Origin: Parasutterella muris
Lineage (GTDB): Bacteria; Pseudomonadota; Gammaproteobacteria; Burkholderiales; Burkholderiaceae_F
DNA length: 64,000 nucleotides
Direction of reading: 5' to 3'
Assembly: GCF_009767915.1 (NCBI RefSeq)
Contig: NZ_WSRP01000006.1
Coordinates: 1-64,000 of the forward strand
The translations under genes and the position numbers were made by a program. The notes beneath the pieces were generated by a model. The model searched no databases. It had not been told where the DNA came from and was given only the letters and a program-made list of their open reading frames with translations. The first letter of the stretch is position 1. Every line of letters begins with the position of its first letter. Positions 1-64,000 of the stretch are shown piece after piece.

Positions 1-64
1 TGAAACGCCTCCACGCCGATGATAGTGAGTTGTATTTCTTGCGAAAGTAGGTAGTCTCCGGGCT
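1..64 (+). rRNA. rrf: 5S ribosomal RNA, 3' part (cut by window start)
   Basis: The first bases read TGAAACGCC, then CGCCGAT-A-TAGTG and GCGAAAGTAGG, the same order and spacing as the 3' half of bacterial 5S rRNA. By alignment from memory with E. coli 5S the mature 3' end falls near position 64. An intrinsic terminator follows within about ten bases, as expected at the end of an rRNA operon. The 5' half and the rest of the operon lie outside the window. Confidence 0.85.
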
Positions 65-74
65 CTCCATTCTT

Positions 75-113
75 AAAGCCTCTTGCTGCGAATGCGGTGA
101 GAGGTTTTATTTT
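75..113 (+). terminator. Intrinsic terminator of the rRNA operon
   Basis: A 10-bp stem (75-84 with 99-108, including two G-T pairs) is followed by a T-rich run ending TTTTATTTT. It sits just after the 5S rRNA end and separates the rRNA operon from the dipeptide transporter operon. Positions 114-304 hold no gene that I can see, only an AT-rich stretch and a clear ribosome binding site (TAGGAGAT) just before dppA. Confidence 0.7.
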
Positions 114-304
114 GTCCGCGTGAAGGGGTAATAAATTTATACAGATCAAATTGTTATTTTTTTACTTCCGTGCACAGTTTCGAGGCTGTACCGATCCAAT
201 GAGTGTTTTTTCGGGTAGTAATTTTTTCTCTCTCCTTCGATAAATTTCGGTTTTTGCATGATATAAAAGTTATGGCATACCGTTAATTTTTATAGGAGAT
301 AGAT

Positions 305-1897
305 ATGCGTCGTTTAGTTGCAGTTGCAATGGCCTGCGCGGCCTTGGGTATCGGTATTTCTTCTGGCGCTTATGCAGCCTCTTTCAAATGGGCAAGTCAA
401 GGGGACATATTAACTTTTGATCCGCACGCTCAGAACGAAAATCTTAATAATTCAGCCAACTCGTACGTGTACGAGCCGCTTGTGGAACTCTCCAAGGGGA
501 AAATCGTTCCCTGTCTTGCCGAAAGCTGGAGATCCGTTCCTGAAGGCTATGTGTTTAAGATCCGTCAGGGCGTCAAATTCCATGAAGGCGAGACGCTGAC
601 TCCTGCCGATGTCGTCTTTTCTATTAACAGAGCGCTTCACCCTATCTCTCAATTTAGAACTTATACCGCCGGTATTTTGGGCGCTGAAGAATTGCCTAAC
701 GGAGAGGTTCTCGTAAAAACGAACACTCATTCTCCGGTGCTGATGACTCAGCTGACCAATCTTCGAATTTTGAATAAAGCCTGGGCTGAAAAACACGGTG
801 CCACAGCACCGCAGAACTTTGTCGGTAAAGAAGAATCTTATGCGGCAAAACACGAAAACGGAACAGGACCGTTCAAACTGCAGACTCGAGAAGTCGATAT
901 CAAGACTGTTTTTATTGAAAATCCGGACTGGTGGAATAAGGCAAATAAAGTTGGCAATGTGACAGAGGCTGTCTACACGCCGATTAAATCAGCTGCAACG
1001 CGTATGGCCGCACTTTTATCGGGCGAAATTGACCTCGTGCTTGATCCTGCGACGCAGGACGTTGTCCGCCTGAAAAGAAATCAGGACTTGAAGGTTGAAG
1101 AAGGTCCTGAGCTTCGCGTTCTGATGATTTCTCTGGATCAGATGCGCGATGAGTCGCCGTATATTCTCATTGACGGGAAAAAATCAACTAAGAATCCCTT
1201 TAAAGACATTCGCGTTAGAAAAGCCCTTTATCAGGCAATTGATGTGAACACCCTCAAGAGAACTGTCATGAGGGGTATGTCGATTCCCAACGGCACAATT
1301 ATTTCGTCCGAGACAAACGGATGGACGGAAAAAGCGGCGGAAAGACTGCCGTATGATCCCGCTGCCGCAAAAAAACTCCTCGCAGAAGCAGGCTATCCCA
1401 ACGGATTTGAATTCACGCTGGATGCACCGAATAACCGCTGGGTCAATGACGAAGCAATCGCAAAGGCGCTTGCTGCCATGTGGGCAAAAATCGGTGTCAA
1501 GGTTAACGTTAATACGATGCCTCGGGCGAACTATTTCCCGAAAGTGCTGAAGTTTGACAGTTCAGCCGGTATGGTTGGCTGGGGTGCAACAACTCAGGAT
1601 GCGCTTTTCCCGCTCCAGTCCCTGGTCGAAACAGTCGACGTGCAGAAAGGCAACGGGCTTTCCAATATCGGCCGAGTCTCTGATCCCAAGCTGGACGCTT
1701 TGATTGAACAGATCAAGGCAGAAACAGAGCCGACAAGGCGAAACGCTTTAATCGAGCAGGCTCTGCTGATGGTGAACCATAATGTTTACCAGCTTCCGCT
1801 GCATACCCAGATCATTAACTGGGCAATGAAAAAGAACATTGATACACCGATGCGTGCGGATAATCGCCTAGAGCTTGATAAGGTCACTGTCAAGTAA
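305..1897 (+). CDS. dppA: Dipeptide/oligopeptide ABC transporter substrate-binding protein
   Basis: A 530-residue periplasmic solute-binding protein of family 5 (DppA/OppA type). Residues 1-24 form a classical signal peptide with a charged MRR start, a hydrophobic core and a GAYA-A cleavage site. The mature part starts with the family phrase about a Y-E-P-L lobe contact (near residue 55) and keeps the usual length. It should capture peptides in the periplasm and deliver them to the permease encoded downstream. TAGGAGAT lies 6 bases before the ATG. The gene heads a same-strand operon with two permeases and two ATPases. The exact ligand (dipeptide, oligopeptide, nickel or glutathione) cannot be read from sequence, so the symbol is by class. 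Confidence 0.88.
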   Translation: MRRLVAVAMACAALGIGISSGAYAASFKWASQGDILTFDPHAQNENLNNSANSYVYEPLVELSKGKIVPCLAESWRSVPEGYVFKIRQGVKFHEGETLTPADVVFSINRALHPISQFRTYTAGILGAEELPNGEVLVKTNTHSPVLMTQLTNLRILNKAWAEKHGATAPQNFVGKEESYAAKHENGTGPFKLQTREVDIKTVFIENPDWWNKANKVGNVTEAVYTPIKSAATRMAALLSGEIDLVLDPATQDVVRLKRNQDLKVEEGPELRVLMISLDQMRDESPYILIDGKKSTKNPFKDIRVRKALYQAIDVNTLKRTVMRGMSIPNGTIISSETNGWTEKAAERLPYDPAAAKKLLAEAGYPNGFEFTLDAPNNRWVNDEAIAKALAAMWAKIGVKVNVNTMPRANYFPKVLKFDSSAGMVGWGATTQDALFPLQSLVETVDVQKGNGLSNIGRVSDPKLDALIEQIKAETEPTRRNALIEQALLMVNHNVYQLPLHTQIINWAMKKNIDTPMRADNRLELDKVTVK

Positions 1898-1951
1898 AAT
1901 TGCCGCTTTTGCCGGAGCACTGTCTCCGGCGTCAACCTTGGAAAAAAGTAG

Positions 1952-2917
1952 ATGTTAACTTTCGTATTGAAACGTCTGCTCCAAGCCGTCATCGTTATGC
2001 TTGTCGTAACGCTGATCGCATTCCTGCTTTTTCAATTTATCGGAGATCCGGTTACCCAAATGCTCGGTCAGGAAGCGACTGAGGCGGATAGGATTGCTCT
2101 GAGGCAGAGTCTCGGCTTGGATGAACCGCTGTGGAAACAGTACGGGACGTTTGTTGTAAATGCGCTTCACGGCGAGTTCGGTACTTCGCTGCGGCAAGGC
2201 GCACCGGTGGCTCAGCTTCTCGCAGAGAAAATGCCGGCAACGCTTGAATTGGCATTTTTCTCCGCCTTTGTTGCGACGCTGATCGGTATTCCTTTGGGCG
2301 TGTTTGTCGCGCTCCATAAAGACTCCATGATCGCCAAATGGCTGATGGGATTGTCGCTTCTGGGGATTTCTTTACCGACCTTCTTTATCGGTATTCTGCT
2401 GATATTGGTTTTTTCCGTTTGGCTGGGCTGGCTCCCTTCTTACGGAAGAGGTGAGATTGTCGCATTTGGCAAATGGACGACCGGTCTGTTGACGGCAGAC
2501 GGATTAAAACACATCATTCTGCCCGCGGCGACGCTTGCGATATTTCAAATCGCTCTGGTTATGCGTCTGGTGAGAAGTGAAATGCTCGAAACGCTTCGAT
2601 CAGACTTCATCCGATTTGCGCACGCCCGAGGAATACCAAAATCTAAAATCTTTTATAAACATGCGCTGAAGAATACGCTCCTTCCGGTCATCACTATTAC
2701 CGGACTTCAGCTGGGCGGGATCATCGCATTCTCGATTGTGACTGAAACGGTTTTTCAGTGGCCGGGAATGGGACTGCTTTTTATTCAGGCGGTTCAGTTT
2801 GCGGATATTCCGGTGATGGCAGCTTATCTGTGCCTCATCTCGCTCATATTTGTTGTGATCAATTTAATTGTCGACCTTCTTTATTTCTTGGTAGATCCGA
2901 GACTGAAGGCCGATTAA
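1952..2917 (+). CDS. dppB: Dipeptide/oligopeptide ABC transporter permease (DppB type)
   Basis: A 321-residue inner-membrane permease with about six hydrophobic segments, beginning with the typical MLTFVLKRLLQAVIVMLVVT helix. The cytoplasmic coupling loop carries the EAA-like signature around residues 205-235 (RSEMLETLRSDFIRFAHARG, then HALKNTLLPVIT), which contacts the ATPases. Length is normal for DppB. It starts 54 bases after dppA and ends 9 bases before the M20 gene, so it belongs to the same operon. It pairs with the DppC subunit encoded from about 4101, which appears damaged. Confidence 0.9.
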   Translation: MLTFVLKRLLQAVIVMLVVTLIAFLLFQFIGDPVTQMLGQEATEADRIALRQSLGLDEPLWKQYGTFVVNALHGEFGTSLRQGAPVAQLLAEKMPATLELAFFSAFVATLIGIPLGVFVALHKDSMIAKWLMGLSLLGISLPTFFIGILLILVFSVWLGWLPSYGRGEIVAFGKWTTGLLTADGLKHIILPAATLAIFQIALVMRLVRSEMLETLRSDFIRFAHARGIPKSKIFYKHALKNTLLPVITITGLQLGGIIAFSIVTETVFQWPGMGLLFIQAVQFADIPVMAAYLCLISLIFVVINLIVDLLYFLVDPRLKAD

Positions 2918-2926
2918 GGAATCTTT

Positions 2927-4141
2927 ATGTCAGCCCGATCTTTTGATTTCAATAAAAACGCTTTTCCTCAGATTAAGGAATATGCGCAAACGCTTAGAGA
3001 CATTCGTCGTGACTTCCATAAGAATCCGGAAATCGGATTGGTGACGCCTCAGACCAGCGGCAAAATTGCATCGCTGCTTCGCAGTTTTGGTGTCGATGAA
3101 GTTCATGAGGGTATCGGCGGCTGCGGTGTTGTCGGTGTTGTCAGAGGCGCTCGTCCCGGCTCCCTGAGAGTAGGTCTCAGAGCAGATATTGACGCGCTCC
3201 CCTTGGCGGAACTTTCTTCTCACGATCATGTCTCACAGATCGGCGGCTGTATGCACGCCTGCGGACATGACGGTCACGCTGCGGTACTGCTGGGCGCCGC
3301 GAAATATCTCGCGGAAACCCGTGATTTTCCGGGAGAAGTCGTCCTGATTTTCCAGCCGGGGGAGGAAGGCTGGTCTGGTGCAAAACATATGATCGATGAC
3401 GGATTGTTTGATCGCTTCCCTGTTGCTGAAGTCTATGCGCTGCACAACTCATCAGCGCTGGAGCCCGGAAAGATCGCACTGAACTACGGAGCGATGCAGG
3501 CCGCCGCAGACGCCTTTACGATTACGGTTAAGGGCAAAGGCGGTCATGCTTCGCGTCCTCAGATGAATCATGATCCGGTGCTTGCTTCCGCTCATGTGAT
3601 TGTGGCTCTGCAGAGTATTGTTTCCAGAGAGGTTGATCCGCTGGAAACCGCTGTGGTTTCATGCTGCTCGCTCCAGGCGGGAGACCCGAGAGCGCAGAGC
3701 GTTTGTCCGGAAACCTGCCAGATTGTCGGAACCGCCAGAACCTTCTCACCTGAAGTAAGAGACTTGGTAGAAAAGAGAATCGGTGAAATCAGCGCCTGCA
3801 TCGCCGCGGGTCTCGGCTGTGAAGCTCAGACAAAGTATGAACGCTTCTATCCTCCGGTCATTAATACGCCTGCTCAGGCCAAGATTCTGGCTGATATCGC
3901 TGCTGATTTAGTGGGCGAAGAAAATGTCGACCGCAGCTATCCTCGGATGGCCGGCGGAGAAGATTTTGCATTCATGCTCGAGAAGGTTCCGGGCGCCTAC
4001 ATTCGCATCGGTCAGGGCGGGGCTCCGGCGCATAACCCTTATTTTGATTACAACGACGATGTCACACCGCTTGCGGCAACACTTCTTGCCGCCGGCATGG
4101 ATGGAAGGAGGAAACTGGAAATTTGTTTTGGGCACGGATGA
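2927..4141 (+). CDS. M20 family amidohydrolase (hippurate hydrolase/aminoacylase-like), altered C-terminus
   Basis: A 404-residue zinc amidohydrolase of the M20D branch (hippurate hydrolase, N-acyl-amino acid deacylase). The metal-site motifs are present: ADIDALPL near 87, CMHACGHDGH at 108-117, PGEEG near 144 and the C-terminal PAHNPYFDYNDD. It would hydrolyse N-acyl amino acids or small peptides in the cytoplasm, which fits a place inside a peptide-uptake operon. The normal last helix is missing: after residue about 380 the frame runs into the coding sequence of dppC in another frame and stops by chance at 4141. The catalytic core looks intact, so activity is plausible, but the tail is not native. 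See the entry for dppC. Confidence 0.85.
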   Translation: MSARSFDFNKNAFPQIKEYAQTLRDIRRDFHKNPEIGLVTPQTSGKIASLLRSFGVDEVHEGIGGCGVVGVVRGARPGSLRVGLRADIDALPLAELSSHDHVSQIGGCMHACGHDGHAAVLLGAAKYLAETRDFPGEVVLIFQPGEEGWSGAKHMIDDGLFDRFPVAEVYALHNSSALEPGKIALNYGAMQAAADAFTITVKGKGGHASRPQMNHDPVLASAHVIVALQSIVSREVDPLETAVVSCCSLQAGDPRAQSVCPETCQIVGTARTFSPEVRDLVEKRIGEISACIAAGLGCEAQTKYERFYPPVINTPAQAKILADIAADLVGEENVDRSYPRMAGGEDFAFMLEKVPGAYIRIGQGGAPAHNPYFDYNDDVTPLAATLLAAGMDGRRKLEICFGHG

Positions 4142-4820
4142 TCAGGGCCGAGATATGTTTTCAGCCATCCTGTACGGATTGCGCGTATCTCTTGAAATCG
4201 GCCTTTCTTCGGTATTGATTTCCATTGTGATCGGCGTGTCGCTGGGGCTCATTTCCGGATATGCGGGCGGTATGACCGATACGTTCATCATGCGCTTCTG
4301 CGACGTGATGCTGAGTTTTCCCGCGATTCTGCTTGCGCTTCTCATTGACGGCGTCATCCGAGCGATTCTTCCTGAAAGCGTTCATGATCAGGCCGCTTAT
4401 GGGGTTCTGATTTTTGCGATTTCTCTTTCCGGATGGGTGCGTTATGCAAGAACGGTTCGAGGCGCGACACTGACGGAAAAGAAGCGGGATTATGTTCAGG
4501 CCGCTCAGCTTTTTGGCGTAAGTTCCATGAGAATCATGTTTACGCATATTCTGCCCAATGTGATGGGACCGGTTTTGGTTTTGGCGACTGTTCAGGTTGC
4601 GACCGCGATCATTACCGAGGCGACACTTTCGTTTCTCGGCGTTGGCGTTCCGCCGACAACGCCGTCTTTAGGAACGCTGATCCGAGTCGGAAATGAATTT
4701 CTCTTTTCAGGAGAGTGGTGGCTCGCGATCTTTCCCGGCGTGGCTCTGATCCTTTTTGTGCTCACGATCAATCTGCTTGGCGATTGGCTGCGTGATGCAC
4801 TGAACCCGAAACTGCAGTAG
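4101..4820 (+). CDS. dppC: Dipeptide ABC transporter permease DppC, 5'-truncated
   Basis: Clear DppC sequence begins at the LPPAWMEGGNW stretch and continues through LGTDDQGRD (a hallmark just before TM2), the coupling loop (GATLTEKKRDYVQAAQLFG) and ATLSFLGVGVPP to the end. A complete DppC is about 280-300 residues and begins with TM1 plus a PYDP-type periplasmic loop. Here about 70-80 residues, including TM1, are gone because the reading frame upstream overlaps the M20 gene. From the in-frame ATG at 4101 the protein is 239 residues. An open frame extends back to 3924, but that part is only M20 sequence read out of frame. AAGGAGG at 4105-4111 is badly placed for either ATG 4101 or ATG 4155. 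Function is doubtful unless the join is an assembly error. Confidence 0.75.
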   Translation: MEGGNWKFVLGTDDQGRDMFSAILYGLRVSLEIGLSSVLISIVIGVSLGLISGYAGGMTDTFIMRFCDVMLSFPAILLALLIDGVIRAILPESVHDQAAYGVLIFAISLSGWVRYARTVRGATLTEKKRDYVQAAQLFGVSSMRIMFTHILPNVMGPVLVLATVQVATAIITEATLSFLGVGVPPTTPSLGTLIRVGNEFLFSGEWWLAIFPGVALILFVLTINLLGDWLRDALNPKLQ

Positions 4821-4829
4821 GAGCGGAAT

Positions 4830-5870
4830 ATGACAAAACAAGAACCGCTTTTAGAAGTTAAAAATCTTGTCGTAGAGATCCCGACGAGGCGTGAGAAACT
4901 CATAGCCCTGGATAAGGTCAGTTTTGAGATCTATCCGGGAGAAGTGCTGGGCGTTGTGGGCGAATCGGGTGCCGGAAAGTCGATGGTCGGCAACTCGGTT
5001 ATCGGTCTGCTGGGGGCTCCGGCTCATGTGGCCGGCGGAGAGATTCTTTTAAACGGACGCCGAATCGATAATCTGAAGGAGTCCGAGAAAGAAAAAATTC
5101 GCGGCGCTTCAATCGGTGCGATCTTCCAAGATCCGCTGACGAGCCTGAATCCTCTTTTTACGATCGGAGATCAAATGATTGAGACGATTCGGGTTCATTC
5201 CAATCTTTCCGAACAGCAGGCACGGGAAAAAGCGATCTCGCTGCTTGCACAGACCGGTGTTCCGGCACCTGAAAGAAGAATTGACAATTATCCGCATCAG
5301 TTCTCGGGCGGTATGCGTCAGCGAGTCGTGATTGCTTTGGCGCTTTCGGCGGATCCGAAGCTGATTATCGCGGACGAACCGACGACCGCGCTCGACGTCT
5401 CGGTGCAGGCTCAGATCATCGAGCTTCTGAAAAAACTGTGCGTCGGAAACGGAACGGCCGTGATGCTGGTCACGCATGATATGGGCGTGATAGCGGAGAC
5501 TGCAGACCGTGTTGCGGTTATGTACGCCGGAACGCTCGTCGAAATCGGGCCGGTCGAAGAAATGGTTCGGCAAGCGCGCCATCCTTACACCATCGGCTTG
5601 ATGAATGCGATTCCGCGCATCAGCGACCAAAGAGACACCCTCCAGCAGATTCCCGGCTCCATGCCGAGACTTTCGAAAGTTCCGAAGGGATGTCCGTTCC
5701 ATCCGAGATGCCCGATCGCAGACGAGAAATGTGTTCGTGAACGACCCAATCTTGTCGGAGAAACCAACCATTTGTGCGCATGCTGGAAAGCCGGTGAAGT
5801 AAAGGCGGATGTTCCTGTATTCCCGCCGGAGCCCTTTACGATTCATGCGCCTGAGGATATGCCGAGATGA
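4830..5870 (+). CDS. dppD: Dipeptide ABC transporter ATP-binding protein DppD
   Basis: A 346-residue ATPase subunit. Walker A is GESGAGKS (near 44-51), the signature is FSGGMRQR, and Walker B is LIIADEPTTALDV. The C-terminal oligopeptide/dipeptide extension has the four-cysteine pattern CPFHPRCP-x-ADEKC...HLCACW that binds an iron-sulfur cluster in DppD-type proteins. It energises peptide import with DppF. It starts 9 bases after dppC and overlaps dppF by 4 bases (ATGA), which suggests translational coupling. Confidence 0.92.
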   Translation: MTKQEPLLEVKNLVVEIPTRREKLIALDKVSFEIYPGEVLGVVGESGAGKSMVGNSVIGLLGAPAHVAGGEILLNGRRIDNLKESEKEKIRGASIGAIFQDPLTSLNPLFTIGDQMIETIRVHSNLSEQQAREKAISLLAQTGVPAPERRIDNYPHQFSGGMRQRVVIALALSADPKLIIADEPTTALDVSVQAQIIELLKKLCVGNGTAVMLVTHDMGVIAETADRVAVMYAGTLVEIGPVEEMVRQARHPYTIGLMNAIPRISDQRDTLQQIPGSMPRLSKVPKGCPFHPRCPIADEKCVRERPNLVGETNHLCACWKAGEVKADVPVFPPEPFTIHAPEDMPR

Positions 5871-6895
5871 TGAATGAGCATGTCAAAGCTTCCCAGTCTG
5901 TTCTGGTAAGCGTTCGAAATTTAAAAAAATATTTTGACGCTTCGCCGTCTTTGCTGGCTCGGCTTATTGAGCGCAAGCCTAAAGCGACTCTGAAGGCAGT
6001 GGACGGAGTTTCGTTTGATATTCGCCGCGGAGAGACTCTGGCGCTTGTGGGTGAGTCCGGATGCGGAAAATCAACCACCGCCCGAATGCTGGTCGGACTT
6101 TATAAGCCGACGGAGGGCTCTGTGGTTATTGACGGCAAAGATCTCTTTAACTCGAAGGGAGAGGATGAAAAACTTGCAAAAGGGAAAATTCAGATGATTT
6201 TCCAAGACCCTTATGCAAGTCTCAACCCGAGATGGAACGTCGGGAAAATTGTGGCCGAACCGATCCGCGCGCAAAAACTGATGCGAAATGCAAAGGAAAT
6301 TGACGATCGTGTGAACTCGGTGCTGCATCTTGTGAATCTGTCGAAGGAAGATAAGGCGAAGTATCCGCACCAGTTTTCCGGAGGTCAGCGCCAGAGAATA
6401 TCAATCGCTCGAGCGATTGCAATTCATCCGGAGTTTTTGGTTTGTGATGAGCCGACCTCGGCACTGGATGTTTCGGTACAGGCTCAGGTATTAAATCTGA
6501 TGCAGAATCTGCAGCGGGAGGTCGGCCTGACGTATCTCTTTATTTCGCATAACCTTTCCGTTGTGCATCACATCAGCGATCGCGTGGGCGTCATGTATCT
6601 CGGGCGCCTGGTTGAACTTACTGATAAGCGGACATTGTTTACGGAACCGAGACATCCGTATACGCGGATGCTGCTGGAAGCGATTCCCGACATGACACAG
6701 ATGCATAAGAAGCGCACGCCTGTGGCGGGAGAGGTTCCCAATCCGCTCAAACCGCCGAGCGGATGCGCCTTCCACCCGCGCTGTCCTTATGCGACGGAGC
6801 GCTGTAAAAGGGAAGTTCCGCAGATGAAGTTCATCGATTCGCACGGCTCGACGGCCGAAGTTGCCTGTCACGCAGTTGAGGAGCGAAGAATTTAA
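5867..6895 (+). CDS. dppF: Dipeptide ABC transporter ATP-binding protein DppF
   Basis: A 342-residue partner ATPase. Walker A is GESGCGKST, the signature is FSGGQRQR, Walker B is FLVCDEPTSALDV, and the C-terminal cysteine block reads CAFHPRCPYATERC. It is the last gene of the transporter operon and is coupled to dppD by an ATGA overlap. No good terminator was seen in the 100 bases that follow, so some read-through into lptF is possible. Confidence 0.92.
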   Translation: MMNEHVKASQSVLVSVRNLKKYFDASPSLLARLIERKPKATLKAVDGVSFDIRRGETLALVGESGCGKSTTARMLVGLYKPTEGSVVIDGKDLFNSKGEDEKLAKGKIQMIFQDPYASLNPRWNVGKIVAEPIRAQKLMRNAKEIDDRVNSVLHLVNLSKEDKAKYPHQFSGGQRQRISIARAIAIHPEFLVCDEPTSALDVSVQAQVLNLMQNLQREVGLTYLFISHNLSVVHHISDRVGVMYLGRLVELTDKRTLFTEPRHPYTRMLLEAIPDMTQMHKKRTPVAGEVPNPLKPPSGCAFHPRCPYATERCKREVPQMKFIDSHGSTAEVACHAVEERRI

Positions 6896-6918
6896 TTTGC
6901 TTTGATTGATGCTGAGGA

Positions 6919-6946
6919 TTTACTGAACAAATCAATAATTGATAAA
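6919..6946 (+). promoter_or_regulatory. Possible sigma-70 promoter for lptF
   Basis: TTTACT (-35) and GATAAA (-10) are separated by 16 bases in the AT-rich gap between dppF and lptF. Both boxes match the consensus only partly. Confidence 0.3.
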
Positions 6947-6996
6947 CTAGCGATCTTGCGGACCTTTAAGGTGCGCTTAGATTACCGAAGCTGGCG

Positions 6997-8154
6997 ATGA
7001 TTTATAGAAAGGCACTTACCTCAGAGTTATCCAATACGGCGGGCGGCGCGTTTACAGTGCTGTTCTCCATCGTCGTGACCATTGGTTTGGTGCGAATCCT
7101 AAACCAAACGGCGGGCGGCCGCTATGACACCGGATCTATTTTGGAGGTTGTTGCCTACACGTCCCTGGTCAACCTTCCGGCGCTGATTTCCCTGGCGCTT
7201 TTCCTGGCAGTGCTGATGACGCTGAATCGTTATTGGCGCGACAGTGAAATGTTTGTCTGGTTCTCAGCGGGCGGCTTAAGTCTTGCCTCATGGATTCGGC
7301 CTGTGCTGAAATTCACGATTCCGATTGTATTTCTTGTCGCGGCCTGCTCGATTGTGATTTCGCCGTGGTCGCGCAGTCAGATTCAGTCCTACCGTGACCG
7401 TTTTGCTCAGAAAGAAGACGTGACGAAACTCTCTTCCGGCCGCTTTATTGAAGCTAAGAGCGGGCGTCAGGTATTCTTTCTGGAGCAGGTGGATCAGGAG
7501 CGCGGGAACGTCGAAACGCTTCTTTTGGTGGAGTTAAAAAAAGACGGTTCACGTTCGGTGCTGACTTCCAAGAAAGGCCATCTGGAGACTAAACCGAACG
7601 GCGATCGCTACGTTATTCTGCAGGACGGCCGAAAGTATGAAACGGATCCGAGCGGGCTGGGTGCGTCGGTATCCGATTTTGGCGAATATGAAGTTCGGCT
7701 CGACAGCTCTCCCACGTCTCAGGTCAGCAGCGCCCGCGTGAACGCGATGCCGTTTAAGGAGCTTTTGGAAAGCAAAAACAGAAAGGCGCCTGCCGAAATT
7801 TTCTGGCGTCTGTCCTGGCCGCTCATCGCTTTGAATTTGGCGATTCTTGGTATTCCGCTCTCATACAACAATCCGCGGTCGCTAAAGTACTACGGTCAGA
7901 CGGCGGCGGTTTTAATCTTTATTCTTTATCTGAACGGACTGTCTATTTTCCAGACATGGATCACTCAGGGCAAGGTCGGTATTTACTCGGCGATGCTCTA
8001 TATGAATGTTCCGGTGGCGTTATTGTCGGCTTATCTTTTCTATCGTCTGATGACGCTGAATGTCGGTCATTTTGATGCAAGGATTTGGGGCTTTTTAACG
8101 AAGCCTTTTCGTGTCGCGGCGGCGAAACGGGCTGAAAAGAAGGATAAAAAATGA
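6997..8154 (+). CDS. lptF: LPS export ABC transporter permease LptF
   Basis: A 385-residue inner-membrane protein of the YjgP/YjgQ family. It has three hydrophobic segments in the first about 125 residues, a large periplasmic beta-jellyroll region (about 135-270) and three segments at the end, the LptF/G topology. With LptG and LptB it extracts lipopolysaccharide from the inner membrane and passes it to LptC/LptA. It starts MIYRKALTSELSNTAGGAF, matching the LptF amino terminus. It overlaps lptG by 4 bases (ATGA), so the two subunits are probably made in equal amounts. Confidence 0.9.
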   Translation: MIYRKALTSELSNTAGGAFTVLFSIVVTIGLVRILNQTAGGRYDTGSILEVVAYTSLVNLPALISLALFLAVLMTLNRYWRDSEMFVWFSAGGLSLASWIRPVLKFTIPIVFLVAACSIVISPWSRSQIQSYRDRFAQKEDVTKLSSGRFIEAKSGRQVFFLEQVDQERGNVETLLLVELKKDGSRSVLTSKKGHLETKPNGDRYVILQDGRKYETDPSGLGASVSDFGEYEVRLDSSPTSQVSSARVNAMPFKELLESKNRKAPAEIFWRLSWPLIALNLAILGIPLSYNNPRSLKYYGQTAAVLIFILYLNGLSIFQTWITQGKVGIYSAMLYMNVPVALLSAYLFYRLMTLNVGHFDARIWGFLTKPFRVAAAKRAEKKDKK

Positions 8155-9287
8155 CCATCATCTCTCGAATGGTATTTAAGCAGATCATGAAGAACTCGCT
8201 TTTTGTTCTTCTGACGCTGGTCGCGCTCTTTGCCTTCTTTGATCTGATCGGACAGTCAGGCGACATCGGGACGACATACTCGCTGCTTCAGGCCTTCATC
8301 ATGACCGGGCTTATTCTTCCGTCGCGCTGCTATGAAGTCCTGCCGATCGCGGTCATGCTCGGTGCGATCTTTACGCTGGCTCGATTTGCGCAAACAAGTC
8401 AGTTCACGGTGCTTCGAGTTTCCGGCATCGGTCCGTGGAAGTTTTTCGGGATGCTGCTCGCGCCCGGAATTGTGCTGGTCATCTTTGCTTATCTACTTGG
8501 AAATATGGTCGCTCCGCCGGCGCAGCGCCTTGCCAAGGAGCTGAAACTGGATGTCAGCGGTTCGGATTTTACAGGAAAGGAATTGGATTCCGGTATTTGG
8601 GTGCGTGACGTTCAGAGAAATGAGCAGGGGCGCGCCTCTCAGGTCAGCTTCGTGAATGTTAAGAGGCTTAAACCCGGAGAAGCCGCTTACGATTGGGTCA
8701 TATACGTTTTTGATAAACCGAATCACCTCGGTTCCATCATTACGGCAAAGAGTGGAACTTATTCCGAAGAAAAGGGCTGGATACTGCACGATGTGACGCA
8801 GGAAGCGGTTCCGACCATTCCGAAGGATTCGAGAGCACAGACCGACGCGGCGGTCACAATGAAGGCCATGAAGGAGATGGTCTGGGGCAAGAGCCTTGAC
8901 GGCAATATTTTTGGTCTTCTTATGATCAAGCCCGAGGACATGTCGCTTCAGGAGCTTCATCACTACATTGAGTACCTGAAAGATAACGGACAGACCTATA
9001 AACGCTTTGATACCGCTTTTTGGTCGAAAGCTTTTTATCCGCTGGCAATTCTGGTCATGCTGGCCTTATCGATGCCGTTTGCCTATCAGAACGCGCGTTC
9101 GGGAGGCATGGCGATTAAGATTTTCGGCGGCATTATGATTGGTATTTTCTACTATGCGCTTAATAACCTGTTTGCGTTTATGAGTGTGCTTGACAGTGTC
9201 CCGTCGGTGCTTTCAGCGATGATGCCTTCAATACTGATGCTGAGCTGCGCGGGGGCCGCGATGTGGTTTGTAGAGCGCAGGACGTAG
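8151..9287 (+). CDS. lptG: LPS export ABC transporter permease LptG
   Basis: A 378-residue partner of LptF with the same 3 + periplasmic + 3 membrane layout. The N-terminal VFKQIMKN...ALFAFFDLI and the C-terminal SMPFAYQNARSGG are typical of LptG. Its periplasmic domain spans about residues 125-275. It forms the other half of the LptB2FG extractor. A strong terminator follows 28 bases after the stop codon. Confidence 0.9.
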   Translation: MTIISRMVFKQIMKNSLFVLLTLVALFAFFDLIGQSGDIGTTYSLLQAFIMTGLILPSRCYEVLPIAVMLGAIFTLARFAQTSQFTVLRVSGIGPWKFFGMLLAPGIVLVIFAYLLGNMVAPPAQRLAKELKLDVSGSDFTGKELDSGIWVRDVQRNEQGRASQVSFVNVKRLKPGEAAYDWVIYVFDKPNHLGSIITAKSGTYSEEKGWILHDVTQEAVPTIPKDSRAQTDAAVTMKAMKEMVWGKSLDGNIFGLLMIKPEDMSLQELHHYIEYLKDNGQTYKRFDTAFWSKAFYPLAILVMLALSMPFAYQNARSGGMAIKIFGGIMIGIFYYALNNLFAFMSVLDSVPSVLSAMMPSILMLSCAGAAMWFVERRT

Positions 9288-9314
9288 ATAAAAAAGAGCG
9301 GCGGAGCCGCCAAT

Positions 9315-9353
9315 AAAAAACTCGAACCTTTTTTATATGGGTTCGAGTTTTTT
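9315..9353. terminator. Bidirectional terminator between lptG and marR
   Basis: A perfect 14-bp inverted repeat (AAAAAACTCGAACC at 9315-9328 with its complement at 9340-9353) lies between two convergent genes. A-rich and T-rich arms serve both strands. Confidence 0.85.
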
Positions 9354-9354
9354 G

Positions 9355-9855
9355 TTATCGGGTTCTTTGTGTTCGATGCTTCATTTCCCTAATGAGCCGC
9401 TGGGTAGAAATGTTTTCCTCTTCTTTTTTCAAGTTTTCGGCGATCGTACAAAGGCATCTTTCGAATGTCTTTATTTCATCGCCGGAAAGGCCGACAAGCG
9501 CTCTGTCTTCCATACCTTTTGTGTTGGTCTTTAGGCTCCGTTCAATCTCGCATCCCTTATCCGTCAGCGTGACGCATTTGCGTCGGCAGTCGTTGGGATT
9601 GGTTGAGCGGCTGATAAATCCTTTTGCCTCCAGACGCTGCATGAGTCCTGTGATGGTCGGGTGGGACAGCTTGAGGGCTGCCTGCACGTTCTGCTGGGTC
9701 ACCTCAAGCTTCCGATTCTTAAACAGGTACATCATCACGCTTGCCTGAGAGGAGGTAATGCCCAGCGCGTCAAAGTCTGCATTTCTGCATCTTTCCATCT
9801 GATTGTAGACATAGCGCAAAATGCGCAGTGTCCCCTTTTCATACTTTTCGCTCAC
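9355..9855 (-). CDS. MarR family transcriptional regulator
   Basis: A winged-helix regulator of about 166 residues. The DNA-binding core reads LGITSSQASVMMYLF (helices 1-2), VTQQNVQAALKLSHPTITGLMQRLEAKGFI (recognition helix) and a wing with RRKCVTLTDKG. Ligand and targets are unknown. A GTG at 9867 also opens the frame, but the GTG at 9855 is preceded at 5 bases by GGAGG, so I chose 9855. The stop codon abuts the shared terminator. A palindrome lies between its -10 box and start, so self-repression is likely. Confidence 0.82.
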   Translation of the reverse strand: MSEKYEKGTLRILRYVYNQMERCRNADFDALGITSSQASVMMYLFKNRKLEVTQQNVQAALKLSHPTITGLMQRLEAKGFISRSTNPNDCRRKCVTLTDKGCEIERSLKTNTKGMEDRALVGLSGDEIKTFERCLCTIAENLKKEEENISTQRLIREMKHRTQRTR

Positions 9856-9874
9856 TGCTACCTCCACACTCCCT

Positions 9875-9911
9875 GCGGCGAATCAACTCGCCGCTGATGG
9901 GTGTGATTATA
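9875..9911 (-). promoter_or_regulatory. marR promoter -10 box and palindromic operator candidate
   Basis: Read on the minus strand, a consensus TATAAT (9906-9911) is followed by the perfect palindrome GCGGCGA-6-TCGCCGC (9888-9894 and 9875-9881), placed about at the transcription start. No good -35 box was seen. Position and symmetry suit a MarR autoregulatory operator. This is inference. Confidence 0.45.
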
Positions 9912-9977
9912 GAAAGAGGGATTTTGATGCTCCCTTTCAAGCGCCTATAGTGGGAGGTGGAGGAAAAATTTCAGGCT

Positions 9978-12900
9978 TTAACGTGCGCTTTTTGGGCGGG
10001 TTTCCTCAAGAAATTTCCTTAACGCCTCCGCGGTATGGGTCTTGGCTCTGCACATGCGGCCCGGCGTTCCGCTGTAAACCACGGTACCGCCGCCGGAGCC
10101 GCCCTCAGGTCCCATATCGATAATCCAGTCGGCTTCCGCGATCACATCAAGATTGTGTTCAATCACGATGACGGTATTGCCGGCGTCGACCAGACGATGA
10201 AGCACTTTGATCAATTTGTCAACGTCGGCCATATGCAGACCGACAGTCGGCTCGTCCAGAATGTAGACCGTCTCAGGCAGTTTGCGACCGGATTTGCGGA
10301 CGTCATCCTTGACCTTGGCAAGTTCAGTGACAAGCTTAATGCGCTGCGCTTCTCCGCCGGAAAGGGTGGAGGACTGCTGCCCGAGCGTCAGATAGCCGAG
10401 TCCGACTTCCTGCATCAGCTTGAGCGGATGGTGGATCGAGGGAATCGAAGCAAAGAACTCGACTGCTTCGTCGACCTCCATCTTCAGAACTTCCCCGATG
10501 CTTTTGCCTTTCCACTTGACTTCCAAGGTTTCGTCGTTAAAGCGCATCGAGTCGCAGACATCGCAATGGACCTTAACGTTCGGCAGGAAGTTCATCTCGA
10601 GTGTGATGACGCCTTGTCCTTCACAGGCTTCGCATCGGCCGCCCTTTACATTGAAGGAGAAGCGCGAGGCGGTATAGCCGCGTGCTTTCGCTTCTTCGGT
10701 TCCTGCAAAAAGCTTGCGGATATCGTCCCAGAAACCAATGTAGGTCGCCGGACACGAACGCGGGGTCTTGCCAATCGGCGTCTGATCGACTTCAAGCACA
10801 CGGTCCACGGATTCCCAGCCGGAAAGTTCCGTGCAGCCTTCAAGCGGAGCACCTCCTTCTTTCTTGTGATGCACTGCGTTGATCAGGTTTGTCAGCAGGA
10901 CTTCGCGCGCAAGGGTGGATTTGCCGGAACCAGAAACGCCCGTCAGAACCGTCAGACGATTAAGAGGGAAAGACGCCTCCACGTCAGTGAGGTTGTGCGC
11001 GCTGACACCTTTAAGGAGGATTGCCGGCGATGCTTTTGTTGTTTTGCGTCTTGATTTCCCATTGTGCTGCAGCGGGTTCTTCAGGTAGCGGCCGGTCAAA
11101 GAATCCGGAGCGTTTTCGATATCTTCAACAGTACCCTGAGCGATCAGTTTTCCGCCTCTTACGCCCGCGCCCGGGCCGATATCAATCACGTGATCCGCCG
11201 CGCGGATGGTGTCGACGTCATGCTCGACCACCAAAAGCGAGTTGCCCTTGGAAGTGAGTTTGCTCAGCGCGGACAAAAGAATTTGGTTGTCTCTCGGATG
11301 CAGACCGATCGTTGGTTCATCCAGCACATAGCACACGCCCTGAAGGTTGGTTCCGAGCTGCGAAGCCAGACGGATTCGCTGCGCTTCACCGCCTGAGAGT
11401 GTGGGCGCGGCTCGATCCAAGGTGAGGTAGGAAAGACCGACCTCCTTGAGGAAAGAAAGACGCGAGAGAATTTCTTTAAGGGCGTCGCGGGCGATGCTCG
11501 CTTCTCTTCCCTGAAGCTTAATTCCCTTGAGGTACTCTTCAGCCTCTTCGATGGTCATCTTATTGACGTCCGCGATGGATTTTCCGGCGAAGAAAACATT
11601 CCTTGCGATCGCGTTCAGACGTGTTCCGCGGCAGTCGGGACATTCGACGAGTTCCTGCATCGAATCGGCGGTCAGTTCCCCCGTGTTCTCGTCCACAGAC
11701 ATCGCGTTCTGGAACGGTTTGAATCCGTTGCCCATACATGTCGGGCACCAGCCGAGCTTGGAGTTGTAGGAGAAGAGGCGCGGATCAAGCGCAGGGAAGC
11801 TCTTGCGGCAGCTCGGGCAGCTGAGTTTTGTAGAGAAGGTGCGGACAGCGCTGCCGTCGGAAGTCTCAAAAACTCCGTCACCGAGTTCGAGTGAGCGGTC
11901 CATCAGCTGTTTAACGTCCGCCTCATTTTCCGCGGTCACTTCGATCTTGCCCACCGGAAGTTCGATGGTGTGGTCTTTAAAGCGATCGAGCTTGGGGAAG
12001 GGCGAGCTTCTGACACGCTGTCCGTCGACAATCAGTTCATTAAAGCCTTTGTTTCTGGCCCACTGAGCCAAATCCTTATAAAGACCCTTGCGGTTTTTAA
12101 TGAGCGGGACAATGAACTCAACTTTTTTTCCGCGGAAATCGCTCATCAGCGACGAGAAGATTTCTCCCGAGGACTGAGGCAGCACCGGGACATGACAGTC
12201 CGGGCAATACTGAACGCCGAGTTTGACGTAGAGAAGGCGCAGGAAGTGGTAGAGCTCCGTCATTGTGGCGACCGTAGATTTTTGTCCGCCTCGAGAGGTT
12301 CTTTGTTCGATCGCGACAGTCGGAGGAATGCCGTAGATAGCGTCCACGTCAGGTGCGCCCGCAGGCTGCACCATAGAACGGGCAAAGGCGTTGAGCGACT
12401 CCAGATAGCGGCGCTGACCTTCGTTGAAGACCAGATCAAAAGCGAGCGTTGACTTGCCGGAACCGGAGACACCGGTGACCACGGTGAATTTATCCCGCGG
12501 AATGCTCAGCGACAAATTCTTCAGGTTGTGTTCTCTCGCGTTTACGATAGTGATCGCGTCTGAAGAGGGCGGTGTGGTTTCTGCGACGGGTTCCGGTTTG
12601 AAATCGGTGAAGAAAAGCGACGGCTGCTTATCGCGGATCGCTCGGTTGTACGCGGCCAAGGCCAAGCCGGTCGGCGTGTCTTTTAGTTCAAAGTCTCTCG
12701 GAGAGCCGGCAAAGAGTTCTTCTCCTCCCTTTTCTCCGCCCTCGGGACCGAGTTCAATGATCCAGTCCGAGGCGTTGATCACGTCAAGGTTGTGTTCGAC
12801 CAGCAGCACGGAGTGTCCTGCCTGCACCAGCTCCTGCAGAGAGGTCATCAGTTTGAAAATGTCGTCAAAATGCAGGCCGGTTGTCGGTTCGTCAAAGACG

Positions 12901-15548
12901 AAGAGCATATTTTTGCTTTCGCCTTTCAGCGCGTCGGCAAGATGCTTGGCGAGCTTTAACCGCTGGGCTTCTCCGCCGGAGAGCGTCGGAATCGGCTGAC
13001 CGAGTTTGAGATAGTTCAAGCCCACTTTAACCAACGGGGTCAGGGTGCGGACGATTTCTTTGTTTTCGCTGAAGAAGTCGAGCGCCTGATCCACAGTCAT
13101 GTCGAGGACGTCCGCAATAGAAGCTTCCTTGTCTTTGCGCTTGAGTTTGACTTCAAGGATCTCGCGGCGGTAACGAGTGCCGCCGCACTCTGCGCAGCTC
13201 AGGTACACGTCGGAGAGGAACTGCATCTCGATGTGTTCGAAACCGCTTCCGCTGCAGGACGGACAGCGTCCCGTGCCGGAATTGAAAGAGAACATGCTCG
13301 ATTCGTAACGACGCAGACGCGAGGTCGGAGCGGCCGCAAAGAGTTTGCGGATGGTGTCGAATGCGCCCATGAACACCGCAGGTGTGCTTCGCGTCGTTTT
13401 TCCGATAGGCGACTGATCCACAAAGGAGATGTCAGTGATGAGATCCGCCCCGATGAGTTTCTCGAAGGCGCCGGGCGCTTCTGTAGGTTTGCCCTTGGCT
13501 TTCATCAGTGCAGGGACGAGCACGTCCTGAACGAGTGTGGACTTGCCGGATCCGGAGACACCCGCAACGCAGACGATCGAGTGCAGCGGAATACGAATGT
13601 CCAGATTCTTCAGATTGTGTTCGCGTGCTCCGAGCAGAACGAGCGCAGGGTTAGCCGGATTGATCCGTTTGTGTTTGGAGCGCGGGAAGGGTCGTTCGCC
13701 GCGAAGATATGAACCGGTCAGCGTTCGGGATTTTTTCAGCTCCTGCGTGGTTCCGTCAAAGACGATTTTTCCGCCCTTGGCGCCGGGTCCAGGTCCCATG
13801 TCAATGACGCGGTCGGCCGCGAGCATGACCTGCGGGTCATGTTCCACAACGACAAGTGTGTTGCCCGCTTTTCTCAGTCTGCGCATGACTGAATTCACGC
13901 GGTCCATATCCTTCGGATGCAGACCGATAGAGGGCTCGTCGAGTACGAAGAGCGTGTTGACGAGCGACGTGCCGAGCGCGGTTGTCAGATTAATGCGCTG
14001 AACCTCGCCTCCCGAAAGCGTGCGGCTCTGTCGATCGAGGTTTAAGTATCCGAGACCGACTTCATTCAAAAAGCGAAGACGCGTTTTGATTTCTTCAAGC
14101 AGGTGCTCGCAGCCTTCCTGCAGAGCGCGCGGCAGCACAAGCTCATCAAAGAAAGTCTGAAGTCTTTCAATCGGCAGCAGCATCAGATCGCGGATATTTA
14201 AACCCGGCAGGTTTTCCAGCACCTCTTCGGAAAAGAGTGTTCCGTTCGGTCGGAAGCGCTTGTAGCTGCCGTTCTCGGACTGCCTCGCATGCTTGGCGTT
14301 TTCAAGCGTGCCCAAGCGCCACAGAAGCGCCTCCGGCTTGAGGCGCGCGCCGCGGCAGTCCGGGCAGTCCGAATAGCTTCTGTAGCGAGAAAGCAGAACT
14401 CGGACGTGCATTTTGTAGGCTTTGGTTTCGAGCCACTCGAAGAAATGTTTAACTCCGTACCAGCGTTTGGAGCGGAAGCTTGTCCATTTAGGATCGCCGT
14501 AAAGAACCCAATCCTTTTCTTCTTTTGTGAGTTCTCGGAAGGGTTTTTCGACGTCGAGGCTGCGTTCGCGCGCATAGCGAAGCAGGTCCTGTTTGCATTC
14601 GTCGTAAGACTCGGTATTCCAGGGCTTAACCGCGCCTTCAGCGAGTGATTTGCTTTCGTCCGGTATGACAAGGCCGTAGTCGACACCGATCACGCGGCCG
14701 AATCCGCGGCAGGTTTCGCAGGCGCCGAGCGGAGAATTGAAGCTGAAGGTTGAGTCATGCGGCCGCGCGTATGTGATACCGCAGTCAGGGCAGGAGAGAG
14801 AAGCGGTGAATTTCCAGATTTGTTCTTCGGCGCCGAGAACCTGCACTTTGATTTCAAGGGCGTTTTTCCCGAGTCTCATGGCTGTTTCAATCGCTTCCAC
14901 GGCTCGGCTTTTGGTCACGTTGGGCTTAAAACGGTCGGCGACGACTTCGATCAGCGCGCCGTCCCTGTCCTCTCGGACGACAGTACAGCGAGTGAAACCC
15001 TGAGCCTCTAAACCGGAAAGAGCGGTTTCAACCGGAAGGGACGGGGGCACCGGCATATGAAAGCATACGTACAGGCGCGCATCGGGCGAGACGCTTTCCA
15101 AGCGCTGCGAAAGTTCTTCCCAGATATCCTGAGCGCTTTGCGCGCGCACTTCTTTTCCGCAGCCTCGGCAGTAGAGTTTCGCGGCCTGTGCAAAGAGCAT
15201 TTTCAGATGATCGTTGAGTTCGGTCATCGTGCCCACGGTTGATCTTGAGGTACGAACGGGATTGGTCTGGTCGATAGCGATCGCGGGCGGCACGCCTTCG
15301 ATGCTGTCGATTTTCGGGCGGTCCATGCGGTCCATGAACTGGCGCACGTAGGGGCTGAACGTCTCTACATAGCGGCGTTGGCCTTCGGCGTAAAGGGTGT
15401 CGAAAACCAGAGACGATTTACCGGAGCCGGAGACGCCGGTGACCACGGTGAGTTTTCCGTGTTCGAAGTCGACATTGACATTTTTTAAGTTGTTCTGACG
15501 CGCACCGCGGATGCGGATTGAGTCGTTGTTTTTCTTTTCAGCTTGCAT
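9978..15548 (-). CDS. uvrA: Tandem double UvrA, excinuclease ABC subunit A
   Basis: A single 1856-residue reading frame holding two full UvrA proteins, each of two ABC modules. Copy 1 runs about 1-965 and copy 2 about 997-1856, joined by a short Pro/Ser linker. Walker A motifs (GVSGSGKS) occur near 38, 663 and 1026 and once more in the last quarter. Signatures LSGGEVQR, LSGGEAQR and later copies are intact, as are the Walker B DEPSIGLH/DEPTTGLH-type motifs. Zinc modules are complete in both copies (CPDC/CETC and CPSC/CAEC; CPSC/CPTC and CEAC/CDVC). UvrA finds bulky DNA damage and loads UvrB. Ordinary UvrA is about 940 residues and works as a dimer, so this looks like a covalent dimer. Such long UvrA forms are known in Burkholderiales. 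Whether a normal-length uvrA exists elsewhere in this genome is not visible. No LexA box was recognised upstream. Confidence 0.92.
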   Translation of the reverse strand: MQAEKKNNDSIRIRGARQNNLKNVNVDFEHGKLTVVTGVSGSGKSSLVFDTLYAEGQRRYVETFSPYVRQFMDRMDRPKIDSIEGVPPAIAIDQTNPVRTSRSTVGTMTELNDHLKMLFAQAAKLYCRGCGKEVRAQSAQDIWEELSQRLESVSPDARLYVCFHMPVPPSLPVETALSGLEAQGFTRCTVVREDRDGALIEVVADRFKPNVTKSRAVEAIETAMRLGKNALEIKVQVLGAEEQIWKFTASLSCPDCGITYARPHDSTFSFNSPLGACETCRGFGRVIGVDYGLVIPDESKSLAEGAVKPWNTESYDECKQDLLRYARERSLDVEKPFRELTKEEKDWVLYGDPKWTSFRSKRWYGVKHFFEWLETKAYKMHVRVLLSRYRSYSDCPDCRGARLKPEALLWRLGTLENAKHARQSENGSYKRFRPNGTLFSEEVLENLPGLNIRDLMLLPIERLQTFFDELVLPRALQEGCEHLLEEIKTRLRFLNEVGLGYLNLDRQSRTLSGGEVQRINLTTALGTSLVNTLFVLDEPSIGLHPKDMDRVNSVMRRLRKAGNTLVVVEHDPQVMLAADRVIDMGPGPGAKGGKIVFDGTTQELKKSRTLTGSYLRGERPFPRSKHKRINPANPALVLLGAREHNLKNLDIRIPLHSIVCVAGVSGSGKSTLVQDVLVPALMKAKGKPTEAPGAFEKLIGADLITDISFVDQSPIGKTTRSTPAVFMGAFDTIRKLFAAAPTSRLRRYESSMFSFNSGTGRCPSCSGSGFEHIEMQFLSDVYLSCAECGGTRYRREILEVKLKRKDKEASIADVLDMTVDQALDFFSENKEIVRTLTPLVKVGLNYLKLGQPIPTLSGGEAQRLKLAKHLADALKGESKNMLFVFDEPTTGLHFDDIFKLMTSLQELVQAGHSVLLVEHNLDVINASDWIIELGPEGGEKGGEELFAGSPRDFELKDTPTGLALAAYNRAIRDKQPSLFFTDFKPEPVAETTPPSSDAITIVNAREHNLKNLSLSIPRDKFTVVTGVSGSGKSTLAFDLVFNEGQRRYLESLNAFARSMVQPAGAPDVDAIYGIPPTVAIEQRTSRGGQKSTVATMTELYHFLRLLYVKLGVQYCPDCHVPVLPQSSGEIFSSLMSDFRGKKVEFIVPLIKNRKGLYKDLAQWARNKGFNELIVDGQRVRSSPFPKLDRFKDHTIELPVGKIEVTAENEADVKQLMDRSLELGDGVFETSDGSAVRTFSTKLSCPSCRKSFPALDPRLFSYNSKLGWCPTCMGNGFKPFQNAMSVDENTGELTADSMQELVECPDCRGTRLNAIARNVFFAGKSIADVNKMTIEEAEEYLKGIKLQGREASIARDALKEILSRLSFLKEVGLSYLTLDRAAPTLSGGEAQRIRLASQLGTNLQGVCYVLDEPTIGLHPRDNQILLSALSKLTSKGNSLLVVEHDVDTIRAADHVIDIGPGAGVRGGKLIAQGTVEDIENAPDSLTGRYLKNPLQHNGKSRRKTTKASPAILLKGVSAHNLTDVEASFPLNRLTVLTGVSGSGKSTLAREVLLTNLINAVHHKKEGGAPLEGCTELSGWESVDRVLEVDQTPIGKTPRSCPATYIGFWDDIRKLFAGTEEAKARGYTASRFSFNVKGGRCEACEGQGVITLEMNFLPNVKVHCDVCDSMRFNDETLEVKWKGKSIGEVLKMEVDEAVEFFASIPSIHHPLKLMQEVGLGYLTLGQQSSTLSGGEAQRIKLVTELAKVKDDVRKSGRKLPETVYILDEPTVGLHMADVDKLIKVLHRLVDAGNTVIVIEHNLDVIAEADWIIDMGPEGGSGGGTVVYSGTPGRMCRAKTHTAEALRKFLEETRPKSAR

Positions 15549-15688
15549 CTGTTTCGTACTAAACGGACACGAGGTCCTATAGAGAAAAATTACGTCGTTT
15601 TTAAAACCGACACTTTAGTGATCGTAACTATAACTCTATGGAAGGAAAAGAAAAAAGAGTAAATGTGTATCGTTTTGTTTGGTAAACA

Positions 15689-15714
15689 GAAAAGGCCCCG
15701 AAGGGCCCTTTTCT
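15689..15714 (-). terminator. Terminator of hpf
   Basis: On the minus strand a GC-rich stem (GAAAAGGGCCC paired with GGGGCCTTTTC, one bulged base) runs into TTTTCTGTTT. It lies 18 bases past the hpf stop codon. The 140 bases between here and uvrA hold no gene that I can see, only an AT-rich presumed uvrA promoter region. Confidence 0.65.
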
Positions 15715-15732
15715 TACAGAGAAGAAAGCAAA

Positions 15733-16044
15733 TTAATTGCCTCTGCGTTTTGCTGCATTGTCCTTGACCTGACGGGCAAGGGAATCAAAAGCGGCACGGA
15801 CTGCTGCGTGCGCATCTTCGTTCTTTGTGTTCATGATGAATTCATGACCGGGGGCGTTGAGTGCAACTCTGACGCTGCATTCTCTGCCCTGATTCTGATG
15901 GCGGCCTTCGCTTTCAATCGCGACGCGGCAGCTGATCAGATCAGCATCAAATTTATGCAGACCTTCGACTTCTTTGGCAATCAGGTTTTCAAGAGCTTCG
16001 GAACGATCGATACCGTGGAAACTAACTTGGAGGGGAAGCTTCAT
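15733..16044 (-). CDS. hpf: Ribosome hibernation promoting factor, short HPF/RaiA type
   Basis: A 103-residue protein with the S30AE fold: a first strand MKLPLQVSFHGID, helix EALENLIAKEVEGLHKF, then strands around CRVAIES, ECSVRVALN and HEFIMNT, and a basic tail. It binds the 30S subunit in stationary phase and helps dimerise idle ribosomes. It is the short form without the long C-terminal dimerisation domain. GTGAGG lies 6 bases before the ATG. In many proteobacteria hpf follows rpoN; here it does not. It is divergent from glpK, with a 149-base gap that holds both promoters. Confidence 0.83.
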   Translation of the reverse strand: MKLPLQVSFHGIDRSEALENLIAKEVEGLHKFDADLISCRVAIESEGRHQNQGRECSVRVALNAPGHEFIMNTKNEDAHAAVRAAFDSLARQVKDNAAKRRGN

Positions 16045-16193
16045 ATATACCTCACTTTCTTTTTAAAACTTCTATTGGTGATTGTTTCATACTTTTTAAT
16101 TTATGTCAGGGGGTCTCGAAAAAAAAGAGAATTTGAGTCACAATCAAAAAAATGTGCTCCGATCAGCTTATATCTTTAGGAGGGACTCTTTAG

Positions 16194-17687
16194 ATGCCTT
16201 TGGGAAGCTCTAAGTACGTTGCCGCGTTTGACTTAGGCACGACTAGCGCGCGTGTCATTATTTTTGACGAGTACGGCAGTCCGCAGGCTGCCTGTCAGAG
16301 GCCGCTGACTCAGATTTTCCCGAAAGAGGGCTGGGTCGAGCAGGACCCCATGGAGATGTTTCGGCAGCAGCTTGCCTGTTTTAAAGGGGCGCTTTCCGAT
16401 TTAAATATTTTGCCTTCCGATATTTCCGCCATAGGCATTACCAATCAGCGTGAGACGACGGTGGTTTGGGAGAAAGCGACGGGGCGGCCGATTTATCCGG
16501 CTATCGTTTGGCAGGATCATCGAACAACGGAGCAGTGTGAGGCGCTGGGCGCGCACAGTCTCATGATCCGAGAGAGGACAGGGCTCAAACTGGATCCTTA
16601 TTTTTCCGCTACGAAAATTCGCTGGATTTTGGATCATGTGAGCGGCGCCCGTGCAAAGGCTCAGGCCGGAGAGCTGCTTTTCGGGACGGTGGACAGCTGG
16701 CTGATTTGGAATCTCACGGGCGGCAGGCGTCACATGACGGATATTACCAACGCCTCGCGCACGCTTTTAGCCAATATCCGCACCGGCCGCTGGGATGAGG
16801 AACTTTTAGGCATGTTTGGCGTGCCCGTCTCGATGCTTCCGGAAATCACGCCGTCCTGCGGCGCGCTTGCCGAGAGCGATCCTGAGGTGCTTGGCGCGTG
16901 CATTCCGATTAGCGGGACGGCGGGCGATCAGCAGAGTGCGGCCATCGGACAGGCCTGTTTCCGTCCCGGCATGACCAAGAATACATACGGAACCGGAGGT
17001 TTTCTTCTGATGAACACCGGAAAAACCGCGCCGCTGTCGGATCATTTGCTGAGTACGGTCGGCTGGGAGGTCGGAGGCGATCGCTCATACGCGCTTGAAG
17101 GCAGTGTGTTTATTGCAGGCGCGGTGGTTCAGTGGCTGAAAGACGGGCTCGGACTTTTCAGAACCAGCGCAGAAATTGAGACTCTGGCTTCCCAGGTTCA
17201 GGATAACGGGGAAGTCTATTTAGTGCCCGCGTTTGTCGGTTTAGGCGCGCCGTATTGGGATCCTTTTGCGCGAGGCATGATTATCGGTATAACTCGAGGC
17301 ACAAGCCGCGCTCATATCGCTCGGGCTGCATTAGAATCGATAGCGTTCCAGTGCAATGAAGTGCTTCAAGTCATGGCCGCCGACACCGGCGCGCCGGTCG
17401 AAGAGCTGCGGGTTGACGGCGGAGCGGCGGAGAACGATCTGCTGATGCAGTTTCAGGCCGACTTAGCCAATGTGCCCGTAGTCCGTCCGGTCGTGACCGA
17501 AACAACCGCGCTCGGCGCGGCTTATTTAGCCGGCCTTGGCATCGGTCTGTGGGAGGATTTCTCTGAGATTGAATCGCTTTGGCGCCGGGAAAGAATTTTT
17601 GAACCGAAGATGTCGCAGGACAGACGAGAATATTTAACCAAGCAATGGCATCGAGCAGTGGCTCGTACAAGAGGATGGGAGCAGTGA
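16194..17687 (+). CDS. glpK: Glycerol kinase
   Basis: A 497-residue FGGY-family kinase that makes sn-glycerol 3-phosphate from glycerol and ATP. The phosphate-1 loop AFDLGTTSARV is at residues 11-21, the catalytic-site phrase WQDHRT is present, as are the TYGTGGFLLMNTG loop and the adenosine motif VDGGAAENDLLMQFQAD. The length matches the family. TAGGAGGGA lies about 9 bases before the ATG. It overlaps glpD by one base at TGATG and forms the glycerol-utilisation operon with it. No GlpF or GlpR gene lies next to it. Confidence 0.93.
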   Translation: MPLGSSKYVAAFDLGTTSARVIIFDEYGSPQAACQRPLTQIFPKEGWVEQDPMEMFRQQLACFKGALSDLNILPSDISAIGITNQRETTVVWEKATGRPIYPAIVWQDHRTTEQCEALGAHSLMIRERTGLKLDPYFSATKIRWILDHVSGARAKAQAGELLFGTVDSWLIWNLTGGRRHMTDITNASRTLLANIRTGRWDEELLGMFGVPVSMLPEITPSCGALAESDPEVLGACIPISGTAGDQQSAAIGQACFRPGMTKNTYGTGGFLLMNTGKTAPLSDHLLSTVGWEVGGDRSYALEGSVFIAGAVVQWLKDGLGLFRTSAEIETLASQVQDNGEVYLVPAFVGLGAPYWDPFARGMIIGITRGTSRAHIARAALESIAFQCNEVLQVMAADTGAPVEELRVDGGAAENDLLMQFQADLANVPVVRPVVTETTALGAAYLAGLGIGLWEDFSEIESLWRRERIFEPKMSQDRREYLTKQWHRAVARTRGWEQ

Positions 17688-19147
17688 TGGCAGGACAATT
17701 AAAGGCAAATCCGGAGCGCGCGGCGCGCTTTAACAGACTGAGCGAAGACAAGGTCTGGGATGTTGTCGTAATCGGCGGCGGAGCGACAGGCTCGGGCATA
17801 GCGGTCGATGCGGCAGCGCGCGGATTTACGACACTGCTGCTGGACGCGCATGATTTCTCCGAGGGCACTTCAAGCCGTTCGACGAAACTCATTCACGGCG
17901 GCGTGCGCTATATGAAGAATCCCCGTGATTGGAAGCTGGTTCGGGAAGCGATGATCGAGCGCAAGCTGCTTTTAGGCAACGCGCCGCACTTAGTGCATCC
18001 GGAACCGTTCATTCTTCCGTGCTACGAGAACTTTGAGCGTGAGTACTACATGGCAGGCCTCTGCCTGTACAGCGCAATGGCGAGCGGCGGCTATCAGATC
18101 GGCAAGACAGAATACTTATCGGCGGCGGAGACGATTCGCCGTCTCCCCGGTGTCAAGCCGCAGGGCCTCAAAGGCGGCGTTCAGTTCTGGGACGCGCAGT
18201 TTGATGATTCGCGTCTGAATATCGCGCTCGTGAAAACCGCGGAAGCCAGAGGCGCGCTTGCGCTGAACTATGCGCCGGTGATTGGTTTCGGCCGCGGCAA
18301 GAGCGGTGAGATTCAGACGGTTCGTGTTCAGGACAAATTGAGCGGCAATGAGTATGAAGTGAAGACCCGCATGGTCTTTAACGCCGCCGGAGTTTGGACC
18401 GATGAAATCCGCCGCATGGTCAATCCGGAGGCAAGAGCGCTGATTCGCGCTTCCCGCGGCTCTCATATTATTGTGAGCCTCGAGCGTTTTGGCGGAAAGA
18501 CCGGCATGTTTATTCCGAAGACGGAGGACGGCCGTGTGCTTTTCTGTATTCCGTGGCACGGAGTGCTGGAAATCGGCACGACAGACGTTGAGGAAAAGGA
18601 TATTACTTTCCATCCCGAGGCGACCGAAGCAGAAATTGAGTTCATGCTTGAAACCGCGCGAGGCTATTTGGATTATCCGATTGAGCGCAAGGATGTGCTT
18701 GCATCCTTCTCCGGACTTCGTCCGCTCTTTAATCCTTCCGCGGGCGGTTCCACCGCAGCGGTTTCCCGAGAGCACTCGGTGATCCCGGAATTTAAGAATA
18801 TGGTTACCGTTACCGGCGGCAAATGGACGGCTTATCGAGCGATGGCCGAACACGCGATGTCGGTCGCGGTGGATCAGGGGTTGATCTATAAGCGTCCGTG
18901 TACTACAAAATACATGTCGATTTACCGAGATGAGGCCTTTGACGCCGAGGCGATTGAAGAGGCGGCGTTTAGAGGCGAGCTTGAGGAAGAAAAACTGCTC
19001 GCGTTCGCGCGTCACTGCAGAGACAACGCCTTTGCGGTTTATCCTGAAGATGTTTTGTATCGCCGCCTGAGAATCGGCCAGATGAGCGCTAAGCGCACTG
19101 AAGAGCTTCTGCCGAAGATCAAACCGGTGTTTGAGCAAGCCGAATAA
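17687..19147 (+). CDS. glpD: Glycerol-3-phosphate dehydrogenase, FAD-dependent (GlpD)
   Basis: A 486-residue flavoprotein that oxidises glycerol 3-phosphate to dihydroxyacetone phosphate and passes electrons to quinone at the inner membrane. The dinucleotide fold is VVVIGGGATGSGIAVDAAAR, followed by the family block SSRSTKLIHGGVRYM. The substrate region (GVLEIGTTDVEEK) and the TGGKWTAYRAMAEH motif are present. The frame is open upstream to 17645 inside glpK. I chose the ATG at 17687 because GGGAG lies 6 bases before it and it overlaps the glpK stop. The protein is slightly shorter than E. coli GlpD (501). Confidence 0.93.
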   Translation: MAGQLKANPERAARFNRLSEDKVWDVVVIGGGATGSGIAVDAAARGFTTLLLDAHDFSEGTSSRSTKLIHGGVRYMKNPRDWKLVREAMIERKLLLGNAPHLVHPEPFILPCYENFEREYYMAGLCLYSAMASGGYQIGKTEYLSAAETIRRLPGVKPQGLKGGVQFWDAQFDDSRLNIALVKTAEARGALALNYAPVIGFGRGKSGEIQTVRVQDKLSGNEYEVKTRMVFNAAGVWTDEIRRMVNPEARALIRASRGSHIIVSLERFGGKTGMFIPKTEDGRVLFCIPWHGVLEIGTTDVEEKDITFHPEATEAEIEFMLETARGYLDYPIERKDVLASFSGLRPLFNPSAGGSTAAVSREHSVIPEFKNMVTVTGGKWTAYRAMAEHAMSVAVDQGLIYKRPCTTKYMSIYRDEAFDAEAIEEAAFRGELEEEKLLAFARHCRDNAFAVYPEDVLYRRLRIGQMSAKRTEELLPKIKPVFEQAE

Positions 19148-19156
19148 ACTTTAGAG

Positions 19157-19187
19157 AGCCGGACAAAAATTCCGGCTTTTCTTCTTT
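19157..19187 (+). terminator. Terminator of glpK-glpD
   Basis: Stem AGCCGGA (19157-19163) with TCCGGCT (19171-19177), then TTTTCTTCTTTT. Positions 19188-19313 after it contain no gene that I can see. Confidence 0.8.
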
Positions 19188-19313
19188 TGGGCGGTATATG
19201 GGAACGGGAGTGAAAAGTCGGCGGCTGATTCAAAAAAGGCTGTTTTAAAGGCCGTCGTCGGGGAAGGAATGAGACTCAGGTATAACAAAGTTTTACATCC
19301 CTATCTTATCAAG

Positions 19314-19342
19314 TTGAATCTCTGTGATTTTTTCCGTATAAT
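19314..19342 (+). promoter_or_regulatory. Strong sigma-70 promoter for rplM-rpsI
   Basis: TTGAAT (19314-19319), a 17-base spacer and a consensus TATAAT (19337-19342). Predicted transcription start is near 19349, about 131 bases before rplM. Confidence 0.75.
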
Positions 19343-19348
19343 CCTGTC

Positions 19349-19479
19349 CTCTCTGTTGGAGCGTTGTCCTTTCGTCATCGCTCGTCCGTTGTAAAAATGT
19401 CATCTCAGGGCCTGACGGCTCTGGGTATTAGAAAAAATGTCGAGTGTCCTTTGGACACTTAATTTATAGGTGAAAAGTA
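19349..19479 (+). promoter_or_regulatory. Structured 5' leader of the L13-S9 operon
   Basis: The about 131-base leader has two hairpins: CAGGGCC-4-GGCTCTG (19406-19423, one G-T pair) and AGTGTCC-3-GGACACT (19443-19459), the second ending 20 bases before the start codon. In E. coli the operon is repressed by its product L13 acting on the leader. A similar role here is inference; I do not recognise the exact L13 site. Confidence 0.45.
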
Positions 19480-19908
19480 ATGAAAACCTTCTCGGCCAAG
19501 CCGCTTGAAGTAAAGCGCGAATGGTACGTGGTTGATGCAACCGATAAGGTTGTCGGCCGCCTTGCCGCTGAAATCGCTCTCAGACTCCGTGGCAAAGACA
19601 AGCCTGAATACACACCGCACGTCGACACGGGCGACTACATTATCGTTGTCAACGCTGACAAGCTGGTGATGACAGGCAACAAGACGGAAGACAAGAAGTA
19701 TTTCCGTCACTCCGGTTACCCCGGCGGTGTTTATGAAACAACTTTCCGCAAGATGCAGGAAAAGCATCCGGGTCGTGCTCTGGAAATCGCTGTTAAGGGT
19801 ATGCTCCCAAAAGGACCCCTTGGCTACGCAATGTTCAAGAAACTCTTCGTTTACGCCGGTTCCGAACACAAGCATTCCGCACAGCAACCTAAACAGCTCG
19901 AGATCTAA
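19480..19908 (+). CDS. rplM: 50S ribosomal protein L13
   Basis: A 142-residue protein starting [20 protein letters not shown] and containing [39 protein letters not shown] and a C-terminal [16 protein letters not shown] block, all diagnostic for L13. It is an early-assembly protein of the large subunit. It ends two bases before rpsI and is cotranscribed with it from the promoter at 19314. Confidence 0.97.
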
Positions 19909-19910
19909 AA

Positions 19911-20303
19911 ATGATTGGAAATTACAACTACGGCACAGGCCGCCGCAAGAGCTCTGTTGCTCGTGTCTTCATTAAGCGCGGTACTGGCAAAATCGAAATC
20001 AACGGTCGCACTCTTGACGAGTACATCCACCGTGAAACCGGCCGTATGGTCGTTCGTCAGCCTCTCGTTCTGACTGATAATGTTGAAACATTCGACATCA
20101 AGGTCAACGTTAAAGGCGGCGGTGAATCCGGTCAGGCCGGCGCTATCCGCCACGGCATCACTCGCGCTCTCATCGACTATGATGAAACACTGAAGTCCGT
20201 TCTGTCTCAGGCCGGTCTCGTTACACGTGACGCCCGTGAAGTTGAACGTAAGAAAGTCGGTCTGCGTAAGGCACGTCGCCGTAAACAGTTCTCCAAGCGT
20301 TAA
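19911..20303 (+). CDS. rpsI: 30S ribosomal protein S9
   Basis: A 130-residue protein with [13 protein letters not shown] near the start, the [19 protein letters not shown] core and the basic tail [14 protein letters not shown], whose last residues reach the tRNA in the ribosomal P site. It is complete and of standard length. It ends the rplM operon ahead of a UUCG-loop terminator. Confidence 0.97.
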
Positions 20304-20344
20304 TTCGCTTTTGGAAATTTCGATCTTCGATCGAAATACCGCAG

Positions 20345-20370
20345 AAAAGGTCGCTTCGGCGGCCTTTTTT
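20345..20370 (+). terminator. Terminator of rplM-rpsI
   Basis: Stem AAAAGGTCGC / GCGGCCTTTT closed by a stable TTCG tetraloop, followed by a T run. Confidence 0.88.
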
Positions 20371-20463
20371 ATTTCCTGAGCATACAGTTCGTCTAGCGGC
20401 AGAATCTGTCAGAGGCCGCTTCCCGGCAGGGATTTCATATCCGTTTTTTGTTTACGGTCAAAG

Positions 20464-20569
20464 TATAATTTTCCGAGCAGCTCCGGTGAGTTTTCGAAAT
20501 GAACGGAGAAAGAGCGTCGTGCGATGCTGTGCGGCCGCTGCAGGGATTTCTCGTCACTGATGACGAGAA
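20464..20569 (+). promoter_or_regulatory. argC promoter -10 box and leader hairpin
   Basis: A consensus TATAAT lies at 20464-20469, with no good -35 at the right distance. A perfect 9-bp hairpin, TTCTCGTCA-CTGA-TGACGAGAA (20548-20569), falls in the presumed 5' leader 44 bases before the argC start. No T run follows. The rest of 20371-20613 shows nothing else that I recognise, and no ARG box was identified. Confidence 0.4.
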
Positions 20570-20613
20570 GGATGTCAAACTTTCAAAATCCTCAACCTAA
20601 CAGGAAGTCCGAA

Positions 20614-21672
20614 ATGAAAAAAATTAAAGTCGGTATTGTCGGCGGAAGCGGCTACACAGGCATTGAGCTGCTTCGTCTTCTTGCGCAGCATCCGAAGGCG
20701 GAAATCGTCACCATTACCGGAAGAAAAGACGCCGGTACGCATGTGGCGAAGATGTTCCCTAATCTTCGCGGACGTTTGGATCTGACATTCTGTGATCCTT
20801 CCGAGGCTCCGCTCGATCAGTGTGACGTGGTATTTTTTGCGACGCCGCATGGCGTAGCGATGTCCATGGCGCGGGAGCTGACCGCCAAGGGCGTCAAGGT
20901 TATCGATCTGGCGGCGGATTTTCGTATTAAAGACACGGAAGTGTTTAGCAAATGGTACAAGATGGAGCACAGCTGCCCCGATCTGCTTGCTAAGGCCGTA
21001 TACGGTCAGCCTGAGACAATGCGCGAGCAGATGAAGAAAGCGGATATTCTCGGTATGGCCGGCTGCTATCCGACAACGATTGAGCTCGGTCTTATGCCGC
21101 TTTTAAAACTTCACAGCGCGGAAAAAGACATTGTGAATCTCAATGTCTCGATCATTGCCGACAGCAAGTCCGGCATCAGCGGCGCCGGCAGAAAGGCCGA
21201 CGTGAGTTTGATTTGCGCAGAAGCTGCCGACAACTTTAAGGCCTATGGCGTTGGCGGCCACCGCCACGAGCCCGAGATGGTTCAGCAGCTGAGCGAATTC
21301 GCGGGCGAGAAGGTTCCGCTCACGTTCATTCCGCATCTTCTGCCGACGATCAGAGGCATCTTCTCGACGATTTACGTGCGTCTGACGGAAAAAGGCACGG
21401 GAGTGGATTTCCAGTCTCTGTATGAAAACGCCTATCGTGACGAACCCTTTGTGGACGTTCTGCCGACTGGATCGCTACCGGAGACGAGGTCGGTACGCGG
21501 ATCCAACATGGTTCGCATCGCGCTTTACCGCAAGGAGCCTGATCTGCTCGTGATCCTTGTGGTCGAAGATAATCTCGTTAAGGGTTCTGCCGGACAGTCT
21601 GTGCAGGCGATGAATCTGCTCATGGGACTGCCTGAAAGCACAGGGCTGGATCAGATTGCGCTGATGCCCTAA
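20614..21672 (+). CDS. argC: N-acetyl-gamma-glutamyl-phosphate reductase
   Basis: A 352-residue NADPH-dependent enzyme that reduces N-acetylglutamyl phosphate to the semialdehyde, step 3 of arginine synthesis. The nucleotide-binding start is [18 protein letters not shown]. The active-site cysteine is in GMAGCYPTT (C150), with the HRHEPE motif near 222. The start was moved from an open frame beginning at 20524 to the ATG at 20614, which has AGGAAG seven bases upstream and matches family amino ends. It stands alone here, not with other arg genes. Its proximity to rplM-rpsI is common in betaproteobacteria. Confidence 0.94.
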
Positions 21673-21679
21673 AAGAAAA

Positions 21680-21719
21680 AAGCCTCTGACTCCATGGAAG
21701 AATCAGAGGCTTAAATTTT
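21680..21719. terminator. Bidirectional terminator between argC and the PEBP gene
   Basis: Stem AAGCCTCTGA (21680-21689) with TCAGAGGCTT (21703-21712), flanked by an A-rich run on the left and AAATTTTT on the right, between convergent genes. Confidence 0.85.
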
Positions 21720-21726
21720 TAGCGGC

Positions 21727-22371
21727 CTATTTACGCACGAGTTTCGGATTCAAGGTGTAAAGACCCGAGACGGAGGCGGATGCGAGAATATGTCCCTGCA
21801 TCGCTTCGAGCACTTCCGGACCGGTGAAGCTTCCGCTCAGCGGCAGCAGCGGGAAGTCGACCGCATAGACAGTAAAGACGTAGCGGTGCATTCTCTCATC
21901 ATTCCACGGAGGGCAGGGACCGTCATAGCCGTAGTGCTTGCCGGTTTCCTCCGGTTTCTCGAAGTTGGTGTAGTCGTTCAGTCCCTGACGCATGCCGTTA
22001 GCGCATGCGGGCCCTTTCTTGCCTTTCGGGGTCACGCCTTTTGAGAGGGTGCCCACGTCAATACAGGGTTCTTCCGGCACGATATCCACCAGAATCCAGT
22101 GGAAGAAGTCTCTTCTCGGCGCATCTTCCGCAATGACTGCGTCCTCACGGTTAGCCATAGAGAAATCCTGCGGCACGTCGTGATCCTGGCAGATGACTAC
22201 CAACGACTGTGTGCCCGCGGGCGGATTTGACCATGCAATCTGAGGATTGCGGTTCCCAGCGGGAACAGTATGTTCGCGCCCCATCGGATCTAATTTCGCG
22301 TAGGCGTAGCCTTCCGGAATCATTGCGCCTTCGTCAAAAGAATCGCTCCATACTCTGAAGATACTTTCCAT
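21727..22371 (-). CDS. YbhB/YbcL family PEBP-like protein
   Basis: A 214-residue member of the phosphatidylethanolamine-binding protein fold (Raf-kinase-inhibitor-like in databases). Landmarks are NPQIAWSNPPAGTQSLVVICQDHDVP, FFHWILVDI, YGYDGPCPPWNDERMHRYVFTVYAVD and SASVSGLYTLNP. The DPD-like and GPCPP motifs line the anion-binding pocket in this family. The bacterial role is not known. There is no signal peptide. It is the last gene of a minus-strand group with tyrS and dtd and starts 4 bases after dtd. Confidence 0.85.
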   Translation of the reverse strand: MESIFRVWSDSFDEGAMIPEGYAYAKLDPMGREHTVPAGNRNPQIAWSNPPAGTQSLVVICQDHDVPQDFSMANREDAVIAEDAPRRDFFHWILVDIVPEEPCIDVGTLSKGVTPKGKKGPACANGMRQGLNDYTNFEKPEETGKHYGYDGPCPPWNDERMHRYVFTVYAVDFPLLPLSGSFTGPEVLEAMQGHILASASVSGLYTLNPKLVRK

Positions 22372-22375
22372 AGAC

Positions 22376-22825
22376 TTACCTCTTTTTCGGGTATCTTAGC
22401 CAAAATGTGACCGGACCGTCGTTGACCAGTTCAACCGCCATATGCGCGCCGAACACGCCGGTGACAGGCGAAAAACCTTCAGCTTCCAGTTTTTTAACAA
22501 AACGTTCGTACAGTTTCTCGCCGAGCTTCGGCTCCGCTGCGGGCGTGAAGCTCGGTCGATTGCCGCTGTTGGTGTCGGCGGCGAGTGTGAACTGAGAGAC
22601 CGCCATGATTTGGCCTTTGATGTCACGAAGGCTCAGATTCATTTTGCCGTTCTCGTCGCTGAACACCCGATAGTTCAGCACGCGTTCGGCAAGCGCGTCC
22701 GCGTCCTTTTCGCTGTCATCTCTTTCGGCGCAGGCCAGTGCGACCAAGCCCTGATCGATACGGCCGCGAAAAACACCGTCGGCGGTCAGGGATGCTTTGG
22801 AAACCCGCTGAATCAACGCGATCAT
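22376..22825 (-). CDS. dtd: D-aminoacyl-tRNA deacylase
   Basis: A 149-residue homodimeric editing enzyme that frees tRNA mischarged with D-amino acids (and glycine from tRNA-Ala). Both signature motifs are there: SQFTLAADT (near 78) and NDGPVTFWL close to the C-terminus. Full length. It lies 10 bases after tyrS, which is fitting since D-tyrosyl-tRNA is a classic substrate. Confidence 0.95.
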   Translation of the reverse strand: MIALIQRVSKASLTADGVFRGRIDQGLVALACAERDDSEKDADALAERVLNYRVFSDENGKMNLSLRDIKGQIMAVSQFTLAADTNSGNRPSFTPAAEPKLGEKLYERFVKKLEAEGFSPVTGVFGAHMAVELVNDGPVTFWLRYPKKR

Positions 22826-22835
22826 TTTGTCTCTC

Positions 22836-24080
22836 TTACTTCAAATGAATCTTGGCCCACTTTCTCTTGCCGACCTGAAGGACGTAATCGCCGGGAGCGA
22901 CTTCAGTCTTTTTATCGGTGACCTTTTCGCCGTCGAGGCGCACGCCGCCCTGATCAATATTGCGGTTGGCGTCGCTTGTTGAAGCGCACAGGCCGGCTTC
23001 TTTAATCAGTTTGGCAAGAAGCATCGGCTCGCCGGAGTTGTCGACGCTGATTTCGGGAACATCGCTCGGCATCGCGCCTTTGCGGAAGCGGTTGACGAAT
23101 TCCTGTTCCGCGGCGTCTGCTGCGGCCGCGTCATGGAATCGAGTCACGATTTCCTTAGCGAGCAGAACCTTCGCGTCGCGCGGATTGCGTCCGTTTTCGC
23201 ATTCCTTCTTCAGCTGAGCGATTTCCTCGTTGCTGCGCATGGAAAGCAAATCAAACCAGTTCCACATCAGATCATCGGACAGGGACATGACTTTGCCGAA
23301 CATATCGTTCGGATTTTCGGTAATGCCGATGTAGTTATGTTTGGACTTGCTCATCTTGTTGACGCCGTCCAGGCCGACCAGCAGCGGCATTGTGATGATG
23401 CACTGCGCTTCCTGGCCGTACTGGCGCTGCAGTTCGCGGCCTACGAGCAGGTTGAATCTCTGATCGGAACCGCCAAGTTCCACATCGGCCTCAAGGGCGA
23501 CGGAGTCGTAGCCCTGCATCAGCGGGTAAAGCAGCTCATGCATGGCGATCGGTGCCTGTTCGGCAAAACGCTTGGCAAAGTCGTCGCGCTCAAGCAGACG
23601 AGCGAGCGTATAGCGGGACGCTAAGCGAATCATGCCTTCGGAACCGAGTTTGTTGCACCATTCGGAGTTGTAGCGAATTTCGGTTTTATCCGGATCCAGG
23701 ACATGGTAGGCCTGATCAAGATAAGTCTTCGCATTTGTTTCAATTTGTTCTCTCGTTAACGGCGGGCGTGTTGTATTGCGGCCGGAGGGGTCGCCGATGG
23801 CACTTGTAAAGTCTCCTACGAGGAAGATAACGGTATGTCCGAGATCCTGAAACTGACGCAGTTTGTTCAGAACGACAGTGTGTCCGAGATGGATGTCGGG
23901 AGCGGTAGGATCGAGACCGAGTTTGACACGAAGAGGCTTGCCCGTCGCTTCGGCGCGAGCGAGCTTCTGCTCAAGCTCCTGCTCAATCAGAAGTGTGTCG
24001 GTGCCGCGTTTGATTAGGGCCATTGCGTCCTTAATCTTCTGGCTCACCGGGAATTTTTTTTGTTCGACACTTTCAGTCAT
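22836..24080 (-). CDS. tyrS: Tyrosyl-tRNA synthetase
   Basis: A 414-residue class I synthetase that charges tRNA-Tyr. The HIGH-type motif is HLGH in [11 protein letters not shown] and the KMSKS loop is exact (KMSKSKHN). An S4 RNA-binding domain fills the last about 60 residues ([11 protein letters not shown] ... [15 protein letters not shown]). It belongs to the TyrZ-like group with the KMSKS form. The open frame continues to 24131, but the ATG at 24080 fits family starts and has AGGAT upstream. First gene of tyrS-dtd-PEBP, divergent from the M23 gene. Confidence 0.94.
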
Positions 24081-24285
24081 TTTTAGAAACAATCCTAAAA
24101 TCGTAGTAGTAAAACCCCTTGCAGACGTCAATGTTTAAATCCAATATAATTGACGCACTTGACGGTAGGGGCGTAATCAAAGCCATCCCCATATTCTATA
24201 TTCTCTTTCAGCGTTTATCCTTTCTGCGTTGGGGGATTTGTTTTCGTCAAGCGAATTGAGAGTGAGAACGAAGAGAGACAGAAAA

Positions 24286-25611
24286 GTGAATACTGCAGCA
24301 GGCAAATTAACCAAGATTTTTAAGTCAGTGACATTTGCGGCTGCTCTCGTTCTGCCTTTCGCCTCCTTTAATTCTCTGCACGCAGCGGAAGAAAAGACGC
24401 CGGTCATTATGGAAAAGGCCGGCGAAATTGATCTTAGCGTTCTGATTCAGCAGTGGGCAAGCGAAATGGACGATGTCTACGCTGAGACCCACATTGAACC
24501 GAAAGACACCTCCAAGAAGATTTTCGAGCGCCTTGGTATCCAGGACAAAGCCTTTACTCGTTACGTGACGACAATCAAAGGCAAAGAAAATCCGTTTGCG
24601 CGTCTCTCCCGAGGACGTCTTATCCAGGCTCGTCTGACGACTGGCGGAGAAGTGATTTCTCTGAGAGTGTTCCGTCCGATTGACTCACAGTCCAAAGATA
24701 TTTCTTTCTTTGAGGTCAGCAAAAATAAAGACGGGAAATTCATGCATGCCGAGAAAACCAGCGGGTTTGATGCGCTTCCGATCGCTGCTTCGGGCGTTAT
24801 TACCTCCAACTTGGATAAAGCGGCTGTCGAAGCGAATATTCCTGCCGGAGTTCTCAAGCAGATCAAAGATCGTTTGTCGACGGAGCTGAACCTCTCCAAG
24901 GACGTCTCTAAGGGCGACACATTCAGCGTGATTTATGAGCGCCGTCAGCTTGACGGAGCTGACATCGGAACCGGGAAACTGCTCGCGATTGAGTACTACG
25001 CCAAGAATAAGACGATTGAGTCGTATTGGTATGAAGGCGAAGGAATCGAAGGTTATTACGATTCCGAAGGAAAAAACAACGATGTGACTTTCCTTCGCAT
25101 GCCCTGCGAGGCGCGTGTCACCTCGACTTTTAACCGAGTTCGTCGACATCCCGTGACCGGACGTTTGCGACCGCACTGGGGTGTGGATTTAGGCGCGCCC
25201 AAAGGAACGCCTATCTATGCAGCCAGTGACGGCACGGTGACGACGAAGCGTTATCAGCGACGCGGCTACGGCTATTGGCTGGAGATTTCGCACTCCTCGG
25301 GCTATACCTCCCTTTACGCACACATGAGCAAGTACGCTCCGGGGATTGAACCCGGAACAAAAGTGAAAAAAGGTCAGCTCATCGGTTATGTCGGTGCGAC
25401 CGGCATGGCAACAGGACCTCATCTGCACTATGAACTTAAGAAGGACGGCCAGCAGGTCAACCCGCTGATTGCTGATTTGCGTACCGGTGAAAACCTTCGA
25501 GATGAGGCCGCTGAAGATTTTAAAGTGGCGATTGCTCCGATGCGCCGTCAGATCGCGATGCTCAGTCGAATTCAGCTCGCTCAGAATCAGCCTCGTACAG
25601 CCGCGCATTAA
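24286..25611 (+). CDS. M23 family metallopeptidase (murein endopeptidase-like)
   Basis: An exported LytM/M23 peptidase of about 441 residues. A signal peptide covers the start (KLTKIFKSVTFAAALVLPF... LHA-AEE). An OapA/LysM-like middle region follows, then the zinc domain near the C-terminus with RPHWGVDLGAPKGTPIYA, SSGYTSLYAHMS and GPHLHYEL, which supply the H-x(n)-D and HxH ligands. It should cut peptide cross-links in peptidoglycan in the periplasm, as MepM/YebA does. The start is uncertain: frames open at TTG 24229 and GTG 24262. I chose GTG 24286 because it gives the cleanest signal peptide. The neighbour anmK recycles the muropeptide sugars, as in other betaproteobacteria. Confidence 0.87.
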   Translation: MNTAAGKLTKIFKSVTFAAALVLPFASFNSLHAAEEKTPVIMEKAGEIDLSVLIQQWASEMDDVYAETHIEPKDTSKKIFERLGIQDKAFTRYVTTIKGKENPFARLSRGRLIQARLTTGGEVISLRVFRPIDSQSKDISFFEVSKNKDGKFMHAEKTSGFDALPIAASGVITSNLDKAAVEANIPAGVLKQIKDRLSTELNLSKDVSKGDTFSVIYERRQLDGADIGTGKLLAIEYYAKNKTIESYWYEGEGIEGYYDSEGKNNDVTFLRMPCEARVTSTFNRVRRHPVTGRLRPHWGVDLGAPKGTPIYAASDGTVTTKRYQRRGYGYWLEISHSSGYTSLYAHMSKYAPGIEPGTKVKKGQLIGYVGATGMATGPHLHYELKKDGQQVNPLIADLRTGENLRDEAAEDFKVAIAPMRRQIAMLSRIQLAQNQPRTAAH

Positions 25612-25652
25612 CATCCATTAGAATTGAGGTCTTGTAAACAAGACCATTTTCT

Positions 25653-26759
25653 ATGTCAGAACCGCAAATTCCTATTTATGTCGGAATGATGTCCGGCACC
25701 AGCATGGACGGCGTCGACGCGGTCGCAGCCGTGTTTACTAACGGTCGATATCAATTTATCGGCCGAAGTTCGGAGTCCTATTCCACACATCTGCGCTCCT
25801 CTCTGATCAGTCTCTGTTCGAGCGGTCCGGACGAGGTCCTGCGCTGTCAGGAGTGCGGCAACGAAGTCGCCAAAATCTACGCTAAAGTTTTTAACAAGCT
25901 GCTGGAAGGAACCGGTCTGGAAACCTCAAACATTTGCGCTATCGGCGCGCACGGTCAGACGATTCGTCACAGCCCGCAGATGGGCGCGAGCACGCAGCTG
26001 ATCAACGGGGCGCTGCTTGCGGAGCTTACGAAGACGGATGTGGTGACGGATTTTCGCAGTCGGGATTTAGCCGCGGGCGGTGAAGGCGCGCCGCTAGTGC
26101 CGCTGTTTCATAAATGCGTGTTCAGCGGCAGTGTGCCGCGCGGCATTCTCAACATCGGCGGCATCAGCAATCTGACATATCTGCCTGCTTTAGGTTCCGA
26201 CGCAGATGTTTTTGGTTTTGACTGCGGTCCGGGCAATGTTCTGATGGATGGCTGGACTGAGAAAATCAACGGCACGCCCTACGATCACGATGGAATGTGG
26301 GCTAGAAGCGGTAAGGTTAGTGAGAAGCTTCTGGCGCTGCTGAAGAAAGAAGCGTTTTTTGATCTGACGCCGCCGAAAAGCACCGGCCGTGAGCTTTTTA
26401 ACTTAGGCTGGCTTGAATCAAAACTTTCCGATGAGTCTGTAGAAGACGTGCAGAGGACGCTGGTAGCCCTGACGGCGGGCACGATTACTGAAGCGATTGA
26501 GCGCTTTGCCCCGGACATTCAGGAGTTGTTTGTATGCGGCGGCGGAGCGAAAAATTCGCTTTTAATGCAGGAGCTTACGGCAATGAATCCCGCAAGGGCG
26601 GTAAAAACGACGGCGGCTCTGGGCATGGACGCTCAGGACGTGGAAGGCGCGGCCTTTGCGTGGCTCGCAAAACGATTCGTTGAGCGGCAGCCGGGGAATC
26701 TTCCGAGCGTCACGGGCGCAGAAGGCGGAAGGATTTTAGGCGCGCTTTATCCGGCGTAA
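25653..26759 (+). CDS. anmK: Anhydro-N-acetylmuramic acid kinase
   Basis: A 368-residue cytoplasmic kinase that opens 1,6-anhydro-MurNAc and phosphorylates it, a step in recycling cell-wall fragments. The start YVGMMSGTSMDGVDAVAAVF is the family fingerprint. GAHGQTIRH, TDVVTDFRSRDLAAGGEGAPLVPLFH, FDCGPGNVLMD and VCGGGAKNSLLM follow in order. It lies 41 bases after the M23 peptidase and is probably cotranscribed with it. Confidence 0.95.
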   Translation: MSEPQIPIYVGMMSGTSMDGVDAVAAVFTNGRYQFIGRSSESYSTHLRSSLISLCSSGPDEVLRCQECGNEVAKIYAKVFNKLLEGTGLETSNICAIGAHGQTIRHSPQMGASTQLINGALLAELTKTDVVTDFRSRDLAAGGEGAPLVPLFHKCVFSGSVPRGILNIGGISNLTYLPALGSDADVFGFDCGPGNVLMDGWTEKINGTPYDHDGMWARSGKVSEKLLALLKKEAFFDLTPPKSTGRELFNLGWLESKLSDESVEDVQRTLVALTAGTITEAIERFAPDIQELFVCGGGAKNSLLMQELTAMNPARAVKTTAALGMDAQDVEGAAFAWLAKRFVERQPGNLPSVTGAEGGRILGALYPA

Positions 26760-26770
26760 AAAATAATAAG

Positions 26771-26792
26771 GCCCGATTCGAAAGAATCGGGC
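26771..26792. terminator. Terminator between anmK and erpA
   Basis: A perfect 9-bp stem GCCCGATTC-GAAA-GAATCGGGC. On the minus strand it is followed by TTATTATTTTTT, so it best serves erpA. On the plus strand only a weak AT stretch follows. Confidence 0.72.
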
Positions 26793-26829
26793 AGAATTCT
26801 TATTACGTCAAGAAGCGCGAATTTTACCG

Positions 26830-27183
26830 TTATACGGAGAAGCTGGAGCCGCAGCTGCAGGTTGTCGTCGCATTCGGGTTTTTGATGACGAACTGAGCGC
26901 CTTCAAGGTCTTCTTTGTAGTCGATTTCAGCGCCGACTAAATACTGATAGCTCATCGAATCGATGAGGAGCATGACGCCGTTGCGTTCCATGGTCGCGTC
27001 GTCTTCATTGACTTCTTCATCAAAGGTGAAGCCATACTGGAAGCCGGAGCATCCGCCGCCCTGAACAAAAACGCGAAGTTTCAGGTTGGGGTTGCCTTCC
27101 TCGTCGATCAGTTCTTTAACTTTCATGCTGGCCGCATCGGTGAAAATGATCGGATCGGGAAGCTTGACCTGTTCTTCAGACAT
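26830..27183 (-). CDS. erpA: Iron-sulfur cluster insertion protein ErpA
   Basis: A 117-residue A-type carrier that hands [4Fe-4S] clusters to apo-proteins. The three conserved cysteines are in [11 protein letters not shown] (near residue 46) and TTCSCGSSF at the end. The D-E-x(4)-D region ([13 protein letters not shown] start) is typical of ErpA rather than IscA. It stands alone on the minus strand, divergent from glyA with a 175-base gap. No IscR box was recognised. Confidence 0.92.
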
Positions 27184-27358
27184 ATTGATTCCTCATAATT
27201 AACTAATTTGGTGACTCGATTATATAGATGCAGTCAATATCCTTTCGTATTAATTGAAAAAATTAGTTTGGAAAGTTGTTCTTTACAGCGGCGTATCATT
27301 TAAGCTTATGCACATTCGGCACCCACCAGGTGTTGTATTTATTAGAGAGGATTTCGGA

Positions 27359-28627
27359 ATGTTTAGTAAAGCCGACAAAGTCGAAATGACGGATCCCGCT
27401 ATTTGGGAAGTTATTCGCAAAGAAGGGCAGAGACAGGAAGATCAGATCGAGCTGATCGCAAGCGAAAATTATGCTTCTCCTGCGGTAATGGAAGTTCAGG
27501 GGTCTGTCTTAACCAATAAATACGCTGAAGGTTATCCCGGCAAGCGTTATTACGGCGGTTGCGAATTTGTGGATCAGGCTGAGGCCTTGGCAAAAGAGCG
27601 CGCTCTGGAGCTTTTCTGCAAACTCTGCGGCGTGGAGATGGCGGTTAATGTTCAGCCGCATTCCGGCGCTCAGGCCAATATGGCGGTGTTTTTCGGACTT
27701 CTGAATCCGGGCGACACCGTCATGGGAATGTCGCTCGCTGAAGGCGGTCATTTATCGCACGGCATGAAACTGAACATGTCCGGCAAATGGTTCAATATCG
27801 TCAGCTACGGCCTGAATGAAAAAGAAGAAATTGATTACGACGCCGTTGAGAAGCTCGCATTGGCAAATAAGCCGAAGCTGATTATCGCCGGAGCGTCTGC
27901 CTATTCTCTGCGCATTGATTTCAAGCGTTTCGGAGAAATCGCGCATAAAGTCGGCGCCTATCTGATGGTCGACATGGCCCACTACGCCGGTCTTGTGGCC
28001 GCAGGCGTTTATCCGAGTCCGTTCCCTTACGCCGATATCGTCACAACGACGACGCATAAGACGCTGCGCGGTCCACGCGGCGGCATGATTTTCTGCCGTC
28101 CCGATCTCGAAAAATCGATCAACATGGCGGTCTTCCCCGGAATTCAAGGCGGTCCTCTGATGCATGTGATCGCCGCGAAAGCGGTCGCGCTCCATGAAGC
28201 GCTTCAGCCCGCATACAAGGAATATCAGAAGCAAGTCATCCGCAACGCCGCCGTGATGGCCGAAGAGCTCAGCAAGCGCGGTCTTCGCATTGTTTCAGGC
28301 AGAACTGAAAGCCACGTCATGCTCGTTGACCTGAGATCGAAGAACATCACTGGCAAGGAAGCCGAAAACATTCTTCATGAGATCGGCATTACCGTAAACA
28401 AAAACTCTATTCCGAATGATCCGCAGAAGCCTTTTGTGACCAGCGGCATCCGTATCGGTTCGCCCGCAATGACGACTCGCGGCTTTAAAGAGGAAGAAGC
28501 AAGAGAAGTCGCAAGTCTGATTGCCGACGTTTTAGATCATCCGCATGACGAAGCGGTTCTTGCCAATGTGAAAGACGCGGTTGCTTCCCTTGTCGCCCGC
28601 TTCCCGGTTTATCGCCAGACTGTTTAA
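27359..28627 (+). CDS. glyA: Serine hydroxymethyltransferase
   Basis: A 422-residue PLP enzyme that converts serine and tetrahydrofolate into glycine and 5,10-methylene-THF. Key blocks are [56 protein letters not shown] and the PLP-lysine stretch [17 protein letters not shown]. The frame is open from 27254, but the ATG at 27359 follows GAGAGG and matches family starts. First gene of a long one-carbon, riboflavin and housekeeping operon. Confidence 0.96.
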
Positions 28628-28642
28628 GTAAAGAGGCCGCCT

Positions 28643-29098
28643 ATGCTGTGTCCGTACTGCAAAGAGCCCAATACGCAGGTCATTGATTCGCGCACCAGCG
28701 AAGAGGGCAGTGTCATTCGCCGCCGCAGAAAGTGTCCCGCTTGCGGAGGACGCTTTACCACTTACGAGAAAGCGGCGCTGTCGATGCCGCAGATCATCAA
28801 GAACAACGGCAGTGTGCGTGAGCCTTTCAGCTCGGAAAAATTGAGAAGATCGATGGAAATCGCGCTTCGCAAACGTCCGGTCAAGGCCGCACTTGTGGAC
28901 GAAGCGGTCAACAGCATTGAGCGGCAGCTGAGACTTCGCGGCGAGAAAGAAGTCTCCTCTAAAGAGGTTGGCGATTTGGTGCTTGCCGAACTGAAGTGTT
29001 TGGATATGGTTGCTTATATTCGCTACGGTTCCGTTTATCTGAATTTCCAGACTCTGGAGGACTTTGTCAGTCTCGTTGAGCAAACCCGTAAGCTCTGA
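28643..29098 (+). CDS. nrdR: Transcriptional repressor NrdR
   Basis: A 151-residue regulator of ribonucleotide reductase genes. The N-terminal zinc ribbon has the pairs CPYC and CPAC around the block IRRRRKCPACGGRFTTYE, followed by an ATP-cone domain (LRRSMEIALRKRPV to DFVSLVEQ) that senses ATP/dATP. It is 15 bases after glyA. The glyA-nrdR-ribD order is widely conserved in proteobacteria. Confidence 0.95.
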   Translation: MLCPYCKEPNTQVIDSRTSEEGSVIRRRRKCPACGGRFTTYEKAALSMPQIIKNNGSVREPFSSEKLRRSMEIALRKRPVKAALVDEAVNSIERQLRLRGEKEVSSKEVGDLVLAELKCLDMVAYIRYGSVYLNFQTLEDFVSLVEQTRKL

Positions 29099-29111
29099 TC
29101 AAGAGAAAAAA

Positions 29112-30203
29112 ATGAGTTTTTCTGATATTTCCTACATGCGCCGCGCTCTGGAACTTGCGCGCGAGGCTCGTATGATCTGCCCCCCGAATCCGGCCGTCGG
29201 CTGTGTGATTGTCAAAGACCGTCGGGTCATCGGCGAGGGACATACTCAGCGCACGGGCGAGGCCCATGCTGAAGTGATGGCGCTTCGTGACGCGGAGCGT
29301 CGAGGCGAATCGGTTGAGGGCGCGACTGTTTATGTGACGCTTGAACCCTGTTCGCATTACGGCAGAACGCCGCCCTGCGCGCTTGCGCTCAAAAATGCGA
29401 AAGTCGCCCGAGTGGTTGCGGCGCTCAAAGATCCGAATCCTCTGGTTTCCGGACGCGGTCTGAAAATGCTGGAAGAGGCTGGAATTGAGGTGGAGTGCGG
29501 TGTCGGCGCAAGAGAGGCGGAAGACATTAATAAAGGCTTTCTGAAGCGTCAGCGCACCGGTATGCCTTGGGTGCGCTCTAAATTCGCGATGAGTTTGGAC
29601 GGAAATACCGCGCTTTCAAACGGCGTCAGCAAATGGATTACCGGCGAAGATGCTCGAAGAGACGGTCATTTCTGGCGAGCGATCTCGGGCGCCGTGCTGA
29701 CCGGTTCCGGCACAGTGGAAGCTGATGACCCGCTCATGAACGCCCGAATTGAAGGCGCGGAGCGTCAGCCGCTTAAGGTGGTGGTGGATTCGCAGCTTCG
29801 TCTCAGCCCGGATCTGAAGATATTTAAAGAAGGCAAAGTGCTCTTGGTATGCGCTTTCTATGACATTGTCCGCGCTCAGATGTTTGAAGCGCAGGGCGTG
29901 GAAGTGATTGAGCTGCGTGGCGCTGACGGTAAAGTTGACTTGAAGGCGCTGTGCGCTGAACTCGGACGGCGCGAAATCAACGAGGTTCATGTTGAGGCGG
30001 GCGCTCGTCTGAACGGCGCGCTCGCGATGCAGGGGCTGATCGACGAGTATTTGATCTATGCGGCACCTCTGTTGCTCGGACAAGGACGAAAACTGCTTGA
30101 TTTGCCAATGCTTCAGAACCTTTCTGAAGGTATAGCGCTAGAATTTATCGATGTTGAAAAAGTAGGACCGGATCTGCGCCTTTTACTGCGTCCGGCCGGT
30201 TAG
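29112..30203 (+). CDS. ribD: Bifunctional riboflavin biosynthesis deaminase/reductase RibD
   Basis: A 363-residue two-domain enzyme. The deaminase (about 1-145) carries the zinc motifs GEAHAEVMAL and LEPCSHYGRTPPC. The reductase follows (WVRSKFAMSLDGNTAL, ITGEDARRDGH, VEAGARLNGALA). It performs the second and third steps from GTP to lumazine precursor. The frame opens inside nrdR at 29064; the ATG at 29112 better fits the family, although its ribosome binding site is poor, so translation may be coupled to nrdR. Confidence 0.94.
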   Translation: MSFSDISYMRRALELAREARMICPPNPAVGCVIVKDRRVIGEGHTQRTGEAHAEVMALRDAERRGESVEGATVYVTLEPCSHYGRTPPCALALKNAKVARVVAALKDPNPLVSGRGLKMLEEAGIEVECGVGAREAEDINKGFLKRQRTGMPWVRSKFAMSLDGNTALSNGVSKWITGEDARRDGHFWRAISGAVLTGSGTVEADDPLMNARIEGAERQPLKVVVDSQLRLSPDLKIFKEGKVLLVCAFYDIVRAQMFEAQGVEVIELRGADGKVDLKALCAELGRREINEVHVEAGARLNGALAMQGLIDEYLIYAAPLLLGQGRKLLDLPMLQNLSEGIALEFIDVEKVGPDLRLLLRPAG

Positions 30204-30221
30204 ATTACAGGAGAGCTAGAG

Positions 30222-30827
30222 ATGTTTACAGGAATTATTCAGGCCGTCGGTCGCATTCGTGATAATGAAGAGATCGGAGACGGTCTGCGCATTCATGTCG
30301 AGGCGCCTGAACTGGGTCTGGATACAGTTAAAATCGGCGATTCGATCGCGATCAACGGTGCCTGCATGACCGTTGTGGAGGTCGACGAAAAAATGTTTAA
30401 GGTCGAAGTCTCCGCCGAGTCTTTAGATAAGACCGCCGGTTTGGACGGCTGGGGTCATGTGAACTTGGAAAAGGCGATGCGTCTGGGAGATCGCCTTGAC
30501 GGTCACATTGTCAGCGGACATGTGGACGGCGTAGGCGAAGTCGACGCTTTTGAAAAGAAAGCGGAGTCCTATCATCTGGTGGTGCGCTGCCCGATGAAGC
30601 TGGGCAAGTTCCTTGCCTATAAAGGCTCGATCGCGATCAACGGAGTATCGCTTACGATTAACGAAGTTGAAGATACGCCCGCAGGCACACGTGTTTCGAT
30701 TAACCTGATCCCTCATACGTTTGAGCACACATCCTTCAAGTACACCAAGGTCCGTGATCTGGTGAATGTCGAGGTGGATACTGTTGCTCGCTATATTGAG
30801 CGCATGTATTCGCTCACTCAGCGCTAA
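30222..30827 (+). CDS. ribE: Riboflavin synthase, alpha chain
   Basis: A 201-residue protein with the internal duplication expected of riboflavin synthase. It begins MFTGIIQAVGRI, and lumazine-binding repeat 1 has GDSIAINGACMTV, repeat 2 GSIAINGVSLTINEV. It dismutates two lumazine molecules into riboflavin. CAGGAGAG precedes the ATG. The gap of 90 bases to ribH is where many betaproteobacteria carry ribBA; none is present here. Confidence 0.95.
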   Translation: MFTGIIQAVGRIRDNEEIGDGLRIHVEAPELGLDTVKIGDSIAINGACMTVVEVDEKMFKVEVSAESLDKTAGLDGWGHVNLEKAMRLGDRLDGHIVSGHVDGVGEVDAFEKKAESYHLVVRCPMKLGKFLAYKGSIAINGVSLTINEVEDTPAGTRVSINLIPHTFEHTSFKYTKVRDLVNVEVDTVARYIERMYSLTQR

Positions 30828-30917
30828 GCTGAAATCTTTGCGCTCATCACGGCGCAGGAATTCGGGAGGATGCGGCTGCTTTGCTAAAATTCCGAAGATT
30901 TAAGTTAGGAGATAAAA

Positions 30918-31412
30918 TTGGCTATCAACTTTATTCAGTCGAAATTAGACGGTACTGATCTGAAAATCGGTATTGTCAGTGCTCGCTTTAACGACTGGGT
31001 TTGCAAAGGCTTGTTTCAGTCCTGCTATGAGGAGCTGAAGGCCAACGGTGTTAAGGACGAAAACATTGTTGTCACAACCGTCCCGGGAGCTTTGGAAATT
31101 CCCTATGCGCTCACAATGCTCTTTGAGCGTTATCCGGATCTGGACGCGATGATCGCGATCGGCTGCGTGATTCGCGGTGAGACCTATCATTTTGAGCTGG
31201 TCGCAAACGAATCTTCCCGCGGCATTACGGATATTGTCGTCAGAGAGGCGATTTCCATCGCAAACTGCATTCTGACTGTTGAGAACGAAGAGCAGGCCAG
31301 AGTAAGAATGCAGGAAAAAGGCAGAGACGCCGCTCGTGTCGCTCTGGAAATGGGCAATCTCGGCAGAATCTGCGCTGTGTCGTTTGACGACGATACAGAT
31401 TCGCAAGAGTAA
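30918..31412 (+). CDS. ribH: 6,7-dimethyl-8-ribityllumazine synthase
   Basis: A 164-residue subunit of the lumazine synthase capsid-like oligomer. Motifs are IVSARFNDWVCKGL, VPGALEIPYAL, AIGCVIRGETYHFELVANESSRGI. It begins with TTG, supported by TTAGGAGAT seven bases upstream and by alignment of the amino end. The C-terminal tail ends in an acidic run (DDDTDSQE) longer than in most homologues. Confidence 0.94.
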   Translation: MAINFIQSKLDGTDLKIGIVSARFNDWVCKGLFQSCYEELKANGVKDENIVVTTVPGALEIPYALTMLFERYPDLDAMIAIGCVIRGETYHFELVANESSRGITDIVVREAISIANCILTVENEEQARVRMQEKGRDAARVALEMGNLGRICAVSFDDDTDSQE

Positions 31413-31416
31413 AAAT

Positions 31417-31899
31417 ATGTCAAAAGAAACTACATCGGTTAAAGCGCCGGCGAAGAAACGCGGCGGCCGCAGTGCCCGCAGACGTTCGCGCGAATTTGCG
31501 CTGCAGGGTGTTTATCAGTGGCTTATCAGTCATACCGACCCTGTTGAAATAGATGCGGCCGCACTGGAAGCGGAAGATTTTGATAAGGCGGACGCGGAGT
31601 TTTACCGCAGTCTGCTGCACGGCGTAATTGATGATTTTGTCGCGACGGAAGATGCGTATAAACCTTTTGTCGACCGCGACGTCACGACTCTGTCTCCGAT
31701 CGAAAGAGGCATTCTTCTGATTGGAACTTATGAACTGAAGAATACCGCGACGCCGTATCGCGTCGTGATCAACGAAGCGGTTGAGCTCGCTAAGAGCTTT
31801 GGCGGTACTGACGGATTCCGTTATGTGAACGGTGTTCTTGATAAGCTCGTATCGAAGCTTAGACCGTATGAGGCCTCCGGCAGCAAAGATGCCAGATAA
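31417..31899 (+). CDS. nusB: Transcription antitermination factor NusB
   Basis: A 160-residue all-helical protein. After a basic N-terminal extension of about 25 residues comes the NusB core RRSREFALQGVYQWL, followed by RDVTTLSPIERGILLIGTYEL and the VINEAVELAKSFGGTDGFRYVNGVLDKL block. It pairs with NusE on boxA RNA in rRNA leaders. ribH-nusB linkage is typical. It overlaps thiL by 11 bases. Confidence 0.94.
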   Translation: MSKETTSVKAPAKKRGGRSARRRSREFALQGVYQWLISHTDPVEIDAAALEAEDFDKADAEFYRSLLHGVIDDFVATEDAYKPFVDRDVTTLSPIERGILLIGTYELKNTATPYRVVINEAVELAKSFGGTDGFRYVNGVLDKLVSKLRPYEASGSKDAR

Positions 31900-32923
31900 G
31901 CCGCACAGTACGAGGACCCCGAATTCGCTGGACGAGTTTGGGGTCATATCCGAATTCTTCACCGATAAAGGCGCTCATCCCAACGCTTGGCCTTCGCAAG
32001 GAGTTGGAGATGACTGCGCCTTTTTGGATATTGGAGATAAAAGAATTGCCGTCACGACGGATATGATGGCCTTGGGAACGCATTTTTTTGATAACGCGGA
32101 TCCCTACACCGTGGGCAGAAAGTCTCTTGCGGTTAATCTCTCGGATCTGGCTGCCGCTGGCGCCGTTCCGAAAGCGTTTTTTCTGTCGATTTCTTTTCCT
32201 TCAATTGATGAGAAGTGGCTTAAAGCTTACTCTAAGGGGCTGATGGAAGAGTCGTTCCGCTACGGCTGCCCGCTTCGCGGAGGCGATACAGTCAAGGCGC
32301 CGGTCATTGACGGCAAACCATCCAAGACCACAATTTCCATTACTGCGCTTGGCGAGCTGCCTGCGGGCAAAGGTCTGACAAGAAGCGGAGCGCGGCCCGG
32401 AGATGATATTTGGGTGAGCGGCACGCCCGGAGACGCATTTGCCGCTTTAGGAGACATTTGGGGATACTGGAAGTGCGCGCCGTCTGACTACCGCTACTTC
32501 AAATCCCGAATGGATAAGCCCACAGCGCGGGTTGCGCTGGGCACGGGGCTCTTAAACCTCGCAAGTTCTGCCTGCGACATCTCGGACGGTCTGATCGGAG
32601 ATCTTCAGCATATTCTGGATCGATCCGGCGTTTCCGCGGTGCTTCACTGGAAGGATTTCCCGCTCTCGGAGGCCATGCGCAATATGCCGGAGGACGTTCG
32701 CCGCCGTTGTGTGCTTTCCGGCGGAGACGATTATGAACTTCTCTTTACCGCCTCGGCCGAACAGAGCGCGCGGATATTAGAACTATCTCAGCGGCTTAGC
32801 GTTCCTGTCACACGAATCGGCGAGATCACGGGCGCGGGAGAATCGCTTCTCATTGATGACGGCGAAGGCGGAGTTCTGTCGCCTCAGCCATCCTTTAATC
32901 ATTTCACAAATGAAGTCGTATAA
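31889..32923 (+). CDS. thiL: Thiamine-monophosphate kinase
   Basis: A 344-residue AIR-synthase-fold kinase making thiamine diphosphate from thiamine phosphate. Motifs are QGVGDDCAFLDI, AVTTDMMALGTHF, GRKSLAVNLSDLAAAGAVPKAF and CDISDGLIGDLQHIL, then LSGGDDYELLFTA. The start is taken as ATG 31889, inside the end of nusB; frames open as far back as 31832. It overlaps pgpA by 14 bases. Confidence 0.93.
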   Translation: MPDKPHSTRTPNSLDEFGVISEFFTDKGAHPNAWPSQGVGDDCAFLDIGDKRIAVTTDMMALGTHFFDNADPYTVGRKSLAVNLSDLAAAGAVPKAFFLSISFPSIDEKWLKAYSKGLMEESFRYGCPLRGGDTVKAPVIDGKPSKTTISITALGELPAGKGLTRSGARPGDDIWVSGTPGDAFAALGDIWGYWKCAPSDYRYFKSRMDKPTARVALGTGLLNLASSACDISDGLIGDLQHILDRSGVSAVLHWKDFPLSEAMRNMPEDVRRRCVLSGGDDYELLFTASAEQSARILELSQRLSVPVTRIGEITGAGESLLIDDGEGGVLSPQPSFNHFTNEVV

Positions 32924-33443
32924 AACCGAGGCGCCTGCCTTTTCTTTAGTGCTCCGTCATCCCTGGCTGATGATTTCGACATTTTTCGGAGCCGGCTGCA
33001 TTACGCCTGCGCCGGGGACGTGGGGTTCCTTTGCGGCATGGCTCGCATTTTGGCTGATGCAGAGCGCATTCGGAAGAGCGCCGATTTGGTTCGCCTCAGC
33101 GCTCGCGTTTATTTTGGGCTGCATCGCTGTCGGTCGATCCGAGACCTATCTGTATAAAACGGATCACGGATCCATTGTCATCGATGAAGTCGTCGCGGTT
33201 TGGCTGACGCTTTTGGTGACGCCTATAGGGTTTTTCTGGCAGTTAGCCTCCGTGATCGCATTCCGTTTCTTTGATATCGTCAAGCTCCCGCCCGTATCGG
33301 TTTTGGATTCGATGCGGCAAAACGGTTTTACTGTCATGCTTGATGATGTGTTCGCGGCTGTATACGCGATCATTCTTATTAATGCGGCGGCTTATGTACT
33401 TGAGGTTTCGGGGTTCGCCGCTCCTATTTGGACTTTCTTTTAA
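32910..33443 (+). CDS. pgpA: Phosphatidylglycerophosphatase A
   Basis: A 177-residue membrane phosphatase that removes the phosphate of phosphatidylglycerol phosphate. The catalytic block GAGCITPAPGTWGSFAA and GSIVIDEVVAVWLTLL match the PgpA family. Four hydrophobic segments are visible. ATG 32910 gives the expected short cytoplasmic lead. The thiL-pgpA-cinA order is classical. Confidence 0.93.
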   Translation: MKSYKTEAPAFSLVLRHPWLMISTFFGAGCITPAPGTWGSFAAWLAFWLMQSAFGRAPIWFASALAFILGCIAVGRSETYLYKTDHGSIVIDEVVAVWLTLLVTPIGFFWQLASVIAFRFFDIVKLPPVSVLDSMRQNGFTVMLDDVFAAVYAIILINAAAYVLEVSGFAAPIWTFF

Positions 33444-33938
33444 ATGACTGCAAATATTGAAAGCTTAGTTAAAACGCTCAGTGACCGCATCAGCGGCACA
33501 GGCGAGGTAATTGTGACTGCCGAATCTCTGACGGGCGGGATGATCAGTGCCGCGCTGACCTCGGTTTCGGGTTCAAGCGCTTGGTTTGAAAGAGGCTTTG
33601 TCACATATACCAACGAAGCTAAGCATCAGATGCTTGATGTTCCGCAGGGAATTTTGGATCGTTTTACAGCGGTAAGCGCAGAGACGGTTACTCATATGCT
33701 TATTGGCGCGCTGAAGCATTCTGGCGCGTCGGTCGCGGTCGCGGTCAGCGGAATCGCGGGCCCCACGGGCGCACTGCCCGGCAAACCTGTTGGCACCGTG
33801 TTTATCGGATGGATGAGACGAGATGAGATTGCCGAAGTTGTGCGCTGCCAGTTTGACGGTGATCGTGCTGCAGTTCGCGAGCAGACCGTGGAAAAAGCAC
33901 TGAACGGACTCCTCGGTTATTTTGACGAAAGGCCATAA
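33444..33938 (+). CDS. pncC: CinA-family nicotinamide-nucleotide amidase (PncC)
   Basis: A 164-residue single-domain CinA protein. Conserved phrases are VTAESLTGGMISAALTSVSG, FERGFVTYTNEAKHQML, VAVSGIAGPTG and GKPVGTVFIGW. In other bacteria this domain deamidates NMN to NaMN for NAD recycling. Only the C-terminal domain is present, as in E. coli YgaD. The start codon follows the pgpA stop directly. Confidence 0.92.
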   Translation: MTANIESLVKTLSDRISGTGEVIVTAESLTGGMISAALTSVSGSSAWFERGFVTYTNEAKHQMLDVPQGILDRFTAVSAETVTHMLIGALKHSGASVAVAVSGIAGPTGALPGKPVGTVFIGWMRRDEIAEVVRCQFDGDRAAVREQTVEKALNGLLGYFDERP

Positions 33939-33941
33939 AAA

Positions 33942-35261
33942 ATGAGTGTCTGGTTTGACGTTATTTGTTTAATCATTTTGATTTTGATGAATGGTTTTTT
34001 CGCGATGAGCGAAATCTCCATCGTTACTGCCCGCAAGAGCAAGCTGCAGGTTTTGTCCGAGCAGGGCGCTTCCGGGGCAAAACTGGCGCTCAGCCTTTCT
34101 GAAAATCCGACGAGAGCGCTTTCGACGATTCAGGTTGGCATCACCTCCATCGGCATTCTCTCAGGTATTGTCGGCGAATCTGCTTTGGTGGATCCGTTCT
34201 CTAACTTTATGGTGAGCGTGACCGGCATATCCATGGCGACGGCCAGAGTTGCCTCGATGGTGATTGTCGTCATCCTCATTACTTATTTTTCCATTGTTGT
34301 CGGTGAGCTTGTGCCGAAGCGCATCGGTCTTTTAGGCGCGGACGCGATTGCGCGTTTTGTCGCTAAGCCGATCCATTGGCTTTCTCTGATCGCATTGCCT
34401 TTTGTGAAACTGCTGTCCTTTTCGACCGAGTTTGTTATGAAGCTGATCGGTACGAAAGAAAACGACCAGAAGATTACGGAAGAAGAAATTCATTCAATGA
34501 TTGATGAAGGCGGATTGGCCGGCGTGATCGATGCTCAGGAGCACGTCATGGTGAAGAATATTTTCCGCCTGGACGACCGCAGCATTTCTTCTCTGATGAT
34601 CCCTCGCGGTGAGGTTGAGTACATTGACCTGGACGATTCCAGAGAAGTCAATATGAAGAAGGTTCTGGAATCGAACCACTCAAGGCTTCCGGTCTGCAAG
34701 GGCGGTCTCGATGATGTTGTGGGTGTGGTTACCACTCGACAGCTTCTGAAACAGATCGTCTCTGTCGGCAAACCGAATTTTAAGGTTGAGTATGATCCGC
34801 CGTTGTACGTGCCGGAGTCACTTACCGGCATGGAGCTTTTGGAGAACTTTAGAGCGAGCGACGCTGCTTTGGCGCTGGTCGTTGATGAATACGGCGCGAT
34901 TTTAGGTTTGGTGACGCCGCATGATGTTCTGGAAGCGATTGCCGGAGAATTTAAGCCTGAAACGCCGGAAGATGCGCAGATCATTAAAAAGTCAGACACC
35001 TGCTATGAAGTTGACGGACTGCTGCCGATTCCGGAGCTCAAGGATTTGCTTGCGCTGCATGAAGTTCCCGAGGAAATGGAGGATCGCTATACGACGGCTG
35101 CCGGCATGGTGATTTTCCTTCTGGAAAAACTTCCGCGTCCGGGAGATCGAGTTAGCTGGGGCGGATGGGAGTTTACGGTCCGTCAGATGGACGGCCGAAG
35201 ACTTGATCGAATTCTCATTACAAAGCTTCCTGAGGCTAAGGAAGAAGAGGAAGAGAGTTAA
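33942..35261 (+). CDS. CNNM/CBS/CorC-domain membrane protein (hemolysin-like UPF0053)
   Basis: A 439-residue protein with the three-part layout of the YtfL/YfjD group. An N-terminal DUF21/CNNM membrane domain (about 1-200, with VGELVPKRIGLLGAD) is followed by a CBS pair (about 210-335; MIPRGEVEYIDLDD, VVDEYGAILGLVTPHDVLE) and a CorC_HlyC domain at the end. Relatives handle divalent cations or cadaverine/putrescine efflux. The database name hemolysin is historical. It starts 3 bases after pncC and ends the operon before a terminator. Confidence 0.88.
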   Translation: MSVWFDVICLIILILMNGFFAMSEISIVTARKSKLQVLSEQGASGAKLALSLSENPTRALSTIQVGITSIGILSGIVGESALVDPFSNFMVSVTGISMATARVASMVIVVILITYFSIVVGELVPKRIGLLGADAIARFVAKPIHWLSLIALPFVKLLSFSTEFVMKLIGTKENDQKITEEEIHSMIDEGGLAGVIDAQEHVMVKNIFRLDDRSISSLMIPRGEVEYIDLDDSREVNMKKVLESNHSRLPVCKGGLDDVVGVVTTRQLLKQIVSVGKPNFKVEYDPPLYVPESLTGMELLENFRASDAALALVVDEYGAILGLVTPHDVLEAIAGEFKPETPEDAQIIKKSDTCYEVDGLLPIPELKDLLALHEVPEEMEDRYTTAAGMVIFLLEKLPRPGDRVSWGGWEFTVRQMDGRRLDRILITKLPEAKEEEEES

Positions 35262-35317
35262 TTTGTTTTCTTAAAGCGCAGATTGCCAAGAAGCGTCAGC
35301 CGCTCAGATATTTCGCG

Positions 35318-35346
35318 AAAAGGCCGGGAATTTCTCGGCTTTTTTC
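35318..35346 (+). terminator. Terminator of the glyA-to-UPF0053 gene string
   Basis: Stem AAAAG-GCCGGG with CTCGGC-TTTTT (one G-T pair in the inner stem), with a T run at the end. Confidence 0.75.
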
Positions 35347-35369
35347 GTACTTGCCGTGAGCGAGGCTAA

Positions 35370-35399
35370 GGCTGTATTGAATGTGTACGCAATACAGCC
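35370..35399. repeat. Perfect 10-bp inverted repeat in the gap before the LysR gene
   Basis: GGCTGTATTG (35370-35379), a 10-base loop and CAATACAGCC (35390-35399). There is no T run on either side. It lies between two convergent genes and could be a weak terminator or a protein-binding palindrome. The remainder of 35262-35549 shows nothing else that I recognise. Confidence 0.6.
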
Positions 35400-35549
35400 G
35401 AAGTAGTAGACGACAGGTTGCGCTGCAAAATCGACGGTGTCAGAGCCGGAGCGCGCTTTTGCTTTAAGAAGAAATTGCTGTCCCCACGCACATGCCGAAT
35501 TATGGAGCGGTGCCGGTGACTTATTTATAACTTCACGCGCTTAACGAGA

Positions 35550-36533
35550 TTATTCTGAGAGGTCCTTACGCAGGTTGGAAGGGCTATCGTCAAAAGGCAG
35601 TTTCCATACGGGAGCTGCCTTTGTTTCAATTGCCTCAAAGAAGGCGAGAAAACTCTCCTGCAGGTACTTAATGAAAACGCGGTTGAGCTTATTGCGCCAA
35701 GCGGACTGCGTGCAGGCGACATATGTCGGCGCCGGTTCACAGGCCCATCCGGGAAGAACCGGAACCAGCTTTTTCTCAAGGAGCTCATCGATACAGAGAA
35801 ACAGCGGCATATCCAAGCAGAAGCCGTAATCCTCAAGAACAAAATCTTTAATCCCAAGAATGCTTCCGATGACCATAACGTGTTTTTGATCAATTTCGAC
35901 CGTGCGGTCTGCGCTCCTCATGGTTTTAAAACGGGAGCGGGTTGCGCCGTCAAACTGAAGTGCCTTGAAATTCGTTAAGTCCGACGGGTCGGTCGGCATG
36001 CCGAATTTTTTAATATAAGAAGGAGTCGCGACAGGAACATAGATATTTCGGCCGCGAGGCAGGAGCATCAGATCCTTTCCTTCGTGCATCCCGCTGACGC
36101 AGGCGATGTCCGCTTTGTACGAGGTCACATCGTTGATGCTGCCGGAACCGGCAATGGTGAAGCTGACATTGGGATAAAGCTTGTTGAAATCCTCCAGAAA
36201 GGGTCTCAAATGCCGAGTGGCTACGCCGTGAGAAACCGAAAGACGAATACCGCCTTCAAGCAGACTGTTATTTTTCAGAATTCGGTCAATGGCGTCAGTG
36301 TGCTGGTGAATGACCGGTTCAATGATGCTGAGAATTTTCTCGCCTTCCCTCGTGAGCTTAAGCGGCCTTGTTCTTTGGAATAAGCTTTGCCCGACGGTCT
36401 TTTCCAACTGGGAAAGATTGCGGGAAACAGTGGAGACCTCGACATCAAGTTCTGCGGCCGTGTAAGAGAAATTACGCGTCCCGCATAAACTCAGAAAGAC
36501 ACGCCAAAGATTCATATCATCAAGTTTGGACAT
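35550..36533 (-). CDS. LysR family transcriptional regulator (paralogue A)
   Basis: A 327-residue LysR-type regulator. The helix-turn-helix is RNFSYTAAELDVEVSTVSRNLSQLE (about 20-44), and a ligand-binding domain starts near 90. It is clearly related to the regulator at 44466-45434: both begin MSKLDD and share the unusual TAAE-DVEVSTVSR recognition helix, RGRNVYVPVA and YIKK-GMP blocks. No divergent target operon is adjacent; the next gene upstream is carbonic anhydrase on the same strand. Target and ligand are unknown. Confidence 0.88.
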   Translation of the reverse strand: MSKLDDMNLWRVFLSLCGTRNFSYTAAELDVEVSTVSRNLSQLEKTVGQSLFQRTRPLKLTREGEKILSIIEPVIHQHTDAIDRILKNNSLLEGGIRLSVSHGVATRHLRPFLEDFNKLYPNVSFTIAGSGSINDVTSYKADIACVSGMHEGKDLMLLPRGRNIYVPVATPSYIKKFGMPTDPSDLTNFKALQFDGATRSRFKTMRSADRTVEIDQKHVMVIGSILGIKDFVLEDYGFCLDMPLFLCIDELLEKKLVPVLPGWACEPAPTYVACTQSAWRNKLNRVFIKYLQESFLAFFEAIETKAAPVWKLPFDDSPSNLRKDLSE

Positions 36534-36646
36534 AGGTCGAGGTCCCGAAAAGAAAAAAGTGCGAAAAAGCTTCAGCTCATATCGTCCGATTCTAATCGAG
36601 TCGCAGAGATGACTATTGATAATAAGAGGATTTCTCAGTAAAAATC

Positions 36647-37303
36647 CTACTTAGTAGATTTCTTTGGTGTTTTGAGAGCAAGCGGCAGGAAGTCCTCTTT
36701 TTCCGGGCTGAATCGGTACAGTTCTCCCTCGCCGAGATCGTAGTAAAGCGCATGAAGCTTCAGCGATCCTTCTTCGACTTTAGAGGAGATCCAGGGATAC
36801 GAAAGCAGATTATCCAAGGACAGAAGAACAGCGCCTTCCTCACAATGGCGGGCTCTGACTTCCGGCGGTTCATCATCTGTGAGATCGTCCAGCCGATCCA
36901 GAGCCGGCGCAGCGATGCTGACCCACTGCCAAATGTATTTTTCATTGCAGATAGTCTCCGGATGCATCAGTCCGTGGATCCCGCCGCATCTGGAGTGGCC
37001 CAGAACGACGATATGCTCGACGCTGAGATGCTTGACGCCGTACTCGATGGCGGCCATGACAGCACTGGGGGAGTCCGCCTGATCCGAGGACGGAATCAGA
37101 GCCGCGACATTGCGAATGACAAAAAGTTCACCGGGCTTGCAGTGCAGAAGAATTGCCGGATCAACACGCGAATCACAGCAGGCAACAACCAGTGTTTTGG
37201 GATTCTGGGATTTCTCCAGAGACTCGAAATACTCGCGCTCTTTGAGAAAATACTTCTGTTTGAAATTATGAAAGCCTTGGAGAAGCTGGTGAAAGTTATC
37301 CAT
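36647..37303 (-). CDS. can: Carbonic anhydrase, beta class
   Basis: A 218-residue zinc enzyme that interconverts CO2 and bicarbonate. The Asp-Arg dyad and first zinc cysteine are in ACCDSRVDP (near 42-50), and the second part of the zinc site is GHSRCGG (near 102). It is of standard length and cytoplasmic. A weak hairpin (36627-36648) overlaps its stop codon. A promoter with a good -10 box lies upstream. Confidence 0.93.
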   Translation of the reverse strand: MDNFHQLLQGFHNFKQKYFLKEREYFESLEKSQNPKTLVVACCDSRVDPAILLHCKPGELFVIRNVAALIPSSDQADSPSAVMAAIEYGVKHLSVEHIVVLGHSRCGGIHGLMHPETICNEKYIWQWVSIAAPALDRLDDLTDDEPPEVRARHCEEGAVLLSLDNLLSYPWISSKVEEGSLKLHALYYDLGEGELYRFSPEKEDFLPLALKTPKKSTK

Positions 37304-37350
37304 GTCCGTGCAGTTAGGTGAGGATTTGAATAGAAATTCGACAGAGTGTC

Positions 37351-37378
37351 ATTATGGCAAAAGTGAAGCCTCAGACAA
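37351..37378 (-). promoter_or_regulatory. Possible promoter for carbonic anhydrase
   Basis: On the minus strand TTGTCT (37373-37378), a 16-base spacer and CATAAT (37351-37356), about 48 bases before the start codon. Confidence 0.4.
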
Positions 37379-37383
37379 AAGAA

Positions 37384-37404
37384 GCGCCGGACAAAATCCG
37401 GCGC
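37384..37404 (-). terminator. Terminator of the yqjD-E-K-like operon
   Basis: Perfect 8-bp stem GCGCCGGA / TCCGGCGC with a 5-base loop, followed on the minus strand by TTCTTTTG. It lies 37 bases past the last gene of the operon. Confidence 0.7.
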
Positions 37405-37440
37405 GCCAATTTGATTGATTAGATCCGTAACGGACTGCGT

Positions 37441-37824
37441 TCAGTCTTTATTCGGAGTTGTAAGCTGATCTGATTTCTTCGCGTGCTGTTCGGCGTCATA
37501 CTCCATTCCTTTGAAGATTCCGAACGAACTTGCCGCGATAAGCGCAGCTCCGAGATATCTGCGGGGACTGCCGTTTTTCAGAACAAGCCTTGCGATAGCA
37601 AGCGCCGCAGGAATAAAGACGGTACGGGCAAGCGGGATCGCGACTTTAGGATCTGTAAGTCCCAAAGCCTTTGCCGCTTTCAGCGCGTCCTTTCCTACAG
37701 ACTGTGCGGCTGTAGCAGGACGGCTACGCATCATCTCAATTTCGTTATGAATCTGAGCGCGCTGCTCGCCGGCGCGTACGGTCAGTTGGGCAAGTCTGCG
37801 CGCGACTTCGTCATTTGCCTGCAT
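37441..37824 (-). CDS. YqjK-like hypothetical membrane-associated protein
   Basis: A 127-residue protein with a helical, charged first half (RRLAQLTVRAGEQRAQIHNEIE) and one weak hydrophobic segment at about 64-100 (PLARTVFIPAALAIARLVL, LGAALIAASSFGIF). Sequence identity to known families is low. Position after a holin-like gene and a DUF883 gene mirrors the yqjD-yqjE-yqjK operon of E. coli, so I call it YqjK-like by context. It overlaps the upstream gene by 14 bases. Function unknown. Confidence 0.65.
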   Translation of the reverse strand: MQANDEVARRLAQLTVRAGEQRAQIHNEIEMMRSRPATAAQSVGKDALKAAKALGLTDPKVAIPLARTVFIPAALAIARLVLKNGSPRRYLGAALIAASSFGIFKGMEYDAEQHAKKSDQLTTPNKD

Positions 37825-38278
37825 TATCGGCCTCCTTTGTCTGAACCGTGGCCCCCGCTGCAGGAGCCTCTTCGGGCGTGCCTTGCGAGCGCTTCAGCGC
37901 ACCCCGGAAAGAGTTCACATCCGCCTGCATAATTTGTTTCGATTCTGCGAATGAATAGGGCAGTGTGGAAGCAAAATTGCGAGCTCGGCCCAGTAAATAG
38001 AGGAATATGACCGTGTAAAAGACCGCAAGCGCGCAGGCAACAAATACACGGTGCTCATCCCAGAAAACGACCAGCAGGGCAATTGAAATGAAAACTAAGG
38101 AAAACAGTCCGAAAAACCCCGCAAGTATGCCGTAGAAAGCGGCTTTGCCCGCATTGTCTCTGGCGACCGAAAGTTCGATAGAGGCAATCTGCAGACGAGT
38201 CGACAGTCCGTCGGCGATCTGGCCGAGCAGCGTATAGAGCCCGGGTGAGGATCTTTCCTGATTTGTTCCGCTAGCCAT
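37811..38278 (-). CDS. Phage-holin-family (YqjE-like) membrane protein
   Basis: A 155-residue protein with two strong membrane segments near 50-72 (AAFYGILAGFFGLFSLVFISIALLVVF) and 78-98, after an amphipathic N-terminus that includes IADGLSTRLQIASIELSVARD. This is the YqjE/holin superfamily-III pattern found next to DUF883 genes in proteobacteria. Despite the family name there is no phage context here. It likely takes part in stationary-phase membrane association with its neighbours. Confidence 0.8.
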   Translation of the reverse strand: MASGTNQERSSPGLYTLLGQIADGLSTRLQIASIELSVARDNAGKAAFYGILAGFFGLFSLVFISIALLVVFWDEHRVFVACALAVFYTVIFLYLLGRARNFASTLPYSFAESKQIMQADVNSFRGALKRSQGTPEEAPAAGATVQTKEADNAGK

Positions 38279-38305
38279 AATGGCCTCTGCGTGTAAAAGC
38301 CAAAA

Positions 38306-38608
38306 TTATTTGCGGGCGATCAGAAGGCCGAGCAGCAGACCGCCGACAGCAGCGATACCGACAGCGCGCCACGGATTGTCATGGACGCAGTCATTGACTT
38401 CACCGGCAATCTGCTTGCTTTCCGCGCCGGACTTTTCAAAAAACGTTTTCATGCCGCCGCGAGCACGCAGCAGGCATTTCTTGGCTTTTTCCTGAAGTTC
38501 CTTAGCTTCGTCGCCGGTTGTTTCGGCAGCGCGCTGCAGAAGTTCATCAGCCTGCTCAAGGGCGTTATCAACGTTTTCACGTACAACTTCGTTTAAATTG
38601 GTGTCCAT
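38306..38608 (-). CDS. DUF883 (YqjD/ElaB-like) ribosome-anchoring protein
   Basis: A 100-residue tail-anchored protein. The N-terminal three-quarters is a long charged helix (NVDNALEQADELLQRAAETTGDE...), and the C-terminus is the glycine-rich membrane anchor AVGIAAVGGLLLGLLIARK, preceded by the family phrase DNPWRAVG. E. coli relatives sit in the inner membrane and bind ribosomes in stationary phase. GGGAGG lies 7 bases before ATG 38608. A longer frame up to 38656 is less likely. Confidence 0.86.
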   Translation of the reverse strand: MDTNLNEVVRENVDNALEQADELLQRAAETTGDEAKELQEKAKKCLLRARGGMKTFFEKSGAESKQIAGEVNDCVHDNPWRAVGIAAVGGLLLGLLIARK

Positions 38609-38652
38609 AAATAAACCTCCCAAAAATCTTTTTCGGCAATGAAAAAAGTCTA

Positions 38653-40086
38653 TCACCTGCTGTGAACCCAGCTGATTACAGCGTCCAATACGGGTACTGA
38701 TCCGAGGGCGGACGGTCCGTTGACAATAGCCGCGACGGCATAGCGTTTACCGTCTTTGGCCTGCACGTAGCCCGCGACAGAACGGGCGCCAGAGATGTAA
38801 CCGGTTTTAATGTGCGCGTAACCGTCCGCGGCATGACGCTTGCGCATGGTGCCGTCTACACCGGAGATCGGCATGCTCGACATGTATTCCGGCATCCTCG
38901 GTGTGTTCCACATATGCGCCAGCACTGATGCGAGCGCTCCGGCTGAAATTCGCGATTTTCTGGAAAGTCCGCTGCCGTTGTCCAAAGACAGTTCGTCGGC
39001 CGGAAGTTTGTTTTCAAGGGCCCAGGCTTTGATTGTTTTCCGGCTTTGCGCCAAAGTCTTCGGCTCTCCGGCTTCCGTCTTGCCTAATTCCAGGAAAAGC
39101 TGCCGAGCGGCCGGATTCAGACTGTGTTTATTCATGTCGTAGATGATTTTTGCCAGAGGCTCCGAACTTGTACTGCTCAGTATGTTCATGTCTTTTAAAG
39201 AGCTCGAGGCTTTTCCGCTGACAAGTTTGCCCTTCCAGCTTCCGCCCGCTTTCTTCCAAAATTCAGAAAAGAGCAGCGTGAGGTATTCATCCGCACCAAG
39301 AGAGGTGTAGAAGAAATCTTTGTTTCCGCAGGAGGCGGGGAAGGAGCCGAGGAATTTCGGTGCTAACGGGTTGGAAAAATCCGGTTTGATCTGTTTGCGC
39401 CAAGCGCTGCACGCTTCCTTGCTCAGAGGGATAGTTTTCGGAAGTGCTAAGCCGTTGAGGTGCGGAACGGAGTACAGATAAGCGACGCCTTCTTTCCGAT
39501 CGGGGCGTATCTGCATAAATAACGCGCGGGAGTTGACAAGCAGCGCGTCGGCTCCTGTGTTGTAAGGACGGTTGCCTTCGCCGTCAAAGGCAAACGGATC
39601 GTGCGGCGGAATATCGAATCGGGAACGATCGACAATGATGTTTCCTTCGATACTCTGAATGCCCCTGCTTCGAAGTCCTTCGATCATGTCTCTGAAGTCA
39701 GAAAGAGACAGTTCGGGGTTGCCCGAGCCGATGAGGTAGATGTCGCCTTTAAGCACGCCGGCGCTGTTGGGTTCGGTCTGCGACACCATTCGGGTGTGCC
39801 AGACTTTGGCCGGTCCGAGCAGTTCAAGCGCCGCAGCCGAAGTCACAATTTTTTCTACGGAAGCGGGCATTCTGGGAACGGACGCATTGATGAATACCGG
39901 TTTTTCTTTTGCCGAGAGCGGAATCACCGCCATAGAGAAGTCGGCTGTCGGCACTTTGTATTTGGTCATCGCCTTTTTAATCGGCGCCGGAATCGGAGCA
40001 GCTTTTTCGGCTGCGTATGAAACGGACAAGGCCGAAAGAATGGAAATCAGTGCGGCTTTCCGCAGCAATGAGAGATAAGACTTCAT
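38653..40086 (-). CDS. dacB: D-alanyl-D-alanine carboxypeptidase/endopeptidase (PBP4)
   Basis: A 477-residue S13-family penicillin-binding protein. It has an N-terminal signal peptide (LLRKAALISILSALSVSYA-AEK), the nucleophile motif SVEK in RMPASVEKIVT (near 73), the DNGSGLSR block and the KTG motif in HIKTGYISGARSVAGYV. It trims or cuts peptide cross-links in the periplasm. It precedes the yqjD-like operon by 44 bases on the same strand, so read-through is possible. It is divergent from groES. Confidence 0.93.
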   Translation of the reverse strand: MKSYLSLLRKAALISILSALSVSYAAEKAAPIPAPIKKAMTKYKVPTADFSMAVIPLSAKEKPVFINASVPRMPASVEKIVTSAAALELLGPAKVWHTRMVSQTEPNSAGVLKGDIYLIGSGNPELSLSDFRDMIEGLRSRGIQSIEGNIIVDRSRFDIPPHDPFAFDGEGNRPYNTGADALLVNSRALFMQIRPDRKEGVAYLYSVPHLNGLALPKTIPLSKEACSAWRKQIKPDFSNPLAPKFLGSFPASCGNKDFFYTSLGADEYLTLLFSEFWKKAGGSWKGKLVSGKASSSLKDMNILSSTSSEPLAKIIYDMNKHSLNPAARQLFLELGKTEAGEPKTLAQSRKTIKAWALENKLPADELSLDNGSGLSRKSRISAGALASVLAHMWNTPRMPEYMSSMPISGVDGTMRKRHAADGYAHIKTGYISGARSVAGYVQAKDGKRYAVAAIVNGPSALGSVPVLDAVISWVHSR

Positions 40087-40218
40087 AAAAACAGAACAGA
40101 CCTGCCTAAGAAATAGACAGGTTAAGGGTTAACGATTACACAATGTTAATAAAAAAGAAATAGCTCTTCTTTAAACCTTCGGATGAAGTTGTTAGTATAA
40201 ACACCTATTTATCTGAGG

Positions 40219-40247
40219 GGTTGAAAAATCGATTCGAATCCCAACAT
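40219..40247 (+). promoter_or_regulatory. Sigma-32 (heat-shock) promoter for groES-groEL
   Basis: GGTTGAAA (40219-40226), a 13-base spacer and CCCAACAT (40240-40247) match the RpoH consensus CTTGAAA-11..16-CCCCATNT well. No CIRCE element (TTAGCACTC-9-GAGTGCTAA) was found, so HrcA control is unlikely at this locus. Confidence 0.68.
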
Positions 40248-40298
40248 AAGGAATATTGAAACACAACTTGTTTGTTTACCAAGAATAGGAGTTTAAAG

Positions 40299-40586
40299 AT
40301 GAACATTCGTCCTTTGCATGACCGCGTTATCGTAAAGCGCGTAGATGCCGAAACGCGTACAGCCAGCGGCATTTATCTTCCCGAAGCCGCAGGTGAAAAA
40401 CCTGATCAGGGTCAGGTTTTGGCTGTCGGTCCCGGTAAGCGCGACGACGCCGGCAAGCTTATTCCGATGGACGTTAAGGTAGGCGACCGTGTTCTCTTCG
40501 GCAAGTACTCCGGTCAGACGGTCAAGGTTGACGGAGATGAATATCTCGTGATGCGTGAAGAAGACATCATGGGCGTTCTTGAATAA
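40299..40586 (+). CDS. groES: Co-chaperonin GroES
   Basis: A 95-residue lid of the GroEL chamber. It starts [18 protein letters not shown] and contains the mobile loop ([21 protein letters not shown]), GPGKRDD and [16 protein letters not shown]. The ATG at 40299 follows AATAGGAGT. It is cotranscribed with groEL 47 bases downstream from the heat-shock promoter. Confidence 0.97.
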
Positions 40587-40633
40587 CAGAACTACCGAAC
40601 TACGAAAGAATTTAGAAATAGGAGATTTAATAA

Positions 40634-42274
<1,641 letters not shown>

Positions 42275-42297
42275 TCATCCGCTGATTGATTAGAACG

Positions 42298-42337
42298 AAA
42301 GGCCCTCAGTGAAAGCTGAGGGCCTTTTAGTTTTTTA
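42298..42337 (+). terminator. Terminator of groES-groEL
   Basis: Stem AAAGGCCCTCAG / CTGAGGGCCTTTT with a 6-base loop, then AGTTTTTT. Confidence 0.88.
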
Positions 42338-42383
42338 AGCTTAGAATATTAGGGGAAACATCCAAAACAACAGAGCTCGAACC

Positions 42384-43586
42384 ATGAAGTGGAAATTCGT
42401 CCTAGCCCTGCTCACGACGTGTGCGATTCTGATGTCGATGAGCTACACAATGCTTATCCCGTTCCTCCCGATGTATTTAATTCAGGATCTTGGCGTTAAG
42501 CAGGCGGATGTGGACATGTGGTCGGGCGCGATCTTCGCGGTGACCTTCCTCGTGAGCGGTATCATGGCGCCGATTTGGGGCGCGCTCGCCGATAAAAAGA
42601 GCCGCAAACTGATGGCGATTCGAGCAGGTTTCTGTTTAGCGATTACCTATTTGCTCGGCGGCTTGGTTTCCAATCCGTGGGAACTTTTCGGGGTACGAAT
42701 TGTTCAGGGGCTTTCCGCGGGTTTGTGGCCGGCGCTTCTTGCGATCATCAGTGCCGAATCTCCCAAACTAAAGCTCGGCTTCTGCATGGGCGTCATGCAG
42801 GGCGGCATGACTGCGGGCGGCGTGCTCGGACCTCTGTTCGGCGGCCTGCTTGCTGATCAGTTCGGCATGCGAAGCGCATTTTTTATCGCGGCAGGTGCAC
42901 TCTTTCTAATCACCCTGGCGCTTGTCTTCTTCATTAAAGAAAAACCGAGAGTTCCGGATCCCAATGCCAAACCGGTTCGTATTTGGGACTTTTCGCTTCT
43001 GAAAATTCCTGCAGTGAAGCGCATGCTGATCTGCGCGGGTGTAGTTCAGCTCACCATCCTTCTGCAGCAGCCGGTTATGCCGCTGTACGTCGCAGAACTT
43101 CAGGGTTCAATGGACCGCATTGTTCTGGTTTCCGGCATTGTCTTTTCGATTACGGGTGTCTCCGGAGTTCTGGCTTCGCCGGTTTGGGGCATCATGGGAC
43201 AGAATATCGGCTATCGTCCCGTCCTGTATTTATCTTTGCTGGGCGCGGGCATATTGGGCGTCATACAGGTCATTCCGAACTCTCTTGAATGGTTTACCGG
43301 CTGGCGCTTTATCGGCGGTTTGGCCTTTGCGGGAATTTTCCCCGCGATTAACGCGGTTCTTACCGTTTCCACCTCTGCCAATGACAAGGGAAGGGTATTC
43401 GGACTGTCTTATCTTGCCCAGCAGCTCGGCGCGGTTTTCGGGCCGATCATCGGCGGGGCGATGGCGGCTTGGTTCTCTTATAAATTTATTATCGGACTTT
43501 CGGGCTTTATTCTGCTGCCGCTCGTTCTTTATCTGTATCTGAAAAGACCGGCGAGCAGTGAAGGAAGCGGCACGACACTTACCTAG
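42384..43586 (+). CDS. Major facilitator superfamily transporter
   Basis: A 400-residue carrier with twelve predicted membrane segments. The loop 2-3 motif reads APIWGALADKKSRKLMAIRAG (G-x3-D-x2-[SR]-R-K), and TM5 has the GGVLGPLFGGLLADQFGMR motif C of drug/proton antiporters. It resembles multidrug efflux proteins of the DHA1 group. The substrate cannot be told. It stands alone between two terminated units, with no regulator beside it. Confidence 0.82.
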   Translation: MKWKFVLALLTTCAILMSMSYTMLIPFLPMYLIQDLGVKQADVDMWSGAIFAVTFLVSGIMAPIWGALADKKSRKLMAIRAGFCLAITYLLGGLVSNPWELFGVRIVQGLSAGLWPALLAIISAESPKLKLGFCMGVMQGGMTAGGVLGPLFGGLLADQFGMRSAFFIAAGALFLITLALVFFIKEKPRVPDPNAKPVRIWDFSLLKIPAVKRMLICAGVVQLTILLQQPVMPLYVAELQGSMDRIVLVSGIVFSITGVSGVLASPVWGIMGQNIGYRPVLYLSLLGAGILGVIQVIPNSLEWFTGWRFIGGLAFAGIFPAINAVLTVSTSANDKGRVFGLSYLAQQLGAVFGPIIGGAMAAWFSYKFIIGLSGFILLPLVLYLYLKRPASSEGSGTTLT

Positions 43587-43656
43587 CAAACGGTTAATTT
43601 CGGAATGCGGCCGCTACAATGCATCTCCACATATTCACTATTGAGGAAGAAGACGG

Positions 43657-44469
43657 ATGAAATTCACAGAAATGCTCCAGCAGCGCTGGGATAAGAACAA
43701 CACTCTTTTATGCGTCGGACTGGATCCGGATCTCAAACGATTTCCCGATAAATTCGCCTCTTGCCGTCATCCGTACCTTGATTTCTGCTGGGAGATTGTG
43801 CAGGCAACCGCCGACACAGTCTGCGCATTTAAGCCGCAGATCGCGTATTTCGCCTCAGTCGGCGCGGAGGATCAGCTCACTGAACTCATCAGACGCATTC
43901 ACTCCGAATTCCCGGGTATCCCTGTGATTTTGGACGCGAAACGCGGAGATATCGGATCCACTGCCAAGCATTACGCTAAGGAAGCGTTTGAGCGGTTCGG
44001 AGCCGACTGCGTGACACTTTCTCCGTACATGGGACGAGACTCGGTCGAGCCGTATCTGGAGTATGAAGACAAAGGCGCATTCATACTTTGCAGGACCAGC
44101 AATAAAGGCGGAGACGATCTTCAGATGCTCGACTGCGGCGGAAAGCCCCTCTATCACGTCGTTGCGGAAAAAGTTGCCGAATGGAACACAACTGGTCAGC
44201 TTGGTCTGGTGATCGGCGCGACCTATCCGAATGAGCTGAAAAGCGTGCGCGCGATCACGCCGGAGTTGAATTTTCTGGTACCGGGTATTGGCGCTCAGGG
44301 TGGAGATGTGAACGCGAGCGTCAAAAGCGGTATGAATGCCGAGAAAACCGGCATGATAATCAATTCAAGCCGGGCAATTCTTTATGCGTCTCAGGGCGAC
44401 GACTTTGCGCAGAAAGCAAGATTTGCCGCACTGAGGACCCGCGACGAAATTAATAAGGCGCGCGGCTAA
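43657..44469 (+). CDS. pyrF: Orotidine 5'-phosphate decarboxylase, type 2
   Basis: A 270-residue TIM-barrel enzyme that makes UMP from OMP. It is the longer bacterial subfamily 2 with LLCVGLDPDL, FKPQIAYF, the catalytic DAKRGDIGSTAKHYA (K and D tetrad), TLSPYMGRDSVEPYL and a C-terminal INSSRAILYAS. A possible -10 box TACAAT is at 43616. Its last 4 bases overlap the convergent LysR gene, leaving no room for a terminator. Confidence 0.94.
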   Translation: MKFTEMLQQRWDKNNTLLCVGLDPDLKRFPDKFASCRHPYLDFCWEIVQATADTVCAFKPQIAYFASVGAEDQLTELIRRIHSEFPGIPVILDAKRGDIGSTAKHYAKEAFERFGADCVTLSPYMGRDSVEPYLEYEDKGAFILCRTSNKGGDDLQMLDCGGKPLYHVVAEKVAEWNTTGQLGLVIGATYPNELKSVRAITPELNFLVPGIGAQGGDVNASVKSGMNAEKTGMIINSSRAILYASQGDDFAQKARFAALRTRDEINKARG

Positions 44470-45434
44470 AGTTCCTTAACCAACGTCTTTGTGGGCAGGC
44501 GCCAGAACGGAGCGACCAGCTCTTCCTGCTCACGGAAGAACGCCTGCAGTCTCGGCTGGAACCACTGCAGGAAGATGCGGTGCCGTCTCATGCGCCAGTT
44601 GGATTTCGTTGTTACGATAAAGCACTCGACCGGAGGGTGGTACCAGCCGGGGAGAATCGGTATCAGCTGTCCAGAGGCAATTTCTTGGGCACAGTGCAGA
44701 AGAGGGAGGTCAACCGCAATTCCGAGGCCGTCCAGAACGGAACGCTTAATCGCGAGAATATTCCCGACGCGCACGACTTTCTGCCATTTTATTTCTGTTT
44801 CTTCTTCTCCGTTCGAGAGCGTTTTAGTCGCATGACGGACAGTCCCGTCATAAAGCAGCACGGTATGCTGACTCAGCTCGCTCGGGTGCTGAGGCATACC
44901 GTATTTTTTTATGTATTGGGGCGAAGCGACCGGAACATAGACGTTTCTGCCGCGTGAGAATGAAATAAGTCGGGAATCGGTCGGTTTAAAGCTCACGACA
45001 GCGATGTCTGCTTTGTACTGAAGCACGTCAGCAAGGTTTCCGCCGCCGACAATATCAAACGAGATTTCCGGATACATGGAATTGAATTCCATCAGCATCG
45101 GCATCATGTAGCGTGTCACAAAGCCCGGCGCAAGAGAAAGGCGGATTTTGCCGTCGATTTGCGCGGAGCGCTGCGTCAGCTCGGCAATCATCTCCTGATG
45201 AAGCCGAATGACATGAATCGCGCTCTCATAAGCGGCGCTGCCGACTTCAGTGAGCTGAAGCGGCCGCATATTGCGTTTAATCAGATCCTGCCCCAGAGCC
45301 GTTTCAAGCGATGAGACCGCCCGTGAAACGGTAGAAACTTCGACATCAAACTCTGCAGCGGTATCAGAGAAGTTTCTGGTTTTGCAAAGACTGCAAAACA
45401 TACGCCATGCGCTGAGATCATCCAGTTTTGACAT
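44466..45434 (-). CDS. LysR family regulator of the lyase-DcuC-SGNH operon (paralogue B)
   Basis: A 322-residue LysR-type regulator. The helix-turn-helix is RNFSDTAAEFDVEVSTVSRAVSSLE (about 20-44), followed by the inducer domain (LAPGFVTRYMMPMLMEFNSMYPE onward). It is a paralogue of the 35550-36533 regulator. It is divergent from the lyase operon across a 177-base gap with phased repeats, the standard LysR layout, so it most likely controls that operon in response to its substrate. It ends by overlapping pyrF by 4 bases. Confidence 0.9.
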   Translation of the reverse strand: MSKLDDLSAWRMFCSLCKTRNFSDTAAEFDVEVSTVSRAVSSLETALGQDLIKRNMRPLQLTEVGSAAYESAIHVIRLHQEMIAELTQRSAQIDGKIRLSLAPGFVTRYMMPMLMEFNSMYPEISFDIVGGGNLADVLQYKADIAVVSFKPTDSRLISFSRGRNVYVPVASPQYIKKYGMPQHPSELSQHTVLLYDGTVRHATKTLSNGEEETEIKWQKVVRVGNILAIKRSVLDGLGIAVDLPLLHCAQEIASGQLIPILPGWYHPPVECFIVTTKSNWRMRRHRIFLQWFQPRLQAFFREQEELVAPFWRLPTKTLVKEL

Positions 45435-45476
45435 TTACTTTCCTCTAGTTAGGTAAAAGAATGACAAAACATGCAG

Positions 45477-45523
45477 TTGCGAGCAATCATGATAAATACG
45501 CAATTACTTTGCGAATTACGCAA
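45477..45523. promoter_or_regulatory. Phased TTGCG/CGCAA half-sites, LysR operator candidate
   Basis: Half-sites lie at 45477 (TTGCG), 45499 (CGCAA), 45509 (TTGCG) and 45519 (CGCAA). The last three start exactly 10 bases apart and give two overlapping dyads with 5-base spacers. TGCGAATTACGCA (45510-45522) also fits the T-N11-A LysR box. The first lies about two helical turns upstream. Confidence 0.62.
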
Positions 45524-45525
45524 GA

Positions 45526-45531
45526 TACAAT
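45526..45531 (+). promoter_or_regulatory. -10 box of the lyase operon
   Basis: TACAAT, with only ATTACT at the -35 position. The poor -35 region overlaps the operator repeats, as at activator-dependent LysR promoters. Confidence 0.42.
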
Positions 45532-45611
45532 TTCTCTTTTTGCATGGGCTTGTCAAAGAAAAAATTTCAGAATGTAAATAAGAAAATCAAATCAAACCCG
45601 GAGAAAACAGA

Positions 45612-47042
45612 ATGTCCCTTAGAGACGAATTTTTCTGGCTTGGAGAAATTAACAAAGCCACGCTTGTTATTAATTCACGCCAGGGTCTTCTTCCCATGCC
45701 GATCGCGCTGGGAGCCGCCAAGGCTTTGCGCGAAGTACTTGCAGACGGGGAGGTCGATCCGACAAAACGCGCAAAGACATATATCACCTTTGAGCCGCTG
45801 ATGCTGAAGAAAGCCGGTCCTGAGATCACTTTGATGCATGCCGGCCGTTCAAGTCAGGATATGCACGCGACTTACAGATCGGCTCTTCTGAGAGATCACG
45901 TTCTTGAAGTCTATAACGCGCTCGACACTGTCAAAGAAACACTGACAGCGCTTGCTGACAAGAACCGCGAAACAGTGGTTCCAAACTACACCAACGGTGT
46001 TGCCGCTCAGCCCAACAGCCTTGCGCATTATTTCCTTGCGTTCCTCGCCGGATTCAATCGTGACGCAGAAAAGATGAGACAGTTCTACGCACGCCTTGAC
46101 CGCTGCCCGATGGGAAGCACGGTGCTCAACGGCACCTGCTGGCCGCTTGACCGTAAAGCGATGGCTGAACGTCTTGGCTTTGCCGCTGTCGCGGAAAACG
46201 CTTATGACGCGACACAGGTTGGTCAGAGCGATCTGCCCTGCGAATTCGCTTCTATCCTTGCGGGCATCTGCCTGCACATCAATGTCTTCCTTGAAGACCT
46301 GATGGTTCAGTATGCTCAGGCTCGTCCCTGGATGCTGCTTCAGGAAGGCGGAGACAACACTTACGTTTCTTCCGCGATGCCGCAGAAACGCAATCCGGGT
46401 CTGGTCAACAACTGCAGAACCGAAGCTTCAAGCGTTATCGGTGAAGCTCAGGCTGAAATTTTCCGCGCTCATAACCTGCAGAGCGGCATGATTGACCCGA
46501 AGACACAGGGTCACAACGGTGCACTTGCTCAGCATGCGGTTAAGACGCTCACGATGTTCAACCGTGTCCTTAACGCTCTGGTCATCAACAAAGACCGCGC
46601 TCTGGAAGAGCTGAACAGTGACTGGACCGCCAGTCAGGAAGTTGCCGACCGTCTGATGAAAGAGTACGGCGTGCCCTTCCGCATCGGTCACCACGTCGCG
46701 AGCAAGATGGTGGGCTACGCGAGAGCCAACAACATTCTTCCGCTTCAGTTCCCGCATGAAAAGATGCGTGAAATCTACCGCGAAGTTATTGAAACCGAAT
46801 ATCCGGAAGGCAATCCCGAACTTCCGATGAGTGAACAGGAGTTCAAGGATGCGTTAAATCCTCTCTCTATCGTTCACAACAGAAAGACTTTAGGCGGTCC
46901 GCAGCCTGAAGAGCTCCAGCGCATGCTTACCGAACAAGCAGCCGAAAACAAGCTCAGCAGCGACTGGGCGGAGCAAAAATCCCAAGCTATTGCAACAAGC
47001 CTCTCAAATCTGGATCAAGAATTTAACAAACTAGGAGAATAA
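45612..47042 (+). CDS. ArgH-like lyase of the fumarase/aspartase superfamily
   Basis: A 476-residue cytoplasmic lyase. It has HAGRSSQDMHATYRSALLRD at 76-95, which aligns with the H-T-G-R-S-R-N-D block of argininosuccinate lyase, and the catalytic-serine loop SSAMPQKRNPG at 253-263. Superfamily members split C4-dicarboxylate adducts, releasing fumarate and an amine or alcohol. In the region T-H-x-Q-R-A-Q-P of true ArgH this protein has YTNGVAAQPNSLAHY: the conserved His is absent. So I do not call it argH. It is not next to arginine genes but is 2 bases ahead of a DcuC carrier. GGAG lies before the ATG. EDDS lyase and N-succinyl compounds are relevant precedents for alternative substrates. The true substrate is unknown. 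Confidence 0.85.
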   Translation: MSLRDEFFWLGEINKATLVINSRQGLLPMPIALGAAKALREVLADGEVDPTKRAKTYITFEPLMLKKAGPEITLMHAGRSSQDMHATYRSALLRDHVLEVYNALDTVKETLTALADKNRETVVPNYTNGVAAQPNSLAHYFLAFLAGFNRDAEKMRQFYARLDRCPMGSTVLNGTCWPLDRKAMAERLGFAAVAENAYDATQVGQSDLPCEFASILAGICLHINVFLEDLMVQYAQARPWMLLQEGGDNTYVSSAMPQKRNPGLVNNCRTEASSVIGEAQAEIFRAHNLQSGMIDPKTQGHNGALAQHAVKTLTMFNRVLNALVINKDRALEELNSDWTASQEVADRLMKEYGVPFRIGHHVASKMVGYARANNILPLQFPHEKMREIYREVIETEYPEGNPELPMSEQEFKDALNPLSIVHNRKTLGGPQPEELQRMLTEQAAENKLSSDWAEQKSQAIATSLSNLDQEFNKLGE

Positions 47043-47044
47043 AC

Positions 47045-48415
47045 ATGACTGCCTTACTCCCTTGGTTCGCCCTAGTAGTGACACTGCTAGCAGGCTGGGC
47101 TATTATTAAACGAATGTCGACCTCAATGGTTCTGCTTTTTGCAGGTCTCGCGATGATTGGTTTCGCTGTTGTCTGCGGCGTTACCGGTTTCCTTCCCAAA
47201 GGTGTCAAACCGTCGGGCTTCGTCCTTTTCGACATTTTTGACCTGCTTCGCTCGATCGCGACCAAACAGGTTTCCGGCATCGGCTTCCTGATTATGGTTG
47301 CCGGCGGCTACGCTGCCTACATGGACCGCATCGGCGCTGCCCGCGCTCTGGTTAAGGTCTGCGTCAAACCGCTTAACGCGCTGTCCTCTCCGTACCTCGT
47401 TCTGGTTATGGGTTACTTCATCGGCCAGTGTCTGGTTACCGTGATTCCAAGTGCTGCAGGCCTGGCGATGCTTCTCCTGGTTGCGCTCTTCCCGATTCTT
47501 ACTGGCGTCGGCTGCTCTCCGGCTGCCGCATCTGCTGTCATCGGCACATCCGCCGGTATGACCTTAGGGCCGGCCGCGGGTACTGCAAACCTTGCAGCTA
47601 AAGTTGCTGATCTTGATCCGATCATTTACTTCGTTCAATGCCAGCTTCCCGTTGCGATTCCGACTCTGATTGTTGTTGCTATCTGCCACTATTTTGTTCA
47701 GAAGTACTACGACAAGAAGAACGACGACGTCTATACTGAAGCCATCCTGACTAAGAAAGACGACGATCGCCATGTTCCCGCTTGGTATGCGATTCTTCCG
47801 GCTCTGCCCATCTTCCTGATGATTATCTTCAGCAAGCTGGTTTATTCCGCTGTCAAACTGAACACGATCTCCGCTCTCCTTCTGGTTTGGGTCTTCGCAA
47901 TCCTTGTTGAACTTATCCGTCGTCGCGATGTTAAGGCAGTCCTTGCTGACGGTGCCTTCATCTTCAAAGCCATGGGCGGTATGTTTGCATCCATCGTCGC
48001 GCTGATCATCTGTGCCGAGTTCTTCGCTACAGGTCTGAAAGTGACAGGTCTGATCGGTGCTCTGATTGCTCACGCTCAGAACCTTGGTCTCGGCGCCAAT
48101 GGTATGACAGCTGTTCTGACTGCTGTTGTCGGTATCGTGACATTCCTCACTGGTTCCGGTGTCGGCGCGTTCTCGAGCTTCGCTGCTCTCGGACCTGAAG
48201 TTGCCGGCGGCTTAGGCGGAACAGTCTCTGCCTTCGTTACTCCGATGCAGTTCGCTTCCGGCATGCTTCGCGCCATGTCTCCGGTTGCAGGCGTTATCAT
48301 CGCGGTTGCCGGTGCTGCCGGAGTCTCCCCGATGGCTATCGTACGCCGCACATGGATCCCGATGATCGCCGGCATGATCACCGTCATGATCGCCGACTTC
48401 GTCTTCCTGAGCTAA
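47045..48415 (+). CDS. DcuC family C4-dicarboxylate transporter
   Basis: A 456-residue inner-membrane carrier with about twelve hydrophobic segments. It matches the DcuC/YfcC group: MVAGGYAAYMDRIGAARALV, GYFIGQCLVTVIPSAAGLAMLL, GTSAGMTLGPAAGTANLAA, and GSGVGAFSSFAALGPEVA near the end. Family members exchange or export succinate and import fumarate or related acids under anaerobic conditions. The SD AGGAGA overlaps the end of the lyase gene, so translation is probably coupled. It could bring in the lyase substrate or let succinate out. Confidence 0.88.
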   Translation: MTALLPWFALVVTLLAGWAIIKRMSTSMVLLFAGLAMIGFAVVCGVTGFLPKGVKPSGFVLFDIFDLLRSIATKQVSGIGFLIMVAGGYAAYMDRIGAARALVKVCVKPLNALSSPYLVLVMGYFIGQCLVTVIPSAAGLAMLLLVALFPILTGVGCSPAAASAVIGTSAGMTLGPAAGTANLAAKVADLDPIIYFVQCQLPVAIPTLIVVAICHYFVQKYYDKKNDDVYTEAILTKKDDDRHVPAWYAILPALPIFLMIIFSKLVYSAVKLNTISALLLVWVFAILVELIRRRDVKAVLADGAFIFKAMGGMFASIVALIICAEFFATGLKVTGLIGALIAHAQNLGLGANGMTAVLTAVVGIVTFLTGSGVGAFSSFAALGPEVAGGLGGTVSAFVTPMQFASGMLRAMSPVAGVIIAVAGAAGVSPMAIVRRTWIPMIAGMITVMIADFVFLS

Positions 48416-48428
48416 CTCCGTTACTCCA

Positions 48429-48446
48429 AGGCCCCGTAAGGGGCCT
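48429..48446 (+). terminator. Intercistronic hairpin between dcuC-like and SGNH genes
   Basis: Stem AGGCCCC-GTAA-GGGGCCT without a T run, 14 bases after the dcuC-like stop codon. It may attenuate expression or stabilise the upstream mRNA rather than terminate. Confidence 0.5.
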
Positions 48447-48467
48447 AAATTAAATAAGGATCGAACT

Positions 48468-49277
48468 ATGAAGAAACTTTTAATCTCTGCGCTTTTCCTG
48501 GCAGCTGCCTCAATGAGCGTTAACGCGCTGGAAACGGATGTTAAGCCGACAGTCACCGACATTAAAAATCACAATCCTAAAACCGGCTTAATCGTCGGAA
48601 ACTCCTACAGCTTCTACAACTGCGGCGTTCACGGCTATCTGCGCGGTCTGACCAGAGAAGATAAACGCGATTGGAAAGCCAGAATCATTACGATCAGTTC
48701 CGGCAGGCTTTCCTATCATGACGTTCCGCAGTACATGGGTCCGCACGAGATGGATCCGTACGCAAAATTTGATGATAAGAAAGAGCTGATCAACCCGATG
48801 TTTGACGTCGTTGTCCTGCAGGGCATGTCGTCCGAACCGATCGCTGCTAAGAGCATCCCCACTTTCAAGAAGTATCTGAAGGAACATGTTGAGACCATTA
48901 AAGCGAAAGGCGCAGAACCGATCGTTGTCGTGACATGGGCCCGTCAGGACAAGCCGGAAGATACAAAGCGTCTTGCCGATTCCATCATTTCCGAAGCGAA
49001 CGCCAACGGCGCAATCGCTCTGCCTGTCGGACTTGCTTTTGCTGAAAGTCTGAAGCGCCGCCCCGATCTTCTGATGCATCAGAAGGATAAGAGCCATCCG
49101 ACAGCAGCCGGTTCTTACCTGTACGGCGCAATGCTCTACGGTCTTCTGTTCAAGAAGAGCCCGGTCGGCATGAAGTATCCCGGCGAATGCGAAAAGCCGC
49201 TCAAGCCTGAAGACGCAAAGCACCTGCAGCAGGTTGCTTGGGACGTTCTGACAGAGTTCTACGGCTGGAAAAAATAA
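48468..49277 (+). CDS. Secreted SGNH-fold hydrolase
   Basis: A 269-residue exported protein. Residues 1-21 form a signal peptide (KKLLISALFLAAASMSVNA-LE). Block I reads LIVGNSYSFYN (near 43-53), with the Ser nucleophile in G-N-S. A central VVVLQGMSSEP resembles block III of DUF4886-type SGNH proteins. Block V is DKSHPTAAGSYLYGAMLYG with the Asp and His of the triad. It should deacylate or de-esterify something in the periplasm. It is preceded by AAGGA and follows the DcuC gene by 52 bases, so it likely shares the LysR-controlled operon. A strong terminator ends it. Confidence 0.8.
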   Translation: MKKLLISALFLAAASMSVNALETDVKPTVTDIKNHNPKTGLIVGNSYSFYNCGVHGYLRGLTREDKRDWKARIITISSGRLSYHDVPQYMGPHEMDPYAKFDDKKELINPMFDVVVLQGMSSEPIAAKSIPTFKKYLKEHVETIKAKGAEPIVVVTWARQDKPEDTKRLADSIISEANANGAIALPVGLAFAESLKRRPDLLMHQKDKSHPTAAGSYLYGAMLYGLLFKKSPVGMKYPGECEKPLKPEDAKHLQQVAWDVLTEFYGWKK

Positions 49278-49317
49278 GGAATCCCCTTAAAAATTAACTC
49301 CTCCTCCTAACGAGTTT

Positions 49318-49351
49318 CGGTCTTTAGGCGCAAGTCTAAAGACCGTTTTTT
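49318..49351. terminator. Terminator shared by the SGNH gene and the small minus-strand gene
   Basis: Stem CGGTCTTTAG / CTAAAGACCG (49318-49327 and 49336-49345), then TTTTTT on the plus strand. The convergent gene ends at 49336, inside it. Confidence 0.85.
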
Positions 49352-49629
49352 AATGCGCATTGGGGAAGATCGACGGTATCAGGCAGGGAAGTCTTTTTTG
49401 CGAGCGAGAGGTGAACAAGGCTCATTGCAGTTGAAGGCCAGATGAGGGAGAGCCACTTCGGAGGTTCCTTGTGAAAAACAGCGTCGTAATCTTTCAGCGC
49501 GCTTCTAAGGCCTTTTTTGCTGTTGTCTGAAGTGTATCCGTTTTGCTGCAGCATTCTTGTCAGCATTTCATTGAAATCCAAACCGGAAGAGATGCGATTT
49601 GCAAAGCCGGCTTCATCAAGTTCCTGCAT
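49336..49629 (-). CDS. Hypothetical protein, 97 residues
   Basis: I do not recognise this protein. It is 97 residues, soluble, with no signal peptide or membrane segment. An N-terminal helical part (MQELDEAGFANRISSGLDFN) is followed by MLQQNGYTSDNSKKGLRSALKDYDAVF. A good ribosome binding site, TGAGGA, lies 7 bases before the ATG, and its stop falls in the shared terminator, which supports it as a real gene. Confidence 0.55.
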   Translation of the reverse strand: MQELDEAGFANRISSGLDFNEMLTRMLQQNGYTSDNSKKGLRSALKDYDAVFHKEPPKWLSLIWPSTAMSLVHLSLAKKTSLPDTVDLPQCALKNGL

Positions 49630-49667
49630 ATTTAATTCCTCACAAGAGAATCACATCATAAAAGAAA

Positions 49668-49688
49668 GCCTCCGCAAAAAGCGGAGGC
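49668..49688 (-). terminator. Terminator of the Pro/Gln-rich protein gene
   Basis: Stem GCCTCCGC / GCGGAGGC with a 5-base loop, followed on the minus strand by TTTCTTTTATG. Confidence 0.72.
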
Positions 49689-49716
49689 CGGACCTAGTTT
49701 GAACGTTTAGGCGTGA

Positions 49717-50355
49717 TTACTGCTGCTGAGCCGGAGCATTCTGCGCAGGCGCTGTGTTTTGCTGAATCGGAGCCTGCGGAGCAACTGTCTGAGGCACCAT
49801 CATCATGCCGCCCATCATCGGGACCTGAATCGTAGGAATTGCGTCAGGCGGCATCGGAGCTGACTGACCCGTGGCAGGAGCCTGGGGCATAGGCTGTGTC
49901 AGTGGAGCAGGCTGAACCTGAGGCATGGGCTGAACCTGAGGTGCAGCTTGTTCCGGAGCAGGAGTCTGCGCCTGCGGCATAGACGGTGTTATCGGTGCTG
50001 CCTGAACCGGAGCGGCGGGCGCAGCGGCATTAGGAACATGGTGAGCGGCCTCACTCGGCAGCTGCATCAGCACGCCAAGCTGGCCGGAAATATAGCCTAA
50101 GGCGATCAGAGACTGATCTCTTGACATCGGAATGCCGTACTGCTGTGCTCGATTCATTAGGAAATTTGAGGCGCTGTTAATTTCAGCCTGATCGACCGGA
50201 AATTCACCAAACTTCATCTGTCCCATAGATGCGAGCTTTGCAATCGTAGACGTAGCAGGACTAAGCGTAATAGGCGCTTCTTGAGCGTTTACGGAGAAGG
50301 TCATAGTAAGAGCCGCGGCGCAAAGGCAAGCGGCTGTAAGTTTTCTAAAAGACAT
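49717..50355 (-). CDS. Exported Pro/Gln/Ala-rich hypothetical protein
   Basis: A 212-residue protein of unknown function. A signal peptide (FRKLTAACLCAAALTMTFSVNA-QE) leads into a folded segment of about 80 residues (STIAKLASMGQMKFGEFPVD ... YISGQLGVLMQLPSEA), and then a low-complexity tail of about 110 residues with repeated QPMPQ, PQVQP and QAP units and a methionine patch MMGGMMM. Such tails are usual in periplasmic or surface proteins. ATG 50355 follows GGAGG by 5 bases; an ATG at 50367 opens the frame 4 codons earlier. Confidence 0.72.
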   Translation of the reverse strand: MSFRKLTAACLCAAALTMTFSVNAQEAPITLSPATSTIAKLASMGQMKFGEFPVDQAEINSASNFLMNRAQQYGIPMSRDQSLIALGYISGQLGVLMQLPSEAAHHVPNAAAPAAPVQAAPITPSMPQAQTPAPEQAAPQVQPMPQVQPAPLTQPMPQAPATGQSAPMPPDAIPTIQVPMMGGMMMVPQTVAPQAPIQQNTAPAQNAPAQQQ

Positions 50356-50458
50356 ACAATCCTCCATATCAGATGGTGCGGACTATACTCCGTAGAAACC
50401 CTAACGCAATAGACCGGACGTCGAATTTACCCAAAGTGATATTGAAAATTTATAAAAA

Positions 50459-52525
50459 TCAATTAGATAGAAGTTTATCTAAAGCTTCAATCACAATGTT
50501 TTTTGTAAGCAATTCCGGCAAAACCGTCGTTTTTCCTTCAGGTGAGTAGAGGATATAAAGAGGGACTCCGCTTCGGCCGAAACTTTCGAGCGCCTGTGTG
50601 ATATCCGGGTTTTGATTGGTCCAATCGGCAACGAGAAAGACGACGCCGTGCTGTTTAAAGGCTTCGCGAATGTCCTCACGATCGAGTACAGCAATCTTGT
50701 TTGCCTGGCACGTGACGCACCAGGAGGCAGTAAAGTCCACGAAAACAGGTTTGCCTGCTTTCAGAGCGTTTTCGACTGCCTGAGGCGACCAGGCGTCTGC
50801 GGCCTGAACCGCGGCATCGGGCTGCCTAAAGAGCGGAGAGGATGCGGCTGCAAAGAGAAGTACGGCGCAGGCAGCGCTCAGAACGATCGGCAGTTTGGCC
50901 GTTAAAAGTGAGAACTGCAGTTTTCCATACAGGAAAAGACAGACGCAAAGAGAGATGACGGCCGCGATGTACAGCACAAGCGCAGTGAAGCTGACCTGCA
51001 GGGAGAGAACCCACAAAAGCCAGATCATCGTCAGAAGCATCGGGATCGCCATCAGCTTTCTGAAGACGTTCATCCATGCGCCCGGTTTCGGCATCCAGGC
51101 GGTAAGCACCGGGAAGAGAGAAAGCACAAGCCAAGGCAGGCTCATGCCAAGCCCAAGCGCAAGGAATACAAAAATAGATTCCCGGATCGAAGCGGTAAGC
51201 GCGTAACCGAGCGCAGCGCCCATGAAAGGAGCGGTACAGGGAGAGGCTGCGACAACCGCCAGAACGCCGGTCGCGAAACAGTTCAATAAAGAGTTGGAGT
51301 AACTTCCGCCGCTGACGCGGACGCCGGAAAATTCAAACCAGCCGAGCAGATTGACGCTAATGGCCGCAAAAATCACGGCAAGCGAAGCGACAAAGATCGG
51401 AGACTGCAGCTGGAAGCCCCAGCCGACAGAAATACCGGCGCTCTTGACCGCAATGAGTACGCCCGCAAGAACCAGCATGGTGAGCAGAACACCGAGTGTG
51501 AAAACCACACTGTGAAGCGGCAGATTGATGTGCTGACGATCCTGTACCAGACTGAGAATTTTGAGCGAGAGTACCGGAAAGACGCACGGCATGACGTTAA
51601 GGATCAGACCGCCGATAAAAGCCATGGCGACTGCGAGCCAAGAAGAAAGGCCGGTCTGCGGGGTGTCGTCTGAAACAGTAGGGGCGGCAACCGTACCGCT
51701 TTCAAGAGGGACGGAAAAAGATCCGGCCCAGCCGCCTTTTCGGGGACCTCCGTCGGCAGCGAACACGCCGGAGAATTGAGAACCGGCTTTGAGCTCATCC
51801 GTACCTTGAAGCGTCACGGAGATTTTGTCAGCAGAGCGGGATACGGACTGTGGAGCGCCGTATACAACAGAGTCGTCGCCCTCGGCGAAGACATAAAAAT
51901 GATGAAACGGTTCTGTGGATTTGAAAGTTACGCGCACCGCATGCGTCTTGGGGTCGAAAACGCCGGAGGCGTCTGAGAGAGGGCTCGGCATTGCGGTATG
52001 AGACGCCTCAAAGAGCGTGCATGCCTTTGTTGCACCGCCGTCTTTGTCCGCGACCTGAACGGCAAGCGTCAGACTCGCTTTGCCGGGAACACACTGGTCT
52101 GCACACATCAGCCACGAAACTTCGGCTTTAATGTCCTGAACGGAACCGACTTTTGCGCTTGCGGGAACAGAGATACGGACCGGCAGAAGCACTTCATCGC
52201 CGTAGCCGTAATTGACGAGATCGCCGATCTTAAAGACGGCAGGTGTCGGCCAAAGAATCTCAGAGGCGTGCCATCCCTGCGGGAGCGACCATTGAATTCG
52301 GGTAGGAAGTCCGGTGTCGCCGGTGCTCTTCCAATAAGTGTGCCATTTGCTGTCATGCCTGAGTAAAAGGCCGATTTCGAATTCTGTGCCCGGAACGGCG
52401 TCGTGAAAACGACTGACCAGTTCGGCCTGAACGGGCTCCGGTTTTTTCCACGGCTGGGCCTGAACGCTCAGACCAATGAAGAAAAGGGATAAAAACAGAA
52501 GTCTAAGGAGGCGAAGAAATGACAT
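50459..52525 (-). CDS. dsbD: Thiol:disulfide interchange protein DsbD (ScsB-like)
   Basis: A 688-residue electron carrier across the inner membrane. After a signal peptide comes an alpha domain with the CADQC pair (C141, C145). The eight-helix membrane domain carries the redox cysteines in MPCVFPVLSLKILS and SPCTAPFMGAALGYAL. The C-terminal thioredoxin domain has SWCVTC. It reduces periplasmic partners using cytoplasmic thioredoxin. The alpha-domain spacing (C-x3-C) resembles the longer ScsB-type DsbD. It lies after hemL on the minus strand, separated by a GC-rich hairpin. Confidence 0.9.
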   Translation of the reverse strand: MSFLRLLRLLFLSLFFIGLSVQAQPWKKPEPVQAELVSRFHDAVPGTEFEIGLLLRHDSKWHTYWKSTGDTGLPTRIQWSLPQGWHASEILWPTPAVFKIGDLVNYGYGDEVLLPVRISVPASAKVGSVQDIKAEVSWLMCADQCVPGKASLTLAVQVADKDGGATKACTLFEASHTAMPSPLSDASGVFDPKTHAVRVTFKSTEPFHHFYVFAEGDDSVVYGAPQSVSRSADKISVTLQGTDELKAGSQFSGVFAADGGPRKGGWAGSFSVPLESGTVAAPTVSDDTPQTGLSSWLAVAMAFIGGLILNVMPCVFPVLSLKILSLVQDRQHINLPLHSVVFTLGVLLTMLVLAGVLIAVKSAGISVGWGFQLQSPIFVASLAVIFAAISVNLLGWFEFSGVRVSGGSYSNSLLNCFATGVLAVVAASPCTAPFMGAALGYALTASIRESIFVFLALGLGMSLPWLVLSLFPVLTAWMPKPGAWMNVFRKLMAIPMLLTMIWLLWVLSLQVSFTALVLYIAAVISLCVCLFLYGKLQFSLLTAKLPIVLSAACAVLLFAAASSPLFRQPDAAVQAADAWSPQAVENALKAGKPVFVDFTASWCVTCQANKIAVLDREDIREAFKQHGVVFLVADWTNQNPDITQALESFGRSGVPLYILYSPEGKTTVLPELLTKNIVIEALDKLLSN

Positions 52526-52540
52526 ACAAAAGACAGGAAG

Positions 52541-52561
52541 CCGCGGGGCGGGGCCCCGCGG
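52541..52561 (-). terminator. GC-rich hairpin after hemL
   Basis: Perfect 9-bp stem CCGCGGGGC / GCCCCGCGG with a 3-base loop, 11 bases past hemL, followed on the minus strand by CTTCCTGTCTTTTG. It probably terminates hemL or damps read-through into dsbD. Confidence 0.6.
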
Positions 52562-52572
52562 AGAGTGTGAGA

Positions 52573-53865
52573 TTAACCGTGGACGCGCTTGACTTCAGCA
52601 AAGGCTTTGTCAGCGGCCTCAAGTGTGCGGGCAATGACGGAATCGTCATGCGTAATGGAGACAAATCCAGCCTCGTAGATGCTCGGGGCTAAATAAACTC
52701 CGTTATCAAGCATGGCGTGGAAGAACGTTTTGAAGCGTTCGCCGTCGCATTCCATCACTTCTTTAAAGGAAGTGGGGCAGGAGCCGCGGAAATAAATACC
52801 AAACATGCCGCCCATGCTCTGAGCAGAGAACTGCACGCCGTGTTTTTTGGCGGCTTCGCCGAGACCGCGGACTAACTTGGCTGCCTGAGCGGAAAGGCGC
52901 TTGTAGAAGTCAGGAGCCTTAATTTCCTCGAGAGTTGCAAGACCGCAGGCAACCGCGACCGGGTTTCCGGAGAGAGTTCCTGCCTGATAGACGGCGCCGA
53001 GCGGAGCGACACAGTTCATGATGTCACGTTTGCCGCCGAAAGCCGCGACGGGCATGCCGCCGCCGATGACTTTGCCAAACATAGTGATGTCCGGATCAAT
53101 ACCGTAAACTGACTGAGCGCCTCCCAGCGCGACTCGGAAACCGGTCATGACTTCGTCAACGATAAGAACCGCGCCGTGCTTAGCGGTCTCTTCACGCATC
53201 GCGTTGAGGAATTCCTGCGTGGCGGGAACCATGTTCATGTTGCCGGCAACGGCTTCGACAATTACGCAGGCGATTTCGTCGCCCTGCTTGTCAAAGAGTT
53301 CTCGAATCATCTGCGGATTGTTGTATTCGAGGACGATGGTGTCGTTTGTGACGGCTTCAGGCACGCCGGCTGAGCTCGGAGTGCCGAAGGTGAGCTGACC
53401 GGATCCGCCCTTAACCAGTAAAGAGTCGCTATGGCCGTGGTAGCAGCCTTCGAATTTCACGATCTTATTTCTGCCGGTGTAGCCGCGGGCGAGACGAATC
53501 GCGCTCATACCGGCTTCCGTGCCGGAAGAAACCAAACGAACTTCCTCAATGGTAGGAATCAGTTTTTTAATTTCTTCAGCGATCAGGACTTCGGCCTTGG
53601 TCGGTGCGCCGAAACTTAAACCGTTATCGACGGCGTGTTTGACGGCTTCAATTACCTTAGGATTGTTATGACCGAGAATCATGGGGCCCCAAGAGCCGAT
53701 GTAGTCGATATAACGTTTGCCTTCAATGTCAAACATATGCGGTCCGAGCGCCTTTTCAATAAAACGCGGCGCGCCGCCAACCGAACGGAATGCGCGAACA
53801 GGTGAGTTCACGCCGCCGGGAATTGATTCTTGGGCTCTGTCAAAAAGAACCTCGTTCTGGTCCAT
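52573..53865 (-). CDS. hemL: Glutamate-1-semialdehyde 2,1-aminomutase
   Basis: A 430-residue PLP enzyme giving 5-aminolevulinate for haem synthesis by the C5 route. Landmarks are [18 protein letters not shown] at the start, [28 protein letters not shown] and the PLP-lysine region [20 protein letters not shown] 53865 has GGAG seven bases upstream; a longer frame from 53883 is unlikely. It is monocistronic, or read with dsbD. Confidence 0.95.
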
Positions 53866-53897
53866 AACGCTTCTCCAGTGCATTGATTAAATAAAAA

Positions 53898-53921
53898 ATA
53901 GCGTCCTTGTGTGGACGCTAT
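53898..53921 (-). terminator. Terminator of the PagP-OmpW fusion gene
   Basis: Stem ATAGCGTCC / GGACGCTAT with a 6-base loop, followed on the minus strand by TTTTTTATTT. Confidence 0.82.
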
Positions 53922-53958
53922 CCTAAATGAAAAAGATAAAGATATCCTTAAAAAAACT

Positions 53959-55131
53959 TTAGAAGGCCAGACCGACCGCAATTTTGAATGTCGCGGGCGA
54001 GGGCCTCATTGAGTAGGAAGAATCCGCCGTGTGTGTTTCATAGCGCGGGAACGCTAAGTCCACACCGCCGGTGATATGCAGGTTCTTAGTGATAGCGTAA
54101 GTGCCGCCCGCCTGCACCACGGGAGAGAAATCTCCTTTGTGGTAGCTGGTTCCTGCTTCAAATTTAGAACCCTGAAGTCGGAAATAGCCGGCGCCGATGC
54201 CCGCATAGAGCTTGACGGAATCGGAAGCCTGCATATGGTACTGAGCGGTGAGCTGGTAGCCTCTGAGCTTGAAGCTGCCGATTTGGCGTCCCTGAGAGCG
54301 CACCTTTTGCTCTGCCGACTGTGTAATGCCGAAGTCGAGTGCCCAATGCGGCGTTACAAAGAATCTGATACCGCCGCTGTAGGCGCCTTCGGAAGTGGTT
54401 GTCGCGTTATGCGGCATTCCCTTCATGTCGTTTTTCTGATAGCCGCCGCCCGCATAAATCAGGAAACGGTTGGAGAGCAGATTGTTGCTCGAGAAATCCA
54501 GACTCTTGTTTCCCTTGGCGTCGGTCGCGTAGTTGGCAAAGAAAAAAAAGATGTTGCTGAACGGAACATACGTGCCGTAGATAGAAAAAGCGTCGGTACC
54601 AAAACCGAGGAGCGGCAGCGGGGCCGGGAACGGGATCCACTTATAGTCACCGCGGGCGGTAATGCCGAGAGTGTAGCCGGCTTCAGCGTAGAAGTCCGAA
54701 TTTCCGAGCCGCCATCTTGAGAGCCATCCGTAACCGAGGAACGGCTCGATGTTGCTGTGCGAATCGGAAAACGCCATCGCGTAAACAATTCTACGGTTGC
54801 CGCGACCATCAATGAAATTCCGTGTGACGCCGCCGCCCCAGGTATAGCCGTTTTCGTTGCGGCGTTTTGGTGTCTTATAGGCCCAGCCCGGGTGAATGGT
54901 ATAGGCAGGCAGAATGAGGCCATCGGTGCCTTCAAAGAAGATCTTCTTAAATCCGCTCCAGCTGTCCGAGACGTAGCTGTCGGTTCTGTCCTCTGCTGAC
55001 AGGACGCCCGCAGGGAGCGTATCCAGAATCGCGTCCCAGACAGAACGGTCTGCAGCGCCTGCGGGAAAAACTACACCCGCCAATAAAGCGCCGAAAAGAT
55101 AGTTAGAAATTTTATTTTTCAGTTCAGGCAT
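53959..55131 (-). CDS. pagP: PagP lipid A palmitoyltransferase fused to an OmpW-like beta-barrel
   Basis: A 390-residue outer-membrane protein with two halves. Residues 1-27 are a signal peptide (ending PAGA-AD). Residues about 50-203 match PagP throughout: WSGFKKIFFEGTDGLILPAY, TIHPGWAY with H80, TWGGG, YAMAFSDSHSNIEPFLGYGW with D123 and S124, and GITARGDYKWIPFPAPLPL. The His-to-Asp distance (43) equals that in E. coli PagP (H33, D76, S77), so the active site should work. PagP moves palmitate from phospholipid to lipid A. E. coli PagP ends at its last strand; here the chain goes on. Residues about 218-390 form a second barrel resembling OmpW (YSGGIRFFVTPHWALDFGI, LTAQYHM, VKLYAGIGAGYF, VQAGGTYAITKNLHITGGVD), ending in the C-terminal Phe that BAM recognises. 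The frame is continuous with no sign of an error. Confidence 0.87.
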   Translation of the reverse strand: MPELKNKISNYLFGALLAGVVFPAGAADRSVWDAILDTLPAGVLSAEDRTDSYVSDSWSGFKKIFFEGTDGLILPAYTIHPGWAYKTPKRRNENGYTWGGGVTRNFIDGRGNRRIVYAMAFSDSHSNIEPFLGYGWLSRWRLGNSDFYAEAGYTLGITARGDYKWIPFPAPLPLLGFGTDAFSIYGTYVPFSNIFFFFANYATDAKGNKSLDFSSNNLLSNRFLIYAGGGYQKNDMKGMPHNATTTSEGAYSGGIRFFVTPHWALDFGITQSAEQKVRSQGRQIGSFKLRGYQLTAQYHMQASDSVKLYAGIGAGYFRLQGSKFEAGTSYHKGDFSPVVQAGGTYAITKNLHITGGVDLAFPRYETHTADSSYSMRPSPATFKIAVGLAF

Positions 55132-55250
55132 TTAGTAATGCAGTTATTTATGGGGTCACAAGCTTTGATAATTCTAATAAAAAAAAGCGTATCAACTCGT
55201 TTTTTCAGCCGGTGGAAAGCATTTTGAGTGTTTATTTATTGACAAACTGG

Positions 55251-55279
55251 TTGCAAAAAAAACAAAAGGTCTCTAAAGT
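55251..55279 (+). promoter_or_regulatory. Promoter of rnpB
   Basis: TTGCAA (55251-55256), a 17-base spacer and TAAAGT (55274-55279) put the start at about 55286, exactly where the RNA pairing begins. A perfect TTGACA (55239-55244) lies just upstream but has no -10 at the right distance. Confidence 0.5.
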
Positions 55280-55284
55280 GTCCT

Positions 55285-55598
55285 GCGCGCGAAGTCTGTC
55301 AGGCGATCGCAGGGGAGAAAGACCTCGGAGGAAAGTCCGGACTCCATAGGACGGTGTAGGAGGTAACGCCTCTCCGCCGCAAGGCGAGGATTAGAGCTAC
55401 AGAGACGAGCCGATTTAGTTCGGGTGAAACGAGCAATCTCTACACGGAGCAACATCAAATAGGCAGCTGCTGACCCTGTCCGGCGAGGCTGCGGGTAGAT
55501 GGCTCGATCCCAAGGGTGACTTTGGGACTAGATGAATGACCGCCAAGGCGTTTTTCAACGCTGAACAGAATCCGGCTTATAGACGGACTTCGCGCTCT
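55285..55598 (+). ncRNA. rnpB: RNase P RNA (type A)
   Basis: The catalytic RNA that trims tRNA 5' ends. The conserved block GAGGAAAGTCCGGACTCCAT (P4 5' side region) begins near 55328. The matching 3' core, GATGAATGACCGCC then ACAGAATCCGGCTTATAGA, ends near 55583. The closing P1 helix pairs GCGCGAAGTCTGTC (55287-55300) with GACGGACTTCGCGC (55582-55595). The length of about 310 bases is on the short side for a proteobacterial type A RNA (E. coli 377). It lies upstream of mraZ. The flanks (55132-55250 and 55599-55670) hold no other gene that I can see. Confidence 0.95.
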
Positions 55599-55675
55599 CT
55601 TCACTCTTTAATTCGTCTCATTCCTTCTCATTAATTAGGCGAGGAAAATCCAGTTTGGGCTTAGGTCTCCAATAA

Positions 55676-55700
55676 GTGGAGAAAAGTGGGAAAAAGTGGC
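55676..55700 (+). promoter_or_regulatory. MraZ operator: three GTGG direct repeats
   Basis: GTGGA (55676), GTGGG (55686) and GTGGC (55696) are spaced exactly 10 bases apart, with A-rich 5-base spacers. This is the TGGGN-type repeat array that MraZ binds ahead of its own operon. It indicates autoregulation of the division and wall cluster. Confidence 0.75.
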
Positions 55701-55746
55701 TAAAATTATGCTTACATATTTGCAGTTAATTTAGACGAATTTTCTC

Positions 55747-56175
55747 GTGTTCCAAGGCTCGCCACACCTCTCTCTTGACGCAAAAGGGCGTCTGTCTGTG
55801 CCTTCTCGTTTTCGGAAGACACTGGCCGAGCTGTGCGCCGGACAAATGACATTTACCCGCCATCCGGACGGCTGCGTGCTGCTGTATCCCAGACCGATTT
55901 GGGAGCAGAAAAAGAAAGAACTTCTGGCGCTGCCTTACGGGGCCCGTTTCTTCCAGCGCATTGTAATGGGCAGTGCCGTTGACGTGGATATGGATGCGAG
56001 CGGGCGCCTTCTGGTGCCTTCCGAACTTCGTTCGGTCTGCGGTTTGTCAAAAGAGATCGTGCTTGTCGGGTTGGGTTCTCATTTTGAGCTTTGGGATGCT
56101 GAAAAGCTGGAGCAGTGCGAGAAGCAGGCTCTGAACGAGGATATGTCTGCGATTACTGCCGCTTTTAATTTTTAA
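55747..56175 (+). CDS. mraZ: Transcriptional regulator MraZ
   Basis: A 142-residue AbrB-like double-fold protein. The tandem swapped-hairpin domains show HLSLDAKGRLSVPSRFR (first) and DVDMDASGRLLVPSELR (second). It begins with GTG; the ribosome binding site is weak. It represses the dcw cluster through the repeats at 55676-55700. It is the first gene of that cluster. Confidence 0.94.
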   Translation: MFQGSPHLSLDAKGRLSVPSRFRKTLAELCAGQMTFTRHPDGCVLLYPRPIWEQKKKELLALPYGARFFQRIVMGSAVDVDMDASGRLLVPSELRSVCGLSKEIVLVGLGSHFELWDAEKLEQCEKQALNEDMSAITAAFNF

Positions 56176-56190
56176 AGAGTCAGCGAAATC

Positions 56191-57153
56191 GTGCAGTTAA
56201 AGGAGTTTAAGCATCAGCCTGTTCTGGCAAAGGAATCTCCGGACGCTTTGGTGACGCAGCCGGATGGAGTGTATATCGACGGGACTTTCGGTCGAGGCGG
56301 ACACTCGCGCCTGATTCTCGAAAAGCTTAGCAGCAAAGGCCGGCTGATCGCATTTGACAGGGACCCGCAGGCGGTTGAGGCGGCAAGAGAGATCGCTGAT
56401 GAACGGTTTTCTATTATCCATGCGCCTTTTGCGCAGATGAAAGAGGAACTTGCCAAGATTGGCGTTGAACGTGTGGACGGCGTGTTTTTAGATATCGGAG
56501 TCTCGAGCCCTCAGATCGATGATCCGGAGCGCGGCTTTTCGTTCCGCTTTGACGGTCCTTTGGACATGCGTATGGACACATCGAGCGGTCAGACCGCGGC
56601 TGAATGGATCGCAAAAGCCGATGTCGGAGAAATGACCCGCGTATTTAAGGAATACGGCGAGGAGAAATTCGCAACCAAAGCGGCCCGAGCGATTGCGGCC
56701 GCTCGAGACGCAAAACCGATTGAAACCACAAAGCAGCTTGCCGACATCATTGCGCAGGCTTTGCCAAGAAATAAAAAGGATTTAGGACAGCACCCTGCGA
56801 CACGTATCTTCCAGGCGATACGCATTCAGGTGAATCAGGAACTCACACAGCTTCGCGAAGCTTTGGAAGCGGCTGGTTCTCTGCTGAATCCCGAAGGTGT
56901 GCTCGCGGTCATTTCGTTTCATTCGCTCGAAGACAGAATCGTAAAGCGTTTCTTTGAGGCGGCGCACAACCCCGCATCCAAACTTGATCCGAGGCTGCCG
57001 CTGCTTCCCGAGCAAATGCCCGCACCGCTCTTTGAGCGCCCCAAACGCGTCCTTCCGTCCAAGGAAGAATGCGAGGAGAATCCGCGCACCCGAAGTTCAG
57101 TGCTTCGCTTTGCCGTCAGAACGGAAGCTCCTTGGCCCGAGGGAGGCGTCTGA
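56191..57153 (+). CDS. rsmH: 16S rRNA (cytosine(1402)-N(4))-methyltransferase
   Basis: A 320-residue SAM-dependent methyltransferase acting on C1402 in the decoding centre. It begins HQPVLAKESPDAL, and the SAM loop is DGTFGRGGHSRLILEKL. GVFLDIGVSSPQIDDPERGFSFR and LAVISFHSLEDRIVKRFF are the family blocks. GTG start at 56191, 15 bases after mraZ. Ends 2 bases before ftsL. Confidence 0.95.
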   Translation: MQLKEFKHQPVLAKESPDALVTQPDGVYIDGTFGRGGHSRLILEKLSSKGRLIAFDRDPQAVEAAREIADERFSIIHAPFAQMKEELAKIGVERVDGVFLDIGVSSPQIDDPERGFSFRFDGPLDMRMDTSSGQTAAEWIAKADVGEMTRVFKEYGEEKFATKAARAIAAARDAKPIETTKQLADIIAQALPRNKKDLGQHPATRIFQAIRIQVNQELTQLREALEAAGSLLNPEGVLAVISFHSLEDRIVKRFFEAAHNPASKLDPRLPLLPEQMPAPLFERPKRVLPSKEECEENPRTRSSVLRFAVRTEAPWPEGGV

Positions 57154-57155
57154 AG

Positions 57156-57461
57156 ATGAAAGAGTTTAAGTTTTTGATCTTTGTGATCGTCCTTCTGGAG
57201 CTCACTCTGTTTGTCTGCGGCTTTATGGTTGTGGACAACCGTCACAACGCGCGCAGGCTTTTCATTGAGCTTGAGCGCGAACAGCAGATTCATCATTCGC
57301 TCAGAGATGAAGAGGCCCGTCTGCGCCTTGAAGTCTCAACACTTGAGCAGAGCCGACAGATAGAAACCAAGGCCAAGGAAAAAGGATTGGCGCCGGTCAC
57401 CAACGAACAGGTCGTGATTTTGGAACACGGCTCGTCCGAGCATAAAGGAGGCGGCCGGTGA
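57156..57461 (+). CDS. ftsL: Cell division protein FtsL
   Basis: A 101-residue bitopic protein of the FtsQLB complex. A short cytoplasmic lead is followed by one membrane helix (FLIFVIVLLELTLFVCGFMVV, about 5-25) and a periplasmic leucine-zipper-like coil (LFIELEREQQIHHSLRDEEA and following). The frame is open from 57069, but ATG 57156 gives the right topology. It overlaps ftsI by 4 bases (GTGA). Confidence 0.88.
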   Translation: MKEFKFLIFVIVLLELTLFVCGFMVVDNRHNARRLFIELEREQQIHHSLRDEEARLRLEVSTLEQSRQIETKAKEKGLAPVTNEQVVILEHGSSEHKGGGR

Positions 57462-59353
57462 AAATTACTCAATGGTTCAGGGATCTGTGGGACAACATCT
57501 TTCTGCCCACCGAAGAAAGACGCGGCAATGATGACAGCGTCAAGGATCTCCTGCGCCTGCGAATTCCGCCCGGCCGAAGCAAGTTCCTGCACTTTGTTCT
57601 GCTGTCGCTTTTTTTAGTACTGGGCGCCCGACTGGCATATCTCCAGCTCGGATTTAACACGGAGTTCCTGCAGAAGCAGGGCGCGATGCGCTTTCAGAGA
57701 ACGATCGAGGTGCCTGCCCGCCGCGGTCTGATCTTGGATAGAAACGGCTCGGTACTTGCGACGAGCGTTCCGGCAAAAGCATTGTGGATCATCCCTCAGG
57801 ATGTGAAGATTACGGCCGAGCAAAAGAAAGAGCTCAGCAAAACCTTAGGGGTCCCGCTCTCGGAACTCACGAAGAAAATCAATTCCAAGCGAACTTTTGT
57901 GTATATCAAACGTCAGGTCCCGCTTGATGTCGCAGACCGTCTTCTCGCAATGAAAATTCCGGGGCTGCACTCGACACGCGAATTTCTGCGCAGCTATCCG
58001 GACGGCGAGTCCGCGGCTCAGATTGTCGGTTTGACCGGTCTGGAAGGCAACGGTATCGAGGGAATTGAATTGGCGGCTGAAAAACGCTTGGCCGGGACGG
58101 CCGGCTCACGCCGCGTGCTCAAGGACCGTCTCGGACGAATTATCGAGGATGCATGGATTAAAGAGCCGCAAAACGGCGAAGACATCATGCTTACCATCGA
58201 TTCGAGACTGCAGACCATGGCCTATGAGGCACTTGCGCGTCAAGTCACCGCGCTCCAGGCAAAGGGCGGTGCGATCGTGATCGCCGATCCGAAGACGGGC
58301 GATATTCTGGCGCTCGCCAACTATCCGAGCTTTGACCCGAACTCCCGCTCTAAGATTACGCGCGCCGGTGTCCGCAACCGCGCGATCGTCGATACCTATG
58401 AGCCGGGTTCAACAATGAAGCCGTTCTCTGTCGCGGCGGGTCTCGAAGAGAAGAAGGTCACGCCGAACACTCTGTTCCAAATCGGTCGATCCATGTCCTT
58501 CGGACGACACTCAATCGGCGACTCGCATTACAGCAAAGAGCTGACGGTATCGGGAATTATTCAGCAGTCAAGCAATATCGGAACGTCTAAGATCGCGCTG
58601 CTGATGCCGCCGCAGACTATGTGGAACTACTACGACAAACTCGGATTCGGTCATGCGCCGCATATCGGATTTCCGGGCGCGGTCGCAGGCAGACTTCGTC
58701 CGCCAAAGAGCTGGAAGCCGATTGAGCAGGCTACGATGTCCTACGGACATGGCGTCACAGTGTCTCTTCTGCAGCAGGTCCGCGCATACACCGCGTTCGC
58801 GCGCAACGGAGACATGATCGAGCTTTCCATCTATAAGAATCGGGAGAGCAAAGAGCCGCAGCAGGTTTTCAGTCCGAAAACGACTCAGGAAATGCGTAAG
58901 ATGCTCGCGACCGTTGTGGAAAAGGGCGGTACCGGCGTGCGTGCCCGAGTCAAGGGATATACAGCCGCAGGCAAAACCGGCACCGCGTACAAGGTTGAAG
59001 GCGGTCTCTACGTCAAAAAATATGTCGCCGGATTTGCGGGTTACGCTCCGGCGCACGATCCGAAGATCGTTGTCGGCATCATGGTTGACGAACCGATGAA
59101 GGGAAAGCACTACGGCTCTACCGCCGCGGCTCCGCTCTTCTCGGAAATGGTTTCAAAAACGATGCATTTGATGGGCGTTATTCCGGATCGTCCCGAGGAT
59201 TTTGCAGTGGCGATCGGAAAACCGACAGGAAAAGTTAAAACCGCTCAGGCCAAAACGGGCTCAAAAGGCGCGCCGAAAGTAGCGGAAAAGAAGGATAAGA
59301 AACGTCAGATCGGCGCTGTCAAACCCGTTTCAGCAGGAAAAGAAAATGGTTGA
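57458..59353 (+). CDS. ftsI: Peptidoglycan D,D-transpeptidase FtsI (PBP3)
   Basis: A 631-residue septal transpeptidase. One membrane helix lies near 48-66 (FLHFVLLSLFLVLGARLAYL), followed by the pedestal domain (EVPARRGLILDRNGSVLATS) and the catalytic domain. The motifs are STMK in EPGSTMKPFSVA, SSN in QQSSNIGTSK and KTG in AAGKTGTAYKV. The C-terminus carries a Lys/Ala-rich extension of about 50 residues (KPTGKVKTAQAKTGSKGAPK ...). GTG start. It overlaps murE by 8 bases. Confidence 0.96.
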   Translation: MKITQWFRDLWDNIFLPTEERRGNDDSVKDLLRLRIPPGRSKFLHFVLLSLFLVLGARLAYLQLGFNTEFLQKQGAMRFQRTIEVPARRGLILDRNGSVLATSVPAKALWIIPQDVKITAEQKKELSKTLGVPLSELTKKINSKRTFVYIKRQVPLDVADRLLAMKIPGLHSTREFLRSYPDGESAAQIVGLTGLEGNGIEGIELAAEKRLAGTAGSRRVLKDRLGRIIEDAWIKEPQNGEDIMLTIDSRLQTMAYEALARQVTALQAKGGAIVIADPKTGDILALANYPSFDPNSRSKITRAGVRNRAIVDTYEPGSTMKPFSVAAGLEEKKVTPNTLFQIGRSMSFGRHSIGDSHYSKELTVSGIIQQSSNIGTSKIALLMPPQTMWNYYDKLGFGHAPHIGFPGAVAGRLRPPKSWKPIEQATMSYGHGVTVSLLQQVRAYTAFARNGDMIELSIYKNRESKEPQQVFSPKTTQEMRKMLATVVEKGGTGVRARVKGYTAAGKTGTAYKVEGGLYVKKYVAGFAGYAPAHDPKIVVGIMVDEPMKGKHYGSTAAAPLFSEMVSKTMHLMGVIPDRPEDFAVAIGKPTGKVKTAQAKTGSKGAPKVAEKKDKKRQIGAVKPVSAGKENG

Positions 59354-60812
59354 AGAAGCAGAAGTCTCAAAGTGGATTAAAGAAAAAGCGGGGCCGAAGG
59401 CCTCGTTGTATTTAGACAGCCGCCGCATTCAGCCCGGGGACGTGTTCTTCGCGGTTTGCGGCACGCACACCGACGGCCGCAAGTTTGTTGCTAAGGCGGC
59501 CGAGCTCGGGGCGAGCTGCGCGGTTGTCGAATCCGTTGCTCACTTCAAGGCCGAGATCCCGTTTACTGAGGTTTGTGACTTATACAAAAAATGTGGCGCA
59601 ATCGCTTCCGATTACTACGGAAACCCAAGTCAGGCGATGTACGGGTGCGCGGTCACCGGAACGAACGGCAAAACGACAACGGCTAACTGGATTTCCGAGC
59701 TTTTTACAAAGCTTGGCAAACCGTCCGGATGCATCGGAACGCTCGGCTGCACCTGTCAGGGAGAGCCTCTGCCGTCGGTGGCAATGACGACACCCGATCC
59801 GCTCACGGTACAGAAATTGTTTGCCGAGTTAAGAGACAGAGGCTGTGAGGCGTTTGCGATCGAGGCAAGTTCCATCGGCCTTGAACAGGGGCGTCTCAGA
59901 GGAGCCGCTTTCAAGGTCGGCATCTTCACCAATTTAACCCGAGACCACCTGGATTACCACGGCGATATGGAGCACTACGCCGAAGCTAAGGAAATTCTCT
60001 TTAGCTGGCCTGGGCTTGAGTATGCTGTGATCAACTTTGGTGATCCTGCTTCTGAACGTATGGCGCAGGCCGCGCTTCGCTCCGGAGTCAAAGTTTTCTC
60101 CGTCGGCATCTCGCAGGAAGCGAAATATGATTTGACGGCCTGCAATGTCCGCCATGCGCGTGAAGGACTGAGCTTTGATTTGGTGTTTGAAGGACGCGTG
60201 AAGCACGTCACGACACGCCTTCTCGGAACATTTAATATCGAGAACTTTTTGTGCGCGGCGGCCCCCTGTATTTTGAGCGGTTTTGATTTTGAGCTTGTCT
60301 GTGAAACGGCTCAGAACTTAAATCCGCCTGCCGGCCGAATGCAGACGGTCACCGCGGAAGACGGCCTGCTTGCGGCGGTGGATTATTCCCATACGCCGGA
60401 CGCGATTCTCAAGGCGCTTGCCGCATTGAGAGAGCTTGCGGAGGTCAGAGGCGGCAGACTGAAGATTGTTGTCGGCGCCGGCGGCGATCGCGACAGCGGA
60501 AAGCGTCCTCTGATGGGACGCGCGGCATGCGAAGCCGATGAAATGTTTTTTACGAGCGACAATCCGCGAAGCGAAGACCCGATGCTTATTTTGCGTGAGG
60601 TCTGTGCGGGCGCGGTAAAGCCGTATCGGATGATTGAGGATCGAGCAGAGGCCATACGAGAGGCCGTCCGCAGCTCATCTTCCGACGATGTGATCCTGAT
60701 AGCCGGGAAAGGGCATGAGGATTACCAGGAGATACAGGGTGTCAAGCACCATTTCTCCGATGCGGAACAAGCCCGCAGCGCAATGATGGAATTTAGGAAA
60801 AAGCATGAATGA
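59346..60812 (+). CDS. murE: UDP-MurNAc-L-Ala-D-Glu:meso-DAP ligase
   Basis: A 488-residue Mur ligase that adds the third residue of the wall peptide. The ATP loop is TGTNGKTTTANWISEL. The DNPRSEDP motif is the one specific to meso-diaminopimelate (Lys-type enzymes have another sequence), so the organism has DAP-type peptidoglycan. Overlaps ftsI (8 bases) and murF (8 bases). Confidence 0.96.
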   Translation: MVEEAEVSKWIKEKAGPKASLYLDSRRIQPGDVFFAVCGTHTDGRKFVAKAAELGASCAVVESVAHFKAEIPFTEVCDLYKKCGAIASDYYGNPSQAMYGCAVTGTNGKTTTANWISELFTKLGKPSGCIGTLGCTCQGEPLPSVAMTTPDPLTVQKLFAELRDRGCEAFAIEASSIGLEQGRLRGAAFKVGIFTNLTRDHLDYHGDMEHYAEAKEILFSWPGLEYAVINFGDPASERMAQAALRSGVKVFSVGISQEAKYDLTACNVRHAREGLSFDLVFEGRVKHVTTRLLGTFNIENFLCAAAPCILSGFDFELVCETAQNLNPPAGRMQTVTAEDGLLAAVDYSHTPDAILKALAALRELAEVRGGRLKIVVGAGGDRDSGKRPLMGRAACEADEMFFTSDNPRSEDPMLILREVCAGAVKPYRMIEDRAEAIREAVRSSSSDDVILIAGKGHEDYQEIQGVKHHFSDAEQARSAMMEFRKKHE

Positions 60813-62178
60813 AGCATTAATGACGATAGGCGAGCTTGCCGAGATGCTCGGCGCCAAAGAGAGTTTGCGCGGCTCGCCTGCGGTGAAGTTTTCATCCGTA
60901 CATTTTGACTCGCGCAAAATCGAGCCGAACGGACTTTTTTTCGCGATTAAAGGCGAAAATGACGGCCACGAGTATGTGCAGAACGCGGCAGACGCGGGCG
61001 CGGCAGCGGCCGTGGTTGACCATTATGTGCCGGTCAGCATCCCTCAGCTGCTGGTGAAGGATACTCGAGCCGCTCTGCTGAAGTCTGCCGCGGGATGGCG
61101 TCAGCGCTTTAATATTCCTGTTATCGCGGTCGCCGGCTCCAACGGAAAAACCACGACGACGCAGATGATTCTCTCGATTCTGAAGAATCGATACGAACCC
61201 GGAACTTGGGTCGGTACCGAAGGAAACCTCAACAATGACTTAGGCGTTCCTCTGATGCTCTGGCGTCTGCGCAAAGAGCATGAGATCGCCGCGTTTGAAG
61301 TCGGCATGAATCACATCGGAGAAATGAAGCCGCTTGTTCAGGCGGTCTCTCCGACTATCGGCACGGTCACAAACACGATGCGGGACCATCAGGAGTTTCT
61401 TGCCTCGCTTTCAGAAACCGCCAAGGAAAACGGCGAAGTTTTTGCCCAGCTGCCAAGACAGGGAGTCGCCGTCATTAATGCGACCGACCCCTTTGCGATT
61501 GAATGGCGAAAGATGGCGGGCAATCATCGCGTGGTCACGTTCGGAACGGAAGACAGCGATGTTTACGCCATTCCGAAAAGTGAAGACGAATTTTTGCTCG
61601 TTACGCCGGTCGGCCGAATCAGCATCAAGCTGAAAGTGAGAGGCGCGCATAACTTCATGAACGCGGTGAATGCTTCGGCGGTTCTGTTTGCGCTTGGGCG
61701 TGATCTAGTCGATATCAAGAACGGGCTGGAAAAATTCGAGCCGGTTCGCCACAGAGGTGAAAGCTGTGTCCTTGAGGACGGAACCGTGCTGATCGATGAC
61801 AGCTACAACGCCAATCCGGATTCCATGCTGGCTGCGGTCCGGCTGCTTAGTCAGTATCCGCAGAAAAAGATCTTTGTCGCGGGCGACATGGGCGAGCTTG
61901 GCGCGCAGAGTCCGCAGTTCCATAAGGAGCTCGGAGAGGTGGTTCGGAACGTGGGTATCGCGCATTTCTTCTGTGTCGGCAACCGCATGATGGACGCCGC
62001 AGAAGGGTACGGAGAAGGTACCCGTCACTTTGACTCAATTGAAGAGCTTGAAGAAGGACTACGCGAGGAGATTGTCAAAGAACCCTGCGTGGTTCTCTTT
62101 AAGGCGTCGAACTTTATGAAGCTTTATCAGCTGGCGGACCGTATTCGTCAGAATCCGCCGAAGAAGGAAGGTGCTTAA
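60805..62178 (+). CDS. murF: UDP-MurNAc-tripeptide:D-Ala-D-Ala ligase
   Basis: A 457-residue Mur ligase completing the pentapeptide. The ATP loop is [50 protein letters not shown] and [19 protein letters not shown] are the expected family blocks. The start overlaps murE by 8 bases, and it ends 2 bases before mraY. Confidence 0.96.
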
Positions 62179-62180
62179 TT

Positions 62181-63344
62181 ATGCTGCTTGCACTGACGCA
62201 ATGGATGAACGAGACCCTTGGCTGGGGCTGGCTCAGAGTTTTTAACTATCTGACTTTCAGAGCCGTCTTTGCCGCGCTGACCGCGTTCTTTATCGGACTG
62301 CTGCTCGGGCCGAAAGTTATTCGTGAACTGAAACTTCTCAAAATCGGTCAGGCGGTTCGCTCATACGGTCCGAAGTCGCATTTAGTCAAGGACGGAACGC
62401 CGACAATGGGCGGCATCCTGATTTTGATTGCTGTGGGCGCTTCCACGCTTTTATGGATGGATTTAACCAACCGATTTGTGTGGGTGGTGCTTTTCGTGAC
62501 GCTGAGTTTAGGCGCGGTCGGCTGGAGTGACGACTACCGCAAAGTGGTTCATCACAATCCGGAAGGCATGAGTTCAAGAGAGAAGTATTTCTGGCAGTCA
62601 CTCATCGGTATCACGGCTTCGGTTTACCTCGCTTTTGCGGTCGCCGCTCCGGGCAATGACCATATCTGGCGTCTCGTGCTGGATTGGGTTTCGAGCGGTT
62701 TTACATCGATACCGCTCCCGGAAAGGAGCGGTCTTTTGATTCCTTTCCTCAAAGGCGTGTCTCTGCCGATCGGAATTTGGGGCTTTATTGTTCTGAGCTA
62801 CTTTGTGATTGTCGGAACCAGCAACGCGGTCAACCTGACAGACGGTTTGGATGGATTGGCGATTCTGCCGAGCGCGCTCGTCGGTATCGCGCTTGGCATA
62901 TTTGCTTATGTCGTCGGGCGCGTTGACTATGCCTCTTATTTGAATTTCCCGTATGTTCCGGGCGCCGGAGAAGTGGTGGTGGTCGGAGCCGCGCTGATTG
63001 GGGCGGGCTTGGGCTTTCTCTGGTACAACGCCTACCCGGCGCAGGTCTTTATGGGCGACGTCGGCGCGCTCGCCTTGGGCGGCGCTCTGGGGACGATGGC
63101 GATCATTACGCGCCAAGAGCTTGTGCTCTTCATCATGGGCGGCGTTTTTGTCATGGAGACCGTCTCCGTGATCCTGCAGGTCGGCTATTTCAAGATGACG
63201 CACGGCAAACGAATTTTTTTAATGACGCCGATTCATCACCACTTCGAGATGAAGGGGTGGAAAGAGACACAAGTAGTGGTCCGCTTCTGGATTATTACGA
63301 TCGTGCTCGTACTTATCGGATTGTCTTCTCTCAAGATCAGGTAG
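62181..63344 (+). CDS. mraY: Phospho-MurNAc-pentapeptide transferase
   Basis: A 387-residue integral membrane enzyme forming lipid I from UDP-MurNAc-pentapeptide and undecaprenyl phosphate. Ten hydrophobic segments. The Asp motif [18 protein letters not shown], the [16 protein letters not shown] loop and the PIHHHFE motif are intact. It starts with ATG two bases after murF. Confidence 0.97.
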
Positions 63345-63348
63345 TGTC

Positions 63349-64000
63349 ATGGATACAAAGCGTACAGCGGTAATTCTCGGTGTCGGGGCTTCCGGCAAAA
63401 CAGCCCTGCGGTTTTTAGCCTCCCGCGGCTGGCGCGTGTGCGCGGCCGACACCCGGACAAATCCTCCGGGATTGGAAGAGCTGAAGAAAGAAATACCCGC
63501 ACTTGAGTATGTCGGCACGGACTTGAATGAACGCCTGATCGACAAAACAGATCTGGTCGTGATTTCTCCGGGCCTCTCTCCCGAGTATTCGTCCTTTGCG
63601 CCATTTATTCGCGCGGCCAAAGACAAAGGCATTGAGGTGGTCGGGGAGATCGAGCTTTTTGCTCGGGAGCTGATTCGTCTTCGTCATTTCCGCGGATACC
63701 GTCCGAAGATCATCGCGATTACCGGGACAAACGGAAAGACGACAACAACCATGCTCTGCGCCCATATTGTCGAGGAGGCCGCAAAGAGTGTCTGTTTCGC
63801 GGGCAACGTCGGCCCCAACGCGCTCGGCGAATTGGACCGTCTACTGAAAGAGAACAAATTGCCGGAGTACTGGGTGCTTGAGCTCTCGAGTTTCCAGCTG
63901 GAGACGACTTCAAGTCTGCACTGCGACAGCGCGGCGCTTTTAAATGTCACGGAAGATCATCTTGACTGGCACGGCTCTATGGAGAAATACGCGGCAGCCA
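63349..64000 (+). CDS. murD: UDP-MurNAc-L-Ala:D-Glu ligase, 3' end outside window
   Basis: The first 217 residues of MurD, which adds D-glutamate to UDP-MurNAc-L-Ala. The N-terminal Rossmann-like domain starts TAVILGVGASGKTALRFL; the ATP loop is ITGTNGKTTTTMLCAHI, and the conserved LELSSFQLETT and NVTEDHLDWHGSMEKYA follow just before the cut. ATG 63349 lies 4 bases after mraY. The rest of the dcw cluster (ftsW, murG and so on) is presumably beyond the window. Confidence 0.95.
   Translation, partial: MDTKRTAVILGVGASGKTALRFLASRGWRVCAADTRTNPPGLEELKKEIPALEYVGTDLNERLIDKTDLVVISPGLSPEYSSFAPFIRAAKDKGIEVVGEIELFARELIRLRHFRGYRPKIIAITGTNGKTTTTMLCAHIVEEAAKSVCFAGNVGPNALGELDRLLKENKLPEYWVLELSSFQLETTSSLHCDSAALLNVTEDHLDWHGSMEKYAAA

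What the first reader, a model, noticed from the sequence alone, without database searches (positions are those of the whole stretch)
53959..55131. PagP fused to a second outer-membrane barrel (OmpW-like) in one polypeptide
Residues about 50-203 are a complete PagP with H80, D123 and S124 at the same spacing as E. coli H33, D76, S77. Instead of ending at the last barrel strand, the chain continues through a linker (about 204-217) into a second domain with OmpW-like strands and a terminal Phe. To my knowledge PagP is a single-domain enzyme, so a tandem-barrel form that may join lipid A palmitoylation to a small-molecule channel or sensor would be new. The frame is continuous and the gene has its own terminator.
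Basis: partly seen in the sequence, partly recalled or inferred. Interest (0 to 1): 0.85.

Follow-up and report, generated by a model that had tools for sequence, protein, structure and literature searches.

The report
PagP enzyme fused to OmpW-like barrel
Gut bacteria of the family Sutterellaceae carry an outer-membrane enzyme that should add a fatty acid to endotoxin (PagP), built in one chain with a second small membrane barrel derived from the OmpW channel family, an architecture found in every PagP of this family we could check and in no PagP sampled outside it.

Summary
Window 53959-55131 (-) encodes one 390-aa chain: signal peptide, a complete PagP domain (PF07017, E 2e-32; catalytic H80, D123, S124), a linker of about 20 aa, and a second eight-stranded barrel ending in Phe. 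It is not an assembly error. In the window's family (Parasutterella; Sutterellaceae), 40 of 67 genomes carry PagP, and all 41 copies run in frame into the same C-terminal barrel. All PagPs sampled elsewhere in the order and phylum look single-domain. The fused PagPs form one clade (100/99), and both domains are under purifying selection. The C-terminal barrel is OmpW-derived: its nearest stand-alone relatives in the order are OmpW proteins, and its predicted structure fits OmpW best, tied with OmpA. Best reading: an active PagP with a covalently attached partner barrel that stabilises or tunes it; E. coli PagP is already known to be slowed by a neighbouring eight-stranded barrel, OmpA. Whole-chain structure prediction failed, and no activity has been tested. 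Multi-barrel chains as a class are published (Solan 2021; could not be read here).

The parts
53959..55131 (-). pagP-ompW-like fusion gene, 390 aa
   Evidence: open frame; full-length relatives in 35 family genomes and 41/41 family PagP copies fused in frame
55054..55131 (-). predicted signal peptide, residues 1-26
   Evidence: by eye: basic n-region, hydrophobic core, AGA/A-type site; A24 and A26 nearly invariant
54943..55053 (-). N-terminal segment, residues 27-63, with conserved (D/E)TxPAG motif and helix region before the PagP barrel
   Evidence: T38 and P40 invariant in 27 members; E. coli W17 position is F65 here
54523..54942 (-). PagP domain, residues 64-203
   Evidence: PF07017 residues 64-196, E 2.2e-32; PDB 1mm4/1thq/3gp6 E 3e-21 to 5e-21; alignment to E. 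coli PagP through residue 161
54892..54894 (-). catalytic His80 (E. coli H33)
   Evidence: invariant in 27 of 27
54760..54765 (-). catalytic Asp123-Ser124 (E. coli D76-S77)
   Evidence: invariant in 27 of 27
54469..54522 (-). linker, residues 204-221, expected to be periplasmic
   Evidence: low identity (33%) but length kept: 26-28 residues between positions 200 and 226
53962..54468 (-). C-terminal OmpW-derived eight-stranded barrel, residues 222-390, ending in Phe390
   Evidence: PF13505 in 27/27 members; stand-alone OmpW proteins are nearest relatives; AF2 model and PDB fold match to OmpW, Z 19.9 over 167 residues
53895..53924 (-). intrinsic-terminator-like hairpin after the gene
   Evidence: 12-pair stem followed by T-rich tail
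55168..55195 (-). weak sigma-70-like promoter match upstream (9 of 12)
   Evidence: near chance level (3 found, 1.4 expected)

Best explanation
The gene makes a tandem-barrel outer-membrane protein. After Sec export (signal peptide, by eye) the chain is assembled as two adjacent eight-stranded barrels joined by a short periplasmic linker; small barrels of this kind have both ends in the periplasm, so side-by-side insertion is topologically simple (inferred). The N-terminal barrel is a PagP that should move a palmitoyl or similar acyl chain from a phospholipid to lipid A (inferred from the complete domain and invariant catalytic residues; activity not shown). The C-terminal barrel came from an OmpW-type protein (shown by sequence and fold) but has lost the prolines of the OmpW lateral opening (shown), so it most likely no longer works as a channel. 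It most likely serves as a permanently attached partner that stabilises the PagP barrel and tunes its activity or its place in the membrane. This would replace the N-terminal helix clamp (E. coli W17/R59) missing from all fused PagPs (absence shown, replacement inferred), and parallels the inhibition of E. coli PagP by neighbouring OmpA (PMC7617971). Rough step likelihoods: two barrels in one chain 0.9; active acyltransferase 0.8; C-barrel as stabiliser or regulator rather than channel 0.5-0.6.
For: PagP domain; invariant H80/D123/S124 and R160, P173. Fusion real, family-wide and exclusive: 41/41 PagP copies in 40 genomes fused in the same frame; outside the family, open frames are too short for a second barrel, or in the one long case (L047, 417 aa) PagP is the last domain, and aligned ones end 0-5 aa after the E. 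coli terminus. Single origin: fused PagPs one clade, 100/99. Both domains under purifying selection, dN/dS 0.01-0.13 (PagP) and 0.04-0.11 (C) in five close pairs. OmpW ancestry of the C-barrel. Loss of lateral-opening prolines in 27/27 (their role from PMC2993939). Loss of W17/R59 in all fused members (role from PMC2887491). Precedent for a small barrel acting on PagP: OmpA or its barrel alone lowers PagP activity to about 35-45% in liposomes, OmpX does not (PMC7617971). Conserved locus between the mra cluster/rnpB and hemL-dsbD in many genera.
Against: No usable whole-chain structure: pLDDT 36 with two sequences. Nothing shows that the barrels touch. W17 and R59 are also missing from several single-domain PagPs (W17 kept in 16/24, R59 in 8/24), so the clamp-replacement idea is weak. 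The PagP outer hairpin carrying E. coli Y147 is shortened in all fused members, which could change substrate entry. The NCBIfam PagP equivalog cut-off is not reached (118 against 155 bits). The OmpA effect was measured on E. coli proteins, and the C-barrel is OmpW-derived, not OmpA.
Confidence: 0.57

Rival explanations
1. The C-terminal barrel is a working channel or lipid conduit of OmpW type, or a sensor, coupled to PagP, for example gathering hydrophobic ligands or lipids for the enzyme.
For: OmpW ancestry and fold; profile search of the PDB puts AlkL, an OmpW-family alkane importer, first (E 6e-5).
Against: All three prolines that line the OmpW lateral opening are lost in 27/27 fused members while kept in nearly all stand-alone OmpWs of the order that were aligned; no OmpW match above the Pfam cut-off for the window protein.
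Confidence: 0.2
2. The chain is a precursor: it is cut in the linker, giving a normal single-domain PagP and a separate small barrel from one gene.
For: The linker is the least conserved part (33% identity) and probably exposed in the periplasm.
Against: Linker length is nearly constant (26-28 residues between positions 200 and 226); no conserved cleavage motif seen; the PagP half has lost the terminal Phe of its own beta-signal in most members, the window included (E. coli F161 = T203).
Confidence: 0.1
3. The PagP half has lost acyltransferase activity and the fusion is a structural or surface protein.
For: Shortened outer hairpin with loss of the Y147 position, and substitution of the W17/R59 clamp; NCBIfam equivalog cut-off not reached.
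Against: Catalytic H, D, S and R160, P167, P173 invariant across 27 divergent members; PagP is the better conserved half (57% against 38% mean identity); dN/dS 0.01-0.13.
Confidence: 0.1
4. Assembly or sequencing artefact joining two neighbouring genes.
For: Run of A in the linker region near 54541-54548.
Against: Same in-frame fusion in 41/41 copies from 40 separately held genomes, including Parasutterella excrementihominis (L032).
Confidence: 0.005

Closest known systems
PagP, lipid A palmitoyltransferase (PF07017; E. coli PDB 1thq, 3gp6)
   Same: Complete domain, catalytic H33/D76/S77 and R114, P28, P127, P144 positions kept in the window protein.
   Different: Continues into a second barrel; last outer hairpin shortened (E. 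coli GTYNNGN to FSN); W17/R59 helix clamp absent; extra conserved (D/E)TxPAG segment upstream; ruler position G88 is Gly in the window but Ala or Ser in most relatives.
OmpW family (PF03922; OmpW 2f1t, OprG 2x27, AlkL 6qam)
   Same: Eight-stranded fold, the GSFK...QYHF...Y.GAG block and terminal Phe; nearest stand-alone relatives in the order.
   Different: Below the Pfam cut-off; lateral-opening prolines lost; covalently attached behind PagP.
OmpA transmembrane barrel acting on PagP (PMC7617971)
   Same: A second eight-stranded barrel next to PagP; tied with OmpW in the fold comparison (Z 19.7 against 19.9).
   Different: In E. coli the two are separate proteins and the effect was found by co-folding in liposomes; here they are one chain and the partner is OmpW-derived.
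Multi-barrel chains described as a class by Solan et al. 2021 (PNAS 118:e2104059118)
   Same: Two outer-membrane barrels predicted in one chain, eight-stranded, lineage-specific (content of that paper from memory).
   Different: Paper not held, so it is unknown whether PagP-OmpW is listed there; here one partner is an enzyme of known chemistry.

Membership tests
PagP (PF07017) | Pfam model above gathering score | tested here: met
   111.9 bits against 24, residues 64-196
PagP (PF07017) | Catalytic His, Asp, Ser at the E. coli H33/D76/S77 positions | tested here: met
   H80, D123, S124; invariant in 27 of 27
PagP (PF07017) | All eight barrel strands of the E. coli enzyme present | tested here: met
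   alignment runs to the last strand with only the last outer hairpin shortened; no good model of this half
PagP (PF07017) | Acyl transfer to lipid A | not testable with these tools
   needs lipid A mass spectrometry
E. coli-type PagP equivalog (NCBIfam NF008271) | Score above the equivalog cut-off | tested here: not met
   118.1 bits against 155; so a PagP-family member, not filed under this equivalog
OmpW (PF03922) | Pfam model above gathering score | tested here: not met
   18.1 bits (whole protein) and 20.3 bits (C-domain) against 24
OmpW (PF03922) | Conserved prolines of the lateral opening (OprG P69, P94, P95) | tested here: not met
   0 of 27 fused members at each of the three positions
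OmpW (PF03922) | Eight-stranded OmpW fold | tested here: met
   C-domain model pLDDT 69, pTM 0.60; OmpW 2f1t Z 19.9, rmsd 2.2 over 167 residues; OmpA within 1 Z, so not specific
Multi-barrel outer-membrane chains (Solan 2021) | Two complete barrels in one chain | tested here: inconclusive
   sequence and separate-domain evidence say yes; whole-chain model failed

The most novel reading that the evidence does not exclude
A family-wide, single-origin fusion in which a former OmpW channel has been turned into a built-in, covalent regulator and stabiliser of a lipid A acyltransferase: an outer-membrane enzyme controlled in cis by a second barrel, folded from one chain by the BAM machinery.
Probability: 0.45. 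Interest if true: 0.78.

Novelty: new variant of a known kind. Interest (0 to 1): 0.63.

Why it matters
PagP is a standard model for outer-membrane enzyme action and barrel folding, and all copies sampled outside this family look single-domain. A natural, conserved PagP with a second barrel makes two open questions directly testable: how BAM folds two barrels from one chain with a single terminal signal, and whether a neighbouring barrel regulates PagP, as OmpA does in E. coli liposomes. It also bears on gut biology: two papers infer weakly inflammatory, under-acylated lipid A in Sutterellaceae from missing lpxL/lpxM/lpxJ genes, and a search of their text found no mention of PagP (PMC5080374, PMC11022602). 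A PagP in most of the family's genomes would change that prediction.

Tried and rejected
A viral-contig scan for more permitted rows found none. The artefact reading was rejected on the relatives. OmpA rather than OmpW as source of the C-barrel: the single sequence scores higher with OmpA_membrane than OmpW, but the profile, the nearest stand-alone relatives and the fold comparison favour OmpW. I looked for a single-domain PagP or a close stand-alone copy of the C-barrel inside the family and found none. The first extraction of relatives used unturned loci and was redone. PagP lateral-entry literature (Khan and Bishop 2009) and Solan 2021 were not held.

Full report
What was checked. The ORF at 53959-55131 (-) encodes one uninterrupted 390-aa protein. 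Pfam finds PagP at residues 64-196 (E 2.2e-32) and a generic outer-membrane barrel family, OMP_b-brl, in the C-terminal half (E 1.6e-13), with OmpA_membrane just above and OmpW just below its cut-off. Solved PagP structures match residues 72-196 (E 3e-21). A terminator-like hairpin follows the gene. The gene sits between the RNase P RNA gene (55291-55595, +), which lies beside an mraZ/rsmH-type cluster, and hemL and a dsbD-like gene (the gene names other than RNase P are from sequence reading and synteny, not from a family search).

The fusion is real and old. A search of 100 related genomes found full-length relatives in 35 genomes of the same family and, outside the family, matches to one half only. 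L032, 63% identical, is from Parasutterella excrementihominis; a genome of the window's own genus (G002) has a contig of the same length, which places the window in Sutterellaceae, Burkholderiales. A PagP search of all 67 held genomes of the family found 41 copies in 40 genomes. A search with the C-barrel profile found a barrel behind each of them. All 41 pairs are on the same strand, under 200 nt apart and in the same reading frame. No single-domain PagP and no close stand-alone C-barrel was seen in the family. In 300 genomes of the order and 398 of the phylum, the PagPs outside the family had open frames too short for a second barrel or, in L047 (417 aa), ended with PagP; 24 of these taken into an alignment end 0-5 residues after the E. 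coli C-terminus. A tree of the PagP domains puts all 30 fused rows on one side of a branch with 100/99 support; the tree tool warned that long branches meet there. Both halves are under purifying selection in five close pairs (dN/dS 0.01-0.13 and 0.04-0.11). In many, not all, genera the gene lies at the same locus next to hemL or dsbD.

The PagP half. H80, D123 and S124 correspond to E. coli H33, D76 and S77 and never vary in 27 members. R160 and P173 (E. coli R114, P127) are also invariant; P75 (E. coli P28) and P190 (E. coli P144) are kept in most. Differences are systematic: the last outer hairpin is shortened, removing the Y147 position, and the W17/R59 pair, which in E. coli clamps the N-terminal helix to the folded barrel (PMC2887491), is absent from all fused members. 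That pair is also absent from several single-domain PagPs, so this is suggestive only. The hydrocarbon-ruler position (E. coli G88; role from my own knowledge) is Gly in the window but Ala or Ser in most relatives, so acyl-chain choice may differ among genera.

The C-terminal half. All 27 members match OMP_b-brl; 17 match OmpW and 11 OmpA_membrane at E up to 0.1. A search of the order with the C-barrel profile brings up stand-alone proteins of about 200 aa; the three of these scanned are clear OmpW proteins (PF03922, E 1e-30 to 1e-45). The window C-barrel is 32% identical to one of them over 106 aa. AlphaFold2 on this half alone gives eight strands at pLDDT 69, pTM 0.60, and the best solved-structure match is OmpW (Z 19.9, 2.2 A over 167 residues), with OmpA at Z 19.7. 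So it is OmpW-derived by sequence kinship, while the fold alone does not separate OmpW from OmpA. OmpW proteins have a side opening in the wall lined by conserved prolines, Pro69, Pro94 and Pro95 in OprG (PMC2993939). None of the 27 fused members has proline at any of these positions, while the six stand-alone OmpWs of the order that were aligned nearly all do. This argues against OmpW-type transport.

How it probably works. Shown: one chain, a complete PagP with intact catalytic residues, an OmpW-derived barrel without the prolines of the side opening, conserved linker length (26-28 residues between positions 200 and 226). Inferred: two barrels side by side, joined in the periplasm, with the C-terminal Phe serving as the BAM signal for the chain, and acyl transfer to lipid A. 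The role of the second barrel is the open question. The best-supported guess is a fixed partner that stabilises or tunes PagP. A close precedent is that OmpA, or its barrel alone, lowers E. coli PagP activity to about 35-45% in liposomes while OmpX has no effect (PMC7617971); the authors did not find a confident predicted complex. I have not shown contact between the barrels.

What limits this. Activity, processing and interaction need the bench. Solan et al. 2021 described multi-barrel chains as a class (citation seen, content from memory); I could not read it, so the architecture may already be listed there. The held literature gave no paper linking PagP and Sutterellaceae enzymatically: the only paper naming both PagP and Sutterella is a microbiome study.

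Context. Two papers infer that Sutterellaceae lipid A is under-acylated and weakly inflammatory from missing lpxL, lpxM or lpxJ genes; a search of their text found no mention of PagP. The window's own genome has one lipid A acyltransferase-type gene (PF03279) besides this PagP.

Noticed in passing
window 54943-55053 (residues 27-63): A conserved (D/E)TxPAG segment between signal peptide and PagP helix, with T38 and P40 invariant in 27 fused members; I did not see its like in the single-domain PagPs aligned.
   Followed up: partly
L136:4038-5363 and 5553-6794 (genome G355): Two copies of the fusion gene in tandem in one genome.
   Followed up: no
L138 about 4256-5322 (genome G356): An in-frame TAG inside the PagP half, in a stretch that also holds undetermined bases; pseudogene or assembly error.
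   Followed up: partly
family genomes: 27 of 67 genomes of the family, including near-complete ones, have no PagP at all; none of them has a single-domain version.
   Followed up: partly
residue 135 of the window protein (window 54727-54729): The position of the E. coli acyl-length ruler (G88) is Gly in the window and three other aligned members, Ala in 14 and Ser in 7 of 27, which may mean different acyl-chain choice among genera.
   Followed up: no
window 55291-55595 (+): RNase P RNA gene (RF00010, 216 bits) directly upstream, on the opposite strand.
   Followed up: yes
PMC5080374 and PMC11022602: Published inferences about under-acylated Sutterellaceae lipid A rest on missing lpxL/lpxM/lpxJ; PagP is not mentioned in the text searched.
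   Followed up: partly
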